Below, in pieces: positions 1-64,000 of a stretch of DNA of 64,000 nucleotides. Both the position numbers and the translations under genes were made by a program. Positions within the stretch are counted from its first letter, which is position 1; every line of letters begins with the position of its first letter. Origin of the DNA: Rhodocaloribacter litoris (GTDB lineage: Bacteria; Bacteroidota; Rhodothermia; Rhodothermales; ISCAR-4553); NCBI RefSeq assembly GCF_011682235.2, contig NZ_CP076718.1, positions 4,309,095-4,373,094 on the forward strand, read 5' to 3'. Below the pieces are notes generated by a model, which was given only the letters and a program-made list of their open reading frames with translations, was not told where the DNA came from and ran no database searches.

Positions 1-148
1 GACCCGTGCGACCCCGGGCACGGAGCGCCTGCGCGGCGGAGAGGCGCGTCCCGTGTGTGTTGCCTTGCCGCCCGGCCCGGTGCCCCTTCCGGCCCGTCCC
101 ATCGACGCGCGGCGCACCCCGGCGACGATACTCACCGGTCCGGCTTAA
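1..148 (+). CDS. possible C-terminal end of an upstream gene (partial)
   Basis: An open frame enters from the left edge and stops at TAA 146-148, giving 48 residues rich in Pro, Arg and Ala. No domain is recognisable in this piece. It lies about 100 bases ahead of a pilus-type ATPase on the same strand, so it could be the tail of another gene of that operon, but it could also be chance openness in G+C-rich DNA. No start lies in the window. Confidence 0.3.
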   Translation, partial: TRATPGTERLRGGEARPVCVALPPGPVPLPARPIDARRTPATILTGPA

Positions 149-252
149 GGGGTCTCCGGGGCGGCCGATATGCTGAATAGGCCGCGCAGCCCCGGTATCG
201 GGGCGGCCTCGATGACGGAGTACCCACCAGCTTGAACGGCAGGATTTTTCGG

Positions 253-1608
253 ATGGATACGAAACGGAGCGAGTTGTTGGGCCGGCAGCAGCGTGCCGTG
301 CCGCGGGCACCGGAGGCGGACGGGCCGGCTGTGCGGGATCGCCTGCGGGCGGTACGGCCGGCGGCGGTGGTGGACCGGCCCGAGGTGCCGCCGCTGCCCG
401 AGATCTGCCGCACCGTGGCCGACTCGATTCCCTACTCGCTCTACGGCGAGGAACGGCTCCATTTCCTGGCCGACCAGGTGCGCGTCCTGCCCGACCGGGA
501 GAAGACCGCCCTGCGCCTGCATGTCGAGTTCTTCGTCCGCCACATGCTGGAGGTGGGCGCCAGCGACATCGACGCCGGCGGGCCGGCCTGCAACGGCTTC
601 ATCTGGTACCGCGTCGACGGCGACAAGCGGCCCGACGAGCGGATGGGGCGCTATCACGTCGACGAGACCAACGTCCTCTTTCTGAACCTGCTCACCGAGC
701 GGCAGCGCGAGGTGCTCTTCGAGGAAGGCGCCGTCGACTTCTCGTTTCAGCTCCCGGTCGAGGGCCGGGACGGGCGGCCGCGGCGCTTCCGTGCCACGCT
801 CTACTACGATATGGAGCACCTCGGCCTCAACATGCGCGCCATCAGCGACGAGTTGCGGTCCCTGCGCTCCCTGGGTTTCCACCCGATCATCGAGCACGGC
901 GTCATGTTCCGCCACGTGCGCGACGGCCTCACCCTCGTCACCGGCGTCACCGGCTCCGGTAAGAGCACCACGCTCGACGCCATCGTCGATGCCAACAACA
1001 AGGACTTTCCCGGCCATATCGTCATCATCGGTAAGCCCATCGAGTACATGCACGTCTCCAAGATGTGCATCGTGCGGCATCGTGAAGTGGGCAACGACGT
1101 GCGCACCTTCAAGGACGGCATCGTGCAGGCCCTGCGCCAGGACCCCGACATCGTGGTCATCGGCGAGATGCGTGACCCGGAGACGATCTCGGCCGCCCTC
1201 GAGATCACGGACTCCGGGCACAAGGTCTTCTCCACGCTGCACACCTCCTCGGCCGTCGAAAGCATCGACCGTATCATCGGCGAGTATCCGCCGGAGGAGC
1301 AGAACCGCGTCCGCAACCGCCTGGCCGACGTGCTGCGGTGCGTCGTCTCGCAGAAGCTCTGCCCGAAGGTCGGCGGCGGGCGGGTGCTGGCCAAGGAGGT
1401 GCTCTGGATGACCCCCTCGGTCCGGGCCGCCATCAAGAACGAGAACACCAACGAGATCTACCAGATGATGTGGGAAGGCGGCAACCAGGGACAGATCACC
1501 CTGGAGCAGGATCTCTTCCGCCTGATGCGGCAGGGGCTCATCACCGCCGAAACCGCCATGAACTATGCCAACAACAAGCGGCGCCTGCAACAACTGATGG
1601 GCAGTTGA
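253..1608 (+). CDS. PilT-like type IV pilus / secretion ATPase
   Basis: Hexameric cytoplasmic motor ATPase of the PilT/GspE superfamily, expected to power pilus retraction or a related secretion machine. Walker A GVTGSGKST is at residues 231-239 and Walker B (DPDIVVIGE) at about 297-305, followed by the family's His-box stretch (HKVFSTLHTSSAVESIDRII). The C-terminus ends in the PilT-style LITAETAMNYANNKRRLQQL segment, and the Cys4 zinc motif of PilB/GspE is absent, which favours the retraction type. The ATG at 253 was chosen over a TTG at 232 because an AGGA lies 8 bases upstream. The first ~50 residues are a Pro/Arg-rich leader before the N-terminal domain. It heads the visible part of an operon with PilM/N-, PilO- and secretin-like genes. 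Confidence 0.88.
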   Translation: MDTKRSELLGRQQRAVPRAPEADGPAVRDRLRAVRPAAVVDRPEVPPLPEICRTVADSIPYSLYGEERLHFLADQVRVLPDREKTALRLHVEFFVRHMLEVGASDIDAGGPACNGFIWYRVDGDKRPDERMGRYHVDETNVLFLNLLTERQREVLFEEGAVDFSFQLPVEGRDGRPRRFRATLYYDMEHLGLNMRAISDELRSLRSLGFHPIIEHGVMFRHVRDGLTLVTGVTGSGKSTTLDAIVDANNKDFPGHIVIIGKPIEYMHVSKMCIVRHREVGNDVRTFKDGIVQALRQDPDIVVIGEMRDPETISAALEITDSGHKVFSTLHTSSAVESIDRIIGEYPPEEQNRVRNRLADVLRCVVSQKLCPKVGGGRVLAKEVLWMTPSVRAAIKNENTNEIYQMMWEGGNQGQITLEQDLFRLMRQGLITAETAMNYANNKRRLQQLMGS

Positions 1609-1683
1609 CCCCGTGAGGTGGCCGGTACCACCACGAACCGTTGAAAACCAGCAAGACGGCACGTATTACGCCGCAACCTTCTC

Positions 1684-3609
1684 ATGAAAAAGTACGGAAC
1701 GAAACAATATGTGCTGGGCGTGGCGGCCAACAGCAAAACCGTCGACGCCGTGCTGCTCCGGGAGGGGCCCGAGGGGCCCGTCGTGGTGCGCACGTTTCGA
1801 CGGCACCGGAACGCCACCTATATGACGGCCGACCTGGCCGACACCCCGGCCGCCGTCCAGGAAACGGGTAGCGGAGACTTTACCATCCAGTTCGGTGAAG
1901 GCGGCGGTGCATCCGACCTGTTTCTGGCCTCCGAGTTTGAAGGGCTCGAGGCCGGCGGGCAGGGAGGCGAGGGCCTGCCGGGCGCCGAGTCCGCGGTTTC
2001 GACCTTCGAACTCGAACTGGCCGACATCCTCGCGGCCTGCGAAGATGCCGGCTACACGGACCTGCAGGTCGCTTTCTGCAACGGCTCGCTCGACGTGACG
2101 GCGGTCGAACTCCGGATTCAGCACAGGAAAGAGGAGAAGAAGGAGGAGGCGGCGAAGAAGGGGACGACGTCCGGGGAAGAGGCGGCGCCGGCGCGCCCCG
2201 GCAAGGCACCGGACCGGGGCGCGCTGCTCGAACGGCTCGCCGCCCAGCAGGGAGAAAAGTACGAGCCGGACCAGGTGGCTTTCCTGCCGATGACGCCCGC
2301 CGAAGGCGGGGTGCCGCGTTACCTGGCGCTCATCCGCCCGCGGGAGGATGCCGTGGTGGCGACGGTGCAGGCCTTGCGCGAGGAAAGGAAGAACCTGCCG
2401 CCGGTGCGCCTGCTCGATACGGAGGTGCATGCCTACCTGGGCATAGCCCGGGCCGTGCAGTTTCAGGATGCCGGCCCGGAGGACGTTGCCCCGGATCCCC
2501 TGATGGGGCGGCGGCGCACCCTCATCGTCCGGGCCGGTGCGGAAGACACGCTCGTCATGTTCGTGGAGGAGGGGACCCTCCAGCATTGCGAGAGCCTGCG
2601 TTCGATCACCACCTTCGACGCACCCGAGACGATCTGCAGCCGCGTGATGCTGTTGCAGGACGAGTACGCCACGGGGGAGGTGCAGCACGTGCTGGTGCTG
2701 GGGGAAGACCGGGAGGCGCTGCTCGTCGAGAGCTTCAGCCTGTTCTTCCCCGACGCCCGGGTGGAACCGCTCTGGCACTACCTGCCGCGCCCCGAGGACG
2801 AAGATGCTCCCGAGGCCTCACCGGCTGCGGCCGGTCACGGAGAGGCCGTCGAGCGGAGCCGTGTCCTGGCCACGGCGGCGGCCCTGCGTCTGGTGCCGGA
2901 CGAGGTTTTCGGGAGCGTCTTCGAGGCGGTCAACCTCCTGCCGGCCCGGCTGATGCGGCGCCAGTTTACGATGCCGGTACCCTGGCCCGCGCTCGTCATG
3001 CTGGCGGTGCTCTTCTGTACCGTGCTCTTTTTCGTCTACCGTTACTTCGACAACGAGCGGGCGGTCGCCGAGGTCACGCAGCGCCTCCAGGTGCGCCAGG
3101 CCGCCGAGGTGGAGGAAGACGCCCGGGCCCTGCAGGCCCGCATCGACAGCATGAAGGCCACTACGGCCGGCTACATCCGGGCCCTCGACGTGCTCGACTC
3201 GCTGCTGGTCGGCAGTGACCAGTGGAGCCGTGCCCTCGAGAAGATGGCCCGGGAGACGGCCGCCATCTCCGGCGGCATCTGGGTGGAGAGCTGGCGCCTG
3301 AGCGGTAACGAACTGGAGCTGCAGGGCAACGCCACCGAACGCCACCAGGTCGTCCGCCTGGCCGACCGGCTCAATGCCTCCATCCGGAGCCTGTCCTTCT
3401 CCGAGATCCGCGAGTGGCCCGTCTACTCCTTCCGGATGACCTTCCCGCTGGATCGGGACCTGCCGGAAGCCGCCCGTTACCTCCGGGAGCACGCCCGGAT
3501 CGAGCTGCCGTCCGAGGAAACGGCCGCGCCCGCCCGGCCGGCCGGCCAGGGACCCGGTGCCACCCGGCCGACCCGGACGCCGGCCCCCGCCTCATCGCCC
3601 ACCCCCTGA
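1684..3609 (+). CDS. fused PilM/PilN (GspL-like) inner-membrane assembly protein
   Basis: A 641-residue protein. The N-terminal ~420 residues open like an actin-like PilM/GspL cytoplasmic domain (YVLGVAANSKTVDAVLL at 8-24), with a charged Lys/Glu linker near 143-185. A single membrane span follows at about 430-455 (WPALVMLAVLFCTVLFFVYR), then a coiled-coil stretch and a PilN-like periplasmic domain to about 600, ending in a Pro/Ala/Thr tail. This order equals GspL, or PilM joined to PilN. Its role would be to couple the cytoplasmic motor to the periplasmic PilO/secretin parts. It starts 75 bases after the ATPase gene and has no clear ribosome binding site. Family assignment rests on architecture and context; overall sequence similarity to known PilM is weak. 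Confidence 0.7.
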   Translation: MKKYGTKQYVLGVAANSKTVDAVLLREGPEGPVVVRTFRRHRNATYMTADLADTPAAVQETGSGDFTIQFGEGGGASDLFLASEFEGLEAGGQGGEGLPGAESAVSTFELELADILAACEDAGYTDLQVAFCNGSLDVTAVELRIQHRKEEKKEEAAKKGTTSGEEAAPARPGKAPDRGALLERLAAQQGEKYEPDQVAFLPMTPAEGGVPRYLALIRPREDAVVATVQALREERKNLPPVRLLDTEVHAYLGIARAVQFQDAGPEDVAPDPLMGRRRTLIVRAGAEDTLVMFVEEGTLQHCESLRSITTFDAPETICSRVMLLQDEYATGEVQHVLVLGEDREALLVESFSLFFPDARVEPLWHYLPRPEDEDAPEASPAAAGHGEAVERSRVLATAAALRLVPDEVFGSVFEAVNLLPARLMRRQFTMPVPWPALVMLAVLFCTVLFFVYRYFDNERAVAEVTQRLQVRQAAEVEEDARALQARIDSMKATTAGYIRALDVLDSLLVGSDQWSRALEKMARETAAISGGIWVESWRLSGNELELQGNATERHQVVRLADRLNASIRSLSFSEIREWPVYSFRMTFPLDRDLPEAARYLREHARIELPSEETAAPARPAGQGPGATRPTRTPAPASSPTP

Positions 3610-3633
3610 TTCGCCTAGCCTGGTGTTGACCCC

Positions 3634-4635
3634 ATGTCCAACTTCGTTCAAAATATCGTGGTGCTGGCCGTCTGCTGGCTGCTGGTGACGGCGGCCGGGG
3701 TGTACGTGACCTTCTTCGAACAGCCCGAGGAACTCGATCGTCTGGAGAAGGCCGAGAAAGTCACCCGCCTCAAAGAGGCGGAGCTGACGACGTTGCTCGC
3801 CGAGGAGGCCTCGGCCGCACAGCAGGCCGAGCAGATCCTGCGCCGCTGGGAAGCCCGCTATAAGATCATCCCGAAAGAACTGGAGGACGAAGAGGTGGTG
3901 GCCTACCTCAACCACCTCAGCCGCACGGGCTTCAAGAACTTCGACATCACCTTCGGCGGCATCCGGCGCACCAGGGATTTCAGCGCCTATGCCTACCAGA
4001 TCTCCGGGCGCGGCTTCTTCGACGCGCTTTACCGGGTGGTCTGGGAGCTGGAAAACAACCGGTATTTTTTCCGGGTGCGCGACCTGCGCCTGGAGCACAT
4101 CGACCTGGTCAGCCGGGACCGGGAGAGCCAGCGCGAGGCCCTGCACGTGATGGTCTCCTTCACCATGGGCGTCGAGGCCTACTTCGGCGGGGCCGAAGGG
4201 CTCAGCGCCGAGTCCGTCCTGGCCGGGCTGCCGGAAGAGGCCGGCCACGTCGAGGGCGGGCTGGCGACGGTGCTGCCGCCGGTGCCGGCCGAGGTGTTGC
4301 CTGCCCGCGAACCGGCCAAAAACCCGTTCTTCCCCGCCATCATGTCCACGATCCCGCCCAACACGGACAACCTCGTCGACGTGGAGAAAGCCCGGCTCGT
4401 CTCCATCGTGGCCGGCAAGGCCATCTTCCTCTGGGAGGATGAATACCACCAGCTCGATATCGGGGACCCCGTCTATCTGGGCAAGATCATCCTCGTCGAC
4501 CCGACGGAGGACCGTGTCGTGGCCCGGCTGAACAAGGGCGGCATCATCGACGAGGTCGAACTCGAACTCCAGACGGGCGAACGGTACCGGCAGGCCCTCG
4601 GCCCGGTCAACCTGTCCCCCGCCGAACAGCATTAA
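3634..4635 (+). CDS. PilO-like inner-membrane alignment protein
   Basis: A 333-residue protein with one N-terminal membrane helix (about residues 8-29), a predicted coiled coil rich in Glu/Lys/Leu (about 30-75) and a periplasmic alpha/beta domain. This is the layout of PilO/GspM. Residues ~200-333 form an extra C-terminal region with a Pro/Val linker and a PilP-like beta domain (KAIFLWEDEYHQLDIGDPVYL), so it may combine PilO and PilP functions. It lies 24 bases after the PilM/N fusion and 16 bases before the secretin. Named mainly from topology and operon position. Confidence 0.65.
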   Translation: MSNFVQNIVVLAVCWLLVTAAGVYVTFFEQPEELDRLEKAEKVTRLKEAELTTLLAEEASAAQQAEQILRRWEARYKIIPKELEDEEVVAYLNHLSRTGFKNFDITFGGIRRTRDFSAYAYQISGRGFFDALYRVVWELENNRYFFRVRDLRLEHIDLVSRDRESQREALHVMVSFTMGVEAYFGGAEGLSAESVLAGLPEEAGHVEGGLATVLPPVPAEVLPAREPAKNPFFPAIMSTIPPNTDNLVDVEKARLVSIVAGKAIFLWEDEYHQLDIGDPVYLGKIILVDPTEDRVVARLNKGGIIDEVELELQTGERYRQALGPVNLSPAEQH

Positions 4636-4651
4636 CCACACCCCGACAAGC

Positions 4652-6055
4652 ATGATGAAAAAGATGCGCATATACCTTCGCTGTGGACACGCTGTGCTGG
4701 GCCTGGCGCTTCTGGCCGGCTTGCTGGCTGCCCCCCTGCACGCGCAGGACCGCCCGCCGGAACGGGTGATCCGGGCCTACATCCCGCCGGATCAACTGGT
4801 GTCGTTCCTGCCCTCGACCCCGTTCGACCGCTTCGTCGACTTCCTCAACCCGATCTTCCAGCGCGTGACGGGCAAGCAGGTGATCGACCCGGACGAACGC
4901 ACCCACCCGATCGGGATCTCGATCGCCGGAATGCACTTCCTGGACGCCTTCGAACTCGTCCTGCAGTACAACGGGCTCACCTTCCGGGAGACGGACCGGT
5001 ACTTCATCGTCGAACAGGCGCCGCCGGAACAGCAGCTCGTACTCGACGCCGAGCAGGCCACCGGCCGGGCGACGGCGGCGCCCGCCGCACGGCAAGCCCT
5101 CCCGGCCTCGCTCGACACGCGCGAGATCCAGATCAACGCCATCCTGTTCGAACTCGACCATACCCGTGCCCGCGACATCGGGATCGACTGGAGCGTTTTC
5201 CTCGGCGGTGCCGGGAGCGGTCAGGGGGGCCAGGGCGGTCAGGGCGGTTCCGGCTCGGGCGGCTCGGGCAACCAGAGCGGGCAGGGCGGACGGAACTTCA
5301 TCCTGAAGACGGATGATCTCTTCGGCGGGATCGACGACCTGGTCCAGGCACCCCAGGAGATCAACTTCAGGGACCTGAACCAGTTCTTCCGCCTGGCCGA
5401 ACAGCAGGGCGTCGGGGAGACGATCGCCAGCCCGAACGTCACGGTGCAGAGCGGTGAGAAGGGCCGGATCCAGATCGGCACCGACGTACCCGTGCAGGTG
5501 CGCGACTTTGCCGGCAACACCGTTACGCAGTTCTTCTCCACCGGCATCATCGTGGACGTGACCCCCACCCTGATCGAGCAGCCGCTGGCCGACACCGCCG
5601 GTGCACCCACGCTGGAGTTCATCCACCTCGACGTCAAGGTGGAAAAGTCGGGCAGCTCGCCCTCGGCCTCGGGCCCCATCATCGACCGGAACACGGCCAC
5701 GACGCGGGTGCTGTTGCTCGACGGAGAACAGACCGTCATCGGCGGGCTCTATTCCACGGACGAACGGGTCTCCCGCACGGGCATTCCGATCCTGAAGGAC
5801 CTGCCGGGGTGGTTCTTCGGGCTGCGTTACATCTTCGGCCGCACCCAGCGCTCGACCACACAGAAGGAGCTGCTGATCGTGCTGCAGGCCCGCGTGCTCG
5901 AGCCCCTCGAAGCACGGGCCGGCAAGCCGTTCCGCGAGAACCTGCTGGATGAGCAGCGCCAGAAGATCCGGGATGCCCTCCGGCAGTTCAACAACCGGGT
6001 CGGGCGCGAGGTGCGGATGATGGACAAGTATCGCATGAACACGGAGCAGGACTGA
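4652..6055 (+). CDS. secretin (PilQ/GspD-like outer-membrane channel)
   Basis: Outer-membrane secretin, 467 residues, short for the family. A signal peptide (positive start, hydrophobic core, PLHA-QD cleavage near residue 31) is followed by a small N-domain (about 35-130) and then the secretin homology region. Recognisable secretin motifs are VGETIASPNVTVQSGEKG near residue 252 and GEQTVIGGLYSTDERVSRTG from about 358, then IPILKDLPG and the final beta segment KELLIVLQARVL. A Gly/Ser/Gln low-complexity loop occupies about 188-222. It is the last gene of the operon, before a strong terminator. Multiple N-domains typical of GspD are missing, so this is a minimal secretin. Confidence 0.88.
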   Translation: MMKKMRIYLRCGHAVLGLALLAGLLAAPLHAQDRPPERVIRAYIPPDQLVSFLPSTPFDRFVDFLNPIFQRVTGKQVIDPDERTHPIGISIAGMHFLDAFELVLQYNGLTFRETDRYFIVEQAPPEQQLVLDAEQATGRATAAPAARQALPASLDTREIQINAILFELDHTRARDIGIDWSVFLGGAGSGQGGQGGQGGSGSGGSGNQSGQGGRNFILKTDDLFGGIDDLVQAPQEINFRDLNQFFRLAEQQGVGETIASPNVTVQSGEKGRIQIGTDVPVQVRDFAGNTVTQFFSTGIIVDVTPTLIEQPLADTAGAPTLEFIHLDVKVEKSGSSPSASGPIIDRNTATTRVLLLDGEQTVIGGLYSTDERVSRTGIPILKDLPGWFFGLRYIFGRTQRSTTQKELLIVLQARVLEPLEARAGKPFRENLLDEQRQKIRDALRQFNNRVGREVRMMDKYRMNTEQD

Positions 6056-6080
6056 TCCATGCGCCGGGTTTCCGGAGGGA

Positions 6081-6111
6081 GGGCGGTTCCCCTGGGGGAG
6101 CCGCCCTTTTT
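6081..6111 (+). terminator. rho-independent terminator after the secretin operon
   Basis: A 12-bp stem (6081-6092 with 6095-6106, GGGCGG...CCGCCC at its base, one G-U pair) is followed at once by TTTTT (6107-6111). It lies 25 bases after the secretin stop. The U-run is correct only for the plus strand, so it ends the pilus-like operon and does not serve the convergent gene at 6124. Confidence 0.85.
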
Positions 6112-6123
6112 CTGTGGTGGGGG

Positions 6124-6846
6124 TCAGGCGGCCTGCGGTTGCAGCAGGGCAGGGCGGGGGCGTGCGGGAGACGGGCGCGGTGCCACGTAGAGCGGGGTGT
6201 GCCGGTAGGACTTTGCCCGGTGGGAGGTGAGAAGCGGTGTGGTTTCAAGGGGTTGCAGGGCGTCCATCAGCAGCGTGAGGTGGGTGCGTGCCCGGCGGCG
6301 CAGGAGCAACTGGTACGCCTCGGCCGGCAACAGCAGCACCAGCGCGGCGGGAAGGATACCTCCGGAGGGGGACCCGGAGAAGAGGAGCACGGTGAGGCCC
6401 AGGAGGGTGGCGGCGGGAAGGCCGGCATCGAGCAGGGGGCTGCCCACCCGGAGGCGTCGCAGCAGCGGTGCAAACGGGCTCGGAGCGGCCGTCCGGGCCG
6501 GGCGCACGCAGGTGTGGTTGAGCCCGGCAGCCAGGCAACTGCGGCGCCGGATGCGTGGCGCTTCGAAGAGACGGCGGCTCAGGTGGGGCGCGGCTTCGAG
6601 GTAGCGGAGAAACTGCTGCTCCAGCGTGAGCTGGCGGAGGGCGTAATGGAGGCGCAGCACCACCCCGGTCTTGCGGACGGCGTACAGGCCGACCAGCAAC
6701 AGGCCGAGACGAAACACCCCGCCGCTGCCGGAGGCCACCCAGGCCAGCAGGGCCGGGGTGACGACCAGGCAGGCAGCGGCCGCCAGCCGGTAGCGCCGGT
6801 ACACCGTGCTCAGGTCGACGGTCCGGTCGGTGATACGGGCCAACAT
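6124..6846 (-). CDS. hypothetical membrane protein with four predicted helices
   Basis: A 240-residue protein of unknown function. Two hydrophobic segments occur near the N-terminus (AAAACLVVTPALLAWVAS and RLGLLLVGLYAV) and two in the middle (AATLLGLTVLLF and LPAALVLLLPAEAYQLLL), separated by an Arg-rich soluble stretch, and the tail is Pro/Arg-rich. The ATG at 6846 was chosen because the longer frame upstream encodes Cys-rich non-membrane sequence crossing the divergent promoter region. It converges on the secretin operon and diverges from the M28-like lipoprotein gene at 7026. No catalytic motif was seen. Confidence 0.6.
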   Translation of the reverse strand: MLARITDRTVDLSTVYRRYRLAAAACLVVTPALLAWVASGSGGVFRLGLLLVGLYAVRKTGVVLRLHYALRQLTLEQQFLRYLEAAPHLSRRLFEAPRIRRRSCLAAGLNHTCVRPARTAAPSPFAPLLRRLRVGSPLLDAGLPAATLLGLTVLLFSGSPSGGILPAALVLLLPAEAYQLLLRRRARTHLTLLMDALQPLETTPLLTSHRAKSYRHTPLYVAPRPSPARPRPALLQPQAA

Positions 6847-6949
6847 GGCAAGAGGGAAAAGCGGTCGGGGCACAACGGGGGACTCGGACACTACAAAATC
6901 GAATCCGCTTTCGCAAGCGCACCCGTCGAAGAAATTGCAGGGCCGGCGG

Positions 6950-6982
6950 TTGCACACCTTCGGGGTGGCATTGCTATCTTTC
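6950..6982 (+). promoter_or_regulatory. possible Bacteroidota-type promoter
   Basis: TATCTTTC at 6975-6982 matches the Bacteroidota -7 element TAnnTTTG at all fixed bases but the last. A TTG at 6950-6952 lies 22 bases upstream, slightly wide of the usual 19-21. The pair sits about 45 bases before the ATG at 7026. Only motif and position support it. Confidence 0.35.
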
Positions 6983-7025
6983 CGGGCCGGCAGCGCCGGG
7001 TTCAAACGCAGCAAATCCAGGGTCG

Positions 7026-8432
7026 ATGCGCAAGGGTGCTGGAGTCAGGAGGTACGGGTGGAGGGCGCTTCTCGTGTCGGGGATGCTGCTGTGGGCCGGA
7101 TGTGCCGGCGTCACGCCACCGTCGGAGCCGCCGCCGCTGTCGCCACTCGTCCCGGTCTGGTCGGATGTGGAGCTGCAGCGCCACCTGCGGGTTTTCAACG
7201 GGGAGGGTGCCGCGGGGCGGGCCACCGGAACGCGCGGCTACGTGCAGGTGGCCCAGTACGTCGCGGCGCGCTGGCGGGATTTCGGCCTGCAGCCGGGCTT
7301 CGGCAGCAGTTTTCAGGGACTCTATCCCACCTTGCTGAACTATCCGGTTCGGTTGCGCATGACACGGGCCGGTCCGGATACCCTCTACTTCGTGCCCGGC
7401 CTCGATGTCTTGCCCCATGCCCGCACCGATTCCGGCCGGGTTGCCGTGCGGGACGTCGTGCCGGTCGCCGGGGCCGGGCCGGAGCGCGGGGCGGTGGTGG
7501 TGCATCCGTCGGCGCAGCTCGACGCTACCCTGCTCGACGACCTGCGCCGGCGCGGCGTGCGGGCCGTGCTCGCCCTCGGACCGCTGCGGCCCGCCCTGGC
7601 GACGAGCCCCGTTCCCGGGCTGATGGTGGTGCAGATGACGGAACGTGCGGCGGCACGGATGCTCGATGTGCCGCCCGGAGAACTGTCCGCCCGCCTCGCC
7701 GGAGGGGGACCGATCCGGCTGCCGGGCGAGCTGGCGATCACCGTCGGGGTCGAGCCGAACCGGTATGTGCACGCACTCAACCTCCTGGGATACGTGCCCG
7801 GAAGCCATCCCCTCCGGGCGAAAGAGCTGGTGATCGTCTGTGCCGATCTCGACGGCTTCGGGCGCCTGGCCGGGACGCTCGTGTTCGATCCGCGGCACAC
7901 CGGCGAAGCGGCCGCCGCCGTGCTCGAACTGGCGCGTCATTACGCCGCCGTCGCCCGCCTGCTCGACGTGCCGGAGCGGACGTTGCTGCTGGCCCTCTGG
8001 TCCGGAGCGCGCCTGGGACATGCCGGGTTGCGTGCCTACCTCGACGCCCCGGTATGGCCGCTGGACAGGACCCACGCCGTCATTTACCTGGGCCTGGATC
8101 CGTCCGAAACGGATACCGTCGAGCGCCTCCTCGGCCCCTCCGGGGTGCCGCTCTATCCGGTGCTCCTCCCGGACTCGCTCCGGCCGGAGGAGCCGCCGGT
8201 GCTGGTGCCGGATCCTGCCTGGCAGCCGGTGGTTTCGGCCCGCCGGCCGGATGACTGGCCGCCTCCCGTCCCATGGTCTTCCTATCTGGACCGTGCGGTT
8301 GCCCGGGCCCGCTACCTGGCCGAGGCCGGACACCGGCTCATCCTCCGGGAAAGCATCGGCCTCGAGCCCCCGGTGATGCCGCCGGCGCCGCGACGCGAAC
8401 CCGTGCCGAAAGACACCACGATACGCCGATGA
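7026..8432 (+). CDS. M28-peptidase-fold lipoprotein lacking metal ligands (probable pseudo-enzyme)
   Basis: A 468-residue probable lipoprotein (LLWAGC near residue 25, an imperfect lipobox). Residues ~52-95 match the start of M28 aminopeptidases (HLRV...GRATGTRGY...VAARWRDFGLQPGFGSSFQ). A PA-like insert follows, then the region that should hold the zinc site. There the expected AHYDH, GADDN and SGEE motifs are replaced: CADLDGFG near 272, DPRHTGEAAAAVLELA near 288, and LALWSGARLGHAG near 322. The helix and strand pattern of the fold is kept, but none of the standard ligands is in place. It overlaps the next gene by ATGA, so the two are translationally coupled. It may bind rather than cut its ligand; this is inference. 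Confidence 0.65.
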   Translation: MRKGAGVRRYGWRALLVSGMLLWAGCAGVTPPSEPPPLSPLVPVWSDVELQRHLRVFNGEGAAGRATGTRGYVQVAQYVAARWRDFGLQPGFGSSFQGLYPTLLNYPVRLRMTRAGPDTLYFVPGLDVLPHARTDSGRVAVRDVVPVAGAGPERGAVVVHPSAQLDATLLDDLRRRGVRAVLALGPLRPALATSPVPGLMVVQMTERAAARMLDVPPGELSARLAGGGPIRLPGELAITVGVEPNRYVHALNLLGYVPGSHPLRAKELVIVCADLDGFGRLAGTLVFDPRHTGEAAAAVLELARHYAAVARLLDVPERTLLLALWSGARLGHAGLRAYLDAPVWPLDRTHAVIYLGLDPSETDTVERLLGPSGVPLYPVLLPDSLRPEEPPVLVPDPAWQPVVSARRPDDWPPPVPWSSYLDRAVARARYLAEAGHRLILRESIGLEPPVMPPAPRREPVPKDTTIRR

Positions 8433-9217
8433 TTCCTGCCTGGCTGACCGACACCGTCACCCCGAACCTGGACCGGGCGCTGCACTATACCCACCTGTGG
8501 GGGCTGGAAGGCATCGAGTTGCGCACGCTCGGGGGTCCTTCCGATCGGGTGCCCTACGTCAATGAGGGCAAGCTGAAACGTCGCCTGGCCGAGCACGACG
8601 TGCCGGTGGTCGCCGTGGTGCCGGGCATGTTTGAGGGAGACGCCGCCGCGCGGACGGCCTGGCTCAACGAGGTGGTGGCTTTCGGCGAGACGCTTGCGTT
8701 CTGTCGCCGGATCGGATGCCGCCTTGTGGTCGTCTCGGCCTTTTCACGGGCCGACGATCCGGCTCCGGCCGTCGACGCCCTCCGGCGGGCCGGGACGGCG
8801 GCCGCACGGCAGGGTTGCACCGTGGCCGTGTTGAACGAAGCCGGGGGCGCCTTTCCGACGGGCACGGCCCTGGCCGGCCTGCTTGCCGCCGTCGATCACC
8901 CGAACGTCCGGGCGGCCTGGAGCCCGGCCGAGGCACTGCAGGCCGGGGAGGCACCGGAGGAGGGGCTCCAGGCGCTGGCCGGGCGGGTCGCGCTCGTCCG
9001 GTGCCGGGACGGGCAGCCCGGGCGTTCCGGCTGGACGCCGCTTCCCTTCGGAGAGGGCGCCGTCGGATGGGAACGCCAGCTCCGCCTGCTGCATCGCCAG
9101 GGCTTTCAGGGGCCGCTGAGCCTGGAACTGGACGTCGAGCCGCGCCCGCGGCAGGGCCTCCGGGCCGCCACCCGGCTCATCGAGATGATGCGCACCCTCC
9201 GGCGGAACGCGTCTTAG
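8429..9217 (+). CDS. sugar phosphate isomerase/epimerase-like TIM barrel
   Basis: A 262-residue protein of the xylose-isomerase-like TIM-barrel superfamily. It shows the opening WGLEGIELRTLGG and the strand/helix pattern VPVVAVVPGMF, CRLVVVSAF, CTVAVLNEAGG and VALVRCRDG, ending in QGFQGPLSLELDV, the typical last strand. These proteins isomerise or epimerise sugars and inositols; the substrate cannot be told. The ATG at 8429 overlaps the stop of the M28-like lipoprotein gene (ATGA), and upstream in-frame sequence is a shadow of that gene, so this start is firm. Coupling to a secreted binding-like lipoprotein may hint at carbohydrate use. Confidence 0.75.
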   Translation: MIPAWLTDTVTPNLDRALHYTHLWGLEGIELRTLGGPSDRVPYVNEGKLKRRLAEHDVPVVAVVPGMFEGDAAARTAWLNEVVAFGETLAFCRRIGCRLVVVSAFSRADDPAPAVDALRRAGTAAARQGCTVAVLNEAGGAFPTGTALAGLLAAVDHPNVRAAWSPAEALQAGEAPEEGLQALAGRVALVRCRDGQPGRSGWTPLPFGEGAVGWERQLRLLHRQGFQGPLSLELDVEPRPRQGLRAATRLIEMMRTLRRNAS

Positions 9218-9275
9218 CAGCCGGTGCGTCCTGCCGGGCATTTTCATGGGAAGGGGTTTCTGGGGCTTCCTGCCT

Positions 9276-9992
9276 TCAGAAGACGAGCCCGGCCAGGAAG
9301 ATCACGCTCGTGTTGTAGAAGGCCTGGTCCTCTTCACGGGCGTTGGCGAAGTTGATGTTGGTGAGGCCGATGGAGGCCCGTGCGCTGAGGCTGAGGCGTG
9401 GCCCGCCCAGTTCGTATTCGACGCCGCCGCCCACCACGAGTCCGAAGTCGAGGCCCTCCACGTTGTCCTCGCTCTGTTCCTGTTCGAGGCCGCCGCCGCG
9501 GGGTTGCCAGCGGAAACGGGCGTCGAGGAGGAAGGCGGCGGCCGGTCCGGCCATCAGGGCAGGGTGCAGCCGCCCCCGCGTCTCGAAGCGCCGAAGCACC
9601 AGCAGCGGCAGTTCCACATAGGTCAGTTCCAGGCCGCCGGTGGCCGGTGTGGCCGTGTCGTCCCGGCCGGGCGGGAGGATGAAGATGGTGTCCGCCGAGG
9701 ATCTGACGTCGAAGTCCATCGTGGTGCCCTTGACCACGTAGAGAACTTCGGGCTGGAGGCTCCAGCCCCCCCGGAGCGCGTAGTTGAAGCCGACCCCGCC
9801 GGCAAAGCCGGTGCTGGTTCTGAAGTCGAAGGCCGAAGCGCCGCGCAGCGTCGCGGCGGAAACGCCGGCCTTGAACACCGGGGTGATCGTCTGGGCCGGC
9901 AGGGACGACGGGGCGAGCAGAAGCGCCAGCACAAGGAACGCATGACGCGTCCGGTACACCGGCAGGCGGAACGGGGAACAGCGCATCGGCAT
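9276..9992 (-). CDS. PorT-like outer-membrane beta-barrel protein
   Basis: A 238-residue protein with a signal peptide (HAFLVLALLLAPSSLPAQ) and a run of amphipathic strands ending in an aromatic residue (SVIFLAGLVF), as in the Bacteroidota OMP_b-brl_2/PorT family. Typical family wording is FKAGVSAATLRG, then GGVGFNYALRGGWSLQPEVLYVVKG and LTYVELPLL. These proteins are small 8-stranded barrels, usually of unknown cargo. Two starts, at 9992 and 9986, are both in frame. It diverges from the acyltransferase gene and shares the 122-base gap with it. Confidence 0.75.
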   Translation of the reverse strand: MPMRCSPFRLPVYRTRHAFLVLALLLAPSSLPAQTITPVFKAGVSAATLRGASAFDFRTSTGFAGGVGFNYALRGGWSLQPEVLYVVKGTTMDFDVRSSADTIFILPPGRDDTATPATGGLELTYVELPLLVLRRFETRGRLHPALMAGPAAAFLLDARFRWQPRGGGLEQEQSEDNVEGLDFGLVVGGGVEYELGGPRLSLSARASIGLTNINFANAREEDQAFYNTSVIFLAGLVF

Positions 9993-10114
9993 CGGGTCGT
10001 TGTTCGGGGACCGTCCGGCGGATGCTCGCCGGAACGTACCGGGCACGATAGGAACGATGACGTAACTTTCCAAGGCAGAAACATGTGCCTCCGCACGGGG
10101 TGCAAGCACGCAAT

Positions 10115-10927
10115 ATGCCAGCCAGACGAACCATAACGGCAACGCCTTCGGATCCGCTCCGGCCTCTGCCGGTGACCTGGCGTACCCGGCTCTTTGCCCT
10201 GTGGGCCCTGCTCTGGTCCGCCGCGATGACGGTGATCTTCGCCGTCGGCTTTCTGGTCTCGAACGTGTTTCGACGCCGGGCCGAAACGTTTCGATGGTGG
10301 GCCCGGTGGTGGGGGCGGGCGATCCTGCTCGGGCTGGGCGTACGCCTCCGCGTCGAAAAGAGGGGACGGCTCGACCCGGACCGGCCCTATGTTTTCGCCG
10401 CCAACCACCAGAATGCCCTGGACATCCCCATCCTGGCGGCGGCGCTCGAACATGCTTTCGGGTTCGTGGCCAAGGCAGAACTGGAAAAGGTGCCCTTTCT
10501 CGGGGCCGCAATCAAGCACTCCCCCTCCGTGTTTGTGGACCGGAGCGATCCCCGGCGCTCCCTCGAAAGCATCCGGCGTGCCGGCCGGCGCATCCGGGAC
10601 GGCAACTCGGTGCTCATCTTTCCGGAAGGGGAACGGTCCTACAGCGGGCAGATGGGCCGTTTCAAGAAAGGGGCTTTCGTGCTGGCCGTCGAAGCCGGGG
10701 TGCCGCTGGTGCCGGTGACGATCCGGAACGGCTTCACCGTCCTCGACGAGCGCCGCCGTGTGGCCCGGCCCGGCCTCGTGCACGTGGTGGTCGGAGAGCC
10801 GATCCCGCTCGAAGACAGGACCCGCCGGGACATACCCGGACTCATGGACGAGCTCTATGCCCGTATCGCCCGGGAACTGCCGGCCGCCCCGGCGCCCACC
10901 ACCCTGCACCTTCCCTCCGAAACCTGA
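10115..10927 (+). CDS. plsC: 1-acyl-sn-glycerol-3-phosphate acyltransferase
   Basis: A 270-residue PlsC-family protein that transfers an acyl chain to lysophosphatidic acid at the inner membrane. A hydrophobic helix (FALWALLWSAAMTVIFAVGF) lies near residues 25-45. The catalytic HX4D motif is His98-Asp103 in NHQNALD, and the substrate motif FPEGERS and the VPLVPVTI block follow. The ATG at 10115 was preferred to a GTG at 10085 because the extra ten residues look non-coding. A paralogue acting on another lipid cannot be excluded. Confidence 0.85.
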   Translation: MPARRTITATPSDPLRPLPVTWRTRLFALWALLWSAAMTVIFAVGFLVSNVFRRRAETFRWWARWWGRAILLGLGVRLRVEKRGRLDPDRPYVFAANHQNALDIPILAAALEHAFGFVAKAELEKVPFLGAAIKHSPSVFVDRSDPRRSLESIRRAGRRIRDGNSVLIFPEGERSYSGQMGRFKKGAFVLAVEAGVPLVPVTIRNGFTVLDERRRVARPGLVHVVVGEPIPLEDRTRRDIPGLMDELYARIARELPAAPAPTTLHLPSET

Positions 10928-10968
10928 GGTTTCACGTTTTACGCATGATCTTCGAGCTTTCAAACCGT

Positions 10969-10976
10969 TAACTTTG
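10969..10976 (+). promoter_or_regulatory. Bacteroidota-type -7 element upstream of gatC
   Basis: TAACTTTG is an exact match to the -7 consensus TAnnTTTG, 33 bases before the gatC start. No convincing -33 TTTG was found at the right distance, so only half of the promoter is supported. Confidence 0.4.
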
Positions 10977-11009
10977 CCCCCCGTCGATTCCTCGTCAACC
11001 CCTGGTGCC

Positions 11010-11297
11010 ATGTCTGTCTCTGTCGAAGAAGTCCGCTACATCGCCCGGCTGGCCCGGTTGCGTTTTTCGGAGGAGGAGGAACGCCGGCTTGCCGTGGAGA
11101 TGAGTGCCATCCTGGATTACATGGACCAGCTCACCGCGCTCGACACCGAAGGCGTCCCGCCGATGTCGCACGTGCTGGACCTGTACAACGTCGAACGGGA
11201 AGACCGGGCCGAGACACGCATCACGCGGGAGGAGGCGCTCCGCAACGCCCCCGACGCCACCGCCGAGTTCTTCCGCGTGCCCCGGGTCATCGAGTAG
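11010..11297 (+). CDS. gatC: Asp-tRNA(Asn)/Glu-tRNA(Gln) amidotransferase subunit C
   Basis: A 95-residue GatC, the small belt subunit that holds GatA and GatB together during transamidation of misacylated tRNA. It opens with VEEVRYIARLARLRFSEEE, has the YMDQLTALDTEGVPPMSH core, and ends REEALRNAPDATAEFFRVP, all family hallmarks. The ATG at 11010 gives the usual GatC length. gatB lies far away at 59090, so the subunits are not in one operon here. The next gene starts only 33 bases later and may be cotranscribed. Confidence 0.93.
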   Translation: MSVSVEEVRYIARLARLRFSEEEERRLAVEMSAILDYMDQLTALDTEGVPPMSHVLDLYNVEREDRAETRITREEALRNAPDATAEFFRVPRVIE

Positions 11298-11330
11298 CGG
11301 GTGCCGTTCCCACCGTGTTCCGATTTTTTC

Positions 11331-13868
11331 ATGGCGAAAAAGAAGCAAAGGAGAGCGTCCGCCCCGGCAAGGCGGCCCGTGCCGGCCTGGTTTGAGGCCT
11401 GGTCCCGCCTGCCGGCCCGGGTGCAGGACGGGATCTGTGTCGTATTCCTGCTGGTCGTCTCGATCGGGTTCTTCGCTCCGGTGCACTTCTCGGGCAAACA
11501 GCTCGTCGGCAGCGACACGCTGCACTGGCAGGCGATGGCGAAGGCCATGATGGACTACGAGGAAGCCACCGGCGAGCCGGCGCTCTGGGCGCCGAACGGT
11601 TTTGCGGGCATGCCCGGGTACATGATCCGCTATGATGAGGTCGTGCCCCAGCTCGACGACCTTCCGGCCTGGCTCCGGCAATACGCCTGGCCCACCTCGC
11701 ACTTCATCTTTCTCTTGCTGGGTACGTTTCTGCTGGTCGTCTTTCTCACGGGCGACCGGCTGGCCGGGGTGCTGGCGGCCTGTGCCTACGGGCTGACGAC
11801 CTACCTTCCGGTGATTCTGGTGGCCGGGCACAACACCAAGTTCGTGGCGCTGTGCTTTGCGCCCTGGCTCGTGCTGGCTTTCGCCTTCGTGTTGCGGAGG
11901 CCGAAGTTGCTTCCGGCGCTGCTTTTCGCGGCGGCGCTGGCCGTGAACCTGCGGGCCGGGCACGTGCAGATCACCTACTACGTGGCTTTCCTGCTCGGGG
12001 TCTGGTGGCTCGTGGAAGGCATCGGTGCCTTGCGCGAGGGGCAGGGAAAACGCTTCGCCGCCGCGACGGCCTTCCTGGCCGTTGGCGCGGTGCTCGGGTT
12101 GCTGATGGTGGCCCAGCCCTATCTGGCGAACTTCGAGTACAAGGCCTACACGATCCGGGGCGGCGCCGGCGACGGAGCGGGCGGGCTCGACTGGACCTAC
12201 GCCATGCGCTGGAGCCAGGGCTTCGCCGAACTGCTCACCCTGTTCGTCGCCGACGCCTTCGGGGGGGCGGCGGACTACTGGGGGCCGAAGCCGTTCACCG
12301 GCGGGCCGCACTACGTGGGCGGCATCGTGCTGGCCCTGGCCGTCCTGGCGGTGATCCGGGTCCGCCGCCGGAGCGTCCGGGCTTTCGCCATCGCCGCCCT
12401 GCTGATGACCCTCTTTGCCCTCGGCGAGCATTTTCCGGCGCTCAACCGGCTCATGTTCGCGTACTTTCCCCTCTTCGATGCCTTCCGGGTGCCGGAGACG
12501 TGGCTGGCCGCCGTCGCCTTTGCGCTGGCCGTGCTGGCCGGGGTGGGGCTGCATGGGATGTGTAAGGAGGCCGGGCCGGCGAGGAAACCGTACCGCCCGC
12601 CGGAAGCGCGCACGGCCTATCTGGTCTTCGGCGGGGCAGCGGCCCTGGCGCTGCTCCTGTTCCTGGGCAAGGATGCCCTCTTCGACTATGAAAAGCCCGG
12701 CGAGTTCGAACAGATCGCTGCCCAGGTGGCGCGCCGGAACGACGTCGCCGCGGACGACCCCCGCGTGGTGCAGGCCGTGAGCGAATACCTGGCCGAGGCC
12801 CGTGCCCGTCGCGCCGACATGATGGGGGACGATGCCTTCCGCACCTTCCTTTTCCTGGTGCTGGCCGGCGGGCTGGTGGTGGCCTTCCACGCCGGGAAGT
12901 TGCCGGCCTGGACGATGCAGGCCAGCCTGGTGCTCCTCGTCACGGTCGACCTGGCCGGGGTGGGACGGCGCTACCTGAACGAGGAGGTGCTACGCCCCGA
13001 AACGGACCTGGCCGCGCAGATCCCGCTCCTGCCGTTCGACCAGTTCCTGCAGGCGAAGGTGCAGGAGGCCGGCGGCCCCGGCCACTTCCGCGTGCTCTCC
13101 CTCCTGGGCGACCCGACGACGAACGCCCGTCCTGCCCTCTACTACGAAACCCTCAGCGGCTACCACGGCGCCAAACTCCGGCTCTACCAGGACTTTCTCG
13201 ACCACATTCTTTTTCGGGAGAACGGCTCGCTCAACCAGAACGCGCTCTCGATGATGAACACCCGCTACCTGGTCGGCCTCGGGCCGCTCGAAGGCTACCG
13301 TGTGGTGTACCGCGATGACCGCTTCGCCGTGCTCGAGAACCCGAAGGCGCTCCCGCGTGCCTTCTTCGTGGGGGAGACCGAGGTGATCCCGTCGGACGAG
13401 GAGACCTTCGCCCGGCTGAAGGATCCGGCCTTCGACCCGGCCCGGACGGCCCTGCTCCCGGCGCCGATCGACTTCGAGACCACCCCGATCGACTCGACCA
13501 GCACGGTGCGGGTCGAGCTGGTCCGCCACACGCCGCGGGAGATCGTCTTTGAGGTGGAGACGGACGCGCCGCGCCTGCTCGTCGTCGGTGAGGTCTACTA
13601 CCCGGCCGGCTGGAAGGCCGAGGTCGACGACGCGCCGGTGCCCATCTACCGCGCCAATCACCTGCTGCGGGCCGTGCCGGTGCCGGCGGGCCGCCACACC
13701 GTGCGGATGCGCTTCGACCCGGCGAGCCACACCGTCGGCGTGTGGGTGGCGGGGGCCTCCACGGCTTTCGTCTACGGCGGGATCGTGCTGCTGCTGGGGC
13801 TCGCCTGGCGCCGCCGGCGGGCCTCGGCGTCTACCACCGCGGCAGAGCAGGAACCGGCACGGCCATGA
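11331..13868 (+). CDS. YfhO-like polytopic membrane protein
   Basis: An 845-residue integral membrane protein. An N-terminal helix is followed by a periplasmic loop carrying GSDTLHWQAMAKAM and FAGMPGYM, then about ten further helices and a large C-terminal soluble domain. The last part (VVGEVYYPAGWKAEVDDAPV...RANHLLRAVPVPAGRHTVRMRF) is the signature C-terminal beta domain of YfhO family proteins. These resemble GT-C glycosyltransferases and are linked to decoration of wall or surface polymers. An ATGA overlap joins it to the methyltransferase gene. The ATG at 11331 precedes a Lys-rich cytosolic start (MAKKKQRR). The exact reaction is unknown. Confidence 0.8.
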   Translation: MAKKKQRRASAPARRPVPAWFEAWSRLPARVQDGICVVFLLVVSIGFFAPVHFSGKQLVGSDTLHWQAMAKAMMDYEEATGEPALWAPNGFAGMPGYMIRYDEVVPQLDDLPAWLRQYAWPTSHFIFLLLGTFLLVVFLTGDRLAGVLAACAYGLTTYLPVILVAGHNTKFVALCFAPWLVLAFAFVLRRPKLLPALLFAAALAVNLRAGHVQITYYVAFLLGVWWLVEGIGALREGQGKRFAAATAFLAVGAVLGLLMVAQPYLANFEYKAYTIRGGAGDGAGGLDWTYAMRWSQGFAELLTLFVADAFGGAADYWGPKPFTGGPHYVGGIVLALAVLAVIRVRRRSVRAFAIAALLMTLFALGEHFPALNRLMFAYFPLFDAFRVPETWLAAVAFALAVLAGVGLHGMCKEAGPARKPYRPPEARTAYLVFGGAAALALLLFLGKDALFDYEKPGEFEQIAAQVARRNDVAADDPRVVQAVSEYLAEARARRADMMGDDAFRTFLFLVLAGGLVVAFHAGKLPAWTMQASLVLLVTVDLAGVGRRYLNEEVLRPETDLAAQIPLLPFDQFLQAKVQEAGGPGHFRVLSLLGDPTTNARPALYYETLSGYHGAKLRLYQDFLDHILFRENGSLNQNALSMMNTRYLVGLGPLEGYRVVYRDDRFAVLENPKALPRAFFVGETEVIPSDEETFARLKDPAFDPARTALLPAPIDFETTPIDSTSTVRVELVRHTPREIVFEVETDAPRLLVVGEVYYPAGWKAEVDDAPVPIYRANHLLRAVPVPAGRHTVRMRFDPASHTVGVWVAGASTAFVYGGIVLLLGLAWRRRRASASTTAAEQEPARP

Positions 13869-14401
13869 GCCTTCCGTATCCCAGCGACAACCCCGCCCTG
13901 CGGCGTCGCTACGAGCGGACGCTGCGCTTCCTGCGGGCTTCGTTGCCGCCGCCGGCCCGGTTGCTCGACCTCGGGGCACCCAACCCACTCGCCCGGGTGA
14001 TGCAAGCGGCCGGCTACACCGTGCAGAACACCCACGGGGACCTCGACGAGCATCCGGAGATCGTGTGCGGTGTCGACGTGGAAGCCGTGACGGCGTTCGA
14101 GATCCTGGAGCACCTGGTGGGGCCGCTCAACGTGCTGCGGGCCATCCGGGCGCCGCGCCTCTTTGCCACGGTGCCGCTCCGGCTCTGGTTTGCCCGGGCC
14201 TACCGGAACCCGTCCGACCCCTGGGACCGGCATTTCCACGAGTTCGAGGACTGGCAGTTCGACTGGTTGCTGGAGAAGGCCGGCTGGCGCATCGTGCGGC
14301 GCGAGAAGTGGACGAGCCCGGGGGGCGGGTTCGGCATTCGCCCGGTGCTGCGCCGGTTCGTCCCGCGCTACTACGCCGTCGAAGCCGTGCGAAACAGCTG
14401 A
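13865..14401 (+). CDS. SAM-dependent methyltransferase-like protein
   Basis: A 178-residue protein with a class I methyltransferase core: RLLDLGAPNPLARVM as motif I, an acidic second strand (TVQNTHGDL), and AVTAFEILEHL, the usual pre-motif for methyltransferases in polysaccharide clusters. The C-terminal half is shorter than in full-length relatives. Its start overlaps the YfhO stop by four bases, and a GT4 gene follows after 23 bases, so it belongs to the surface-polysaccharide operon. It may methylate a sugar or only bind SAM. Confidence 0.65.
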   Translation: MSLPYPSDNPALRRRYERTLRFLRASLPPPARLLDLGAPNPLARVMQAAGYTVQNTHGDLDEHPEIVCGVDVEAVTAFEILEHLVGPLNVLRAIRAPRLFATVPLRLWFARAYRNPSDPWDRHFHEFEDWQFDWLLEKAGWRIVRREKWTSPGGGFGIRPVLRRFVPRYYAVEAVRNS

Positions 14402-14424
14402 TCCGGCCGCATCGAGACCGCAGC

Positions 14425-15756
14425 GTGGACGTGAGACGGATTCTGATCGTCACCTATTATTTCCCCCCTTCGGGAGGGCCGGGTGTGCAGCGCATGCTCA
14501 AGTTCGTCAAGTACCTGCCCGGCTGCGGGTGGGCGCCGGTCGTGCTGACGGTGCGGCCGGAGGACGCCAGCTATCCGGCCCTGGATCCGTCGCTGGAGCG
14601 GGAGGTGCCGCCGGCGGTGCCGGTGGTGCGGACGCGGGCCTGGGATCCATACGCCCTGTATGCCCGCCTGCTCGGCAAGGACAAGTCCGAGGCCGTCGGG
14701 GTGGGGTTCACGGGTGAGGGGGTGGCGGGAACCCGGCACCGGCTGGGCCGGTGGCTGCGCGCCAACCTCTTCCTGCCGGATGCCCGCGTCGGCTGGGTAC
14801 CCTTCGCCCTGCGGGCGGCACGGCGGCTGCACCGTGAGGCACCGTTCGAGGTCGTCGTCACCACCGGGCCGCCCCATTCGACCCATTTCGTCGGTTTCCG
14901 GATGCGGCGTGCCTTCGGCGTCCCATGGGTGGCCGACTTCCGCGACCCGTGGACGGACATCAGCTGGTACGGCGAGTTGCCCTTCACCCCCTGGGCCCGC
15001 CGCCTCGACGCCCGGCTGGAACGGGTCGTGCTCGATGCGGCGGATCACGTCGTCACGGTCAGTCCCGCGCTGGCGGCGTTGCTCGCGCGGAAGACGGCTA
15101 CGCCGATCACCGTCATCCCGAACGGCTTCGACCCGCCGGACTTCGACGACGTGCCCGTACCGCCGCGGTCCGGGGGCTTCGAACTGACCCACGTCGGCAC
15201 GCTTTCGCCTTCGCAGAACCCGGAGGCGCTCTGGCGTGCCCTGCGGCGGGGGCTCGACGCGGGGGAACTGCCGGCGCTCCGGCTGCGCTTCGTCGGCAAG
15301 GTGGATCCCGTCGTGCTCGAGCGCCTGGCGGCCTTCGGGCTGGCCGGCCGCGTGGAACAGACGCCCTACGTGCCGCATGCCGAAGCCGTCGGGTACATGA
15401 AGGCGGCGGACCTGCTGCTGCTGAGCATCAACCGCACGCCGGGTGCCGAGGGCATCGTCACGGGGAAGCTCTACGAATACGTGGCCTCGGGACGGCCGGT
15501 CCTGGGCATCGGTCCGGTGACCGGAGACGCAGCTGCGATCCTGCGGGAGACCGGTGCCGGGCAGCTGTTCGACTACGAGGATGTGACGGGCATTGCCGCC
15601 TGCGTGGCCCGGCACTATGCCGCCTGGGCGGCCGGTCAACGGGCGGCCGGCGCGGACCCGGTCGCCGCCGGTGCCTACACGCGGGAGGCGCTGACCCGCC
15701 GGCTGGCCGGGGTGCTCGAAGCGGTTGCCGGGAAGCGGCCGGCGGTCGATGCCTGA
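14425..15756 (+). CDS. glycosyltransferase family 4 protein
   Basis: A 443-residue GT-B fold enzyme that adds a sugar from a nucleotide donor to a growing glycan on the cytoplasmic face. The N-terminal acceptor domain begins RRILIVTYYFPPSGGPGVQRM. The linker has VVTTGPPHSTHFVG and VADFRDPWTD. The donor domain has VIPNGFDP and a Glu-containing EGIVTGKLYEYVASGRPVLGI block, the usual EX7E region. The start is a GTG at 14425 or 14431; no ATG is near. The next gene, wecB, follows after 12 bases. Confidence 0.85.
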   Translation: MDVRRILIVTYYFPPSGGPGVQRMLKFVKYLPGCGWAPVVLTVRPEDASYPALDPSLEREVPPAVPVVRTRAWDPYALYARLLGKDKSEAVGVGFTGEGVAGTRHRLGRWLRANLFLPDARVGWVPFALRAARRLHREAPFEVVVTTGPPHSTHFVGFRMRRAFGVPWVADFRDPWTDISWYGELPFTPWARRLDARLERVVLDAADHVVTVSPALAALLARKTATPITVIPNGFDPPDFDDVPVPPRSGGFELTHVGTLSPSQNPEALWRALRRGLDAGELPALRLRFVGKVDPVVLERLAAFGLAGRVEQTPYVPHAEAVGYMKAADLLLLSINRTPGAEGIVTGKLYEYVASGRPVLGIGPVTGDAAAILRETGAGQLFDYEDVTGIAACVARHYAAWAAGQRAAGADPVAAGAYTREALTRRLAGVLEAVAGKRPAVDA

Positions 15757-15768
15757 GGGAGAGCGATC

Positions 15769-16863
15769 ATGCGCGTATACACCATCATCGGGGCACGCCC
15801 GCAGTTCATCAAGGCCGCCGTGGTGAGCCGGGCCCTGGCCCGGGCCGGCATCGAGGAGCACCTGATCCATACCGGGCAGCACTACGATCCGGAGCTGAGC
15901 GGCACCTTCTTCGACGAGCTGGGCCTCCCGGCGCCGGCGGTCGATCTGGGGGTCGGCTCGGGCTCGCACGCCGTGCAGACGGGCGCCATCATGACGGCCC
16001 TGGAACGGTATCTGCTCGACCGGCCGAAGCCGGACTGGGTCGTCGTCTATGGCGATACGAACAGCACCCTGGCCGGGGCGCTGGTGGCGGCCAAGCTGCA
16101 CCTGCCGCTGGCGCACGTGGAGGCCGGGCTCCGTGCCATGAATCGCCGGATGCCCGAAGAGGTCAACCGCATCGTGACGGACCGGCTCGCCGGCCTGCAC
16201 TGCTGCCCGACACAGACCGCCGTGGAGAACCTCCGGCGGGAAGGCATCACCCGCGGCGTGTACCTGACCGGCGACGTGATGCTCGACGCCACCCGTTTCT
16301 TCGCCGCCCGGGCCGGGATGCAGGTGCCGCCGGAGGCCCTCACGCCGCATCCCCCGCGCGGGTACTATCTGGCAACGATCCACCGGGCCGAGAACACGGA
16401 CGACCCGGCCCGTCTCCGCGGCATCTTCGAGGGACTGGGCCGGCTCGACGCCCCGGTGCTGTTGCCGTTGCACCCGCGCACCCGGAACCGCCTGGCCGGA
16501 ATCGACGTGCCGGCCGGCGTCGAGCTGCAGCCGCCGGTCGGCTACCTGGCCATGCTCACCCTCGTCCGGCATGCGCGTAAGGTGATCACGGACTCGGGCG
16601 GCCTGCAGAAAGAAGCCGTCTGGCTCGGCACGCCGTGCGTCACGCTTCGTGACGAGACCGAGTGGACGGAGACGCTCGCCGGCGGCTGGAACCGGCTCGC
16701 CGGCGCCGATCCCGCTGCCATCGTGGCCGCGGTGGCGGCCGCCCCGGAGGGGCCGCCTCCCGCCTTCGGTGAAGCCCCCGAAGGCCGGGCCGCCGACCGC
16801 GTCGTGGCGGCCCTGTGCGCGACGTCCCGGCAAACCGGCTTTTCAACGCCATGCACATCCTGA
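15769..16863 (+). CDS. wecB: UDP-N-acetylglucosamine 2-epimerase (non-hydrolysing)
   Basis: A 364-residue WecB-type epimerase that interconverts UDP-GlcNAc and UDP-ManNAc. It has the family start IIGARPQFIKAAVVSRAL, then HTGQHYDPELSGTFFDELGL, YGDTNSTLAGALVAAKLHL, HVEAGLRAMNRRMPEEVNR and TDSGGLQKEAVWLGTPC. Length is normal. Its last 13 bases overlap the start of the next glycosyltransferase gene. It supplies ManNAc units, so the polymer made by this operon probably contains ManNAc or a derivative. No wecC dehydrogenase is adjacent. Confidence 0.93.
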   Translation: MRVYTIIGARPQFIKAAVVSRALARAGIEEHLIHTGQHYDPELSGTFFDELGLPAPAVDLGVGSGSHAVQTGAIMTALERYLLDRPKPDWVVVYGDTNSTLAGALVAAKLHLPLAHVEAGLRAMNRRMPEEVNRIVTDRLAGLHCCPTQTAVENLRREGITRGVYLTGDVMLDATRFFAARAGMQVPPEALTPHPPRGYYLATIHRAENTDDPARLRGIFEGLGRLDAPVLLPLHPRTRNRLAGIDVPAGVELQPPVGYLAMLTLVRHARKVITDSGGLQKEAVWLGTPCVTLRDETEWTETLAGGWNRLAGADPAAIVAAVAAAPEGPPPAFGEAPEGRAADRVVAALCATSRQTGFSTPCTS

Positions 16864-18044
16864 TGGTGCTCGATCATCCTTTCCCCCCCGACGTGCGGGT
16901 GGAGAACGAGGCCCGTTCCCTCGTCGAGGCGGGGTTTGCGGTAACGGTGCTTGCCATCGCCCCGGACGACCGCCCGCCGGTGGAGACCGTCGAAGGGGTG
17001 CGCGTCATTCGGGATCGCCTGCCGAAGACGGTGCGGAACAAGCTGCGGGGTCTTGCCGGGACACTCCCCCTGCTCTCATGGTACGTAGCCCGTCGGATCA
17101 GAAAGCTCCACGCGACCTACCGCTTCGACGCCCTTCACCTGCACGATCTCTATCTCTTCGGCGGGGGCCTGCGGGCGGGGCGGAGGCTCGGGCTGCCCGT
17201 CGTCGGCGACCTCCACGAGAACTGGGTGGAGGCGCTCCGGCATTATGCCTGGAGCACCCGCTTTCCCGGAAACGTGGTGGTGAACCTGCGCCGGTGGGAA
17301 CGCCTGGAAAAGGAATGGGTGCAGGCCGTGGACCGGCTCGTCGTGGTCGTCGAGGAGGCGGCGGAGCGCAACGTGGCCCTCGGCGTGCCGCCGGAACGGA
17401 TCACCGTCGTACCGAACACGATCAAGCTCGATGTCTTCGACCGGTACGAGCCGGAGCCGGATCTCATCGCGTCCCTGCGTTCCCCGCTCACGCTCACCTA
17501 CACGGGCGGCTTCGACGTACACCGGGGGCTGGCTTCCGCCATCGAGGCCATGCCGGCGGTGCTGGAGCAGGTGCCGGGGGCGCGCCTGGTGCTCGTGGGC
17601 GACGGCCGTATCCGTGCGGAGTTGGAGGCCCTGGCCCGGCGGCTGGGGGTGGCGTCCGCCGTGCGCTTCGAGGGCTGGCAGCCACAGCCGCGCCTCAAGA
17701 GCTATATTCTCGGGAGCGACATCTGCCTGATACCACACCTCCGCACCCCGCATACCGACGCCACGATTCCGCACAAGCTTTTTCACTATATGTATTTCGG
17801 TCGTCCGGTCGTGGCCGGCGACTGCCGGCCGCTGGCCCGCATTCTCGGCGAGACCGGCGCGGGGCTGGTCTATCCGGCCGGCGATGCGGCAGCCCTGGCC
17901 CGCGCCGTCATGACGCTGGCGGCGTCGCCCGTGCAGGCCGCCGAGATGGGACGACGCGGGCGTGAAGCCGTCCTGCAGACCTATCACTGGGACGCCACCG
18001 TGCAGGGCCTGGTCGACCTGTACGCGGCGCTGGCCCGGAACTGA
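16851..18044 (+). CDS. glycosyltransferase family 4 protein
   Basis: A 397-residue GT-B enzyme opening with HILMVLDHPFPPDVRVENEA, typical of family 4 transferases in exopolysaccharide clusters. The C-terminal donor domain shows VPNTIKLDVFD, LTYTGGFDVHRGL, LVLVGDG and IPHKLFHYMYFGRPVVAGD. The ATG at 16851 lies inside wecB and is the first start that gives the canonical N-terminus. The flippase gene follows after eight bases. Substrate unknown. Confidence 0.87.
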   Translation: MHILMVLDHPFPPDVRVENEARSLVEAGFAVTVLAIAPDDRPPVETVEGVRVIRDRLPKTVRNKLRGLAGTLPLLSWYVARRIRKLHATYRFDALHLHDLYLFGGGLRAGRRLGLPVVGDLHENWVEALRHYAWSTRFPGNVVVNLRRWERLEKEWVQAVDRLVVVVEEAAERNVALGVPPERITVVPNTIKLDVFDRYEPEPDLIASLRSPLTLTYTGGFDVHRGLASAIEAMPAVLEQVPGARLVLVGDGRIRAELEALARRLGVASAVRFEGWQPQPRLKSYILGSDICLIPHLRTPHTDATIPHKLFHYMYFGRPVVAGDCRPLARILGETGAGLVYPAGDAAALARAVMTLAASPVQAAEMGRRGREAVLQTYHWDATVQGLVDLYAALARN

Positions 18045-18052
18045 GGCGAGGG

Positions 18053-19531
18053 ATGCGCATGCCGGCCCCCTTCCTGCGTATCGTCAAGCAGAGCGGTCTC
18101 TATGCCCTGGGCAACGTCTCTGTGAAGGCGGCCGGGCTGTTGCTGGCGCCCGTCTTTCTCAACCCGGCCTACCTGAGCATCGAGGCGTACGGCTACTTCG
18201 CGTTGCTCAACGTGACGGGTCAGCTCGGGATCTTCGTGGTGGGACTCGGGCTGGGGACCGGTCTCCTGCGTTTCATGACGAGCGAGGCGCACGCGGAGGT
18301 CCGGGACGTGCTGCCTTTCACGGCGCTGGCGACGACCGTCGCGGCGGCGGTGCTGGGAGGAGGGTTGCTCTGGGTGCTGGCGCCGGCCCTGGCCGGGCTG
18401 CTGCTCGACGACCCGGGACAGGCGCGGCTGGTCCACTATCTGGCCCTCTACGTCGCGTTCAAGGTGGTGGGGGGGGTGCCCATGGTGCTGCTGCGCATCC
18501 GCGAGCGGGCCGGGTGGTACGCCACGGCGGTGGCGGTGGAGATGGCGTTGTTGCTGGCTGCGGTCTACGGTTTCGTCGTCGTTCGGGGGGAGGGGCTGGA
18601 AGGGGTGATGCAGGCCTATGCCGTGGCGGCCGGAGGAAGCATGCTGGTGCTTACCGGGGTGATGCTGCGCCGCATCCGCTGGTGCTTCCGGACGGCAATG
18701 GTGCGGCCGCTCATCCGCTTCGGCGTGCCGCTGGTGCTGGCAGGGCTGGCCGGCTGGTTCCTCAATGCCGGGGACCGTTACCTGCTCAAATGGCTTGCCG
18801 ACCCCGAGACCACCGGGCTCTACGACTGGAGCGCACGCCTGGCCGGGGTTATCAACCTGCTGTTCGTGCAGAGCTTTCAGCTTGCCTTCAACGTGATCGG
18901 GCTCAAGGCGCTTGCGGAAGGAGACCTGAGCGTGCACCGCCGTACGTTCCGGCACTATGTCGTCTGGACGGGTTGGGCGGTGCTGGGCCTGTCGCTGCTG
19001 ACCCTCGACGGGATGCTGCTGCTGGTGTCCCGCTTCGACGTGGCGGCCTTCTACGTGCAGGCCGAGGCGCTCGTGCTTCCGCTGGCGCTCGGTTTTCTTT
19101 CGTACGGCGTGTACCTGATTGCCAACAGCGTCCTCTACGCCACCGGCGAGACGGGGCTCATCAGCCTCAACGTGGCCGGGGCGGCGTTGCTCAACGCAGG
19201 GTTGAACCTCGCGCTGATCCCTTTTTTCGGGGCACTGGGGGCGGCCCTGACGACCTTCGTCTCGTACACGGTGCTGGCGGTGGGGGTCGCGCGTCAGGCG
19301 GAGCGACGTCGCCGGGTGGGGTATCCCTGGCGGGTTTTCGTGCTCACGCTGGTGCTGGTCGTGGGGTTGTTTGCGCTGGGGCGGTTGACGGCGGCGTGGA
19401 GTCCGGGGGTACGCCTGGCGGTGCGGGTGGGGTTGATCCTGGCCTATGTGCCGTTATTGCAAGTCACCAACCTCTACCGGCGCGAGGAGCTCCGGGCGGG
19501 TCTCCGGTGGGTGAAGGAGCGGCTGCGATGA
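18053..19531 (+). CDS. Wzx-like polysaccharide flippase
   Basis: A 492-residue MOP-superfamily transporter with 12-14 predicted helices. The N-terminus FLRIVKQSGLYALGNVSVKAAGLLLAPVF is typical of lipid-linked oligosaccharide flippases, and the middle motif GDRYLLKWLADPETTGLYDWSARLAGV is strongly family-like. It would move the undecaprenyl-linked repeat unit to the periplasm. It ends the operon that begins near 11331. No Wzy polymerase is in the cluster. The sugar transferase that could start such a unit is at 49097. Confidence 0.87.
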   Translation: MRMPAPFLRIVKQSGLYALGNVSVKAAGLLLAPVFLNPAYLSIEAYGYFALLNVTGQLGIFVVGLGLGTGLLRFMTSEAHAEVRDVLPFTALATTVAAAVLGGGLLWVLAPALAGLLLDDPGQARLVHYLALYVAFKVVGGVPMVLLRIRERAGWYATAVAVEMALLLAAVYGFVVVRGEGLEGVMQAYAVAAGGSMLVLTGVMLRRIRWCFRTAMVRPLIRFGVPLVLAGLAGWFLNAGDRYLLKWLADPETTGLYDWSARLAGVINLLFVQSFQLAFNVIGLKALAEGDLSVHRRTFRHYVVWTGWAVLGLSLLTLDGMLLLVSRFDVAAFYVQAEALVLPLALGFLSYGVYLIANSVLYATGETGLISLNVAGAALLNAGLNLALIPFFGALGAALTTFVSYTVLAVGVARQAERRRRVGYPWRVFVLTLVLVVGLFALGRLTAAWSPGVRLAVRVGLILAYVPLLQVTNLYRREELRAGLRWVKERLR

Positions 19532-19555
19532 GCCTGCCCGCCCCCGGAGGAGAAG

Positions 19556-19584
19556 TTGACAAAGGAGAGGGGCGCTTCTATATT
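19556..19584 (+). promoter_or_regulatory. near-consensus sigma70-type promoter for the microcompartment genes
   Basis: A perfect -35 TTGACA at 19556-19561, a spacer of exactly 17 bases (19562-19578), and a -10 TATATT at 19579-19584 (one base from TATAAT). It begins 25 bases after the flippase stop and leaves a leader of about 105 bases before the first shell-protein start at 19697. This separates the shell genes from the polysaccharide operon upstream. The same type of promoter precedes the tRNA gene at 35395. Confidence 0.75.
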
Positions 19585-19696
19585 CGATGCGACAGGAACG
19601 CGATGCTCCCGGAGAGGCGGGTGCTCCCGCTCCGGAGGAGGCCGGTGCCCCGGCGGGCAGGCGCGGTGAACCCTTCAAACGCAGAGAGAACCTCTT

Positions 19697-19987
19697 ATGG
19701 CGGAAGATTATGGAATAGCCCTGGGCATGGTCGAGACGCGCGGGCTCGTCGGGGCCATCGAGGCGGCCGACGCGATGGTCAAGGCGGCGCGGGTGCGGCT
19801 CATCGGGAAGGAAAAGATCGGTGGCGGGTACGTCACCGTGATGGTGCGGGGAGATGTGGGGGCCGTGAAGGCGGCGACCGATGCCGGGGCGCATGCCGCC
19901 GAGCGGGTCGGCGAGCTGGTGTCGGTGCACGTCATTCCGCGGCCTCACAGCGACGTCGAGATGATCCTGCCGCGCGGCAACGAATAG
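19697..19987 (+). CDS. bacterial microcompartment shell protein, hexamer type (BMC-H)
   Basis: A 96-residue protein covering a single BMC domain (Pfam BMC; CcmK/PduA/EutM family). It matches the canonical opening [20 protein letters not shown] and has the pore loop KIGGG followed by [19 protein letters not shown] and [10 protein letters not shown]. Six copies should form a flat hexagonal tile of a protein shell. Length and residues are intact, so it is likely functional. No shell pentamer, BMC-T or signature enzyme gene lies in the window; the only partner is the second BMC gene at 20162. Confidence 0.93.
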
Positions 19988-19991
19988 GCCC

Positions 19992-20020
19992 GTCCGGCCG
20001 CGTTACGCGGCCTGCCGGAC
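19992..20020 (+). other. stem-loop after the first shell gene
   Basis: GTCCGG (19992-19997) pairs with CCGGAC (20015-20020), and CCGCG (19998-20002) with CGCGG (20006-20010), leaving loop TTA and a four-base bulge. It starts five bases after the stop codon. No clean U-run follows, so it may act as an mRNA-protecting or partly terminating structure. Confidence 0.6.
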
Positions 20021-20038
20021 CGGTTCTTTCCGGGCACG

Positions 20039-20087
20039 GGGCGTCGTTCCGGCAGGCCGGCGCGGCTTGCCTGCGGGGACGACGCCC
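20039..20087 (+). other. long stem-loop between the two shell genes
   Basis: GGGCGTCGT (20039-20047) pairs with ACGACGCCC (20079-20087). Inside it CC (20049-20050) pairs with GG (20075-20076) and GCAGGC (20052-20057) with GCCTGC (20069-20074), around an 11-base loop. Seventeen pairs make it one of the strongest foldings in the window. With the neighbouring stem-loop it fills the 174-base gap between the shell genes and could set their relative expression. Confidence 0.6.
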
Positions 20088-20161
20088 GCTGTCCATGGAG
20101 ACGGCCCGCCGGCCCCGGTTTGCTTTCTGCGATACGGTATCCGTTCTGAGGCGGCGTTACG

Positions 20162-20656
20162 ATGGCAGATCAAGGAGAAACGGCGCTGGGCATGATCGAG
20201 ACGCGTGGGCTCGTGGCGGCCATCGAGGCGGCCGACGCGATGCTCAAGGCGGCCGACGTGCGCCTGGTCGCCCTCGAGTTGACCGTGGCGGCCCTGATGA
20301 CCGCCCACGTCGAAGGGGAAGTGGCCGCCGTGCAGGCTGCCGTCGAGGCCGGCCGCCGGGCCGCCGAGCGGGTCGGCGAGGTGGTCTCCGTCCACGTCAT
20401 CCCACGCCCGGATCCTGCCGTCCGGGCCATGCAACGCCGCGAGCACACGCCGCCGCCCGCCGCGTCGCCGCCTGCCCCGTCCACCGGAGAGGCGGCCAGC
20501 TCCGGGGAGCCGGACCTGGCCGGGCGGACCGTCCGGGAACTGCGGGCCCTGGCTCGCCAGACACCGAACTATCCCCTGCAGGGGCGGGCCATCGCCCGGG
20601 CCACCAAGGCCGAACTGCTCCGGCATTTCCGCCAGCTGGGCGCATCCAACCGTTGA
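20162..20656 (+). CDS. BMC shell protein with C-terminal SAP/Rho_N-like extension
   Basis: A 164-residue protein. Residues 1-90 are a BMC domain closely parallel to the protein at 19697 ([30 protein letters not shown]). Its pore loop differs: the KIGGG stretch is replaced by ELTVAAL, without glycines. A Pro/Ala/Ser linker (about 100-120) leads to a 42-residue helical module ([17 protein letters not shown]...[19 protein letters not shown]) that resembles the helix-extension-helix of SAP, LEM or Rho N-terminal domains. Such modules bind nucleic acid or short peptides. It may be a minor shell tile that tethers cargo or DNA; this is inference. Confidence 0.85.
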
Positions 20657-20677
20657 GGCAGCCGATCCGCCGTACCC

Positions 20678-21685
20678 GTGGCGTCACCGCAACGCTCATC
20701 CGCCGGCACGTTGGTCCTTGCCCGTCTGCGTGGCCTGTTTTCGCGCAGTCGTTCGGATCGTGCGGTGCCCTACGAACCGCAGAACCGCGGCCTCGTCATC
20801 ACGGTGTGCATCTTCACGGCAACCCTGCTCTGGTTGATCTTCACCATGCAGGCCGTTCACACCGTCTCGCTGTCGTTCCCGACGGAGATCCGCAACCTGC
20901 CGCCGGACGAAGCCCTGGTCGCGCTCCCGCCGCGCACGGTGCGCGTTCAGGTGAAAGGAGAAGGCATCCAGCTGCTCCGGCTCTATTATAACCCCCCCAC
21001 GGTGCCGATCGACGCCGGCGCCGGTGAGATCAACTTCGACGGCGTGGTGACCGAACTGGCCGGCGGCGTACAGGTCGAAGGGGTGTTTCCGCGGACCTTC
21101 GTCGTGCGCAAGGAGGAGCGCACGTCCAGGACCGTACCCATCCACGCCCGCGTCGAGGTGCGCACCCCGCCGGCGTTCGAATTGCTCGGTCCCGTTCGGC
21201 TGCGGCCGGATTCGGTGGCGGTCTCCGGAGCCGTTTCGGTCCTGGAGAACCTGCACTTCTGGCCCACGGTGCACCGGGTCTTCGAAAACGTGCGGGATAC
21301 GCTCCGCACGACGGTGCCCCTGGCCGACACGCTCGCGGGCCTGGTTCTCCGGGAGTTCGACGCGGTCGAGGTGCTGGCGGTGGTGGAAGAATTCACCGAG
21401 GCCGTGCGGGAGATTCGCGTGCTGGTGCCCGGGGCACCCCTGGGCCAGGAGTATGTCCAGCTCGCTCCCCCGACCATCACGGTGCGGTACCGCGTGCCCC
21501 TCAGCCAGTACGACGCCGCCCAGCGGGCCGAAGACTTTTTTGCCACCGTCTCTTACGACGAGATCCGGGCAGACACCACCGGCCGCGTCCGCCCCCGCCT
21601 CCATACCCCGGCCAACCTCGCGCTGCGCGACGTCGATTATTTTCCCCGGACCCTCCGGTATTTCAACGTGCTGCTGGAGCGTTGA
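20678..21685 (+). CDS. YbbR-domain (CdaR-like) membrane-anchored protein
   Basis: A 335-residue protein with a short cytosolic N-terminus, one membrane helix (about residues 38-58, GLVITVCIFTATLLWLIFTM), and a periplasmic part of tandem YbbR-like beta repeats. Repeat boundaries are visible near LPPRTVRVQVKGEG, RTVPIHARVEV and REIRVLVPGAP. In Firmicutes the homologue regulates diadenylate cyclase; in Bacteroidota the role is unclear. The start is a GTG at 20678. It lies 21 bases after the second shell gene and could share its transcript. No cyclase gene is near. Confidence 0.75.
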   Translation: MASPQRSSAGTLVLARLRGLFSRSRSDRAVPYEPQNRGLVITVCIFTATLLWLIFTMQAVHTVSLSFPTEIRNLPPDEALVALPPRTVRVQVKGEGIQLLRLYYNPPTVPIDAGAGEINFDGVVTELAGGVQVEGVFPRTFVVRKEERTSRTVPIHARVEVRTPPAFELLGPVRLRPDSVAVSGAVSVLENLHFWPTVHRVFENVRDTLRTTVPLADTLAGLVLREFDAVEVLAVVEEFTEAVREIRVLVPGAPLGQEYVQLAPPTITVRYRVPLSQYDAAQRAEDFFATVSYDEIRADTTGRVRPRLHTPANLALRDVDYFPRTLRYFNVLLER

Positions 21686-21705
21686 ACGGTCCCCGGCCTG
21701 GAAGA

Positions 21706-21912
21706 TATAGCATTGGTCAATGCTATTGAAGGCGTCGTTGTGCAGCGCGATGTAGCCGCACCCTTCACGGGTGCGCACCTGGCGCCACAGAAGAGCCCGG
21801 GCTGACGGGACGCGCAACGCGTCCCGGGACGCGCAACGCGTCCAGATCCGCGGCTACACGTGGGCCGTTCGTAAGGGCAGCCATGCCTTCAATAACCATG
21901 ACCTCTGCTATA
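21706..21912. repeat. 207-bp inverted-repeat element (MITE/REP-like)
   Basis: The two ends are inverted copies: TATAGC (21706-21711) with GCTATA (21907-21912), TATTGAAGGC (21724-21733) with GCCTTCAATA (21885-21894), and TGTAGCCGC (21751-21759) with GCGGCTACA (21850-21858). The first two pairs sit at the same distance from each end. The left end also holds the perfect palindrome ATAGCATTG-GT-CAATGCTAT (21707-21726). Internal hairpins occur at 21758-21774 (GCACCC/GGGTGC) and within the tandem repeat at 21807. No coding capacity is seen. It nearly fills the gap between the YbbR and CBS genes and looks like a non-autonomous mobile or REP-type repeat. Confidence 0.7.
21807..21844 (+). repeat. two tandem 19-bp palindromic units
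   Basis: GGGACGCGCAACGCGTCC occurs at 21807-21824 and 21826-21843, a period of 19. Each unit is a hairpin (GACGCG-CAA-CGCGTC). They lie near the centre of the inverted-repeat element. Two copies without spacers do not make a CRISPR array. Confidence 0.8.
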
Positions 21913-21987
21913 GACGACAACGTCTCCCGGGCGGATGGGGCATGAACCGCGTTGACGCCGTGCCGTCTGGCCGCGTGCGGCGGCCTG

Positions 21988-22488
21988 TCAGCCCGGATAC
22001 GTGGGATACGGCTTCTCCATCACATATTCCTTGAGCTTGTCGATCTCGAACTTCCTTTCCTCGTTTTCGACGCGCAGGATGTCTCGCAGGGAGACGACGC
22101 CCAGGAGCCGTTCCTCATCGGCCACGGGGATGTGACGGATGTGCTGTTCGCGCATGATCCGCTCGACCTCGTAGCGCGGGGTGTCGCTCGAGACGACGAT
22201 CACGTCGTGGGTCATCACCTCGGAGATCGGCGTGGTACGGGCGTCGAGTCCCTTGAGTACGACCCGGCGGAGCAGGTCGCGCTCGGTGAAGATGCCGACG
22301 AGCTCACGGTTGTTTTTCAGGACGAGGATGGAGCCTACGTTGTGGAAGGCCATCCGCTCGATGGCCTCATAGACGGTGGCATGCGGGGCGATGTAGACCA
22401 CCACGCCGCCGTTGCGCAACACGTCGGAGACGGGACGATGCATGGGCGGATCCTCTGCTGGGTGGGGAGTACGGCGCGGCTTCTTCAT
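21988..22488 (-). CDS. CBS-domain pair protein
   Basis: A 166-residue protein made of two CBS domains (a Bateman module): VYEAIERMAFHNVGSILVL...GIFTERDLLRRVV and YEVERIMREQHIRHIPVAD...GVVSLRDIL. Such pairs bind adenine nucleotides and report energy state. ISEVMTHDVIVV marks the start of the second domain. A second in-frame ATG at 22443 (MHRPVSDVLR) is an equally good start, and the first 15 residues are Pro/Arg-rich. It is transcribed alone and diverges from the men operon, with an A+T-rich 148-base gap between them. Confidence 0.85.
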   Translation of the reverse strand: MKKPRRTPHPAEDPPMHRPVSDVLRNGGVVVYIAPHATVYEAIERMAFHNVGSILVLKNNRELVGIFTERDLLRRVVLKGLDARTTPISEVMTHDVIVVSSDTPRYEVERIMREQHIRHIPVADEERLLGVVSLRDILRVENEERKFEIDKLKEYVMEKPYPTYPG

Positions 22489-22636
22489 GAAAAGCTCATA
22501 TACATAAATGTCGCGGTGAGGCCGGTGGTTCCATCGCTCCCGGTACGGGGGACGAAGGTCTTATTTCAACTTTCAAAAAAAAGTGAAACTACCCGTCAGA
22601 CCTGGCGTTGACCTGAGACACGAGCGCCCACAGACC

Positions 22637-23308
22637 ATGGAGCAGGACCGGGCCGGCACCGCTGCGCAGACCTACGTCGATACGCCGAAGGGGATCTTTA
22701 CGGCGTCCGGTGTCTGGTTTCGCACGCGTGAGGCGGACCTGGTGTCCTATGCCGGGCCGGTGCTCCGGCGGGTGCCGTTACCGGGGCTGCTTGCGCGGGC
22801 GGAAGCGTGGTTGCGCTCTCCCGAGACGCTGGTGCTCTGGTGCCTGCCGGTGCTGCTGTGGTGGGTGCCGCCCGTCCCGGCGGTGACGGGGGCGCTGGGG
22901 CTCTACCTGGGGTGGAGCCTGCTTTCGCCGGCCTGGGTGTCGCCCGGCCTCGACCGGCTCGTCCGGTTGCTGAGCCGGGTGGAAGTCCAGGCGATTTATT
23001 ACGTGGTCTGGCTGAGCGGGATGGCCCTTTCGGGCCGTCAGGCCGCGCTCTGGACCGGGGTGGCCGGTTTCGTCGTGATCCGGTGGGGCGGCCTGGCGCG
23101 TGTCCTCGGGCCGGTGATCGACCGGCTCCACCGGCGGCTGTACCCCCTGCCCCGGGCCGATCAGGTGCTGCGTGCCCTCATCGTGCGGCTGGCGCTCAAA
23201 CACCGGCTTTCGCTGCCGGAGCTGGACCAGATGGAAGCCCGAATCCTGAAAACCTGGAGCAAACGGACATCGAAAAGCTCTCCTACATATCCACCGAAGC
23301 CCCGTTGA
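22637..23308 (+). CDS. conserved-looking membrane protein of unknown function
   Basis: A 223-residue protein with four or five hydrophobic helices in the middle (LVLWCLPVLLWWVPPVPAV, GALGLYLGWSLLSPAW, IYYVVWLSGMAL and TGVAGFVVIRWG). The C-terminus is a soluble Arg/Leu-rich helix. No known domain is recognised. It comes first in the menaquinone gene run, and its stop codon overlaps the next start (TTGA), so it is translationally coupled to menF. Its place suggests a link to quinone or respiratory metabolism, but nothing in the protein itself shows this. Confidence 0.65.
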   Translation: MEQDRAGTAAQTYVDTPKGIFTASGVWFRTREADLVSYAGPVLRRVPLPGLLARAEAWLRSPETLVLWCLPVLLWWVPPVPAVTGALGLYLGWSLLSPAWVSPGLDRLVRLLSRVEVQAIYYVVWLSGMALSGRQAALWTGVAGFVVIRWGGLARVLGPVIDRLHRRLYPLPRADQVLRALIVRLALKHRLSLPELDQMEARILKTWSKRTSKSSPTYPPKPR

Positions 23309-24753
23309 GCCTGTCGTCGGCCGTGGTGTTTCTCCGGCAGGAGGTGGGGCGGATCCTGGGCGGAACCAACGGCAGCGCCGGCCGGCGGGGTATCGTCCGG
23401 ATTGAAGTGCCCGTCGAAGTGGGGGGGGCCGTGCCGGAGACTGCCGCCGTGGACCTGCTTGCCTGGCTCCGCGCCCAGCCGGCCGGGACGAAGCTGTACT
23501 GGGCGGGGCGACGGGACGGGAGTGCCGTGGCCGCCGCGGGGGTGGCCGACGCCTGGGGCGAAGAACCAGTATGCGGCGACGGGGACGGATCCCCGGCGTA
23601 TGCGCGCCGGGAAGGAGCCGTCTATGCCGCGCTGCGGGCGGGGCTGGCCCGGCGACTCGAAGCGGCACCGCCGGGCACCCGTTACTACGGCGGTCTCCGG
23701 TTCGATGTGGCGACCGGCGCCGGGACGGCGTGGCAGCCGTTCGGGACGTATCGCTTCGTCCTGCCGCGCTTCGAACTCCGGCGCCGGGATGCGGCGACGA
23801 TGCTGGCCTGCAACCTCGTCCTTCCCGGCGACCGCGACCGGGCGGCGTCCGTCTGGAAAGAGGTCGATGCGCTGGCACTGCCGGGCGGTCCGCTCACCGG
23901 GCGGCTCCCGAAGCCGGTGGCGCGGGAAGACCGGCCCGATGCGCGGGGCTGGCAGGAACAGGTGCGGTGGGCCCTGAACGCCTTCGGGCACACCGGTCTG
24001 GAGAAGGTCGTCCTGGCCCGCAGGGCGACGTTCCGCTTCGGGGTGCCGCTCGATCCCGTTCTCCTGCTGAAACACCTGGAAGCCGCCACGCCGAACTGTT
24101 TCCACTATCTGTTTCAACCTGCGCCGGGCATGGCGTTCGTCGGGGCCACACCGGAACGTCTCTTCCGGCGGGACGGCCGCGACCTCTGGAGCGAGGCGGT
24201 GGCCGGAACCCGCCCGCGCGGCGAGACGGCCCGGGCCGACGAACAGCTCCGGGACGAGCTTTTCTACAGCGAAAAGGAGCAGCGGGAGCATGGCTACGTT
24301 CGCACGAGCATCCGGCAGACGCTGGCCCCGATGTGCGAGCACCTGGAGGTAGACGAGATGCCTTCCGAGATGCCGCTCGCGCACGGCCGGCATCTGGTAA
24401 CGCCCGTCCGCGGTACCTTGAGGGAAACGGTCGAGACGTTCGACCTGCTCGAGCGCCTGCATCCGACCCCGGCCGTCGGCGGCTATCCGAAGGCCGAGGC
24501 CCTCGCCGCCATTCGCCGGCTCGAACCGTTCGACCGGGGCTGGTACGCCGGCCCCATCGGATGGGTGGGGGTGGAGGAAGCCGAGTTTGCCGTCGCCCTG
24601 CGGTGCGGGCTCGTCCGGCACGAGAGCCTGGCGCTTTTCTCCGGTGCCGGCCTCGTCCTGGGGTCGACCCCGGAAGCCGAATGGGCCGAGATCGAGCACA
24701 AGATCGTCGACTTCATCCGGATCCTGGAGGGTGATCTTCGACGCACCAAATAG
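23305..24753 (+). CDS. menF: isochorismate synthase
   Basis: A 482-residue chorismate-utilising enzyme making isochorismate, the first step to menaquinone. The C-terminal catalytic region shows LEKVVLARR, FVGATPERLFRR, EAVAGTRPRGETA, LVTPVRGTL, PTPAVGGYPKAEAL and FSGAGLVLGSTPEAEWAEIE, including the Mg2+-binding glutamates. The only start that preserves the N-terminus is a TTG at 23305 that overlaps the previous stop; an in-frame GTG lies at 23323. The C-terminal end overlaps menD by 23 bases. Confidence 0.9.
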   Translation: MSLSSAVVFLRQEVGRILGGTNGSAGRRGIVRIEVPVEVGGAVPETAAVDLLAWLRAQPAGTKLYWAGRRDGSAVAAAGVADAWGEEPVCGDGDGSPAYARREGAVYAALRAGLARRLEAAPPGTRYYGGLRFDVATGAGTAWQPFGTYRFVLPRFELRRRDAATMLACNLVLPGDRDRAASVWKEVDALALPGGPLTGRLPKPVAREDRPDARGWQEQVRWALNAFGHTGLEKVVLARRATFRFGVPLDPVLLLKHLEAATPNCFHYLFQPAPGMAFVGATPERLFRRDGRDLWSEAVAGTRPRGETARADEQLRDELFYSEKEQREHGYVRTSIRQTLAPMCEHLEVDEMPSEMPLAHGRHLVTPVRGTLRETVETFDLLERLHPTPAVGGYPKAEALAAIRRLEPFDRGWYAGPIGWVGVEEAEFAVALRCGLVRHESLALFSGAGLVLGSTPEAEWAEIEHKIVDFIRILEGDLRRTK

Positions 24754-26485
24754 AAACCGCTTCTGGGCGGAGCTGCTCGTCGAGGAGCTGGTGCGGTGTG
24801 GAGTCTCCTTCTTCAGCCTGGCGCCCGGTTCGCGCTCGACCCCGCTCGTCACGGCGGTGGCGGCCCATCCGGAGGCCCGTGCCCACATGCATTTCGATGA
24901 GCGGGGAGCGGCGTTTCTGGCCCTGGGATATGCGCGGGCCACGGGGCGGGGAGCCGCCTGGGTCACGACTTCCGGCACCGCCGTCGCCAACGGGTTGCCG
25001 GCCGTCGTCGAGGCCGCCATGGACGGGGTGCCGTTGCTGCTCCTGACCGCCGACCGGCCCCCGGAACTCCGGGACACCGGGGCCAACCAGGCCATCGACC
25101 AGGTCAAGCTCTTCGGCGACTACGTCCGCTGGCAGTTCGACCTGCCCGTCCCCGACCCGGCCCCCGACCCGGCGATGGTGCTCACGACGGTCGATCAGGC
25201 CGTCTACCGTGCCTGCCGGGCGCCGCGCGGGCCGGTTCACCTCAACGTGATGTTTCGCGAGCCGCTCGCTCCGGAGCCGGACGGCGGCGACTTTCCCGCG
25301 GAGGGCGCCTCCCTGCGGGCCTGGTACGCCCGGGGTACGCCCTACACCACCTATACCGGGCCGGCCTGGACCACCTCGCCGCCGGGCGACTTCGTGGAAA
25401 TCCTGGCCGGGGTGGAACGCGGGCTCGTGGTGGCCGGCCGGCTGGGTACGGCGGCGGAGGGGCAGGCCGTGCGCCGCCTGGCGGAAGCGCTCGGCTGGCC
25501 ACTGCTGCCGGACGTGGGCTCGCAAGTGCGTCTCGGCCGGGAGCACGCTTCCCCCGTGCGGGTCGACTACTTCGACCTCCTGCTGGCCCAGCCCGGCTTT
25601 GCCGAGACTCACCGGCCCGAGGCGGTGCTCCACTTCGGTCGCCGGCCCACCTCGAAGCGGCTGGCCCGGCTCCTCGAAACGACGGCTCCTCCCCTCTACG
25701 CCCTCTTCCAGCCCGATCCCTTCCGCCATGACCCGGCCCACCGGGTGACCCACCGGTTCGAAGTGGACCTGGCCGCCTTTGCCACGGCGCTGGCGACCGC
25801 AGTCCCATCGCGGGCAGCCGGGGCGGCGGCCTGGCTGGCCGGATGGAAGACGGCCTCCGACCGGGTCGGGGCCTGGCTGAACACCGCCCTTCCCGCCACC
25901 GGCCTGAGCGAACCGGCCGTGGCGCACGCCGTGACCCGGCTCCTGCCGCCGGAACACAGCCTCGTGCTGGCCGCCAGCATGCCCGTCCGGGATGCCGACG
26001 TGTTCGCCGCCGCCGACGGTCCGGCCGTTCCCGTCTTCGCCAACCGGGGAGCCAGCGGCATCGACGGTACGGTGGCCACGGCCGCCGGCGTCGCGCTGGG
26101 GCGTGCGGCACCGGCCACGCTGCTCATCGGGGACCTGGCGCTGCTGCACGACCTGAACTCGCTCGCGCTACTGCGCCGGGCTCCCGTCGTGGTCGTCGTG
26201 CTCAACAACGATGGCGGGGGGATCTTTCACTTTCTTCCCATTGCCCGGCATACCGGCGTCTTCGAGCCGTTCTTCGGCACGCCGCACGGGCTCGGGTTCG
26301 AACACGCCGCCCGTCTTTTCGATCTCCCGTACCATCGCCCGGCAACCCTGGCGGATTTCGAGGCGGCTTACCGGGAAGCCTGTGCGACCGGGCAGGCCGC
26401 CCTCATCGAGGTCGTCACGGACCGGAGGGCGAACCGGGCGCTGCACGACCGGTTGCAAAAGGAAGCGGGCGAAGCCCTGGCATGA
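24731..26485 (+). CDS. menD: SEPHCHC synthase, thiamine-diphosphate dependent
   Basis: A 584-residue MenD that joins isochorismate and 2-oxoglutarate. Family hallmarks are FFSLAPGSRSTPLVTAVAAH, the catalytic-site FDERGAAFLALGYARATG, TTSGTAVANGLPAVVEA, GANQAIDQVKLFGDYVRW and the C-terminal ThDP/Mg motif LNNDGGGIFHFLP. Length is normal. The start is a GTG at 24731 inside the menF end, with GGAGG directly before it; no ATG gives a complete N-terminus. Four bases separate it from the DUF7009 gene. Confidence 0.93.
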   Translation: MIFDAPNRNRFWAELLVEELVRCGVSFFSLAPGSRSTPLVTAVAAHPEARAHMHFDERGAAFLALGYARATGRGAAWVTTSGTAVANGLPAVVEAAMDGVPLLLLTADRPPELRDTGANQAIDQVKLFGDYVRWQFDLPVPDPAPDPAMVLTTVDQAVYRACRAPRGPVHLNVMFREPLAPEPDGGDFPAEGASLRAWYARGTPYTTYTGPAWTTSPPGDFVEILAGVERGLVVAGRLGTAAEGQAVRRLAEALGWPLLPDVGSQVRLGREHASPVRVDYFDLLLAQPGFAETHRPEAVLHFGRRPTSKRLARLLETTAPPLYALFQPDPFRHDPAHRVTHRFEVDLAAFATALATAVPSRAAGAAAWLAGWKTASDRVGAWLNTALPATGLSEPAVAHAVTRLLPPEHSLVLAASMPVRDADVFAAADGPAVPVFANRGASGIDGTVATAAGVALGRAAPATLLIGDLALLHDLNSLALLRRAPVVVVVLNNDGGGIFHFLPIARHTGVFEPFFGTPHGLGFEHAARLFDLPYHRPATLADFEAAYREACATGQAALIEVVTDRRANRALHDRLQKEAGEALA

Positions 26486-26489
26486 TACG

Positions 26490-26831
26490 ATGAAGCTCAG
26501 AATACAGGGGAACAGCCTCCGGTTGCGCCTGGCGGCGTCCGAGGTGGAAGCGCTGCGTACCGGGGGACGGGTCGAGGAGACGATGCGCCTCGGGCCGGAT
26601 CGTCTCTTTCGCTACATCCTCACGACGGAGGCGGAGGCGTCGTCGTTCGCGGTGCGGTTCGACGGCCGGACGCTCATGGTCATCCTTCCGGCGGCCGAGG
26701 CGTCGGGCTGGATAGAGACGGACCGGATCGGGCTGGAAGCCGTGATCCCGGTCGGCGAGGGGGAGGTGCTGCGTGTGCTCGTGGAGAGGGATCTGCCATG
26801 CCGGCACGGCGGGGGGGCGGGGGACGGGTGA
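26490..26831 (+). CDS. DUF7009-like small protein
   Basis: A 113-residue protein starting MKLRIQGNSLRLRLAASEVEAL, the pattern of the Bacteroidota DUF7009 family, whose function is unknown. It forms a compact alpha/beta unit with YILTTEAEASSFAVRFDG and LMVILPAAEASGWIETDRIG, and ends with Cys and His in DLPCRHGG. It lies four bases after menD and about 117 bases before menA. Whether it acts in menaquinone synthesis is not known. Confidence 0.7.
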   Translation: MKLRIQGNSLRLRLAASEVEALRTGGRVEETMRLGPDRLFRYILTTEAEASSFAVRFDGRTLMVILPAAEASGWIETDRIGLEAVIPVGEGEVLRVLVERDLPCRHGGGAGDG

Positions 26832-26948
26832 GGCCATGCCGAACGGCACGGTGGGGCCGGGAACCCGGGCCACGTCGTCGTTGTGGGAACGCCCCGGTAC
26901 CCCTTCCGGGTTCTGCCATGCCTTTTTCCGACCTTTCCGGTTTGCTCC

Positions 26949-27881
26949 ATGCACGAACCAGCGGCCAACATGGGCCTGGCGGTTTCTGAGGCCGGGCCGC
27001 CGCCGTCGGTGTTCAGGATCTGGTGGACGGCGGCACGCCCGAAGACGCTCTGGGCCGCCGTGGCGCCGGTGCTCGTCGGGGTGGCGATGGCCGCGGCCGA
27101 CGGGGCGCTTCACGTCCCGGCGGCCTTCTGCGCGTTGCTCGGCGCCATCCTCATCCAGGTCGGTACCAACCTGTACAACGACTATGCGGATTTTGAGAAG
27201 GGAGCCGATACGTCGGAGCGCAAGGGGCCGCTCCGGGTGACCCAGGCCGGCTGGGTGACGCCGCGCACGATGCGGCGGGCCACGGTGATCGTCTTTGGCC
27301 TGGCCGTGCTTGCCGGGGCCTACCTGATCTGGCGGGGGGGCTGGCCGGTCCTGCTCATCGGGGTCTCCTCGATCCTCTTCGGCGTCCTCTACACCGCCGG
27401 TCGTTACGCCCTGGCCTACCTGGGACTGGCCGACCTGTTCGTGCTGATCTTCTTCGGTCCCGTGGCCGTGGCGGGGACGTACTACGTACAGGCACTCGCC
27501 CTTCGCCCGGAGGTCGTCGTGGCCGGCCTTGCGCCGGGGCTGCTGTCGGTGGCGATCCTGCTCGTGAACAACATCCGGGACGTGGAGGAAGACCGGAAGG
27601 CGGGTAAGCGGACATTGCCGGTACGCTTCGGGCGTTCTTTCGGGGTGGGACTCTATGCGGTGTGCGTCGGGGTGGCGCCGCTCGTACCCGTGGGGCTCTA
27701 CCTGTGGATGGGGGGCCACCCGTGGGCGCCGGTCACCGTGGCGTTGGAGGCGCTTGCCCTGCCGATGGCGGTCCGGTTGCACCGCACGCGCGAGCCGGCG
27801 GCGCTCAACGCCCTGCTGGGCGAGACGGCCCGGCTGTTGCTGCTCTACAGCCTGGTTTTCTCGGTCGGATGGTTGCTTTGA
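26949..27881 (+). CDS. menA: 1,4-dihydroxy-2-naphthoate polyprenyltransferase
   Basis: A 310-residue UbiA-superfamily membrane enzyme that attaches the isoprenoid chain to DHNA. It starts FRIWWTAARPKTLWAAVAPVLVG. The first Asp-rich motif is NLYNDYADFEKGAD, followed by KGPLRVTQAGWV. The second is NNIRDVEEDRKAGKRTLPVRFG. Eight or nine helices are visible. The ATG at 26949 was chosen because the upstream extension has no family likeness. It belongs to the men operon and acts in the inner membrane. Confidence 0.93.
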   Translation: MHEPAANMGLAVSEAGPPPSVFRIWWTAARPKTLWAAVAPVLVGVAMAAADGALHVPAAFCALLGAILIQVGTNLYNDYADFEKGADTSERKGPLRVTQAGWVTPRTMRRATVIVFGLAVLAGAYLIWRGGWPVLLIGVSSILFGVLYTAGRYALAYLGLADLFVLIFFGPVAVAGTYYVQALALRPEVVVAGLAPGLLSVAILLVNNIRDVEEDRKAGKRTLPVRFGRSFGVGLYAVCVGVAPLVPVGLYLWMGGHPWAPVTVALEALALPMAVRLHRTREPAALNALLGETARLLLLYSLVFSVGWLL

Positions 27882-27917
27882 CGCCGCGATCAGGGGCAGA
27901 GAACGGGCGAGCCGGTC

Positions 27918-29009
27918 ATGGTCATTGCGGGCTATCAGCTTTTCCGGTATGCGTTGCCGTTTCAGGGGTCGCCGGGGCAGGGGGGAAGGGCGATCCGGAA
28001 CGGGCTGTTGCTGTGTCTCCGCAGCACGGGGGGGGCGACGGGCTGGGGTGAGGCGGCCCCGCTCCCCGGCTTTTCCCGGGAAAACCTGGACCAGGCAGCG
28101 GCGGCGTTGCGGGCCGGGGCGGATCGGCTGATCGGGACGGCATGGCCGGCCTCGCCGGCGACGATGCGGGCGACGATGGCCGAACGGTTGCCTCACGCCG
28201 TGCCGCCCTCCGTGCGCTTCGCCCTCGAGCAGGCGCTCGGTGAGGCATGGGCCGGTGAGCACGGTCGGTCGCTCGCCCACCTCTGGCGGGAGGGTCCGGC
28301 GGAGACGCTTGCCCTGGCGGCTCTCGTCATGCCGGATGAAGGTGGAGAGGCCGGTTGGGCCGGCTACCGCGCCGTCAAGGTGAAGGTCGGGCGTGGCACG
28401 CCGGGTGAAGACGCGGCGCGGGTTCGGCAGGTATGGGAGCGGCTGGGGAGGCAGGTCGGGCTCCGGCTGGATGCCAACCGGGCCTGGGACCTCGATGACG
28501 CGCTGGCCTTTGCCGCGGCACTGGAGGTGGGGTCCGGTGTGCCGGCCGTCGAGTTCATCGAAGAGCCGCTTCGGGACGTTGCCTGCCTGGAGGCGTTCGT
28601 GGCCGGAACGGGCTTGCCGGTGGCGCTCGACGAGACCCTGTCGACGCTCGCGCCGGAAGCCCTCGGGCGGTATCGGAAGGTGCGGGCTCTCGTGCTCAAA
28701 CCCACCCTGCTGGGCGGGTTCACCGCGGTGGCCCGCTGGGTCGAGGCGGGCCGGCGGCTCGGGATGCGCCCGGTCATCAGCGCGGCGTTCGAGTCCGGCA
28801 TCGGGATGCGGGGGCTGGTGGCGGCCGCGGCGGCGCTCGGTGAAGCCGGGGTTCCCGCCGGCCTGGACACCTACCGCCGTCTCCGGGGGGACGTCCTCAC
28901 GCCGCGCCCGGCCCTTGCCGGCCCCGAAGTGGCTGTGGCGCCGGTCCTCACCGGTACCTTTGGCCTGAATCATCGTTGCCTGACGCTCCTTCATACCGCC
29001 GGCGCATGA
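27918..29009 (+). CDS. menC: o-succinylbenzoate synthase
   Basis: A 363-residue enolase-superfamily enzyme that dehydrates SHCHC to o-succinylbenzoate. The catalytic Lys pair is in YRAVKVKVG; metal ligands are in LDANRAWD, FIEEPL and ALDETL; the second Lys is in VLKPTLLGGF. ISAAFESGIGMRGL is the typical C-terminal signature. It lies 36 bases after menA, and its stop overlaps the menE start (ATGA). Confidence 0.92.
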   Translation: MVIAGYQLFRYALPFQGSPGQGGRAIRNGLLLCLRSTGGATGWGEAAPLPGFSRENLDQAAAALRAGADRLIGTAWPASPATMRATMAERLPHAVPPSVRFALEQALGEAWAGEHGRSLAHLWREGPAETLALAALVMPDEGGEAGWAGYRAVKVKVGRGTPGEDAARVRQVWERLGRQVGLRLDANRAWDLDDALAFAAALEVGSGVPAVEFIEEPLRDVACLEAFVAGTGLPVALDETLSTLAPEALGRYRKVRALVLKPTLLGGFTAVARWVEAGRRLGMRPVISAAFESGIGMRGLVAAAAALGEAGVPAGLDTYRRLRGDVLTPRPALAGPEVAVAPVLTGTFGLNHRCLTLLHTAGA

Positions 29010-30508
29010 ATGCTTTTCTTCCCATACCGGCGAGCGGGATGCCGGCGTGTCCGGTGCGTTTTCACGCCGGGCATCGCCCGAAGGCGACGGCCGTCGTGCA
29101 GGGCGGCATGTCCGTGTCGTATGCACGGCTGGACCGGCTCGTGGAGGGGACGGCGGCGGCGCTGCGGCAGGCCGGCGTCGATCCCGGCGCACGGGTGGCG
29201 CTCTGCTTTCCTCGCGGGCTCGACTACCTCGTGCTGCTGGTGGCGCTGTTGCGCACGGGTGCCGTGGCCGTGCCGCTGAGCACCCGGCTACCCGGAGACG
29301 CCGTCCGGGCGGCCGTGCGGTCGGTCGGAGCCCGGTGGCTCGTGACGACGGCGGCGCTGTCGCTGGAGGAGGGACGGGTGCTTGCCCCCGGCGACCTGGT
29401 CCGCCCGGCACGGGTAGGCCGTGTTACGCGGCCGAAGCCGCTCGCGGGCGTTCCCGACGCCGTGCTGGACGTCGAGCGCCCGGCGACCGTGGTGTTCACC
29501 TCGGGCAGCACCGGCCGTCCGCGGGCGGCGGTGCACGCGTTCCGGCAGCACTACTTCAGCGCGCTGGGCTCCCAGGCCAACCTGCCGCTGGCACCCGGCG
29601 ACCGCTGGCTGCTCTCGCTGCCCCTCTACCACGTCGGCGGGCTGGCCATCGTGTTTCGGTGCCTGCTGGCCGGAGCCACGGTGGTGCTGCCCGCACGCGA
29701 CGAACCGATGGGCGAAGCCCTGCGTAAGTATGACGTGACGCACGTGTCGATGGTCGCCACCCAGTTGTACCGGCTGCTGCGGGAGACGACAGCCACGCAC
29801 CGTGCCTTGCCGCCGTCGCTGCGGGCCGTGTTGCTCGGCGGCGGGCCTGCGTCCTCTGCCCTGATCGATGAGGCCCTGAACCGGGAAGTACCCCTGCATA
29901 CCAGCTACGGACTCACGGAGATGGCTTCCCAGGTGACGACAACGCCCCCCGGCGCACCTCCGGACAAGCTGCGTACCGCCGGCCGGGTACTGCCCTGGCG
30001 CGAGGTGAAGATCGACCCCGGCGGGGAGATCCTCGTCCGGGGGGCAACGCGCTTCGACGGTTATCTCGTGGAAGCGGGCATCGAGCCGGCCTTCGACGGA
30101 GACGGGTGGTTCCACACCGGCGACCTGGGCCGGCTCGACGACGACGGATACCTGCACGTGATCGGGCGAAAGGACAATATGTTCATCTCCGGCGGGGAAA
30201 ACATCCATCCCGAGGAGATCGAGGCGGCCCTGCACGAGCTCGAAGGGGTCCGCCGGGCGGTCGTCGTGCCGGTTCCGGATGCCGAGTTCGGGGCGCGGCC
30301 GGTGGCGTTCGTCGACGGCGAAACCGGCCGGATCCCCCGGTGGCGGGAACGGCTCGCCGAGAGGTTGCCCCGCTTCAAACTCCCGGTGGCTTTCTATGCC
30401 TGGCCCGAGCATGCGCCGGTCGCGGGCTTCAAGGTGAACCGCCCGGCGTTCCGCCGCCTGGCCGAAGAGCTCCATGCGGAACGCGGCCCGGCCCCGCCCG
30501 GGGTTTAA
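29006..30508 (+). CDS. menE: o-succinylbenzoate--CoA ligase
   Basis: A 500-residue acyl-adenylate-forming enzyme. The P-loop is VVFTSGSTGRPRAAVHA. The A5 region is LHTSYGLTEMASQVT, followed by GWFHTGDLGRLDDDGYLHVIGRKDNMFISGGENIHPEEIE split over residues ~370-410. The catalytic Lys is in GFKVNRPAF. It activates o-succinylbenzoate with CoA for ring closure by MenB, which is not encoded here. It is the last gene of the men run, after menC with a 4-base overlap. Confidence 0.92.
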   Translation: MNAFLPIPASGMPACPVRFHAGHRPKATAVVQGGMSVSYARLDRLVEGTAAALRQAGVDPGARVALCFPRGLDYLVLLVALLRTGAVAVPLSTRLPGDAVRAAVRSVGARWLVTTAALSLEEGRVLAPGDLVRPARVGRVTRPKPLAGVPDAVLDVERPATVVFTSGSTGRPRAAVHAFRQHYFSALGSQANLPLAPGDRWLLSLPLYHVGGLAIVFRCLLAGATVVLPARDEPMGEALRKYDVTHVSMVATQLYRLLRETTATHRALPPSLRAVLLGGGPASSALIDEALNREVPLHTSYGLTEMASQVTTTPPGAPPDKLRTAGRVLPWREVKIDPGGEILVRGATRFDGYLVEAGIEPAFDGDGWFHTGDLGRLDDDGYLHVIGRKDNMFISGGENIHPEEIEAALHELEGVRRAVVVPVPDAEFGARPVAFVDGETGRIPRWRERLAERLPRFKLPVAFYAWPEHAPVAGFKVNRPAFRRLAEELHAERGPAPPGV

Positions 30509-30626
30509 GCCCCCTGCGCCGGTGGTCGATACGACAGGGGCGTCCGATGAACCCCGGCACGGTCTCCGTCCACTCTATCGGAAGCGTTTCCAGTTTGCCT
30601 GAAACAGGACCGACCACGAACCAGAC

Positions 30627-31181
30627 ATGATTACGACGGCAAAGCGCGAGCTGGCGGGCGAACGCGTCCGGTTTACCCCGCTCCAGATGGAAAATATCTA
30701 CAAGCATTTTGCCTGGAACAACGACCCGGAGCTGAACATGCTCGACAGCGAGCTCCCCTACGTGGAGGAGTCGTTCGGGGAGTTCAAGCGACGCTTCGAG
30801 GAGATGCTGGAGCATCCCGAGCCCAACAGCCAGGATTTCGAGGTGCATGCCGAGGACGGTACCCTCATCGGCGTGGCCGAGATGACCCACATCAGCGAGC
30901 ACAACCGGCACTGCAACCTGACGCTGACGATCTGCGACCGGGCCTACTGGGGCAAGGGCTACGGCCGGGACGCCATGCAGGCCCTGCTCGCCTACTGCTT
31001 CCGCACCCTGCGGATGCACCGCGTCATGGCCGAGGCCTTCGACTACAACGACGCCTGGAAACGTCTCGTCGAAGGAATGGGCTTCAAAAAGGAAGGGACG
31101 TTGCGGGACTTCGTCTTCCGGCAGGGACGCTACTGGGACAAGCACGTCTACGCCCTGCTCGAATCGGAATACCGGGCTTGA
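30627..31181 (+). CDS. GNAT-family N-acetyltransferase (RimJ/RimL type)
   Basis: A 184-residue acetyltransferase. The acetyl-CoA site is RAYWGKGYGRDAMQALLAYC, with LHRV-like RMHRVMAEAFDYNDAW next and the closing GFKKEGTLRDFVFRQGRYWD, all typical of the RimJ/RimL-like Acetyltransf_3 group acting on proteins or amino sugars. It stands alone 118 bases after menE. Substrate unknown. Confidence 0.85.
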   Translation: MITTAKRELAGERVRFTPLQMENIYKHFAWNNDPELNMLDSELPYVEESFGEFKRRFEEMLEHPEPNSQDFEVHAEDGTLIGVAEMTHISEHNRHCNLTLTICDRAYWGKGYGRDAMQALLAYCFRTLRMHRVMAEAFDYNDAWKRLVEGMGFKKEGTLRDFVFRQGRYWDKHVYALLESEYRA

Positions 31182-31272
31182 CGGCCGGCGATGAACCGGC
31201 ACCGGGGAGCACGTACCCGGACCCTGTGGGACGTTGCGCCCTGCGGAATACGCACGGCGCACGACGAGACGG

Positions 31273-32454
31273 TCAGGGTTTGGCCTCGGTCGTGTCGAGG
31301 AAAGGGGAGAACCAGCGGGGGCCGGAGCGCTGTTCCTCGGGCTGCTTCATGCGTTCCAGCCAGAAGACGAGGATGTCGTCCTGGAATTCCGGTGCCTCGC
31401 TCTGCTGAAGCAGTTCGTTCAGGAGCCATTCGATGGGCTGGGGTTTTCCGAGGGCCGGCGGGAGGAAAGACGCCAGCCCGTTTTCACCCAGCATCTCGCC
31501 CGTACGCATCCGCTGCTCGACGATGCCGTCGGTGTAGGTGAGCAGGGCGCTGTTCGGGGGCAGTTCGAACGTGGTGTCCTTGAACGTGGCATGGGGGTTG
31601 AGCCCGAGGACCAGGTCGCTGTATTCGATCACCCTGGCCTGGTCGCGCAGTACGAGCAGGGGACGGCAGTGGCCCGCGTTCGCGTAGGTGACGGTGTTAC
31701 GCTCGGGCTCCCACCGCATCAGCAGCAGGGAGGCAAAGGTTTCCTCCATGGGCGGATCGTCCATGAGCACCTGGTTCATCCGCGTCATGAGCTCGGCCGG
31801 GGAGTCGGTCGTCGAGATCAGCGCGTGCAGGATGCTCCGCATGTAGGCCAGGAAGCTGAAGGCATAGAACTTTGCCTGCAGGCCTTTGCCCATCACATCG
31901 CCGATGGTGATGAAGTAGACGCCGGGCCGGGCTTCCATCCAGTCGAAGAGGTCGCCGCCGCCGTGCTCGCGCGGCTGGTTGTGGAAGAAGGTGCGGTAGC
32001 CGGAGGCCTGCGGCAGTTTCTTGGGCATCAGGCGCCGGGAGAAGTCCTGGCCGATGCGCTCGTCGAGCTGGTTCCGGTAGTAATGGGTGCGTTCGAGCAG
32101 CCGTTCGACGCGGACGAGGAGCTGCTCGATGTCGAACGGTTTCGTGATGTAGTCGTCGACGCCGGTGCGCATGCCCCGGAGCCGGCTCTGCTCGTCGGCT
32201 TTGGCCGTCAGGAAGATGAAGGGAATGGCGCGCGTCTCCCGCCGTTCCTGCAGGGCGGCCTGCAGGGCGAACCCGTCCATCTTCGGCATCATGATGTCCG
32301 AGATGATCAGGTCCGGCAACTGTTCGGCGATCTGCTCGAGGGCTTCCTCCCCGTTCGCCGCCGTGCGGACACGGTAGAGCTTGCCGAGGCGGTACTCCAG
32401 CAACCTCCGCAGGGTGTACTCGTCTTCGACGACTAAAATGGTATGTCCATCCAT
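31273..32454 (-). CDS. response regulator with PP2C (RsbU/SpoIIE-type) phosphatase
   Basis: A 393-residue two-domain protein. Residues 1-125 are a complete receiver: acidic pair Glu10/Asp11, phospho-acceptor Asp53 in LIISDIMMP, and Lys in DDYITKPFD. A short helical linker leads to a PP2C domain with GGGDLFDW, TIGDVMGKG and LLTYTDGIVEQ holding the metal-binding Asp residues. It should dephosphorylate an RsbV-like antagonist when its receiver is phosphorylated. Its start overlaps the end of the kinase gene by 22 bases. No histidine kinase is adjacent. Confidence 0.9.
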   Translation of the reverse strand: MDGHTILVVEDEYTLRRLLEYRLGKLYRVRTAANGEEALEQIAEQLPDLIISDIMMPKMDGFALQAALQERRETRAIPFIFLTAKADEQSRLRGMRTGVDDYITKPFDIEQLLVRVERLLERTHYYRNQLDERIGQDFSRRLMPKKLPQASGYRTFFHNQPREHGGGDLFDWMEARPGVYFITIGDVMGKGLQAKFYAFSFLAYMRSILHALISTTDSPAELMTRMNQVLMDDPPMEETFASLLLMRWEPERNTVTYANAGHCRPLLVLRDQARVIEYSDLVLGLNPHATFKDTTFELPPNSALLTYTDGIVEQRMRTGEMLGENGLASFLPPALGKPQPIEWLLNELLQQSEAPEFQDDILVFWLERMKQPEEQRSGPRWFSPFLDTTEAKP

Positions 32455-32885
32455 GGGTCTTTATCTGCGGAGACGGAAAATTCCAGGCGAAAATGTCCGT
32501 TGTGGGCGCGATAATAGACCAGATCCTCCGTACATCGTTCCATCATCAGGAGCCCCATACCGCGCTCGGGCAGTTTTTCCAGCATCGCCTCGCGGATCCG
32601 GAGGTTGGTGTTCAGGTCGAACCCATCCGAGTTGTCCTCGATCACGCAATGGACGTTGCGCCCGTTCGGCTGGATGTCGATGTGGATCTCCGGTTCGCGA
32701 TCGTGGAAGTCGGCATGCTGGACGAGGTTGGCGATCCATTCATGGACCACCTGCCGCAGCAGATACCGCGCGTTTTCCGGGAACGCCGGAGGGAAGCGGT
32801 TCTCCGCGTTCCAGCGGTCGAAGAGACCGTGGACGTGGTCGATGATCGTGTTCAGGTCGCGAAAGCGGTGGTGTACGATGTCCAT
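32433..32885 (-). CDS. RsbW-like anti-sigma/serine kinase
   Basis: A 150-residue GHKL ATPase. The N box is VVHEWIANLVQHA, the G1 box EDNSDGFD, and the G2 box PERGMGLLMM. This matches RsbW/SpoIIAB kinases that phosphorylate an STAS antagonist and hold a target protein. It lies between the STAS gene (70 bases upstream) and the overlapping phosphatase gene. No sigma factor gene is in the cluster, so the target may be elsewhere or may not be a sigma factor. Confidence 0.85.
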   Translation of the reverse strand: MDIVHHRFRDLNTIIDHVHGLFDRWNAENRFPPAFPENARYLLRQVVHEWIANLVQHADFHDREPEIHIDIQPNGRNVHCVIEDNSDGFDLNTNLRIREAMLEKLPERGMGLLMMERCTEDLVYYRAHNGHFRLEFSVSADKDPWMDIPF

Positions 32886-32955
32886 TGCTGGGCGGCCGGA
32901 CAGGGCGGGCGCAGGGTACGACGCCGGGAGGGAGGGGGATCCCCGCCGGGCAGGC

Positions 32956-33309
32956 TTACAGGACCGCCTCGCGGGCGGCCTCGACCGTGGGGAACTGGCG
33001 GAACACCTTGTAGGTGCGCGTCAACTGAACGACCACCTGCACCGGGCGCGAAACCGACGCGAAGACCACCTGCCCTTCGAGCGGCGAGACCTGCCGGTAG
33101 AGGGAAAAGATCGACCCCAGCCCCGTCGAGTCGAGGATGCCGGTGTCGGTAAAGTCGAGGATGAAGTTGCGCACGCCGGAACGCACCTGCTCCTGACAGA
33201 CGGTCTTGAATTCGGCGGCGTTGCGAAAATCCAGCGCCTTCCCGACGCGGATGATAACGGTTTCCTGGGTGCAGGGCTCGACCGAAAAATTCATTGTGGA
33301 TACGTTCAT
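32956..33309 (-). CDS. STAS-domain anti-sigma factor antagonist (RsbV-like)
   Basis: A 117-residue STAS protein. The phospho-acceptor serine is in TGILDSTGLGSIFSLYRQV, the canonical DSxG site. It would be phosphorylated by the RsbW-like kinase and reset by the PP2C regulator downstream. An ATG at 33309 gives a normal length; a second ATG lies five codons on. It is the promoter-proximal gene of the three-gene minus operon. Confidence 0.88.
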   Translation of the reverse strand: MNVSTMNFSVEPCTQETVIIRVGKALDFRNAAEFKTVCQEQVRSGVRNFILDFTDTGILDSTGLGSIFSLYRQVSPLEGQVVFASVSRPVQVVVQLTRTYKVFRQFPTVEAAREAVL

Positions 33310-33619
33310 GGCGTCACGATAGGGTTTGGTTGCTGCCGGTGAGTATCGGAAATTCGGGGCGAAACTAAAGCATCGCCTGCCTGCCCCCCGGCATCCACGC
33401 GGTGGTACTACGTAAGGCCTTCCCGAGGGTTCGGTAGCGGAGGGAGGGCAGAACGACCTGATGACGGGCAAAAGGTGGGCCATCCGTTTTCGGGGTGGGG
33501 CGCCGGGGAGAGGGCTCCGGACGGGGCCTGCATGCGGCAGAGAAGGCGGACGTCCACCCGGCCCGGAACCGCCGGTTCCCGGCCGGGGTTTGTAAGCGGA
33601 ATTTAAAACGCCTTTACCT
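33310..33619. other. divergent intergenic region between the Rsb operon and asd
   Basis: No gene is supported here. A small perfect hairpin (GGAACC-GCC-GGTTCC, 33565-33579) and an A+T-rich tract at about 33598-33616 lie just before asd, and the opposite end must carry the promoter of the leftward Rsb-like operon. No -33/-7 or -35/-10 pair is good enough to name, and the folding of a lysine riboswitch is not apparent. Confidence 0.4.
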
Positions 33620-34708
33620 ATGGAAAACAAGCTACGCGTCGGAATCCTGGGCGCCACGGGCGCCGTCGGGCAGAAGTTCATCGAGTGGCTGGACGGTCAT
33701 CCCTGGTTCGAGGTGACGGCCCTGATCGCTTCGGAGCGTTCGGCCGGAAAGCCGTACCGGGAGGCGGTCAACTGGATCGGCAGCCGCCCGATCCCGGAAG
33801 CAATTGCCGCCATGCCGGTCGAAAGTGCCACCACCTTGCCCGACTGTGACTTCGTCTTCTCCGGGCTGGATGCCTCCGTGGCGGGCGAACTCGAACGCCG
33901 CTTCGCCGAGGCCGGCTATCCGGTGATCTCGAACGCACGGAACTACCGCATGCACGACGACGTGCCCCTGCTGATTCCGGAGATCAACCCCGACCACACG
34001 AAACTGATCGAGCAACAGCGCTGGGGCGAGGGGTTCATCGTGACGAACCCGAACTGCTCGACCGTCGGGCTCGTCTGTGCCCTGAAGCCGCTCGTGGACC
34101 GGTTCGGCGTCGAGGCGGTGCAGGTGACCACGTTGCAGGCCCTCTCCGGCGCCGGGTATCCGGGGGTCCCCTCGCTCGACATCCTGGGGAACGTGGTGCC
34201 GTTCATCAAGGGGGAGGAGGAGAAGATCGCCTCCGAGCCGAAGAAGCTGCTCGGCACCTTGAAGGAGGGCCGGGTGGAGCCGTTCCCGGTCACCATCAGC
34301 GCACAGTGCACCCGGGTGCCGGTGCTCGAAGGCCACCTCGAATGCGTCTCGGTGCGGCTGAAACGGAAAGCCGACGTGGCCGACGTGCGCGAGGCCTTCC
34401 TTTCCTTCGAAAGCCCGCTGGCCGGGCTGGACCTGCCCAGCGCCCCGGCGCGTCTGCTCGAGGTGTTCGACGATCCGGCCTTTCCGCAGCCGCGCCGCCA
34501 TGCCGAGCTCGGGCGCGGCATGACGGTGTCGGTCGGGCGCATCCGTCCCTGTGAGGTGATGGACGTCAAGTTCGTCGCGCTCGTGCACAACACCCTGCGC
34601 GGGGCGGCCGGTGGCGCCGTGCTCAACGCCGAGTTGCTCGTGCGGCAGGGCTACCTGGCCGCGCGTACGCGCGGCAAACGCCAGCCGACCATCCCGGCCC
34701 TGGCCTGA
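33620..34708 (+). CDS. asd: aspartate-semialdehyde dehydrogenase, archaeal/fungal type
   Basis: A 362-residue enzyme that reduces aspartyl phosphate to the semialdehyde for Lys, Thr and Met synthesis. The dinucleotide site is VGILGATGAVGQ. The catalytic Cys146 is in VTNPNCSTVGL, and His239 is in TRVPVLEGH. The sequence LQALSGAGYPGVPSLDILGN is characteristic of the archaeal-type branch that occurs in several Bacteroidota. It is followed after 14 bases by a GNAT gene. Confidence 0.93.
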   Translation: MENKLRVGILGATGAVGQKFIEWLDGHPWFEVTALIASERSAGKPYREAVNWIGSRPIPEAIAAMPVESATTLPDCDFVFSGLDASVAGELERRFAEAGYPVISNARNYRMHDDVPLLIPEINPDHTKLIEQQRWGEGFIVTNPNCSTVGLVCALKPLVDRFGVEAVQVTTLQALSGAGYPGVPSLDILGNVVPFIKGEEEKIASEPKKLLGTLKEGRVEPFPVTISAQCTRVPVLEGHLECVSVRLKRKADVADVREAFLSFESPLAGLDLPSAPARLLEVFDDPAFPQPRRHAELGRGMTVSVGRIRPCEVMDVKFVALVHNTLRGAAGGAVLNAELLVRQGYLAARTRGKRQPTIPALA

Positions 34709-34722
34709 ATGTGCTTCCCGAC

Positions 34723-35247
34723 ATGAACACCCTGATCCGGATTCGCAAAGCCGAACGTCATGACGCCGACGCCGTGGCCCGCCTGTGGTTGCAGTTCCTG
34801 CACGAGCAGGCCGCGCTGGACCCGCGCTTCGGAGTGGCTGGCGATGCCCTCGTCCGGTGGCGCAACGACTACCCGCAATGGCTTCGCGACCGGCATCGCC
34901 GGTTGTTCGTGGGGGAGCTGAAGGGGGAGATCATCGGCTTCGTGACGGCCCAGTGGTGGTCGCCGCCGCCGGTCTATGCGGAAACCACCGAGGTCTTCGT
35001 CAACGAACTCTACGTGCGCCCGGAGGCCCGGGGGCAGGGGGCCGGGGGACGGCTCCTGGCCGCCGTGAAAGCCTGGGCGGAGGAACTGGGCGCCGACCGC
35101 CTCCGCCTGGCGGTGCTGGCGGCCAACGAGGCCGGGCAGGCTTTCTGGCAACACCACGACGCCCGCCCGTTCTCCGTCACGATGACCATGGAACTGGAGA
35201 AAAAGGCTTCGGCAGCCTCGCGGGCGTCGCGGCGCATCGGGTTTTAG
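34723..35247 (+). CDS. GNAT-family N-acetyltransferase
   Basis: A 174-residue acetyltransferase. It opens IRIRKAERHDADAVARLWLQF and carries the acetyl-CoA motif VNELYVRPEARGQGAGGRLL, with RLAVLAANEAGQAFWQHHDA as the last strand/helix. The ATG at 34723 lies four codons inside an upstream GTG and gives the usual N-terminus. Probably cotranscribed with asd. Substrate unknown. Confidence 0.82.
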   Translation: MNTLIRIRKAERHDADAVARLWLQFLHEQAALDPRFGVAGDALVRWRNDYPQWLRDRHRRLFVGELKGEIIGFVTAQWWSPPPVYAETTEVFVNELYVRPEARGQGAGGRLLAAVKAWAEELGADRLRLAVLAANEAGQAFWQHHDARPFSVTMTMELEKKASAASRASRRIGF

Positions 35248-35345
35248 CGAACCCGTCCGGCAGCGGGAACCCGGGCGGCCGGCGCGGGTTTCTCCGGACG
35301 CGAGCCACGCGTTTTTTGAGGTTTTTGCGGAACCCCACGCGGGGC

Positions 35346-35375
35346 TTGACAAGCAGGGCGGTACGTTCGTATCAT
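35346..35375 (+). promoter_or_regulatory. sigma70-type promoter for tRNA-Gly
   Basis: TTGACA (35346-35351), an 18-base spacer and TATCAT (35370-35375). The mature tRNA begins 20 bases after the -10, leaving a leader of about a dozen bases. It is the second TTGACA promoter in the window and parallels the one at 19556. Confidence 0.8.
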
Positions 35376-35394
35376 AGCCGCCCCTCGGGAAAAA

Positions 35395-35466
35395 GCGGGT
35401 GTAGCTCAGTGGTAGAGCATCACGTTGCCAACGTGAGGGTCGTGAGTTCGAATCTCATCACCCGCT
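35395..35466 (+). tRNA. tRNA-Gly (anticodon GCC)
   Basis: Cloverleaf: acceptor GCGGGTG (35395-35401) pairs with CACCCGC (35459-35465), discriminator T35466. The D arm is GCTC...GAGC. The anticodon stem TCACG/CGTGA encloses TTGCCAA, giving anticodon GCC, and the T arm contains TTCGAAT. CCA is not encoded. It is a single-gene unit with its own promoter and terminator. Confidence 0.97.
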
Positions 35467-35474
35467 CCCGTTAA

Positions 35475-35510
35475 CCCTCAGATCGCGCTTGCCGGTCTGG
35501 GGGTTTTTTT
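35475..35510 (+). terminator. rho-independent terminator of the tRNA gene
   Basis: CCCTCAGA (35475-35482) pairs with TCTGGGGG (35496-35503, one G-U), followed by seven T (35504-35510). It lies nine bases after the tRNA end and 28 bases before the next start codon. Confidence 0.88.
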
Positions 35511-35538
35511 CGTCTGGTCGAACCGGAGCGTGTATCTC

Positions 35539-36972
35539 ATGTCGAAATCGAAGACCCCGGCCATGGGTCGGCGGATCCCGCACCGCAGGTCGGGGCTGCA
35601 TGGTGCTTGCGGGCGGCGGCCGCACCCGATCGTCCGGTCACTGCTTTTTCTTTTCGTCACCGGCCTTTTCGTGGGAGGGGCCGTCCGGGCCCAGCCGGTC
35701 GACCCGGTCACGGCCGCGCGGATCGACTCGATCTTTGCGGCGTGGGACCGGCCCGATGCGCCCGGGGCCGCCGTCGCCGTGCTGCGCCGCGGCGAGGTGG
35801 TTTTCGAAAAGGGCTACGGCATGGCCAACCTGGAGCACGACGTTCCGATCACCCCGGAGACGGTCTTCATGGTGGCTTCCGTCTCGAAGCAGTTCACCGC
35901 CTTCGCCGTGGCGATGCTGGCCGGGGAGGGGCGGCTCTCGCTCGATGCCGACATCCGAACATACCTGCCGGAGATGCACGATTTCGGCACGCCGATCACG
36001 GTCCGTCACCTGGTTCACCACACCAGCGGGCTGCGGGACGAGTTCGACCTGCTCGGCATGGCCGGGTGGCGCATGGATGACGTCATCACGAAAGCACACA
36101 TCGTTCGCCTGGCGGCAGGACAGCGGGAACTCAACTTCACCCCCGGCGACGAGTACCTCTACTCGAACACCGGCTATACCCTCCTGGCCGAGATCGTCGA
36201 GCGGGTGACGGGGCAGTCGTTCCGGGAATGGACGAAAGAGCACCTCTTTGACCCCCTGGGAATGACGCAAACCCACTTTCACGACGATCACGAGATGCTG
36301 GTGCCCGGCCGCGCGCAGGGTTACAGCCGCGGGGAGGACGGCAGCTACCGGGTGCAGGTGAACAACTACGCGAGCGTCGGGGCCAGCAGCCTGCACACGA
36401 CCGTCCGGGATCTGGCGAAGTGGTTGCGTAACCTCGACACGGGCCGGGTCGGCGGGGCGGATGTGCTGGCGCAGGTGCACCGGCGGGGCCGGCTCAACAA
36501 CGGCGATACGCTCGGCTATGCCTTCGGCCTGCGGGTCGACGAGTACCTCGGGCACCGGCGGGTCGGGCATGCCGGCTGGCACCGGGGCTACCGCACCTAC
36601 ACCGCCCGCTTCCCGGAGGACGATCTGGCCGTCATCGTTCTCTCGAACCTGGAGCAGTTCAACCCGTCCGAACGGGCCATGGAGGTGGCCAGGCTCTTCC
36701 TCACGCCGCCGCCGGAGTCACTGGCGGTCTACACGGGCACCTACGTGAGTCCGGAACTGGACACGGCCTATACCCTCGTGCTCGAAGGCGACCGCCTCGT
36801 GGCCCGGCACCGCCGCAATCCCGACATCACGCTCACCTTTGCCGGCCCGGACACGTTCACCACCGACGCCTGGTTCTTCGAGAAGCTCGTCTTCGAGCGG
36901 TCGGCGGGGCGCATCACCGGGTTCCGGGCCTCGACCACCCGGGTGAGAAACCTCTTTTTCGAGCGGCGGTAA
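35539..36972 (+). CDS. serine hydrolase of the beta-lactamase/class C PBP family
   Basis: A 477-residue exported serine hydrolase. An Arg-rich start and hydrophobic core (SLLFLFVTGLFVGGAVRAQ) form a signal peptide. Catalytic motifs are S114-V-S-K117, Y208-S-N210 and an HAG variant of the KTG box in RVGHAGWHRGY. The last ~100 residues (SLAVYTGTYVSPELDTAYTLVLEG) are a lipocalin-like beta domain common in these esterase/peptidase homologues. It probably acts in the periplasm on a D-amino-acid peptide or ester. The ATG at 35539 was preferred to a GTG at 35530. Confidence 0.85.
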   Translation: MSKSKTPAMGRRIPHRRSGLHGACGRRPHPIVRSLLFLFVTGLFVGGAVRAQPVDPVTAARIDSIFAAWDRPDAPGAAVAVLRRGEVVFEKGYGMANLEHDVPITPETVFMVASVSKQFTAFAVAMLAGEGRLSLDADIRTYLPEMHDFGTPITVRHLVHHTSGLRDEFDLLGMAGWRMDDVITKAHIVRLAAGQRELNFTPGDEYLYSNTGYTLLAEIVERVTGQSFREWTKEHLFDPLGMTQTHFHDDHEMLVPGRAQGYSRGEDGSYRVQVNNYASVGASSLHTTVRDLAKWLRNLDTGRVGGADVLAQVHRRGRLNNGDTLGYAFGLRVDEYLGHRRVGHAGWHRGYRTYTARFPEDDLAVIVLSNLEQFNPSERAMEVARLFLTPPPESLAVYTGTYVSPELDTAYTLVLEGDRLVARHRRNPDITLTFAGPDTFTTDAWFFEKLVFERSAGRITGFRASTTRVRNLFFERR

Positions 36973-37007
36973 CATTTTCGTCACGTGAACCGTCCGCTTT
37001 CCGTTCC

Positions 37008-37646
37008 ATGCGCGAAGAGCCCGCTGCCGAACGGTCGTTCGGCGCCGCGCCGGTGCCTGCCGGGGCCACCGAATGGCCCGGGAAACGATCCGCCTGGCGG
37101 CGTGTGTTTACGTCGAAGGCGCTCTACATCCTCCTCGGCCTGACGGCACTCGGTGTGGCGCTGCTGCGCTGGAGTGAAGCCTATGGGGGGCCCGGCGGGC
37201 TCTGGGAGACGTTCGGGTGGTGGGCCCCGGTGCTGTCGGTCCCGCTCCATGCGCTCGTGGCCGTCACGCCGCTGCCTTCGGACATCGTGGGCATGGCCAA
37301 CGGCGCCCTCTACGGGTTCTGGTTCGGAGCGCTTCTGAGCTGGCTCGGCTGGTACCTGGCCTCGTTCGGGCAGTACGCGATCGGCCGCCGCGCCCGCCGT
37401 GACTTCGACCTGGACACCTGGCTGGCCCGCGCGCCGGCGTGGATCCGGCGTTTGCCGGTCGAACACCCCCTTTTCCTCATCTCGAGCCGCTTCGTTCCCT
37501 ATGCCGGGGGGCACCTCGCGACGCTCGTCCCCGGGGCCATGCGGGTTCCGCTGCGCCGCTATGCCTGGTGCACGGCCGTCGCCCTCGTGCCGCAATCGAT
37601 GGCCATGGCCGGCGCCGGTGCCGGGATGATGTTGCTCGGTTCCTGA
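37008..37646 (+). CDS. TVP38/TMEM64 (VTT-domain) membrane protein
   Basis: A 212-residue membrane protein of the SNARE-associated/VTT superfamily (relatives of DedA). A soluble N-terminus of ~30 residues leads to one helix, then the VTT core: TPLPSDIVGMANGALYGFWFGALLSWLG and LISSRFVPYAGGHLATLVPG, split in two by an Arg-rich loop. These proteins scramble or flip lipids or maintain membrane potential; the exact role is open. It follows the hydrolase gene by 35 bases. Confidence 0.8.
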   Translation: MREEPAAERSFGAAPVPAGATEWPGKRSAWRRVFTSKALYILLGLTALGVALLRWSEAYGGPGGLWETFGWWAPVLSVPLHALVAVTPLPSDIVGMANGALYGFWFGALLSWLGWYLASFGQYAIGRRARRDFDLDTWLARAPAWIRRLPVEHPLFLISSRFVPYAGGHLATLVPGAMRVPLRRYAWCTAVALVPQSMAMAGAGAGMMLLGS

Positions 37647-37685
37647 CGGCGCGGAACGGAACGGTTGAACCTGGAAAGATGTGCC

Positions 37686-38597
37686 ATGCGTAGCTGCTTG
37701 CTTTGCCTGATAGCGGGCGCGATGGGCTGGCTCGCCTGTGAGCGGGCCGCGACACCCCCGCCCGAAACCGTGATGCCGGGCTGGGACGCCGTGCAGGACT
37801 CGACGCACCGGGTCGCTTCGGTCACCGGCTTCGCTGGTCCGGAGGCCGTCCGGTATGATCCCGAGCAGGACGTCTTCTTCGTGTCGAACTTCAACGGAGG
37901 AGGGAATGAACGGGACGCCAACGGGTTCATCAGCCGGGTCAGCCCCGAGGGGGACGTGCTCGACCTCCGCTTCATGGTCGGGACCGACGCGCATCCCCTG
38001 CACGCTCCCCGCGGTATGTTCATCACCGGCGACACGCTCTGGGCGGCCGACGCGGACGGCCTCCACGGGTTCGACCGGCACAGCGGAGCCCACCTGGCCT
38101 TCGTCGACTTCACCGGTTTTGCGCCCGGCTTCCTGAACGATGTGACCGCCGGGCCGGACGGCGCCCTCTATGTGACGGATACGGGGGCACGACGGGTGTA
38201 CCGGCGGGCCGGTGCGCGCGTCGAGGTCGTCCTCGAAGACACCACGCTGGCACCGAACGGAATCACCTGGGACGCCGCCAGCGGGCGGATGCTGCTGGCC
38301 CCCTGGGGCGGCGACCAGCTGTTCCGTGCCTGGCAGCCGGGCACGGACTCGCTGGGCGTGGCCGGAACCGGTACGGGAGGCCATTACGACGGGATCGAGG
38401 TCGTCGCGGGGCGGGTACTCGTGGCCAGCCAGACCGACTCCAGCCTGCACGTGCTGGAGGATGGCACCAGCCGCCCGGTCATCCGAACCCCCGGACGCCC
38501 CGCCGACATCGGCATCGACACGCAGCGGATGCGGGTGGCCGTCCCCTACGTCGCCCTCAACCGCGTCGATATCTGGCAACTGCCGCGGGAGAATTGA
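37686..38597 (+). CDS. SMP-30/NHL-like beta-propeller lipoprotein
   Basis: A 303-residue exported protein with a likely lipid attachment Cys (GWLACER near residue 18). It carries repeated beta-propeller blades: GPEAVRYDPEQDVFFVSNF, APRGMFITGDTLWAADADGL, NDVTAGPDGALYVTDTGARR, APNGITWDAASGRMLLAPWG and HYDGIEVVAGRVLVASQ. The fold resembles SMP-30/gluconolactonase, but function is unknown. The ATG at 37686 was preferred to an in-frame TTG at 37665. Confidence 0.75.
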   Translation: MRSCLLCLIAGAMGWLACERAATPPPETVMPGWDAVQDSTHRVASVTGFAGPEAVRYDPEQDVFFVSNFNGGGNERDANGFISRVSPEGDVLDLRFMVGTDAHPLHAPRGMFITGDTLWAADADGLHGFDRHSGAHLAFVDFTGFAPGFLNDVTAGPDGALYVTDTGARRVYRRAGARVEVVLEDTTLAPNGITWDAASGRMLLAPWGGDQLFRAWQPGTDSLGVAGTGTGGHYDGIEVVAGRVLVASQTDSSLHVLEDGTSRPVIRTPGRPADIGIDTQRMRVAVPYVALNRVDIWQLPREN

Positions 38598-38637
38598 CTG
38601 GATCGTAGCAAACCGCGTCTTGTGGGTGCGGGCGGGA

Positions 38638-39162
38638 ATGAATTTCAACCTTTCGAACAGCATCGCCGTTCTGGAGCGCACGCCTGTCGTCCTGCGTGCC
38701 CTTCTGGCCGGTCTTCCCCGTGAGTGGACGCACCGCAACGAGGGTCCGGATACGTGGAGCCCCTTCGACATTGTCGGACACCTCATCGATGGCGAAGAGA
38801 CGGACTGGATGGATCGGGTTCGCATCATCCTGGCCCAGGGCCCCGACCGGCGCTTCGTCCCCTTCGATCGCTTCCGGCACCTGCAGAAGAACAGAGGGAA
38901 GGCACTGGAGGAGCTCCTGGACCGTTTTGCGGTCCTGCGGGCACGAAATCTCCGGGAAATCCGGGAACTGCAACTGAACCCGGAACAGTTGCAGCTGACC
39001 GGCGAGCATCCGGCCTTTGGTACCGTCACGCTCGAACAGTTGCTGGCGACATGGGTGACACACGACCTCGGGCACCTCGCCCAGATCGCCCGCGTGATGG
39101 CGAAGCAGTACCGCGAAGCCGTGGGACCCTGGGAAGCCTACCTGCCGGTCCTGCATCGTTGA
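38638..39162 (+). CDS. DinB-like four-helix metal-dependent protein
   Basis: A 174-residue DinB/YfiT-superfamily protein. The metal-binding histidines are visible in FDIVGHLIDGE and WVTHDLGHLAQIARVM (His-X3-His). The N-terminus SNSIAVLERTPVVLRALLAGLP is typical. Members are thiol transferases or damage-inducible proteins; the substrate is not evident. It converges on the EEP-family gene 21 bases away. Confidence 0.82.
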   Translation: MNFNLSNSIAVLERTPVVLRALLAGLPREWTHRNEGPDTWSPFDIVGHLIDGEETDWMDRVRIILAQGPDRRFVPFDRFRHLQKNRGKALEELLDRFAVLRARNLREIRELQLNPEQLQLTGEHPAFGTVTLEQLLATWVTHDLGHLAQIARVMAKQYREAVGPWEAYLPVLHR

Positions 39163-39183
39163 GCGGAGGCGCCGGCGACCGGC

Positions 39184-40032
39184 TCAAGGAGCCAGCAACA
39201 GCTCGGCCAGGACGGGGAGGTGGTCCGAGGCGTAGCGTCCGTCTTCGCATTCGGCCAGCACGCCGTAGCGGAGCACCCGGATGCCCGCGCCGGTGAAGAG
39301 GTAGTCGATCCGGCGCGGAGTAGAGGTCCCGGCCTCGAAGCCGGTGAAGGTGCCTTCGGGCCCGTGCGGTGGCGTTTCGGTGTGCTTCCGGGCGTCTGCA
39401 AGCTTTTCGGTCAGGATGGCATAGCCCGGTGCGTCCGGGGTGAAGTTGAAGTCGCCGGCCAGCACGACGGGCATCGTTCCGGCGCGTTCCGCCAGGTGGG
39501 CGGCGAGCAGGCGGGCGCTCTCGGTGCGTGCCGTCTCTCCCCGGTGGTCGAAGTGGGTGTTCATGAAGAGGAAGCGCCGGCCGGTGGTGCGGTCCTCGAA
39601 CACGGCCCAGGTAGCGATGCGGGGCAGGGCGGCATCCCATCCCTTGCTGCCGGGCACGTCGGGAGTGGGGGAGAGCCAGAACGTACCGTGCTCCACGGGG
39701 ATGAGCCGGTCCTTCCGGTAGAAGATCGGGGAAAACTCGCCGCCGTCGTGCCCGTCGTCGCGCCCGACGCCGAGCCAGGCGTAGGCGGGCAGGTGGGCGG
39801 CAAGGGTGTCGATCTGATGACGGAGCGCTTCCTGGAGGCCGGCCACGTCGGTCCCGTGGAAGCGGATCGTCGAGGCGACGCGTTCCTTACGGTGCGGCCA
39901 GGCGTTTTCGCCGTCCTGCGGGTTGTCGTAGCGGATGTTGAACGTCATCACGCGCAGGGGCTGGGCCGGTGCGGAAGCGGTGAGGAGGCCCGTTGCGGCC
40001 AGCACGAGCGCGGCGAGGAAGAGCTGGGTCAT
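39184..40032 (-). CDS. exported endonuclease/exonuclease/phosphatase family protein
   Basis: A 282-residue EEP-fold phosphoesterase with a signal peptide (LFLAALVLAATGLLTASAPAQ). Conserved sites are MTFNIRYDNPQDGENAW, the Glu in VAGLQEALRHQ, His in MNTHFDHRG, the GDFNFTPD motif, and the C-terminal SDHLPVLAEL. It cleaves phosphodiester or phosphomonoester bonds outside the cytoplasm; nucleic acid, sphingomyelin or sugar phosphates are all possible. The ATG at 40032 gives a clean signal peptide; the longer frame adds 34 Arg-rich residues and is less likely. Confidence 0.87.
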   Translation of the reverse strand: MTQLFLAALVLAATGLLTASAPAQPLRVMTFNIRYDNPQDGENAWPHRKERVASTIRFHGTDVAGLQEALRHQIDTLAAHLPAYAWLGVGRDDGHDGGEFSPIFYRKDRLIPVEHGTFWLSPTPDVPGSKGWDAALPRIATWAVFEDRTTGRRFLFMNTHFDHRGETARTESARLLAAHLAERAGTMPVVLAGDFNFTPDAPGYAILTEKLADARKHTETPPHGPEGTFTGFEAGTSTPRRIDYLFTGAGIRVLRYGVLAECEDGRYASDHLPVLAELLLAP

Positions 40033-40223
40033 GGGCGGTCGGGCGCGGTGTGTGGTGCGTAAAGATCCCACAAAATACGAACGACGCGCGCGGCGTGGGA
40101 GGTGCGTTTGCCGGATTCTTTTCGCAAAGGACACCCTTCCGGGGCGTTTTCGGAACGCCTTCCGCCGGTGGGTGTCCTATGCCGGTGGATGACCCTGCAC
40201 CGGGGCTTCGTATATTGGGCGAA

Positions 40224-41264
40224 ATGCACGTACGGCTTGTGGAGACCCTGCAACCCCATAGCACCCGGCCCGGCCGGCGGGAGACCGTCGCCTTCGTCAT
40301 TCCGCTTTACAACGAGGAGGAGGTCCTGCCGGTCCTGATCCGTGAGGTAGAGGCCTACCGGGCGGCCCATCCGGAAGTGACCGAGGTCGTCCTGGTCGAC
40401 GACGGCAGCACCGACGGCACGGCCTCGCTCATCCGTTCCCTGACCGAAGGGCGTCCGGGTTATGTGTTGCTCCGTTTCTCGCGCAACTTCGGGCACCAGC
40501 TCGCCATCACCGCCGGGATGCACTGCGTCTCGGCCGATGCGGCCGTCGTTCTCGACGGAGACCTGCAAGATCCCCTCGACGTGGTCACGCAGATGATCGA
40601 GAAGTGGCGCCAGGGCTTCGATGTGGTCTACGGCATCCGCCGGGAACGGCACGGGGACGGTCTGCTGAAACGGTGGACCGCCCGCCTTTTCTACCGTCTC
40701 TTCCAGCACCTGACGGACGTGGACGCCCCGCTCGATGCCGGGGATTTCCGGCTCGTCTCGCGTCCCGTGCTCGATGCCTACCGGCAGATCGAGGAACACC
40801 AGCCCTATGTGCGCGGCCTCATCGCCTGGCTGGGGTTCAACCAGACGGGGGTGTTCTACGACCGCCCGCCGCGTGCGGCCGGACGGAGCAAGTACCCGCT
40901 GCGCAGGAGCCTGCGCCTGGCTTTCGACGGCATCGCGTCGTTCTCCGTGCGTCCTCTTCGCTACGCCGTCCGCCTCGGCCTGCTCGTGGCCGCGCTTTCC
41001 GTAATCGGCCTCGTGTGGGTGCTGCTGGCGAAGTATGCCTTTGGCAACACCATCCCCGGCTGGTCCTCGCTGATCTTTGCCGCGTTTTTCTTCGGCGGGT
41101 TGCAGCTTTTTTTCCTCGGGGTGGTGGGGTCGTATCTGGCCCGGGTGTACGAGGAGGTGAAGGCCCGGCCCCGGTACGTCGTGCGCGAGCGCTGGGTGTC
41201 GGAGCCGGCGGAGGCGTCGCCTGCGGCCGGGCGAGAGCCCGAGACGGCCCGTGTTCGTTCCTGA
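40224..41264 (+). CDS. glycosyltransferase family 2, DPM1/GtrB-like
   Basis: A 346-residue membrane-linked GT-A enzyme. The nucleotide-binding region has VAFVIPLYNEEEVLPVLI and VVLVDDGSTDGTASLI. The DXD site is VVLDGDLQDPLDV, and the acceptor loop AGDFRLVSRPVLDAY. Two C-terminal helices (LGLLVAALSVIGLVWVLLAKY and IFAAFFFGGLQLFFLGVVGSY) place it with polyprenyl-phosphate sugar synthases. TATATTGG at 40211-40218 resembles a -7 element close to the ATG. Confidence 0.9.
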   Translation: MHVRLVETLQPHSTRPGRRETVAFVIPLYNEEEVLPVLIREVEAYRAAHPEVTEVVLVDDGSTDGTASLIRSLTEGRPGYVLLRFSRNFGHQLAITAGMHCVSADAAVVLDGDLQDPLDVVTQMIEKWRQGFDVVYGIRRERHGDGLLKRWTARLFYRLFQHLTDVDAPLDAGDFRLVSRPVLDAYRQIEEHQPYVRGLIAWLGFNQTGVFYDRPPRAAGRSKYPLRRSLRLAFDGIASFSVRPLRYAVRLGLLVAALSVIGLVWVLLAKYAFGNTIPGWSSLIFAAFFFGGLQLFFLGVVGSYLARVYEEVKARPRYVVRERWVSEPAEASPAAGREPETARVRS

Positions 41265-41318
41265 ATGGCCGGCGGGCCGTGTGATGCGGCCAGGTGCGGC
41301 CTAAACGCGCTGGTTCCC

Positions 41319-42365
41319 ATGCTGATACCCCCGTTGCGATGGAATGACGAGGCAGGTTGCGTCGACCTGCTGGATCAGACCCGGCTGCCGGTCGAGGAGG
41401 TCTGGTTGCGGATTGAGACGCCGGAGGCGATGGCGGAGGCGATCGGCCGGTTGCGGGTGCGCGGAGCGCCGGCCATCGGCATCGCGGCGGCCTACGGGGT
41501 GGTGCTGGCCCTGCGGGGGCCCGGCGTGGTCGATCCGCACGCCGCGGTGGAGGCGGCGGCGACGCGGCTGGCCGCCACGCGCCCGACGGCGGTGAACCTG
41601 TTCGGGGCCCTCGAGCGGATGCGCCGGGTGGCGGCCGCACACCCGGAAGCCGGGCCGGAGACCCTGCACGCGATGTTGCTGGCCGAGGCCCGGGCCCTCG
41701 AGGCGGAGGACCGGGCCGCCGGGCGCCGGATCGGCGAGTATGGCCTGTCGCTGCTGGAGGACGGGATGACCGTCCTGACGCACTGTCATGCCGGCGGGGT
41801 GGCCACCTCGGGCTACGGGACGGCCCTGGCCCCGCTACTCCTGGCGCACGAGCGCGGCCGGCGGCTGTCCGCCTTCGTGGACGAGACGAGGCCACTCCTG
41901 CAGGGCAGCCGCATCACCGCGTGGGAGTTGCAGCGCGCCGGCATCCCGGTCACGCTCATCACCGACGGCATGGCGGCCCACGTCATGCAGCAGGGCCGCA
42001 TCGATGCCGTCCTCGTCGGGGCCGACCGCATCGCCGCCAACGGCGACGTCGCCAACAAGATCGGCACCTACGGCCTGGCCGTGCTCGCCCGTGCCCACGG
42101 TGTTCCGTTTTACGTCTTTGCCCCGCGCTCTACCCTCGACCCGGATACGCCGGACGGGGCCGGCATCGTCATCGAGGAACGGGACCCGCGCGAGGTGACC
42201 CATGGCTTCGGCCGGCCGACGGCCCCCGACGGCGTGCGGGTCTATAACCCGGCCTTCGACGTGACTCCCGCCCGCCTGGTGACGGCGATCGTCACCGAAG
42301 AAGGGGTGCTGCGCCCGCCCTACGGCCCCGCACTCGCGGCGCTCTTCGCCGGGCACGCCGTTTGA
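41319..42365 (+). CDS. mtnA: S-methyl-5-thioribose-1-phosphate isomerase
   Basis: A 348-residue aldose-ketose isomerase of methionine salvage, related to eIF2B. Family motifs are RVRGAPAIGIAAAYGV, the catalytic Cys in VLTHCHAGGVATSGYGTAL (His where Asn is usual), DETRPLLQGSRITAWEL and the Asp in VLVGADRIAANGDVANKIGTY. The ATG at 41319 gives the standard N-terminus; an ATG at 41265 directly after the GT2 stop would add 18 residues. No other methionine-salvage gene is nearby. Confidence 0.92.
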   Translation: MLIPPLRWNDEAGCVDLLDQTRLPVEEVWLRIETPEAMAEAIGRLRVRGAPAIGIAAAYGVVLALRGPGVVDPHAAVEAAATRLAATRPTAVNLFGALERMRRVAAAHPEAGPETLHAMLLAEARALEAEDRAAGRRIGEYGLSLLEDGMTVLTHCHAGGVATSGYGTALAPLLLAHERGRRLSAFVDETRPLLQGSRITAWELQRAGIPVTLITDGMAAHVMQQGRIDAVLVGADRIAANGDVANKIGTYGLAVLARAHGVPFYVFAPRSTLDPDTPDGAGIVIEERDPREVTHGFGRPTAPDGVRVYNPAFDVTPARLVTAIVTEEGVLRPPYGPALAALFAGHAV

Positions 42366-42502
42366 TCGGGTGGCAGCGGGCCATGAGGAGGCCGGCCGGA
42401 GGGAGCAAACCGCCGCCTGCGCCGTATGGAGGCATTGGGCGAGATTTTTGCCGGAACACCGCTTCGGCTTCCTTTTCCCACGGTTTGAGTGAGCGAACAC
42501 CT

Positions 42503-43255
42503 ATGAGAAAGAACGACTGGTTCGGGCTGGGCGCGAGCATCCTGGTGCATCTGCTGCTTCTCCTGGCCTTTTCCTTTATGACGGTGGTGGCCTCCGAAGA
42601 ACAGCCGATCGGCTTCATCGAAGTGGAGTTCGGGCCGCTGGCACAGGGACGGCCCGTGCAGAAGGCGGAGGCGACGCGGCCGGCGCCGGTGGAGGAGCCG
42701 AAGCGACCCCGGCCGGAGGTGGAGCAGCAGGTGGCCTCCACCCCGCCGGAAAAGGTCAAGCCCGTCGATCTGCCGGATCAACCGGAAGTGGCCGATGAAG
42801 AGCAGGTCGAGACGCCCGAGGCCGAGACCATTGCACCGGAGAAGCGGAACAACCCGGAGCCGGTCAAGAAGACGGAACCGCAGCCCCGCCCCGATCCGGT
42901 CCAGCCGCTGGGCGGCGGGGCCCGGGACGGCTCCAGCGGCGCGCCCGAAGGCGATGCCGGCGCGGCGGCGGACGAGCGCAAGACGGCGCCTTTCCAGATC
43001 GAGGGCCTCAACCGCATCCCCACGGTCACGGCCCTGCCGGCCTACGTCGAGAAGGTGAATGCCGTCATCAGCGTCCGCATCACGGTGGATCCGCAGGGCC
43101 GCATCGTACAGCGCATTCCGCTCATCAAGGGCAATCCGGCACTCGAACAGGCCGTGATGGACGCGCTTCTGCGCTGGCGGTTCAACCCCCTCCCGCCGAA
43201 CGCTCCACAGGAGAACCAGACCGGCGTGATTACCTTCCGTTTCCGCCTGGAATGA
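42503..43255 (+). CDS. tonB: TonB energy-transducing protein
   Basis: A 250-residue TonB. An N-terminal membrane helix (ASILVHLLLLLAFSFMTVVA, 10-29) is followed by a Pro/Glu/Lys-rich periplasm-spanning region (about 50-150) and a C-terminal TonB domain (VEKVNAVISVRITVDPQGRI...AVMDALLRWRFNPLPP). It delivers energy from ExbB/ExbD to outer-membrane receptors; no exbBD genes lie in the window. The receptor-like barrel at 44816 is a nearby possible client. Confidence 0.9.
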   Translation: MRKNDWFGLGASILVHLLLLLAFSFMTVVASEEQPIGFIEVEFGPLAQGRPVQKAEATRPAPVEEPKRPRPEVEQQVASTPPEKVKPVDLPDQPEVADEEQVETPEAETIAPEKRNNPEPVKKTEPQPRPDPVQPLGGGARDGSSGAPEGDAGAAADERKTAPFQIEGLNRIPTVTALPAYVEKVNAVISVRITVDPQGRIVQRIPLIKGNPALEQAVMDALLRWRFNPLPPNAPQENQTGVITFRFRLE

Positions 43256-43303
43256 AGTTGCACACGGGCCTCCTGCCGTGGCGCCGGAACGGCCGGCGGG
43301 GCG

Positions 43304-44812
43304 TCAGGAGAACGGGCCGAAGGGGGCCCGGATGCCGGCCCAGGTTTTCGGAAAGAGGCTCTTGAGCCAGGCTCCCTCGTCGTCGGGTTTGAGGAGCGCG
43401 AGGCCGAACGTCATGTCTTCGTGCCGGACGAGCACGTATCCGAAGCCGGTGCATCCCGGCGCATGCACACCGGGTTCGAGGGCCTCGCGCGGCAGGCGGA
43501 TCGTCTCCCGGTTCAGGTAGGCCGTCAGATCGGCCCGGTTCAGGTGGACGACGTTGCGCGTCGCGTGCGGACCGAAGACCTGTGCCGCCCCGGTGGTCAG
43601 CTTCGGGTGGCGCAGCGAGGTTTTGAGCAGAAACAGGCCACGGTGCTGCGGTGCCGGTCGTTCCGGCGGGTCATGATCCCGCGAGGTGATGGCGAGGTAT
43701 TTTTTGTTCGGGCGATGAAAGGCATATGCCGCGAAGAGGTCTTCGGGAAACCCGAAGCGTTCGTGGAGGAAGGCAAGTTCCGGGGGGGCTTCGTCCGGGT
43801 TCGGGATCATCCCGGTGGGTACCGGCCGGATTGCCTGCCTGCCGGAGAGATCCTTTTTTTCGAGCAGGGCCACGAAGAAGCCCCCGGTGTCGTTGTGGTG
43901 GGGCCACAGGCGGCGGGTGTGGCGGAGGGACGCCGGGAGGGACTGCCCGTTCCAGCACGTCAGGCCGGGGGTGGTATGGAGCCCTTCGAGCGTGATCGGG
44001 CAAACGGTGAGCTCGTCTCCGAAGTGCCGGAGCACGTGGGCCACGACCAGCTCGTTCTCCTCCGGAGCGAACGTGCACGTGGCGTAGACGAGCCGCCCGC
44101 CGGGGCGAAGGAGACGGACGGCCCGGGCCAGGATGCGGCGCTGGCGCCGGTGCATCCGTGCGCTGAAGGCGGGGCCGGACTGGCCCACGACGCCCGGATG
44201 CCTCCGCACGGTGCCTTCGCAGGAGCATGGCACGTCACAGAGGATCCCGTCGAACGGGCCGGCCTCCAGCGGGAAGCCGGCGGCGTCGCACCGGGTGACG
44301 GATACGTTGAGCAGGCCCAGCCGGTCGAGGGTCGTACGCAGCACGTTCAGCCGTGAGCGGCTGACATCGTTGGCCACGATCGTGCCGCCGTTGCGCAGGG
44401 CCACGGCCATCTCGGCGGTCTTGTTGCCGGGGGCCGCACAGAGGTCGAGGAGGCGCATCGGACGTGGGTCGCGTCCACCGGGCCGGGGGTCGAGCAGCCG
44501 GACAGGCAGCATCGAGGCCTCCTCCTGAATGTGGAAAAAGCCGGCCAGGTAGCCGGGCAGGTTGGCTGGGTCGGCGTCGGGCGGGAGGCGGAAGGCCCCC
44601 GGGCGCCAGCGGAGCGGGGTCACGGGGAAGCCCGCCGCCCGCAACTGCGCCTCGACGCGGTGCGGGTCCGTGCGAAGCGTGTTGGTCCACACACACGTCG
44701 GCAGGGGACGGGCCAGCGCCTCGATGAAGGCATCCCAGTCGTCCACGATGGGCCGGTAGCGCTCGAACGGGGTGAAAACGGGGAGGTCCTGTGTCCGGTT
44801 GGCTTCGATCAT
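43304..44812 (-). CDS. rRNA cytosine-C5 methyltransferase, RsmF/NSUN type
   Basis: A 502-residue RNA m5C methyltransferase. The SAM site is MRLLDLCAAPGNKTAEMA, followed by VANDVSRSRLNVL. The two catalytic cysteines are in CDVPCSCEGTVRRHP and YATCTFAPEENE. A C-terminal region of about 150 residues resembles the RsmF extension (PUA-like). It is the last gene of the minus-strand operon, three bases after the receptor-like gene, an unusual partner for an RNA modifier. Confidence 0.9.
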   Translation of the reverse strand: MIEANRTQDLPVFTPFERYRPIVDDWDAFIEALARPLPTCVWTNTLRTDPHRVEAQLRAAGFPVTPLRWRPGAFRLPPDADPANLPGYLAGFFHIQEEASMLPVRLLDPRPGGRDPRPMRLLDLCAAPGNKTAEMAVALRNGGTIVANDVSRSRLNVLRTTLDRLGLLNVSVTRCDAAGFPLEAGPFDGILCDVPCSCEGTVRRHPGVVGQSGPAFSARMHRRQRRILARAVRLLRPGGRLVYATCTFAPEENELVVAHVLRHFGDELTVCPITLEGLHTTPGLTCWNGQSLPASLRHTRRLWPHHNDTGGFFVALLEKKDLSGRQAIRPVPTGMIPNPDEAPPELAFLHERFGFPEDLFAAYAFHRPNKKYLAITSRDHDPPERPAPQHRGLFLLKTSLRHPKLTTGAAQVFGPHATRNVVHLNRADLTAYLNRETIRLPREALEPGVHAPGCTGFGYVLVRHEDMTFGLALLKPDDEGAWLKSLFPKTWAGIRAPFGPFS

Positions 44813-44815
44813 CGG

Positions 44816-46753
44816 TCAGAATCGGGCCTCGATCTGTGCAAAGAGACTCAGGTGGGTGACGGCCCCGGCGGGGTGCGGCCGGTAGGACGTGTTCGTCAGG
44901 TTGCGAAGCGCCAGGTGCAGGCGCAGGTGTTCCTGCCACAGGCGCTTTTGCAGTCCCAGATCGGCCAGCAGGTAGGCCGGGCGTCTGGCGGACGGTCCCA
45001 CCGAGGCGAAGGCGGGCCATCGCGTACCGGAGGTGAACCGTATGGTTCCAAAAAAACAGAGGCGTGGATGGGGAGAGAAGCGGGTCCGGTAAACGACCTG
45101 GTGCCGTGCGGCGGAGGCCCATGCCTGCCGGAACGCGGCATCGTTTCCGGGAACCGGGTGCAGGACGGTGTAGCCCAGGGTCTGGTCGAGCAGCAGATCG
45201 AGACGGTGCCGGAGCCGGATCGTGCTGCCCAGGAGATGCCCGCTCACGCCGGCATATACACGGGTGGAGGTGTGGAAGCCGGGGCTTTCCGGGTCCACCC
45301 CGAAGACGTGGCCGGCAAGGTGGTGGTCGAGGAAGCGCCGGTAGAAGGCGGCCGCCTCGATGCGAAACGACGGGACCTGCCAGGACCAGCCCAGGTCGGC
45401 CGTGAGTGTTCTTCCATCCGGGAGGGAGGGGGGCAGAACGACCTCTGCACCGGCCCGGCGGAAGAAGGCATAGCCCCGGGCGACGTCATACCACGGGCGG
45501 TTGTCTTCCTCGATGCCGTGCCGGAGATAGGCCAAGGCGAGCATGATGGTGTGGGACGGGCGGGGCCGGATCGTGGTCGTGACCAGGGCGCTCGTTCCCA
45601 GGCGGTCGGGCTGTCCCGGCCGGCTGGTGTGGTGTGCCAGGAGGAGCATGCCCTCCAGGTTCCAGGACGGTTTGGGCCGGACGGCGACCCGGGCGTGGAG
45701 GCGTGGTACGAAGGCGGTGGGGGCATCGAGGGGATCGCTCGTGGAGGTGTGGCGATAGGTGGCGATTGCGCCCAGCGCCAGGTGCACCCCGGGCCGGCCG
45801 GAACGTATCTCGATGAATCCCTCCCCGTGCTGCCGTTGCCATCCCGGGATCAGGTTGCGGCGGTTGGGGCGTGGGCCGAGTTCGAGGGTGGAGAGGCTGA
45901 ACCGGTAACGCAGGCCGGTCGGACGGGCCGGGGCGGTGTTGCCGGCGATTCCGCCGGTGAGAAGGTGTTGCTCCAGGGGTAGCTCCCGGCCCAGCGGCGC
46001 CAGAAAGCGCAGGTCCCGGAAGCGGGAATAGCCGGCGAAGACGTGATGATAGCCCCGGCGGCCGGAGAGAGCGGCGGACACATGGCCGGCCAGAAGCATG
46101 AGCCGGGGCGGTTTGGGTTCCCGGTACAGTCCTTTCACCCGTTTGGCGATGCGTTCGTCGGTGGCGTGGTGCTCGTCGGCCACGAAGGCGGCCCGGACGA
46201 ACCAGCGGGAACGGGCATAGCTCGTCTCGACCAGGTAGGTCGGACCGATGCGATCGATGTTGGGAGTCGCCAGGGGTGTGTAGCGAAAGGGGCCGGGATC
46301 GTCGATCTCGTTGCCGGCGGCGGCGTGCGCCCGCAGGTGGAGACCGCCCGGCGGTCGGCGGGTGTGCAGGTGCAACAGCCCGGCTGTGGCCGGCACACCG
46401 TTGACGACCACGGGCCGGCTCACGACGGTCACGCTGTCGATCTGGAGGACGTGCAGGGGCAGGGTGTTCAGGGAGGCACTGCCCGGTGAAGCCGGGCTGA
46501 CAGGGTGACCGTCGATCATCACGGTCCAGGCCTGGGCCTGGAAAGGAGCCAGCCCGCCGGCCGAGAGCGCAGCGGTATACCCTTCCAGGGAGACGGCCTG
46601 CCATGCGTCGATCAGGGGGAGAAGATCCGTCAGGCGCACGACGCCGGCCGCCTCGAGCGTCTCGGCGTCGAGGACCAGGGTTGCCGGCTGGGCGCGGGTC
46701 GTACGCAGGCAGGAGGCCAGCAGCACGAAGGCGAACAACGGCCAGTGCCTCAT
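44816..46753 (-). CDS. TonB-dependent-receptor-like outer-membrane barrel
   Basis: A 645-residue outer-membrane protein with a signal peptide (WPLFAFVLLASCLRTTRAQ). A plug-like N-terminal domain contains VVRLTDLLPLI, WTVMIDGHPV and IDSVTVVSRPVVVNGVPATAG, followed by a long beta-barrel that ends in LSLFAQIEARF with a terminal Phe. It is a little shorter than usual receptors, and no carboxypeptidase-like leader domain is present. The substrate is unknown. It overlaps the preceding small-barrel gene by four bases. Confidence 0.75.
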   Translation of the reverse strand: MRHWPLFAFVLLASCLRTTRAQPATLVLDAETLEAAGVVRLTDLLPLIDAWQAVSLEGYTAALSAGGLAPFQAQAWTVMIDGHPVSPASPGSASLNTLPLHVLQIDSVTVVSRPVVVNGVPATAGLLHLHTRRPPGGLHLRAHAAAGNEIDDPGPFRYTPLATPNIDRIGPTYLVETSYARSRWFVRAAFVADEHHATDERIAKRVKGLYREPKPPRLMLLAGHVSAALSGRRGYHHVFAGYSRFRDLRFLAPLGRELPLEQHLLTGGIAGNTAPARPTGLRYRFSLSTLELGPRPNRRNLIPGWQRQHGEGFIEIRSGRPGVHLALGAIATYRHTSTSDPLDAPTAFVPRLHARVAVRPKPSWNLEGMLLLAHHTSRPGQPDRLGTSALVTTTIRPRPSHTIMLALAYLRHGIEEDNRPWYDVARGYAFFRRAGAEVVLPPSLPDGRTLTADLGWSWQVPSFRIEAAAFYRRFLDHHLAGHVFGVDPESPGFHTSTRVYAGVSGHLLGSTIRLRHRLDLLLDQTLGYTVLHPVPGNDAAFRQAWASAARHQVVYRTRFSPHPRLCFFGTIRFTSGTRWPAFASVGPSARRPAYLLADLGLQKRLWQEHLRLHLALRNLTNTSYRPHPAGAVTHLSLFAQIEARF

Positions 46754-47331
46754 TGCAGGAACGTCTTCAGCCAGTCCGGTGTGCGGAACGTGTAGCGCAG
46801 TCCCGCCGAAACGTGAAGGAGCTTGAGGCGGATGAAGGTGTAGGATTTCATGTAGTTTCCTGCTACGTAGAGGCTCAGGTTCGGGTGGAGCCGGCCGATC
46901 AGGGTGGAACGGAGGGCAACCGTCAGTTCATGCTCGGTGCGTAGACCCGGGAAGGTGTCGTCGTCGAAGGTCATCCGGTAGTTGCCCAGGCGGGCCCCGC
47001 CTTCGACGGCCAGCCGGGGCGCGATCGGGACGCGAAGTCCCCAGCCCGCAAAGAGCAGGAGACCCGAGAAAGAGGGGACCTCGGCGGTGCGGGCGGTGTA
47101 GGGGTGCAGGATGCCGCCGGCCTCGGCACGGCCCCGGTAGAACGGTGTGGAAACCGATAGCTCCACGCCGGGACGAGCCTGCCAGAAGGTGTGGAGCGGG
47201 CTGTGATTGACGTTGACCGTTCCCGCCAGGACGAGCTCCATTCGCTCGAAAGGCTGGCCTGAGACCGGGTGGGTGAGGCAGCCGGCGAACAGGGCGAACG
47301 ACGGAAGGAGCCGGAACGGGAAAACGGGCAT
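46750..47331 (-). CDS. small outer-membrane beta-barrel protein
   Basis: A 193-residue exported protein of unknown function. It has a signal peptide (SFALFAGCLTHPVSGQ) and alternating beta strands (MELVLAGTVNVNHSP, ELSVSTPFYRGRAEAGG, LSLYVAGNYMKSYTFIRLKLLHVSAGLRYTF). The overlap with the receptor-like gene and a 12-base gap after the Wzi-like gene show one transcript. It may be an accessory barrel of the receptor; this is inference. Confidence 0.65.
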   Translation of the reverse strand: MPVFPFRLLPSFALFAGCLTHPVSGQPFERMELVLAGTVNVNHSPLHTFWQARPGVELSVSTPFYRGRAEAGGILHPYTARTAEVPSFSGLLLFAGWGLRVPIAPRLAVEGGARLGNYRMTFDDDTFPGLRTEHELTVALRSTLIGRLHPNLSLYVAGNYMKSYTFIRLKLLHVSAGLRYTFRTPDWLKTFLQ

Positions 47332-47343
47332 GAACGTCGGGTG

Positions 47344-48900
47344 TCAGAAGCTGTGGAGGCGGAAGGTCCGGCGCAGGCCCAGCCGCAGGCCGAAAGCCAC
47401 CGCGCCGGCGAACCGGGTTTCGTCGTGGCCCCGGACGGCGCCGCGGTTCTTCGTGACGTTGACACCGAGGTCGACGCGGAGCCACCACCGGGGGTCGTGC
47501 TGGTAGAAGACCTCGACGGCGGCGCGTGCGGTGTGTTCCACGGTGCCGTCGAGGAGCGTGGGCACCTGCTCTTCGTTTCGGGGGAAGGGTTGCCGGATGT
47601 CGCGCTCGCCCTGTGCCAGGTAGTGCAGGCGCGGGGAGACGGTCAGGGCGGGGACGGGGTAGAGGTCGGCGAACAGGGCGGCGTGCACGTAGTCGCTGAA
47701 CTGGGTGGCGAGGCCGCGCAGGAGGTAGAGGTAGCGTCCTTCCGGCTGGATGGTGTTGTACGTCCGTGCGGCGATGACGTCGAGCGTGCCGCCGAGGTCG
47801 AAGGTGCGGGCCGTGTAGACCAGGCTGCCGGCCAGGGCGAAGGAGGCCGGCTCGGTGGCGTTGAGCACGTCGAAGTCGTCCATCAGGAGCTGGCCGTGCA
47901 CCGTCACCCGGCCGAGTCGGAACCAGAGCAGCCCGGCGAAGAGGCCGTTGTTCTCGTCGTTCTTGGGCCGGTTGTCCACGACGAACAGGAAAGGGTGGAG
48001 CGGGTTCAGGTATTTGAGGGAGAGCCCGCTGCCCGCTCCGGAATAGAGGGCCGACTCCATCAGGCTGAGCAGGACGTTCTCCGAGGGGCGCCAGTCGAAG
48101 CGGTGGGCGGCGAGGTAGCGTCGCTCGCTACCGGCACGGACGGAGTCGTCCCCGGCGATGCCGGTGTAGCGGCCGTCGGCGGTGATGCTGTCGAGCTCGC
48201 CGAGCAGGCTCCGGAGGGAGAGACGCTGCCCGCCGAGGCGGAAGGCGATCAGGTCGTAGCTGCGGGGGTTGTCGCTCAGGACGACGGCCGTCTCGCCGGG
48301 CAAGCCCCAGTGGTGGGCGAGGCGGCCCAGGTAGATCGAGGCCGGGCCCGTGTGCCACCCGGCGTAGCTTTCCTCGCTCCGGGTCAGCAGTCGCTTCACG
48401 GCATCGAGGCCGTCCGGGTCCCGGTCGTAGTACAGGTCGTGCCGCAGGCCAAGCTGGCCCACGAACGGGCCGTCGTCCAGGAAGAAGCGCAGGGCGATGT
48501 GCTCGTAGGCATGCACCGCGTCGCCGAGGGGGCGCAGCGGGTCGAGGCGTCGCGTGTTGGCGGCGTCGAGGCCGGCGTCGAGGTCGAGGCCGGCGACCGC
48601 CTCGTCGTCGCCGGGCGCGGCCCGGCCGAGGAGGGCCTCCAGCATGGCGACCCAGTGCGCTTCGACGGGTGCCAGGGTGTTCCGGTCCAGTTCGTCCAGG
48701 GCGGCCGCGACGTCGCCCTGCCGGTAGGGCAGCGCCGTCGGGTGCAGGGACGGCAGGAGACCGCGCCGCTGCAGGCGGTTCAGGTACTGGTAGGCCACGT
48801 CCCCGGTGGGAAGGAAACGGTTCGGCTGGGCCATCCCTTCCCGGGCGAGCATCATCCCCAGCCACAGGCAAAGCAAGAGCGATCCGCTGCGTTTGAGCAT
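47344..48900 (-). CDS. Wzi-like capsule-assembly outer-membrane protein
   Basis: A 518-residue exported beta-barrel candidate. The signal peptide ends REGMAQ. An N-terminal helical segment (YQYLNRLQRRGLLPSLHPTA) resembles the start of the Wzi family. The barrel part has YLGRLAHHWGLPGETAVVLS, DNPRSYDLIAFRLGGQ and KYLNPLHPFLFVVDNRP, as in Bacteroidota Wzi-like proteins that hold capsule on the surface. It is the first gene of its operon and diverges from the sugar transferase gene at 49097, which fits a role in surface polysaccharide. Confidence 0.7.
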   Translation of the reverse strand: MLKRSGSLLLCLWLGMMLAREGMAQPNRFLPTGDVAYQYLNRLQRRGLLPSLHPTALPYRQGDVAAALDELDRNTLAPVEAHWVAMLEALLGRAAPGDDEAVAGLDLDAGLDAANTRRLDPLRPLGDAVHAYEHIALRFFLDDGPFVGQLGLRHDLYYDRDPDGLDAVKRLLTRSEESYAGWHTGPASIYLGRLAHHWGLPGETAVVLSDNPRSYDLIAFRLGGQRLSLRSLLGELDSITADGRYTGIAGDDSVRAGSERRYLAAHRFDWRPSENVLLSLMESALYSGAGSGLSLKYLNPLHPFLFVVDNRPKNDENNGLFAGLLWFRLGRVTVHGQLLMDDFDVLNATEPASFALAGSLVYTARTFDLGGTLDVIAARTYNTIQPEGRYLYLLRGLATQFSDYVHAALFADLYPVPALTVSPRLHYLAQGERDIRQPFPRNEEQVPTLLDGTVEHTARAAVEVFYQHDPRWWLRVDLGVNVTKNRGAVRGHDETRFAGAVAFGLRLGLRRTFRLHSF

Positions 48901-49096
48901 CGATCCGGCGTTGGACGTTCTGAAGGGGCCCCTCCGGTCGGAGGCGGCCGCGTCGCGGAAGGGCAGAAATTAGGAGCATGAGGGGATAATCCAAAGCCCG
49001 GTGGAATAGACCGGCCGGCCCGGTGGTCTACTGCATACCCCGCGGGTCCCGCAGCCGGTCCCGCTCGCCCTGCGTTGCTTGCTTCAAACGAATCAA

Positions 49097-50695
49097 ATGG
49101 ATATGTTTAACCGGAATCGGTTGGAACCCGGCGGCACAATCTTTGAAACAACCTTTCCCGCTCGCCATACCGCTGTCCGGCGCAGCCCTTCTTTCCCGCA
49201 TACGCGTTCTCGTGTTTCCTCTGTGTCCCGAAAGACCGAGCTCATAGTCCTGTTGCTTTCGGATGCGCTGGCCATCACGCTGGCGGACCTGTTCTACTAC
49301 CTGGGCCGGTTCCGCTGGATGTGGTTCGGCGAGCCGGCCCTCTTCCCGGATACGCAGCCGCTCTACTTTTTCCTCTGGAATGCGGTGCTGGCGGTCTTCT
49401 GGGTGGTGCTTTTCCTCTTCTTCGGCATGTACCGGGAGCGGTACGCGGCCAGCCGCTTCGACGAGATCGTCTCGCTCGGCAAGATCATCACCGTGGGGGT
49501 GCTGGTGCTGATCTTTGCCGTCTACATCGATGCGTTGCAACCGGGGACGAGCCGGCAGGCGATCTTTTTCTACTGGGGGGCGATGCTCGGCTTCGTGGCC
49601 ACGGGACGCATCGGCGTGCGGTCCGTGCAGAAGGCGTTGATCCTGCGGGGCCACGGCACGCACCGAACCCTGATCGTCGGGTGGAGCGACCATGTGGAGA
49701 AGATCTACGAGGAGGTGGCCCGCTACCCGGAGGCGGGGCTCGACGTGGTCGGGGCCATCCGCCTCCGGCGCGATGACGATCCGCCGGAAGCCGAGGGGGC
49801 CTACCCGGAAGCCGGGGGCGACGGAGCCCCGGCGGTCGTCGGGGGGGTGGCGGTGCATGCCCCGGCTGCCCGGGCCTGGACCATCGAGGACCTGCCCCGG
49901 CTGATCGACGAGCTGGGGGTGCAGGATGTCCTCATCGCTCTGGGCTCGAACGACCACGCGCCGCTGATGGAGGTGTTGCGCCTCTGTGACGGGAAGCCGG
50001 TGACCCTCAAGCTCGTGCCCGACTTCTACACCATCATCGGGGGCATGGCCCGTACCGAGCACATGTACGGCCTTCCGCTCATCGAGGTGTTGCCCGAGCC
50101 GATTCAGCCGTGGGAGCAGAGCACGAAGCGCCTCATCGACGTGCTGGTGGCGACGGTGGTGCTCCTGGCGGGCCTGCCGCTGTGGGTGCTCCTCGGCGTC
50201 CTCATCCGCCTGACCTCGCCCGGGCCGGCCATCTACCGGCAGCAACGGGTCGGGCAGCACGGCCGCGTTTTCACCATGTACAAGTTCCGCACCATGCGGC
50301 ACGACGCCGAAGCCGAAACCGGCCCCGTCTGGGCGCGCGAGAACGACCCCCGCTATACTCCCCTGGGCCGGTGGTTGCGCAAGACCCGTCTCGACGAGGT
50401 GCCGCAGTTCTGGAACGTCCTCAAAGGCGACATGAGCCTCGTCGGTCCCCGCCCGGAACGCCCCTACTTCGTGGAAAAACTGGCCGACGAGATCCCGCTC
50501 TATCGTCGCCGGCATCGTGTCAAGCCCGGCATCACCGGCTGGGCCCAGGTCAAGTGGAAATACGACGAGAGCCTCGAAGACGTGCGGCAAAAGGTCAAGT
50601 ACGATCTGTTCTACATCGAGAACATGAGCCTGCGGATGGATTTCAAGATCCTGTTCCGCACCCTCCGCACCGCCCTGCTCGGCAAGGGGCGATGA
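49097..50695 (+). CDS. polyprenyl-phosphate sugar phosphotransferase (WbaP/WcaJ-like)
   Basis: A 532-residue initiating transferase. Four N-terminal helices, a CoA-binding-like middle domain (about 190-310), then one helix and the catalytic bacterial sugar transferase domain: [65 protein letters not shown] and [17 protein letters not shown]. It places the first sugar phosphate on undecaprenyl phosphate, supplying acceptors for enzymes such as those at 14425-18044. ATGs at 49097 and 49103 are both possible starts. Confidence 0.92.
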
Positions 50696-50948
50696 GGCGG
50701 TCTCGCCGGGCGCGGGCGGATCGTGCCGGATGCGGACGCGCCTCCGTCCGGTTGTCGCGAAGGGATGTCGCCTCCGGCTTCCCGTCTTCAGGGTCCTTCC
50801 CCCTCGATCCGGGGGCTCTCCGTGGCGTGCGGGCGTTCCCGGGGTGGGCCCGTGTGTCGTGAAATCTCCGTGGCGGGTGGAGGCGGGTGGTGCGCGTGGG
50901 CCGTGGCTTCGTACTTTGGTGAGGTCCTTTTCCGTATCCGACACGAAC

Positions 50949-52982
50949 ATGGCGAAGACGAAGGCGGCCCGGACGGTGCCGGGCAATGGGAAGGTCGGGC
51001 AGGTGCAGGCGGCCCCGGCCGGTGACCTCGACCTGAAAGCGCTCTTCCGGGCCCTCCTGTTGCCGCGGGTCATCGAAGAGAAACAGTTGCGGTTGATCCG
51101 GCAGGGGCGGCTCTCGAAGTGGTTCAGCGGGTACGGGCAGGAGGCCGTCGCCGTCGGCTGTGCCTGGGCGCTCGAACCCGGCGACGACATCCTGCCGATG
51201 CACCGTAACCTGGGGGTGTGGACCACGCGCGGCGTGCCGCTGCGGCCGCTCTTCTGCCAGCTCATGGGCCGGGCCGGCGGCTTCACGAAAGGGCGCGACC
51301 GGACGTTCCACTTCGGCCTGCCGTCGCATCATCTCTACGGCATGATCTCCCACCTGGCCGCCATGCTTCCGGTCGCCTGCGGGCTGGGGCTGGCCGCCCG
51401 CCTCGACGGGCGCCCCAACGTGGCCCTCGCCTTCGTCGGCGACGGTGCCACCCGTGAGGGCGACTTCCACGAGGCGCTCAACCTGGCTGCCGTCTGGAAG
51501 CTGCCCGTGCTGTTCGTGGTGGAAAACAACGCCTACGGCCTCTCGACGCCCGTGCAGGAGGCCGTCGCCGTCGAAGACATCGCCGACGCGGCGGCGGGCT
51601 ACGGCATGCCGGGCGTCGTCGTCGACGGGAACGACGTGCTGGCCGTCATCGCCGCCGTGCGGCAGGCCGCCGAACGCGCACGACACGGGGAGGGGCCGAC
51701 GTTGCTCGAGATGAAGACGTTCCGCATCCGGGGGCACGAGGAGGCCTCCGGGACGAAGTACGTCCCGCCGGAGCTGATCGCGGCCTGGGCGAAGAAGGAC
51801 CCGGTCGAGCGGTTCACCCGGTACGTGCTCGAGCGCGGCGTGATGACGGAGGCCGAGGTCGAGGCCGTGCGGGCGGAACTGGAGGCCGAGGTCGACGCCG
51901 TGGCCGAGTGGGCGCTGGCACAGCCGCCCGTCGAGAGCACGCCCGAAGCCGAGCGGGCCGACGTTTTCGCACCGGCGTTCGAGGCTTTCGTACCGCCGGC
52001 CGGGTCCTCATCGGAGAAGCGGTTCATCGACGCCATCTCGGAAGCCCTTGCCCAGGCCATGGAACGGGACGAGCGGGTGATCCTCATGGGGCAGGACATC
52101 GCCGAGTACGGCGGGGTGTTCAAGGTCACGGCCGGCTTCGTCGAGCGGTTCGGGAAGGCGCGGGTGCGCAACACCCCGATCATCGAGAGCGGGGCCGTCG
52201 GGGCGGCGATGGGGCTGGCGCTGGCCGGCTACCGCCCGGTCGTCGAGATGCAGTACGCCGACTTCATCTCGTGCGGGTTCAACCAGATCGTGAACAACCT
52301 GGCCACCACCCATTACCGCTGGGGGGCACCGGTCAACGTCACGATCCGGGCGCCGTTCGGGGGCTATATCGGTGCCGGGCCGTTCCACTCGCAGTCGATG
52401 GAGGCCTGGTTCTGCCATGTGCCGGGGCTCAAGGTGGTGGTGCCCGCCACCCCGCAGGACGCCAAGGGGTTGCTCCTGACGGCCATCGAGGAACCGAACC
52501 CGGTCCTGTTCTTCGAGCACAAGTACCTGTATCGCTCGCTCCGGGGCGACGTCACGGAGGCGCCGTTTCACCTGCCGTTCGGGGAGGCCCGGGTGGTGCG
52601 GGAGGGCACGCACGCCACGGTCGTAACCTATGGCCTGGGCGTGCACTGGGCGCTGGAGGAAGCCGAGCACTGGGCCGGTCAGGGCGTGGAGCTGGAGGTG
52701 ATCGACCTGCGCACGCTCGTTCCGTGGGACCGCGAGACGGTGCTGCGTTCGGTGGCGAAGACGAACCGGGTGCTGGTGCTCCACGAAGCCCCCCTCACGG
52801 CCGGCTTCGGCGCGGAGATCGCCGCCCGCATCGCCGAGGAGGCCTTCGAGCACCTGGATGCACCCGTCTTGCGCGTCGGCGCCGAAGACCTGCCGGTGCC
52901 GTTCTCGCCGTCGCTCGAACGAGAGATCTATGCTGCCCGCGTACGGCTGCGGCCGGCCCTCGAACGGCTGCTGGCATACTGA
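50949..52982 (+). CDS. 2-oxoacid dehydrogenase E1, alpha and beta subunits fused
   Basis: A 677-residue single-chain E1. The alpha part (about 25-340) has RLSKWFSGYGQEAVAVG, HRNLGVWTTRG and the ThDP motif GDGATREGDFHEALNLA from residue 164, ending VENNAYG. The beta part starts near 354 (KRFIDAISEALAQAMERDER) and has GQDIAEYGGVFKVTAGF, NTPIIESGAVGAAMGLAL and VLHEAPLTAGFGAEIAARI. It decarboxylates branched-chain 2-oxoacids or pyruvate and passes the acyl group to E2. Genes for E2 and E3 are not adjacent. TACTTTGG at 50912 is near the start but lacks a partner element. Its stop overlaps the next start (TGATG). Confidence 0.92.
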   Translation: MAKTKAARTVPGNGKVGQVQAAPAGDLDLKALFRALLLPRVIEEKQLRLIRQGRLSKWFSGYGQEAVAVGCAWALEPGDDILPMHRNLGVWTTRGVPLRPLFCQLMGRAGGFTKGRDRTFHFGLPSHHLYGMISHLAAMLPVACGLGLAARLDGRPNVALAFVGDGATREGDFHEALNLAAVWKLPVLFVVENNAYGLSTPVQEAVAVEDIADAAAGYGMPGVVVDGNDVLAVIAAVRQAAERARHGEGPTLLEMKTFRIRGHEEASGTKYVPPELIAAWAKKDPVERFTRYVLERGVMTEAEVEAVRAELEAEVDAVAEWALAQPPVESTPEAERADVFAPAFEAFVPPAGSSSEKRFIDAISEALAQAMERDERVILMGQDIAEYGGVFKVTAGFVERFGKARVRNTPIIESGAVGAAMGLALAGYRPVVEMQYADFISCGFNQIVNNLATTHYRWGAPVNVTIRAPFGGYIGAGPFHSQSMEAWFCHVPGLKVVVPATPQDAKGLLLTAIEEPNPVLFFEHKYLYRSLRGDVTEAPFHLPFGEARVVREGTHATVVTYGLGVHWALEEAEHWAGQGVELEVIDLRTLVPWDRETVLRSVAKTNRVLVLHEAPLTAGFGAEIAARIAEEAFEHLDAPVLRVGAEDLPVPFSPSLEREIYAARVRLRPALERLLAY

Positions 52983-53749
52983 TGAAACATCTCGAACCGC
53001 TCAAGCTTTGCCTGGTCTGCGACGACGAGCTCGTCCGGGCGGTGGTGCGGTTGAACTGCCCGTCGCCGCACGAGGTCGTGACGCTGTCGCTGGCCGGGCT
53101 GCTGGATGAGCAGCAACGCCTTTCGGGGCACGGGCAGGCGGTGGTCGCGGCGGCGCGGGAAGCCGACGTGGTGCTGGTCGACTGGCACCTGGCCTCGGCA
53201 CCGGTGATCAACACGCTCTGCTACCAGGTGCGCAAGGAGGTGCGCGCGCCGGTGCTGGCCCTCTGCCGCAACGGCCCGGACGAGCGGGTGGCCGCCATCG
53301 CCGCCGGTGCCGACGACGCCGTGACGCTGCCGCTGCACCTGCCCCTCCTGCAGGCGAAGGTGCTCTCCTACCGGCGCCTGGTCGAGGCGGTGCGGGCGGC
53401 AGCCCCGGTTCCGGGCGACGCCCGCCTGCCGGCTGCCCGCACGTTCGGCCCCTTCCGGCTGGATCGCAGGGCCCACCGCTTCTTTATCCGGGGGCAGGAG
53501 GTGGACCTGACCCCGCGCGAGTTTGCACTGCTCGAATACCTGATTGCCAACGCCGGTACCCTGTGCACCCGCGAGCAGATCCTCGATCATGTGTGGGGGC
53601 TCAGCTTCGACACCGGCACCAACATGGTGGAGGTCTATATGTACTTCCTCCGGCGCAAGCTTGAAGCCTTCCAGCTTTCCGACGTGATCCAGACGGTGCG
53701 GGGACTGGGCTACCGGCTCGTGTTGCCGGAAGAGACCTCCCCGCCCTGA
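52982..53749 (+). CDS. OmpR-family winged-helix regulator with atypical receiver
   Basis: A 255-residue regulator. The N-terminal ~120 residues fold like a receiver: LCLVCDDE holds an acidic pair, and Asp67 in VVLVDWHLAS is the expected acceptor. But the conserved Thr (VLALCRNGP has Cys) and Lys (AVTLPLHLPL has Leu in place of TKP) are lost, so ordinary phosphorylation signalling is doubtful. The C-terminal wHTH (about 150-250) is intact: EVDLTPREFALLEYLIANAG, TREQILDHVWG, VEVYMYFLRRKLE and VRGLGYRLV. It overlaps the E1 gene by one base and may autoregulate that operon. Confidence 0.88.
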   Translation: MKHLEPLKLCLVCDDELVRAVVRLNCPSPHEVVTLSLAGLLDEQQRLSGHGQAVVAAAREADVVLVDWHLASAPVINTLCYQVRKEVRAPVLALCRNGPDERVAAIAAGADDAVTLPLHLPLLQAKVLSYRRLVEAVRAAAPVPGDARLPAARTFGPFRLDRRAHRFFIRGQEVDLTPREFALLEYLIANAGTLCTREQILDHVWGLSFDTGTNMVEVYMYFLRRKLEAFQLSDVIQTVRGLGYRLVLPEETSPP

Positions 53750-53774
53750 GGTACCGGTGCGCCGGCGACGGGGC

Positions 53775-54593
53775 TCAGACGTCCGGGGGCATCCGGAGGG
53801 CCAGGCGGCCTCCGGGCGGCAGGGCACGATAAACGGCCTTCGCATCCTCGGGGGATAGTTTCACCTCGATCCGGCGCGCTGCCCGGGGCAGGCTGCCGTG
53901 CAGGAGCCGGCGGACATCCCGGCTCGTCGTCGCCAGGCGTTCCATGAGCGAGAAGCGGAGCCGCGTCCAGGGGCTGTGCGAGGGCGAGGGGCTGACGTGC
54001 AGCACGAGCCCGCCGTCGAAGTAGAGGGCGAAATGGGGCTCCGTCGTCTCGACGGGCACGTCGAGTGGGGGACGCGACCGGTATTCGGTGGTGTCCCGGG
54101 GGGCCCGCACGACCCGGATCGGTGTGTGCGGGAGGGTGGCCACCGCGTGTTCGAGGGTGAAGAGGCGAGGCCCGCCGGCTTCGGGAAAGCCCCGCACGGC
54201 CAGGGCGCGGCCGAGGCGTACGTCGCGGAGGGAGCAGACCCGGACGGGCACCCCCGCGATCTCGATCTGAAGCGTGCGTTCCACCAGGTCGAGGGAGAGG
54301 CCGATCTGGTTCTGGTCGGCCAGGGCGAGGCGTGCCGCGAGGAAGGCTTCCAGGGTGCGCAGCGAGTCGAGGGTTCGGGCCGGTACGGTTGCCCCGGGTG
54401 CGTCGTCGGGGGCCTGCACGCGGGTTGCGGCGGGGGGCGGCTCGCGCAGCAGGCCGAGTACCGGAAGTACCACCGTGATCGTGACGACCGGCAGCAGCAC
54501 CCCCAGCATCGCGCCCCAGAACGGGCAGTGGCCGGGACGGTCGAGCCGCAGGGTTCGACCGGCCTGTTGCAGGCGGGTCAGGAGGGAAGGCAT
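53775..54593 (-). CDS. single-span membrane protein of unknown function
   Basis: A 272-residue protein with a short cytosolic N-terminus, one membrane helix (WGAMLGVLLPVVTITVVLPVLGLL, about 26-49) and an extracytoplasmic domain. The latter has LGLSLDLVERTLQIEIAGVPVRVCSLRD and YFDGGLVLHVSPSPSH. No known domain is recognised. It lies 19 bases after an L,D-transpeptidase gene and is the last gene of that minus-strand run, so an envelope role is likely. Confidence 0.65.
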   Translation of the reverse strand: MPSLLTRLQQAGRTLRLDRPGHCPFWGAMLGVLLPVVTITVVLPVLGLLREPPPAATRVQAPDDAPGATVPARTLDSLRTLEAFLAARLALADQNQIGLSLDLVERTLQIEIAGVPVRVCSLRDVRLGRALAVRGFPEAGGPRLFTLEHAVATLPHTPIRVVRAPRDTTEYRSRPPLDVPVETTEPHFALYFDGGLVLHVSPSPSHSPWTRLRFSLMERLATTSRDVRRLLHGSLPRAARRIEVKLSPEDAKAVYRALPPGGRLALRMPPDV

Positions 54594-54612
54594 GGCGGAT
54601 GGCCCGGGTGGG

Positions 54613-55374
54613 CTAGTAGATGAAGACGGGGGCCCCGAGGCGCAGGGCCAGGTAGACGGCGCGCAGGTCGTCGTCGCCGAGGCGGATGCAGCCGTGCGTG
54701 ACGGGCAGGCCGAGCAGGCGCTGGTAGAGGGTGCCGTGGATGAGGTAGCCCTGGCCCAGGGCGAGGGCGTAATCGCCGAGGACGCCGCGTTCGTAGCGCT
54801 CCGGCGCTCCGGGCGGGGGAACGGGGCGTCCTTCCTCGACGAAGGCCCAGTCCGGCTTGCGCCAGACGGGGTTTTCCATTTTGCCCAGAATCTTGAAGGC
54901 ACCGCGCGGGGTGAAGAAGGTCCAGGTCTGGTCGGTCGCTCCCTCCAGGCGTACGTAGCTGCCGGTCGAGCACAGCCCTTCACGGAGCAGGCCGGTTCCC
55001 TGCCGGAGCCAGAACCTGTTTTCGGTGGTACTGACGACCAGGTAGGGCTGGCGTGGAATCCGGGCGTTCAGCCGTGCTTCGAGCCGGCGGATGCCCTGCC
55101 GGTGCTGGCGTGCCGCCTGCTGCGCCTCGGCCCCTCCGAGGACCGGGCCGGCGGGTTCCCGGTGCGGGAGGAGCGCCAGCAGGCCTTCCTGCAGGTCCCG
55201 TGCGCCCAGTCCCACGAGCAGGGCCAGCAGGAGGCCGAGCAGCCCGCCGGCCAGGGCGGGGCGCAGGCGGGAGCCCTTGCGGGGTAGGCTGGTCCCGGCT
55301 GTTGTCTCCTTCGCCGGGGCCGTGGTGCCCGGGGCTGGTACGGGCATGGCGGGGGGGAAGAGCGCAAGCGTCAT
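54613..55374 (-). CDS. L,D-transpeptidase (YkuD domain), membrane-anchored
   Basis: A 253-residue YkuD-family enzyme. A cytosolic start is followed by one membrane helix (about 40-57) and the catalytic domain: QPYLVVSTTENRFWLRQG, WTFFTPRGAFKILGKMENPVW, and the active site GYLIHGTLYQRLLGLPVTHGCIRLGDDD with Cys229. It would form 3-3 crosslinks or attach proteins to peptidoglycan. The ATG at 55374 overlaps the stop of the second transpeptidase gene. Confidence 0.88.
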   Translation of the reverse strand: MTLALFPPAMPVPAPGTTAPAKETTAGTSLPRKGSRLRPALAGGLLGLLLALLVGLGARDLQEGLLALLPHREPAGPVLGGAEAQQAARQHRQGIRRLEARLNARIPRQPYLVVSTTENRFWLRQGTGLLREGLCSTGSYVRLEGATDQTWTFFTPRGAFKILGKMENPVWRKPDWAFVEEGRPVPPPGAPERYERGVLGDYALALGQGYLIHGTLYQRLLGLPVTHGCIRLGDDDLRAVYLALRLGAPVFIY

Positions 55375-56558
55375 GGCAGGTTGCCGGCCGAGGGGCGGCC
55401 GGCGGCCGGGAAGTGGCCGGGCGGAGGGGCGCCGATGCGGGCAAAGGCGGGCACCTCCAGGGCCCCGACGATGGTGACGGGGGTGCCGGTGGGGACGAGC
55501 TCGAAGAGGCGCTCCATGTCGGCGTTGGCGAGGGCGATGCAGCCGCGCGTCCAGTCGGCCCCGCGGCCGCCTTCCCCGTGGATTTCGATGTTGCCGCCGA
55601 TGCGGGCATGCGGGGGCAGGGTGCCACGCCGGCGCGCTTCGAGGAAACGCTGCCGGTCTGCCGCGTTCGGATAGTCGAGGTCCAGCGCCCGGTGGTAGAT
55701 CGTCTCTCCCGCCCCGCGTTTCCGGACGACGCGGTACTGCCCTTCAGGGGTCGAGAGGTCGCCTTCGTGCCGTTTGGGGCCCATCCAGTTGGGGCCCAGT
55801 TCGGCGTCGAAGGTATGGCGGAGGCGACCGGCCTCGTAGAGATACAGGCGGTGCGCCATCTTGTCGACGACGATCGCCGGAGCGCGGTGCCGTGCCGACC
55901 AGGCGACGGTGTCGTCGTGCCAGCGTCGCCACAGCGGCAGCCGGGCCAGGTACTGCGTGACGGTCTGTTCGAGCGCCTGGCCGACCTGTTGCACGACGGC
56001 CTGTGCGGCAGCGGCGGCCTCGGCGGCTGCCAGGAAGTCTTTCCGTTCGAGGGCGGCCTCGCCCCGGACGAGCCGTGCGTGTGCGGTGGCCAGGGTCGTT
56101 TGCCAGCGCGGGCGATGCGAGAGCCGGCTCAGGCCGGCCTGCAGCGAGTCGAGCTGGTCCCGCAGCAGCGCCAGGGTGAGCGTGGCATGCCAGGCCAGCG
56201 AGTCCCGGGCGTGGCGGGCACGGCGGGTGGCCGCTTCGCCCAGGCGGGCCGCCTCACCGGCAGCCTGACGGGCCGCGTCGTAGTTCCGCAGGATGAACCA
56301 GCGCCGGTTTTCCTGTTGCCAGTGCCGGAGGGCTTCCTGCCAGCGTGCCTGGGCCTGCTGCCAGGGTTCGGGGGCGTACCGTTCCGCCTCGGTTGCCCGG
56401 GCCTGGCCGAGTGCCTGTCGCGCCGTTTCGAAGGCCGCGACGGGCGCCGTGTCGGCCAGCGTGTAGGCAAGCAGGCCCAGCAGGCCCGGCAGCAACAGCA
56501 GTCCGGCTATCCAGCGCCGGCGACCGGAGGCCGGGCGGGCCGCACGTCGAAGCCGCAT
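55371..56558 (-). CDS. L,D-transpeptidase with long helical stalk
   Basis: A 395-residue protein. An Arg-rich N-terminus and one membrane helix (WIAGLLLLPGLLGLLAYTLA, about 16-36) lead to a long Ala/Gln/Arg-rich helical region (about 40-220), likely a periplasmic coiled-coil stalk. The YkuD domain follows: AIVVDKMAHRLYLYEAGRL, GDLSTPEGQYRVVRKRG, and GNIEIHGEGGRGADWTRGCIALAN with Cys340. The two transpeptidases of this operon differ in their active-site surroundings, so they are not simple duplicates. The ATG at 56558 was preferred to an upstream in-frame TTG (56636). Confidence 0.87.
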   Translation of the reverse strand: MRLRRAARPASGRRRWIAGLLLLPGLLGLLAYTLADTAPVAAFETARQALGQARATEAERYAPEPWQQAQARWQEALRHWQQENRRWFILRNYDAARQAAGEAARLGEAATRRARHARDSLAWHATLTLALLRDQLDSLQAGLSRLSHRPRWQTTLATAHARLVRGEAALERKDFLAAAEAAAAAQAVVQQVGQALEQTVTQYLARLPLWRRWHDDTVAWSARHRAPAIVVDKMAHRLYLYEAGRLRHTFDAELGPNWMGPKRHEGDLSTPEGQYRVVRKRGAGETIYHRALDLDYPNAADRQRFLEARRRGTLPPHARIGGNIEIHGEGGRGADWTRGCIALANADMERLFELVPTGTPVTIVGALEVPAFARIGAPPPGHFPAAGRPSAGNLP

Positions 56559-56726
56559 GGCGGGCGGGGCAGAGGTTCCTGTTGACGGGGAGGGTGAGGC
56601 CGGCGGTGTGCGGCGGGTGCGGGAGGCATCCGGCAAAACCCGGCCCGCGAGGTACGTCCGGTCATGGCCGGGGCGTGCTCGCGGGCCGGGTCGCCTTGCT
56701 GCCTCGGAACCCTTTTCAGTGTTCTG

Positions 56727-57329
56727 TCAGCTGCGGGTACCGGCTTGCTTGGCGATGGCGGTGTTCAGCTCCTGGATGAGCAGGTTCGCTTTCTCAAGCG
56801 CCGTGGCGGCCAGGTCGCGGGCCTCGAGGATCTTTCCGTTCTCCAGCGCCGTGGTGGCCTGGTCGAGCGTCTGCGAGGCGTTGTTGCGGTCTGTCTGGAT
56901 GGAGACCAGGGCCATGGTCCCTTCCTTGCCGCGCGGCGCCTTCGCCAGCAGGTCCTGCACCTGCGTCAGGGCCTGCCGGGCCTCTGCGATCAGGCGCTCC
57001 GCCTCGGCCCGCATGGCCTCCTTCTGCGTGGCCGCCTGGGCCTCGGCCGCCGTCTGCGTCACGAACTGCAGCAGCCGTTCGGCGCGGCTGTAGTCGCGCG
57101 TCAGGGCGAACCGGGATTTCTGGGTTTCGATCTCTGTCTGGGCCGCGGCCAGCGAGTCCTGGAGTGCCTGGTACAGGTCGGCCACGTACAGGTTGGCTTC
57201 GGCTTCGGCCGCCGCCTGAAGCGCTGCCTGGGCGGTGTCCAGCTGTTGCTGCGGCACCTGCGCGCAGCCCGTCAGCACAACGGCCAGGAGAAAAAGCCCG
57301 GCAAGGGCCTGGAAACGGTTCGTCTTCAT
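56727..57329 (-). CDS. DUF4398-like helical lipoprotein
   Basis: A 200-residue lipoprotein. The signal LFLLAVVLTGCAQ has a clean lipobox (LTGC). The mature part is almost wholly helical, with Ala/Gln/Glu/Leu heptad-like patterns (AALQAAAEAEANLYVADLYQ, TRDYSRAERLLQFVTQTAAE), resembling DUF4398. It comes 168 bases before the stalked transpeptidase gene on the same strand. It does not end in Lys, so it is not an obvious Braun-lipoprotein equivalent. It could be a substrate or spacer in wall-membrane linkage (inference). Confidence 0.8.
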   Translation of the reverse strand: MKTNRFQALAGLFLLAVVLTGCAQVPQQQLDTAQAALQAAAEAEANLYVADLYQALQDSLAAAQTEIETQKSRFALTRDYSRAERLLQFVTQTAAEAQAATQKEAMRAEAERLIAEARQALTQVQDLLAKAPRGKEGTMALVSIQTDRNNASQTLDQATTALENGKILEARDLAATALEKANLLIQELNTAIAKQAGTRS

Positions 57330-57509
57330 GGTCGTTCGTGGTGGGATTCGTTATGTTTTTTTGTCGCTTTCTTGGACCGGCCCGTATGGCCTGTCTATGA
57401 AACGTAAATTGTGAAAACCGCGCTCTTCGTGCATAAAAGCAAGATTTAAAAGAGGCCATTGCTCCATTAAAATGTGCTTAAGGATTCTTCATGCTCGCTT
57501 CATTGGAGG

Positions 57510-57671
57510 TCAGATGAAAAAGGGCAGGAGCAAGAAGTAGATCAGGGCGACGGCCAGCATGCCCATGAAGAAGTAGAAGGCCAGGCGGGCCCCCCGGTCT
57601 TCGCCGGTGGAGGGTTGCCGCGACGAGGAGGCCGGGGAGACGGAAGCCGGAGACGTTTTGATGGTTTTCAT
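57510..57671 (-). CDS. 53-residue single-span membrane protein
   Basis: A short open frame of 53 codons, ATG at 57669-57671, stop TGA at 57510-57512. It has a basic/Ser/Pro-rich start (MKTIKTSPASVSPASSSRQP), an acidic turn (GEDRGAR), and one C-terminal membrane helix (LAFYFFMGMLAVALIYFLLL) ending PFFI. The charge pattern is that of a real small membrane protein. It lies about 180 bases upstream of the lipoprotein gene on the same strand. Function unknown. Confidence 0.65.
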   Translation of the reverse strand: MKTIKTSPASVSPASSSRQPSTGEDRGARLAFYFFMGMLAVALIYFLLLPFFI

Positions 57672-57877
57672 AGGGATATACCACACGTATCAAGGTTCTT
57701 GAGGCGGAGATGCCGGACCATCCCGGCGGCCGGGGCGCAGGACGTCACAGGCCGGCATCCGGGGAGGGAGAAGATGTGCCGGGCCACACCGGCCCGCCGG
57801 GCAAAGCCGTGAAACGGTGGTGTGGATGCCGGCGACGGCCCGTCACGCCGCAGGGGCGCCCGGGTCCGTGCCGGGGG

Positions 57878-58294
57878 TCATAGCCTCAGGACGTGCAGGA
57901 GAAGGAAGCGAGGGGAGAGCGGCGGGGGCACAGCCGGAGACCGCGCCGATCCGGCAAGGGGATCCGGGGGGCGCCGGTGGGCCGGCCGGTCGCGCTTCGC
58001 CTGCCCGGACGGATCCGCCGCCTCCGGCGCGGGGACGACCTGGACGGGCGTGCTGCCGGCCTGCACGAACGGCGAGAGCACGAAGTCCGTCGCAACCAGA
58101 TCCCGGGAAGGGGCCGGGAGATCGGTCCGGCCGGCGGTATCCTCCCGGAAGGAGGGGGGGACCGGCCGGGAAGCCTCCGGCGCCCGTGGCGTACCCCACC
58201 GGACGACGCCCGCCAGGAGGAGCACCGCCAGCAAGAGGTGGCCGGTACCGGTCACCCGGTGGCTTCCCTTCAGGAAATTCCGGGAGGCAGACAT
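57878..58294 (-). CDS. possible small membrane-anchored protein
   Basis: A 138-residue frame with an N-terminal helix (TGHLLLAVLLLAGVVRWG) and a Pro/Arg/Ala-rich remainder including DLVATDFVLSPFVQAGSTPV. The C-terminal third is low in complexity and may not be genuine. The ATG at 58294 was preferred to a GTG at 58309. No family is recognised, and the reading frame has support only from the hydrophobic segment and its position upstream of other minus-strand envelope genes. Confidence 0.4.
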   Translation of the reverse strand: MSASRNFLKGSHRVTGTGHLLLAVLLLAGVVRWGTPRAPEASRPVPPSFREDTAGRTDLPAPSRDLVATDFVLSPFVQAGSTPVQVVPAPEAADPSGQAKRDRPAHRRPPDPLAGSARSPAVPPPLSPRFLLLHVLRL

Positions 58295-58484
58295 GAGGCG
58301 ACAAGCCACGGTCGGCGAAGATGGCGAGAGACGCCTTCTCTAACGCAGCAGGTCGAAAGGGTTTCTGCCGGTTGAAGAAAAAACGGGGTGCACGCCGGGG
58401 GTTCGCAAAAAGCTCGAAGAAACGGCCACCCCGAATGCGTATCTTCCCGGCGCCGGAGACCGTTCAACAGCACACGTGCCTACG

Positions 58485-58964
58485 ATGCCAGAGACCGACA
58501 CCATGCCCGGGGTGGGGCAGATCGCCCCGGATTTCGAGGGGAAAACCCAGCACGGCAAGACCGTTCGCCTGTCCGACTTTCGCGGGAAGAAGGTCGCCCT
58601 GTATTTTTACCCCAAGGATGACACCCCGGGCTGCACCCGGCAGGCGTGTAACCTCCGGGACCACTTCGCGGCCCTGCAGGAGGCCGGGGTCGTGGTGCTC
58701 GGCGTCTCCGCCGACGACGTGGCCTCGCACGAGCGGTTCGCCGGGAAGTACGACCTGCCGTTTCCGCTCGTGGCCGACCCCGAGCACCGCATCCTCGAAG
58801 CCTATGGCGTCTGGGGCGAGCGCACCCTCTACGGGCGCAAGTTCATGGGGACCCGGCGCACGACGTTCCTGATCGACGAGGACGGAAAGATCGTCCACGT
58901 CTTCAAACGGCCGAAGGTGGACGAGCATGCCCGGGAGATCCTCGAAGCGTTCGGGCTTGCCTGA
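58485..58964 (+). CDS. bcp: peroxiredoxin, Bcp/PrxQ type
   Basis: A 159-residue thiol peroxidase that reduces hydrogen peroxide and organic peroxides in the cytoplasm. The active site is YFYPKDDTPGCTRQACNLRD, with the peroxidatic Cys and a second Cys five residues later as in E. coli Bcp. VLGVSADDVASHERFAGKYD and RTTFLIDEDGKI are family-like. ATGs at 58485 and 58503 and a GTG at 58476 are in frame; 58485 was chosen. Confidence 0.92.
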   Translation: MPETDTMPGVGQIAPDFEGKTQHGKTVRLSDFRGKKVALYFYPKDDTPGCTRQACNLRDHFAALQEAGVVVLGVSADDVASHERFAGKYDLPFPLVADPEHRILEAYGVWGERTLYGRKFMGTRRTTFLIDEDGKIVHVFKRPKVDEHAREILEAFGLA

Positions 58965-59089
58965 TCGCGGGAAACGGTCGTACCGGGAGGCGCGGCCGGG
59001 CCTTGTCCGCGCGGGGGAGTCCTTCCCCCGCCGGTCGCCGGGGGCTTCTCGCCCGGGTTTCTGAAAGTCCCACGCATGTCACGCAAACC

Positions 59090-60586
59090 ATGCCGCACGA
59101 AGATTACGAAGCCGTCATCGGTCTGGAAGTGCACTGCCAGCTCTTGACGGCGTCGAAGGCGTTCAGTCCCGAGCCGGCGGCCTTCGGGGCGGCACCCAAC
59201 ACGAACGTCGATCCGGTCAGTCTCGGCCATCCGGGCACGTTGCCGGTACTCAACGAGCGTCTGGTGGACTACACGTTGCGGATGGGGCTGGCCACGCACA
59301 GCCGCATCGCTCCGCGCTCGGTCTTCGCTCGCAAGCATTATTTCTATCCGGACCTGCCCAAGGGGTATCAGATTTCCCAGTACGAGACCCCGATCTGCGA
59401 GGGCGGGTACGTCGAGGTCGAAGGCGAAGGGGACGGTGGCGTGCAGGTGCGGCGCATCCGGCTCCGGCGTATCCACATGGAGGAGGACGCCGGCAAGTCG
59501 CTCCACGACCAGGATCCCTATGCGACCTACATCGACCACAACCGCTGCGGGGTGCCGCTGATCGAGATCGTGTCGGAGCCGGACATCCGGACCCCCCGCG
59601 AGGCGGCGCTCTACGTGCAGAAGATCCGGCAGATCGTCCGCTACCTGGGCATCTGCGACGGCAACATGGAGGAAGGATCGCTCCGGTGCGACGCCAACGT
59701 GTCCGTCCGGCGTAAAGGGGAGACGCGGCTCGGGACAAAGACGGAGGTCAAGAACATGAACTCCTTTCGGAGCGTGGAGCGGGCGCTCGAGTACGAGATC
59801 CGGCGGCAGATCCGCCTGCTCGAAGCCGGGGGGACGGTGGTGCAGGAGACCCGCCTGTGGGACGCCGACCGGCAGGAGACGCGCCCGATGCGTTCGAAGG
59901 AAGAGGCCCACGACTACCGCTACTTTCCCGATCCGGACCTGGTGCCCGTCGTCGTCACGGAGGAGCGCCTGGCGAAGGTGCGGGCCGCGTTGCCCGAGAT
60001 GCCCGAGGCCCGGCGCCGCCGCTATGTGGAGACCTGGTGCCTGCCCGCCTACGACGCCGCCGTCCTGACCGAAGAGCGGGGCGTGGCCGAGTATTTCGAG
60101 GCGACCGTCGCCGCGCTCGCCGCCGGGGCCACGGACGAGGAAGCTGCCGTGGCGGCCAAGGCTGCCTCGAACTTCGTCATGACCGACGTGCTGCGGGTGC
60201 TCAACGAGCGGGGGCTCGCCGTCGAGGCGTTCCCGATTGCCCCGGCACGCCTGGCCGCGCTCATCCGCCTTCGCCTGGAAGACCGCATCAGCTCCTCGGC
60301 GGCGACGGAGCTGTTCGAGAGGATGCTGGAGGACGAAAGCGACCCGGAGGCGCTCGCCCGGGCGCACAACCTCCTGCAGGTGTCGGACGCCGGGGCGTTG
60401 CTGCCGGTCGTGGAGGCGGTGCTGGAACGCCATCCGAAACAGTTACAGCAATACCTCGGTGGGAAGGAGGGCGTGCTCGGTTTCTTCATCGGGCAGGTCA
60501 TGCGCACCTTTCCCGGTGCCCCCGATCCCCGCCGGGTGCGCGAGTTGCTGCTCGAACGCATCGCGGCCCGCCGGGAACGGGCGTGA
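59090..60586 (+). CDS. gatB: Asp-tRNA(Asn)/Glu-tRNA(Gln) amidotransferase subunit B
   Basis: A 498-residue GatB, the kinase/transfer subunit that activates misacylated tRNA. It has the signature YEAVIGLEVHCQLLTASKAF, LGHPGTLPVLNE, ARKHYFYPDLPKGYQISQYE, HMEEDAGKSLHD and MRSKEEAHDYRYFPDPDL, and ends with the YqeY-like tail domain. The first ATG with a canonical N-terminus is at 59090. Its partner gatC is at 11010; gatA is not in the window. Confidence 0.95.
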   Translation: MPHEDYEAVIGLEVHCQLLTASKAFSPEPAAFGAAPNTNVDPVSLGHPGTLPVLNERLVDYTLRMGLATHSRIAPRSVFARKHYFYPDLPKGYQISQYETPICEGGYVEVEGEGDGGVQVRRIRLRRIHMEEDAGKSLHDQDPYATYIDHNRCGVPLIEIVSEPDIRTPREAALYVQKIRQIVRYLGICDGNMEEGSLRCDANVSVRRKGETRLGTKTEVKNMNSFRSVERALEYEIRRQIRLLEAGGTVVQETRLWDADRQETRPMRSKEEAHDYRYFPDPDLVPVVVTEERLAKVRAALPEMPEARRRRYVETWCLPAYDAAVLTEERGVAEYFEATVAALAAGATDEEAAVAAKAASNFVMTDVLRVLNERGLAVEAFPIAPARLAALIRLRLEDRISSSAATELFERMLEDESDPEALARAHNLLQVSDAGALLPVVEAVLERHPKQLQQYLGGKEGVLGFFIGQVMRTFPGAPDPRRVRELLLERIAARRERA

Positions 60587-60695
60587 GCCGGTGCGCGGCA
60601 GGAGGAAACGGGCCGGTTGGCGATGACCTTCTCCTCCCGCAAGGGGGTGGGGGAGCCTCCCGGCCATGCTCTAACGTGCAACGCAAAACCTATCC

Positions 60696-62084
60696 ATGAC
60701 ACGAATCTGTCTGCTGATACCCTTCGTGGCCGGGTTGCTCTGGGTCGGGTGCGGTCCGGGTGGAGAGGACCCGGGGCCGGTCCGGAGCCGGCTCGAAGGG
60801 CGGCTGTCCGTGGCGGCGGAGGTGGATTCCACGGGCGATTACGGCGGCTTCGAGGTGCTCGTCGTCGACAACTCCACCGGCGACGTGGACACGCTCGGCC
60901 GGGCCGTCACCGATTCGACCGGTGCCTTCGGGCTGGACGTGCGGGCCCCGTTCCGGGGCATCTTCCCGCTCCTCATTAACCGGGCCGGGGCGCAACTCTA
61001 TTTCGGCGAGCTGGTGGTGGCCCACGGCGACACCGCCCGCATTCAGGCCACGTTCCCGCTCCGGCGGCCCAGCCTGGTCGTCCGCGGGTCGAGGGAGAAC
61101 GGTGCCTGGATGGCCTACCGGAGCGCGAAGGACCACCATACCCGGGTCCTCTCGGAGGTGCTCCGGGAACAGGGCTATGAAGCCGGGCGCGTGGCGAACA
61201 CCATCCGGCAGACGAGCAACCTCATGTGGGGCTTGCAGCAGACCTATCCGGGCACGCTCGGGGCCACCGTGGCTGCCGCCGAGGCCGTCGTCATGCTGGA
61301 CGGGTGGGACGATGCCCTGCTGGTGGAGCGTGCCCGGCAGCTTCCGCCGGACCATCCGAACCTGGTCGAGGTGATGCGGGCGGCCCGCCGTGCACAGGCC
61401 CGTCTCCGCGGGCAGGAGGCCGCCCTGGCCCTCCTGCGCGAGTTCCAGGCACGTACTCCCTCGAACGAGACCTGGGCCGGCCTGCAGTCCGAGGTCGTCC
61501 TGGCCTACATCGACAGCCTGCAGCAGGACGAGGCGCTGGCGGCCGCGCAGGAGCTGGCCCGCCGGGCGCCGGACGGCCGGTGGGTCCGGTGGAGCGACCG
61601 GGCCGTCTATGAACTGGAGAACCTGATGCCGGGCATGCCGGCCCCCGGCTTCGTCGTCACTACCCTCGACGGGCGCACCGTGCGGCTGGACAGCCTGCGG
61701 GGCCGGGTCGTGGTCCTGGAATTCTACGCACCGCGGAACGAAATCTTCCTCCGGGAGGTGGGCCTGCGAAACCGGCTCTACCGTGCACTGGACGCTTTTC
61801 CCGTCACCGTGGTGGCCGTTTCCCTCGACCCGGACACCCTCATCACCGAAGCCTTCCTCGAAGGCCGGGACATCCCGGGCCTGCACGTCGTCGCCCCCGG
61901 CGGGCTCGACGGGCCGCTGGCCGGGCTCTACAACGTGAATCTCCTTCCGACGCGCTATCTTATCGGGCCGGACGGCACGATCGTCAGCAAATACGTCGGC
62001 AGTGCGATGGTGCCGCTGCAGATCGAGCTGGCCGGGCTGCTTGGCCTGCGTCCTCGAACCGACGCGCCGGTCTCTGCCCGCTGA
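60696..62084 (+). CDS. TlpA-like lipoprotein lacking the CXXC motif
   Basis: A 462-residue lipoprotein (IPFVAGLLWVGCGPG). The N-terminal ~110 residues resemble DUF4369 (LVVDNSTGDVDTLGRAVTDSTGAF), followed by a helical middle region and a C-terminal thioredoxin-like domain (about 310-450). There GRVVVLEFYAPRNEIFLREV stands where TlpA/ResA have a WCxxC active site, so both redox cysteines are missing. The cis-Pro loop (NLLPTRYLIGPDG) is kept. It is unlikely to be an oxidoreductase and may act in binding or as a chaperone. Confidence 0.78.
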   Translation: MTRICLLIPFVAGLLWVGCGPGGEDPGPVRSRLEGRLSVAAEVDSTGDYGGFEVLVVDNSTGDVDTLGRAVTDSTGAFGLDVRAPFRGIFPLLINRAGAQLYFGELVVAHGDTARIQATFPLRRPSLVVRGSRENGAWMAYRSAKDHHTRVLSEVLREQGYEAGRVANTIRQTSNLMWGLQQTYPGTLGATVAAAEAVVMLDGWDDALLVERARQLPPDHPNLVEVMRAARRAQARLRGQEAALALLREFQARTPSNETWAGLQSEVVLAYIDSLQQDEALAAAQELARRAPDGRWVRWSDRAVYELENLMPGMPAPGFVVTTLDGRTVRLDSLRGRVVVLEFYAPRNEIFLREVGLRNRLYRALDAFPVTVVAVSLDPDTLITEAFLEGRDIPGLHVVAPGGLDGPLAGLYNVNLLPTRYLIGPDGTIVSKYVGSAMVPLQIELAGLLGLRPRTDAPVSAR

Positions 62085-62126
62085 GGCCGGTCCCTCCCCG
62101 TTCACCGTCATCCCGGAGAATGCCTT

Positions 62127-62882
62127 ATGCTGGTTGCCGGAAACTGGAAGATGAATACGGATCGTACCTCGGCGGTACAGCTCGCCCGTGACGTCGTCGG
62201 TGCCGTCGGCGACGTGACCGGCGTGCAGGTGGCCGTGTGCCCGCCGGCCGTCAGCCTGGACGCCGTCTTCGAGGTGCTGCACGGCTCTTCCGTGCGGCTC
62301 GGCGCGCAGAATATGCATTACGAGGACCACGGCGCCTTCACCGGCGAGATCTCCGCCGGGATGCTGCGCTCCGTCGGATGCCACTACGTCATCCTCGGGC
62401 ACTCCGAGCGCCGCCAGTATTTCGGTGAGACTGACGTGTCGGTCAATAAAAAGGTCAAGAAAGCGCGTGAGTACAAGCTGGTGCCCATCCTGTGCGTGGG
62501 GGAGACGCTGGCACAGCGGGATGCCGGTGAGGAGAACGCCGTGGTGCAGACCCAGGTGGAGAAAGGCCTGGCGGGGGTTGAGATCCGGGATCCGGGCGAA
62601 GTGGTGCTGGCCTACGAGCCGGTGTGGGCCATCGGGACGGGCCGTACGGCCACCCCCGCGCAGGCCCAGGCCATGCATGCCTTCATCCGGGGGCTGCTCA
62701 TCAACATGTATGGCGAGAAGGTCGGGTTTGCCATGCAGATCCTCTACGGCGGCAGCGTCAAGCCCGGCAACGCCGCCGACCTCTTCGCCCAGCCGGACGT
62801 CGACGGCGGGCTCATCGGGGGCGCCAGCCTCAACGCCGCCGACTTTGGCGCCATCGTCGAGGCGGCCGTGGCCGCCTCCTGA
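62127..62882 (+). CDS. tpiA: triose-phosphate isomerase
   Basis: A 251-residue glycolytic enzyme. Catalytic residues are Lys in AGNWKMN, His in ILGHSERRQYFGE and Glu in LAYEPVWAIGTGRTATP. The phosphate loop YGGSVKPGNA and GGLIGGASL near the C-terminus are intact. Length is standard. It starts 42 bases after the preceding gene. Confidence 0.97.
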   Translation: MLVAGNWKMNTDRTSAVQLARDVVGAVGDVTGVQVAVCPPAVSLDAVFEVLHGSSVRLGAQNMHYEDHGAFTGEISAGMLRSVGCHYVILGHSERRQYFGETDVSVNKKVKKAREYKLVPILCVGETLAQRDAGEENAVVQTQVEKGLAGVEIRDPGEVVLAYEPVWAIGTGRTATPAQAQAMHAFIRGLLINMYGEKVGFAMQILYGGSVKPGNAADLFAQPDVDGGLIGGASLNAADFGAIVEAAVAAS

Positions 62883-62951
62883 ACGCGAAGTCGCCGCGTC
62901 CCGGCACGGCCGGCCTCCCCCTGAAAAGAGAGGCTGAAGCCCGAGCAAACC

Positions 62952-64000
62952 ATGAAAAAACGGTGGTTATGGCAGGCGGTGGTTCCCTGGCAGGGGCCGG
63001 CGCTGGTACTGCTGGCGGCCGTGATCCTGTCGGTGCGGCCGGATCCGGGCGCGGACGCCTTCGAGGTCCCGCCTCCGGAGGGAACGCTTCGCCCCGCGCA
63101 GCCGGCGGCCGGTGCGGTGCCGCCTCCCCGGCCGCTCCTGCCCATCCCGACGGCCCGCCAGCTCACCTGGCAGCGGGACGAGATGCGGATGTTCCTGCAC
63201 TTCGGCATCAACACGTTCACCGGCCGGGAATGGGGCACCGGGGCGGAAGATCCGGCCCTGTTCAACCCGGCACGGCTCGACGCCGGGCAATGGGCCCGCG
63301 TGGCCCGCGAGACCGGCTTCAGGGCCCTCATCCTCACGGCCAAGCACCATGACGGCTTTGCCCTGTGGCCCAGCCGGTATACGGACCACTCGGTGGCCCG
63401 CAGCCCGTGGCGCGGCGGCCGCGGGGACGTCGTGCAGGAACTGGCCGAGGCGGTCCGGGCCGAAGGCCTGAAGATGGGCCTCTATCTCTCCCCCTGGGAC
63501 CGGCACGAGCCCACCTACGGCGACGAGGCGGCCTACAACGCCTTCTACCTGGGCCAGCTTCGGGAACTGCTCACCCGGTACGGCCCGCTGGCCGAAGTCT
63601 GGTTCGACGGGGCCAAGGGGGAAGACGCCCGGGACATGGACTACGACTTCGAGGCCTACTGGGCGACGGTGCGCCAGCTGCAGCCGGAGGCCGTCATCTT
63701 CTCGGACGAAGGGCCGGACGTGCGCTGGATCGGCAACGAACACGGTTTCGCCGGGGAGACGAACTGGTCCACCATCGACCGGACGAAAGTGGGAGTCGGG
63801 CAACACGGCATCTCCGACTACCTGAACACGGGTGAACCGGGCGGCCCGGACTGGGTGCCCGGCGAGTGTGACGTGTCGATCCGGCCCGGCTGGTTCTGGC
63901 GTCCCGATGCCGACGGTACCGGCCGCGAGGCGCCCAAGTCGCTCGAACAGTTGATGGAGATCTATTTCAAATCGGTCGGGCGCAACTGTGTGCTGCTCCT
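62952..64000 (+). CDS. GH29 alpha-L-fucosidase (3' end beyond the window)
   Basis: The first 349 codons of a glycoside hydrolase family 29 enzyme, open to the right edge. A membrane-anchor or uncleaved signal helix (QGPALVLLAAVILSV) is followed by a Pro-rich linker and the catalytic barrel: MRMFLHFGINTFTGREWG, ALILTAKHHDGFALWPS, and the nucleophile Asp219 in AEVWFDGAKG. It removes alpha-L-fucose from glycans. The ATG at 62952 lies 69 bases after tpiA. Function beyond the N-terminal part cannot be checked here. Confidence 0.92.
   Translation, partial: MKKRWLWQAVVPWQGPALVLLAAVILSVRPDPGADAFEVPPPEGTLRPAQPAAGAVPPPRPLLPIPTARQLTWQRDEMRMFLHFGINTFTGREWGTGAEDPALFNPARLDAGQWARVARETGFRALILTAKHHDGFALWPSRYTDHSVARSPWRGGRGDVVQELAEAVRAEGLKMGLYLSPWDRHEPTYGDEAAYNAFYLGQLRELLTRYGPLAEVWFDGAKGEDARDMDYDFEAYWATVRQLQPEAVIFSDEGPDVRWIGNEHGFAGETNWSTIDRTKVGVGQHGISDYLNTGEPGGPDWVPGECDVSIRPGWFWRPDADGTGREAPKSLEQLMEIYFKSVGRNCVLL

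Follow-up and report, generated by a model that had tools for sequence, protein, structure and literature searches.

RUP, a repeat of Streptococcus pneumoniae, is a short, non-coding element of 107 bp that inserts at TA and has terminal inverted repeats (TIRs) like those of an IS630-family insertion sequence (IS), IS630-Spn1 (PMC2229807). The Correia (or NEMIS) elements of Neisseria have 24-bp TIRs, TA ends, a target duplication and size classes that result from an optional internal segment (PMC2229807), and they have been listed among IS630-derived MITEs (PMC2817692). BOX elements of Streptococcus consist of fixed end modules with a middle module in variable number, and range from 67 to 637 bp (PMC3049150). 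REPINs and BIMEs are dimers of GTAG-tagged palindromes and form tandem arrays (PMC3116915, PMC3733652).

The element reported here was found in a 64,000-nucleotide stretch of the Rhodocaloribacter litoris genome (hereafter the window, to which positions refer unless a genome coordinate, G000 for this host, is given). It is very probably a non-autonomous MITE of the IS630/Tc1-mariner type, with a captured interior of GTAG-tagged hairpins and a putative helper of the type of IS-C, an IS described below. Its likeness to RUP (a short non-coding element, IS630-like TIRs, TA insertion) and to Correia elements (TIRs, TA ends, target duplication, size classes) is one of architecture only. For RUP, a pneumococcal IS has been proposed as helper and no functional motif has been reported in the interior, whereas the present element contains one to five GTAG-hairpin pairs and has a helper candidate only in another genome. 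Correia elements differ from it in sequence, and their internal segment carries an IHF site where the present element has a pair of palindromes that is found outside it as well. As in BOX, a variable middle lies between fixed ends, but the sequence and the IS partner are different. To our knowledge, the middle module of BOX is not a GTAG-tagged palindrome pair. The sequence-only reading had named no family for the element, which is true as far as searched, and our data allow it to be regarded as a new family of IS630-type MITEs with a REPIN-like cargo.

The inverted repeats on which that reading was based are real and far beyond chance, since 27 of the 35 positions (77%) of the 35-nt arms are complementary and the maximum in 20,000 shuffles was 20 of 35. 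All three inverted matches are present: TATAGC at 21706-21711 with GCTATA at 21907-21912, TTGAAGGC at 21726-21733 with GCCTTCAA at 21885-21892 (each 20 nt inward from its own end), and GTAGCCGC at 21752-21759 with GCGGCTAC at 21850-21857, the first two being equidistant from the ends as described. The extent of 207 bp had to be revised. The TA flanks are shared across copies, so the mobile element proper is the 203-bp segment at 21708-21910 (plus strand, TAGCA...TGCTA), with edges set by the comparison of copies, and the 207-bp version holds both copies of a 2-bp TA target duplication, at 21706-21707 and, from the flank comparison of copies, at 21911-21912. With this duplication included, the left TIR, TATAGCATTGGTCAATGCTATTGAAGGC, occupies 21706-21733 on the plus strand and agrees with the ends of IS-C; the right TIR, which reads TATAGCAGAGGTCATGGTTATTGAAGGC on the minus strand, occupies 21885-21912 and is delimited by the inverted matches, the register of the copies and the IS-C ends. 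The intergenic position was borne out: the element lies between convergent genes that end at 21685 (plus strand, a 335-aa frame without Pfam match) and 21988 (minus strand, a CBS-domain gene). Two bacterial microcompartment shell-protein genes (PF00936) are located just upstream of it, at 19697-19987 and 20162-20656 on the plus strand.

BLAST of the 4.50-Mb, single-contig host genome returned at least 59 matching pieces at at least 40 loci, and a 91-bp deletion derivative detected by its end pattern occupies a further one. The element is thus present at at least 41 loci, and the single-copy outcome that would have spoken against mobility was not seen. Copies range from 91 to 522 bp, contain no transposase gene and, over most aligned stretches, share 71-94% identity with the window copy; most measure about 185 bp and carry a single palindrome, which we consider the basic form. 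Placed in register, they read TAGCG...CGCTA, with both ends conserved and with outer arms common to dispersed copies right up to the TA. The check for target duplications gave TA/TA outside the element in 26 of 34 two-ended copies and AA/AA or GA/GA in two more, and base composition further out, compared among copies, revealed no duplication beyond 2 bp. The MITE reading therefore holds, on the basis of TA insertion of the IS630 type, TIRs and dispersed copies. This assignment rests on tested features, and from them we infer mobility itself.

Indications of empty sites come from the surroundings of three copies. Copy L009 lies inside a Uma2-family frame (LALEAESDT before the element, KHEFWHGEIVAMAG after it); with the element removed and one TA kept, the frame is continuous and Pfam Uma2 spans the junction (E=1.8e-6), which points to an empty site reconstructed from the occupied copy rather than an allelic one from a close strain. 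For copies L005 and L049, the TA used as target belongs to short tandem TACGCACTACGAAA repeats, whose unit allows the unbroken site to be deduced. At the window locus, the sister genus has the same two genes with a transporter-like frame between them and is uninformative as an empty site.

A search of 60 related genomes from the order yielded a single clear copy (L031), located in G008, which belongs to another family; two weak matches in this set (L032 and L033) lie within coding sequence and look like chance. Plasmids gave no match to the element. A strict TIR pattern, TATAGCGNNGGTCNNNGNTATTGA, was applied to the GTDB contigs and to 394 genomes of the phylum; outside the host and the G008 copy, its matches were not surrounded by any element structure and appear fortuitous. 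Other TATAGCNNNGGTC matches in the host genome, including one at 50345-50357 of the window within a coding frame, were also taken as chance. It is worth noting that L010 and L026 in the host and L031 in G008 are each a MITE inside a larger compound element with the ends TTGACAGGGGTAGG.ATTCA ... TGAATACCTACCC.TGTCAA, and that the compound element of L010 is flanked by a duplication of 9 bp, CCGGTACCC.

The sequence-only reading had called for a transposase with TATAGC ends like those of the element. Such a gene exists in a related genome, but a search for IS630 domains found no intact IS with the element's ends in the host genome. An IS630 domain search later identified IS-C, which the strict TIR pattern was too strict to catch. 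IS-C is an IS630-family IS of 1042 bp, with seven full-length copies in G008 (five of them identical), TA flanks and a transposase encoded in two overlapping frames, one with HTH_32 and one with DDE_3. Its ends, TATAGCGTAGGTCAATAATGTTGAGG and TATAGCGTAGGTCATCGCGGTTGATG, and the family ends of the element, TATAGCGTTGGTCCATGCTATTGAAGG and TATAGCGGAGGTCATGGTTATTGAGGG, have the same tips and the same spacing: the pattern TATAGCG..GGTC.......TTGA stands at identical offsets in both ends of each, the left TIR of the window copy departing from it by a single difference (A instead of G at position 7). Across 99 genomes of the order, this pattern was counted 32 times in the host, 14 in G008, 2 in G001 and once in G007, that is in only 2 of the 97 genomes besides the host and G008, and a reversed-pattern control gave zero matches in the same 99. 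In G001, which belongs to the sister genus and is the one further genome of the host's family that was analysed, a relative of IS-C has an end of the same kind, TATAGCGTAGGTCA. Only about 15 end positions are common to the element and IS-C and their interiors are unrelated, so simple loss of the interior of IS-C does not account for the element; from the ends and the shared TA insertion, IS-C is nevertheless its likely parent. Since the host is without an intact IS carrying these ends, the helper had to be inferred from an IS in a different family of the order, and the MITE is probably stranded in this host without a helper of its own.

Two other short elements in G001, L157 (G001:C5:25784) and L160 (G001:C207:1103), have ends of the form TATAGCG..GGTCA..G...TTGATACC and unrelated interiors; they may represent additional MITE families of this IS group. 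In IS-A, a resident IS of the host (L078-L082), as in IS-C (L112), the coding sequence of the transposase is divided between two frames that overlap, with an A-rich run at the split (CGAAAAAAAAGACC for IS-A), which suggests programmed frameshifting in both.

The host has two IS630-type ISs, IS-A (1053 bp, five copies that are 99.9-100% identical) and IS-B (seven copies, most of them nearly identical to each other). Neither was retained as parent: the ends of IS-A, TATAGCGCTAC, match those of the element only through TATAGCG, and the ends of IS-B do not match them at all. A role of IS-A as present helper needs to be weighed separately, for the MITE could still be mobilised in the host by this resident IS and not by an absent IS-C-like helper. 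IS-A is of the IS630 type, produces TA duplications in the same genome, shares TATAGCG with the element at the tips, and its DNA is 66% identical to that of IS-C over about 700 bp. However, the ends diverge past TATAGCG (CTACKCAG versus ..GGTC.......TTGA), and the near identity of the IS-A copies contrasts with the 6-29% by which most element copies differ from the window copy. This difference in divergence indicates that IS-A and the element have not spread together recently, and mobilisation by IS-A seems quite unlikely. Spread of the element looks older than that of IS-A and IS-B, since the copies of IS-A and most of those of IS-B are nearly identical. In one case (G000:1710660-1711724; L004, L079), the terminal TA of a MITE copy has received an insertion of IS-A, and a right end resembling that of the MITE follows beyond the IS.

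In its interior, each standard copy contains a head-to-head pair of GTAG-tagged hairpins, GTAGCCGCACCCTTCACGGGTGC and an opposite-strand GTAGCCGC, the latter followed by either of two stems, GGACGCG-TTG-CGCGTCC or GGGCTTTAGCCC. In the window copy, the first hairpin is at 21752-21774 (plus strand), has a core that is near-invariant in aligned copies and is also found free elsewhere in the genome; the second, GTAGCCGCGGATCTGGACGCGTTGCGCGTCCCG, is at 21825-21857 on the minus strand. The duplicated 19-bp palindrome singled out at the outset, CGGGACGCGCAACGCGTCC, is indeed there, at 21806-21824 and again at 21825-21843, but it is not typical. Its first copy is extra in the window copy and in L002, L053 and L054, where it represents a local tandem duplication, and is missing from the basic form; the place of the second is occupied in some copies by another hairpin, GGGCTAAAGCCC. 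The pair as a whole is tandemly repeated one to five times within the element, the five-unit maximum being reached at G000:2318092-2318621 with a period of about 89 bp. At about ten other host loci, some of which hold arrays, the pair is free: BLAST recognises no arms around it, and its stem is GGGCT-AAGCCC in every case. On visual inspection, L062 and L067 may have kept arms as worn remnants, so the free pairs need not all be independent. Free tandem arrays outside any MITE are located at G000:1110804-1111032 (L068), 1872407-1872628 (L066) and 1211013-1211283 (L061). A survey of 80 genomes of the order detected the pair nowhere but in the host and in the copy carried by G008. An exact search of IMG/VR found no match to the first hairpin, and two viral contigs (L179 and L180) each have one occurrence of the second, CTAC tag included.

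By its GTAG tag and head-to-head dimer form, the interior can be classed as REPIN/BIME-like (PMC2817692, PMC3116915, PMC3733652), so that the REP-type reading first offered beside the MITE applies to this part. Taken as the sole explanation, it would make the element a REP/BIME repeat spread by a RAYT (Y1, HUH) transposase, with the outer arms as a longer palindrome. The two GTAG-tagged hairpins with their BIME-like tandem arrays and the free copies of the pair agree with this, as does the description of GTAG-tagged repeats together with their RAYTs (PMC2817692, PMC3733652). However, Y1_Tnp (PF01797) had no match in the host genome while controls were positive, no RAYT-type gene being detected, and here the dimer lies within a DDE-type MITE. 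Moreover, conserved outer TIRs common to dispersed copies right to the TA, and a 2-bp TA duplication, are foreign to RAYTs; this duplication and the IS-C ends largely refute such an explanation, which is highly improbable. That selection maintains the element as a structured RNA (riboswitch, attenuator or sRNA) can practically be dismissed: the window copy is intergenic and folds well as DNA and RNA (z about -6; RNA fold z=-5.9), but no Rfam family exceeded its gathering score (best sroE, E=0.24, 17 bits versus 51), only 2 of 49 predicted pairs were doubly changed among 13 aligned copies with an unfavourable covariation term (+1.4), contrary to what a covarying RNA, named beforehand as evidence against a mobile element, would give, and a rough frame test showed mixed neighbour-gene orientation (8 tandem-opposite, 4 tandem-same, 6 convergent, 5 divergent).

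For the IS630-type MITE with a captured interior, the following course can be proposed. The putative helper, an IS-C-type DDE transposase whose gene lies outside the element, would bind the 24-28-bp TIRs (TAGCG..GGTC.......TTGA..) and cut the element out for insertion at a TA, with duplication of that TA. Spread in the host would have taken place while an IS of this type was present, the matching helper being now gone. The head-to-head hairpin pair would have been captured by the MITE and would then have grown in tandem inside it, from one to five units, probably by slippage or unequal recombination; no host function is assigned to the element. A more speculative extension, which we hold to be unlikely but worth stating, is that a REPIN-like pair whose own RAYT was lost persists, and is multiplied, inside a DDE-type MITE, and would so have passed from HUH-style single-strand spread to TA cut-and-paste and then to tandem amplification within its carrier.

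IS630-type MITEs are already known, and according to a 2007 review few of those in bacteria have an identified partner IS (PMC2229807); the element described here has a candidate partner IS in a sister lineage. Its cargo of GTAG hairpins, which also occur free in a host without detected RAYT, offers a case for how REP-like repeats may persist without a transposase of their own. GTAG repeats have been listed in Proteobacteria, Cyanobacteria, Chloroflexi and PVC bacteria (PMC3733652), a list of carriers that the lineage of this host may extend.
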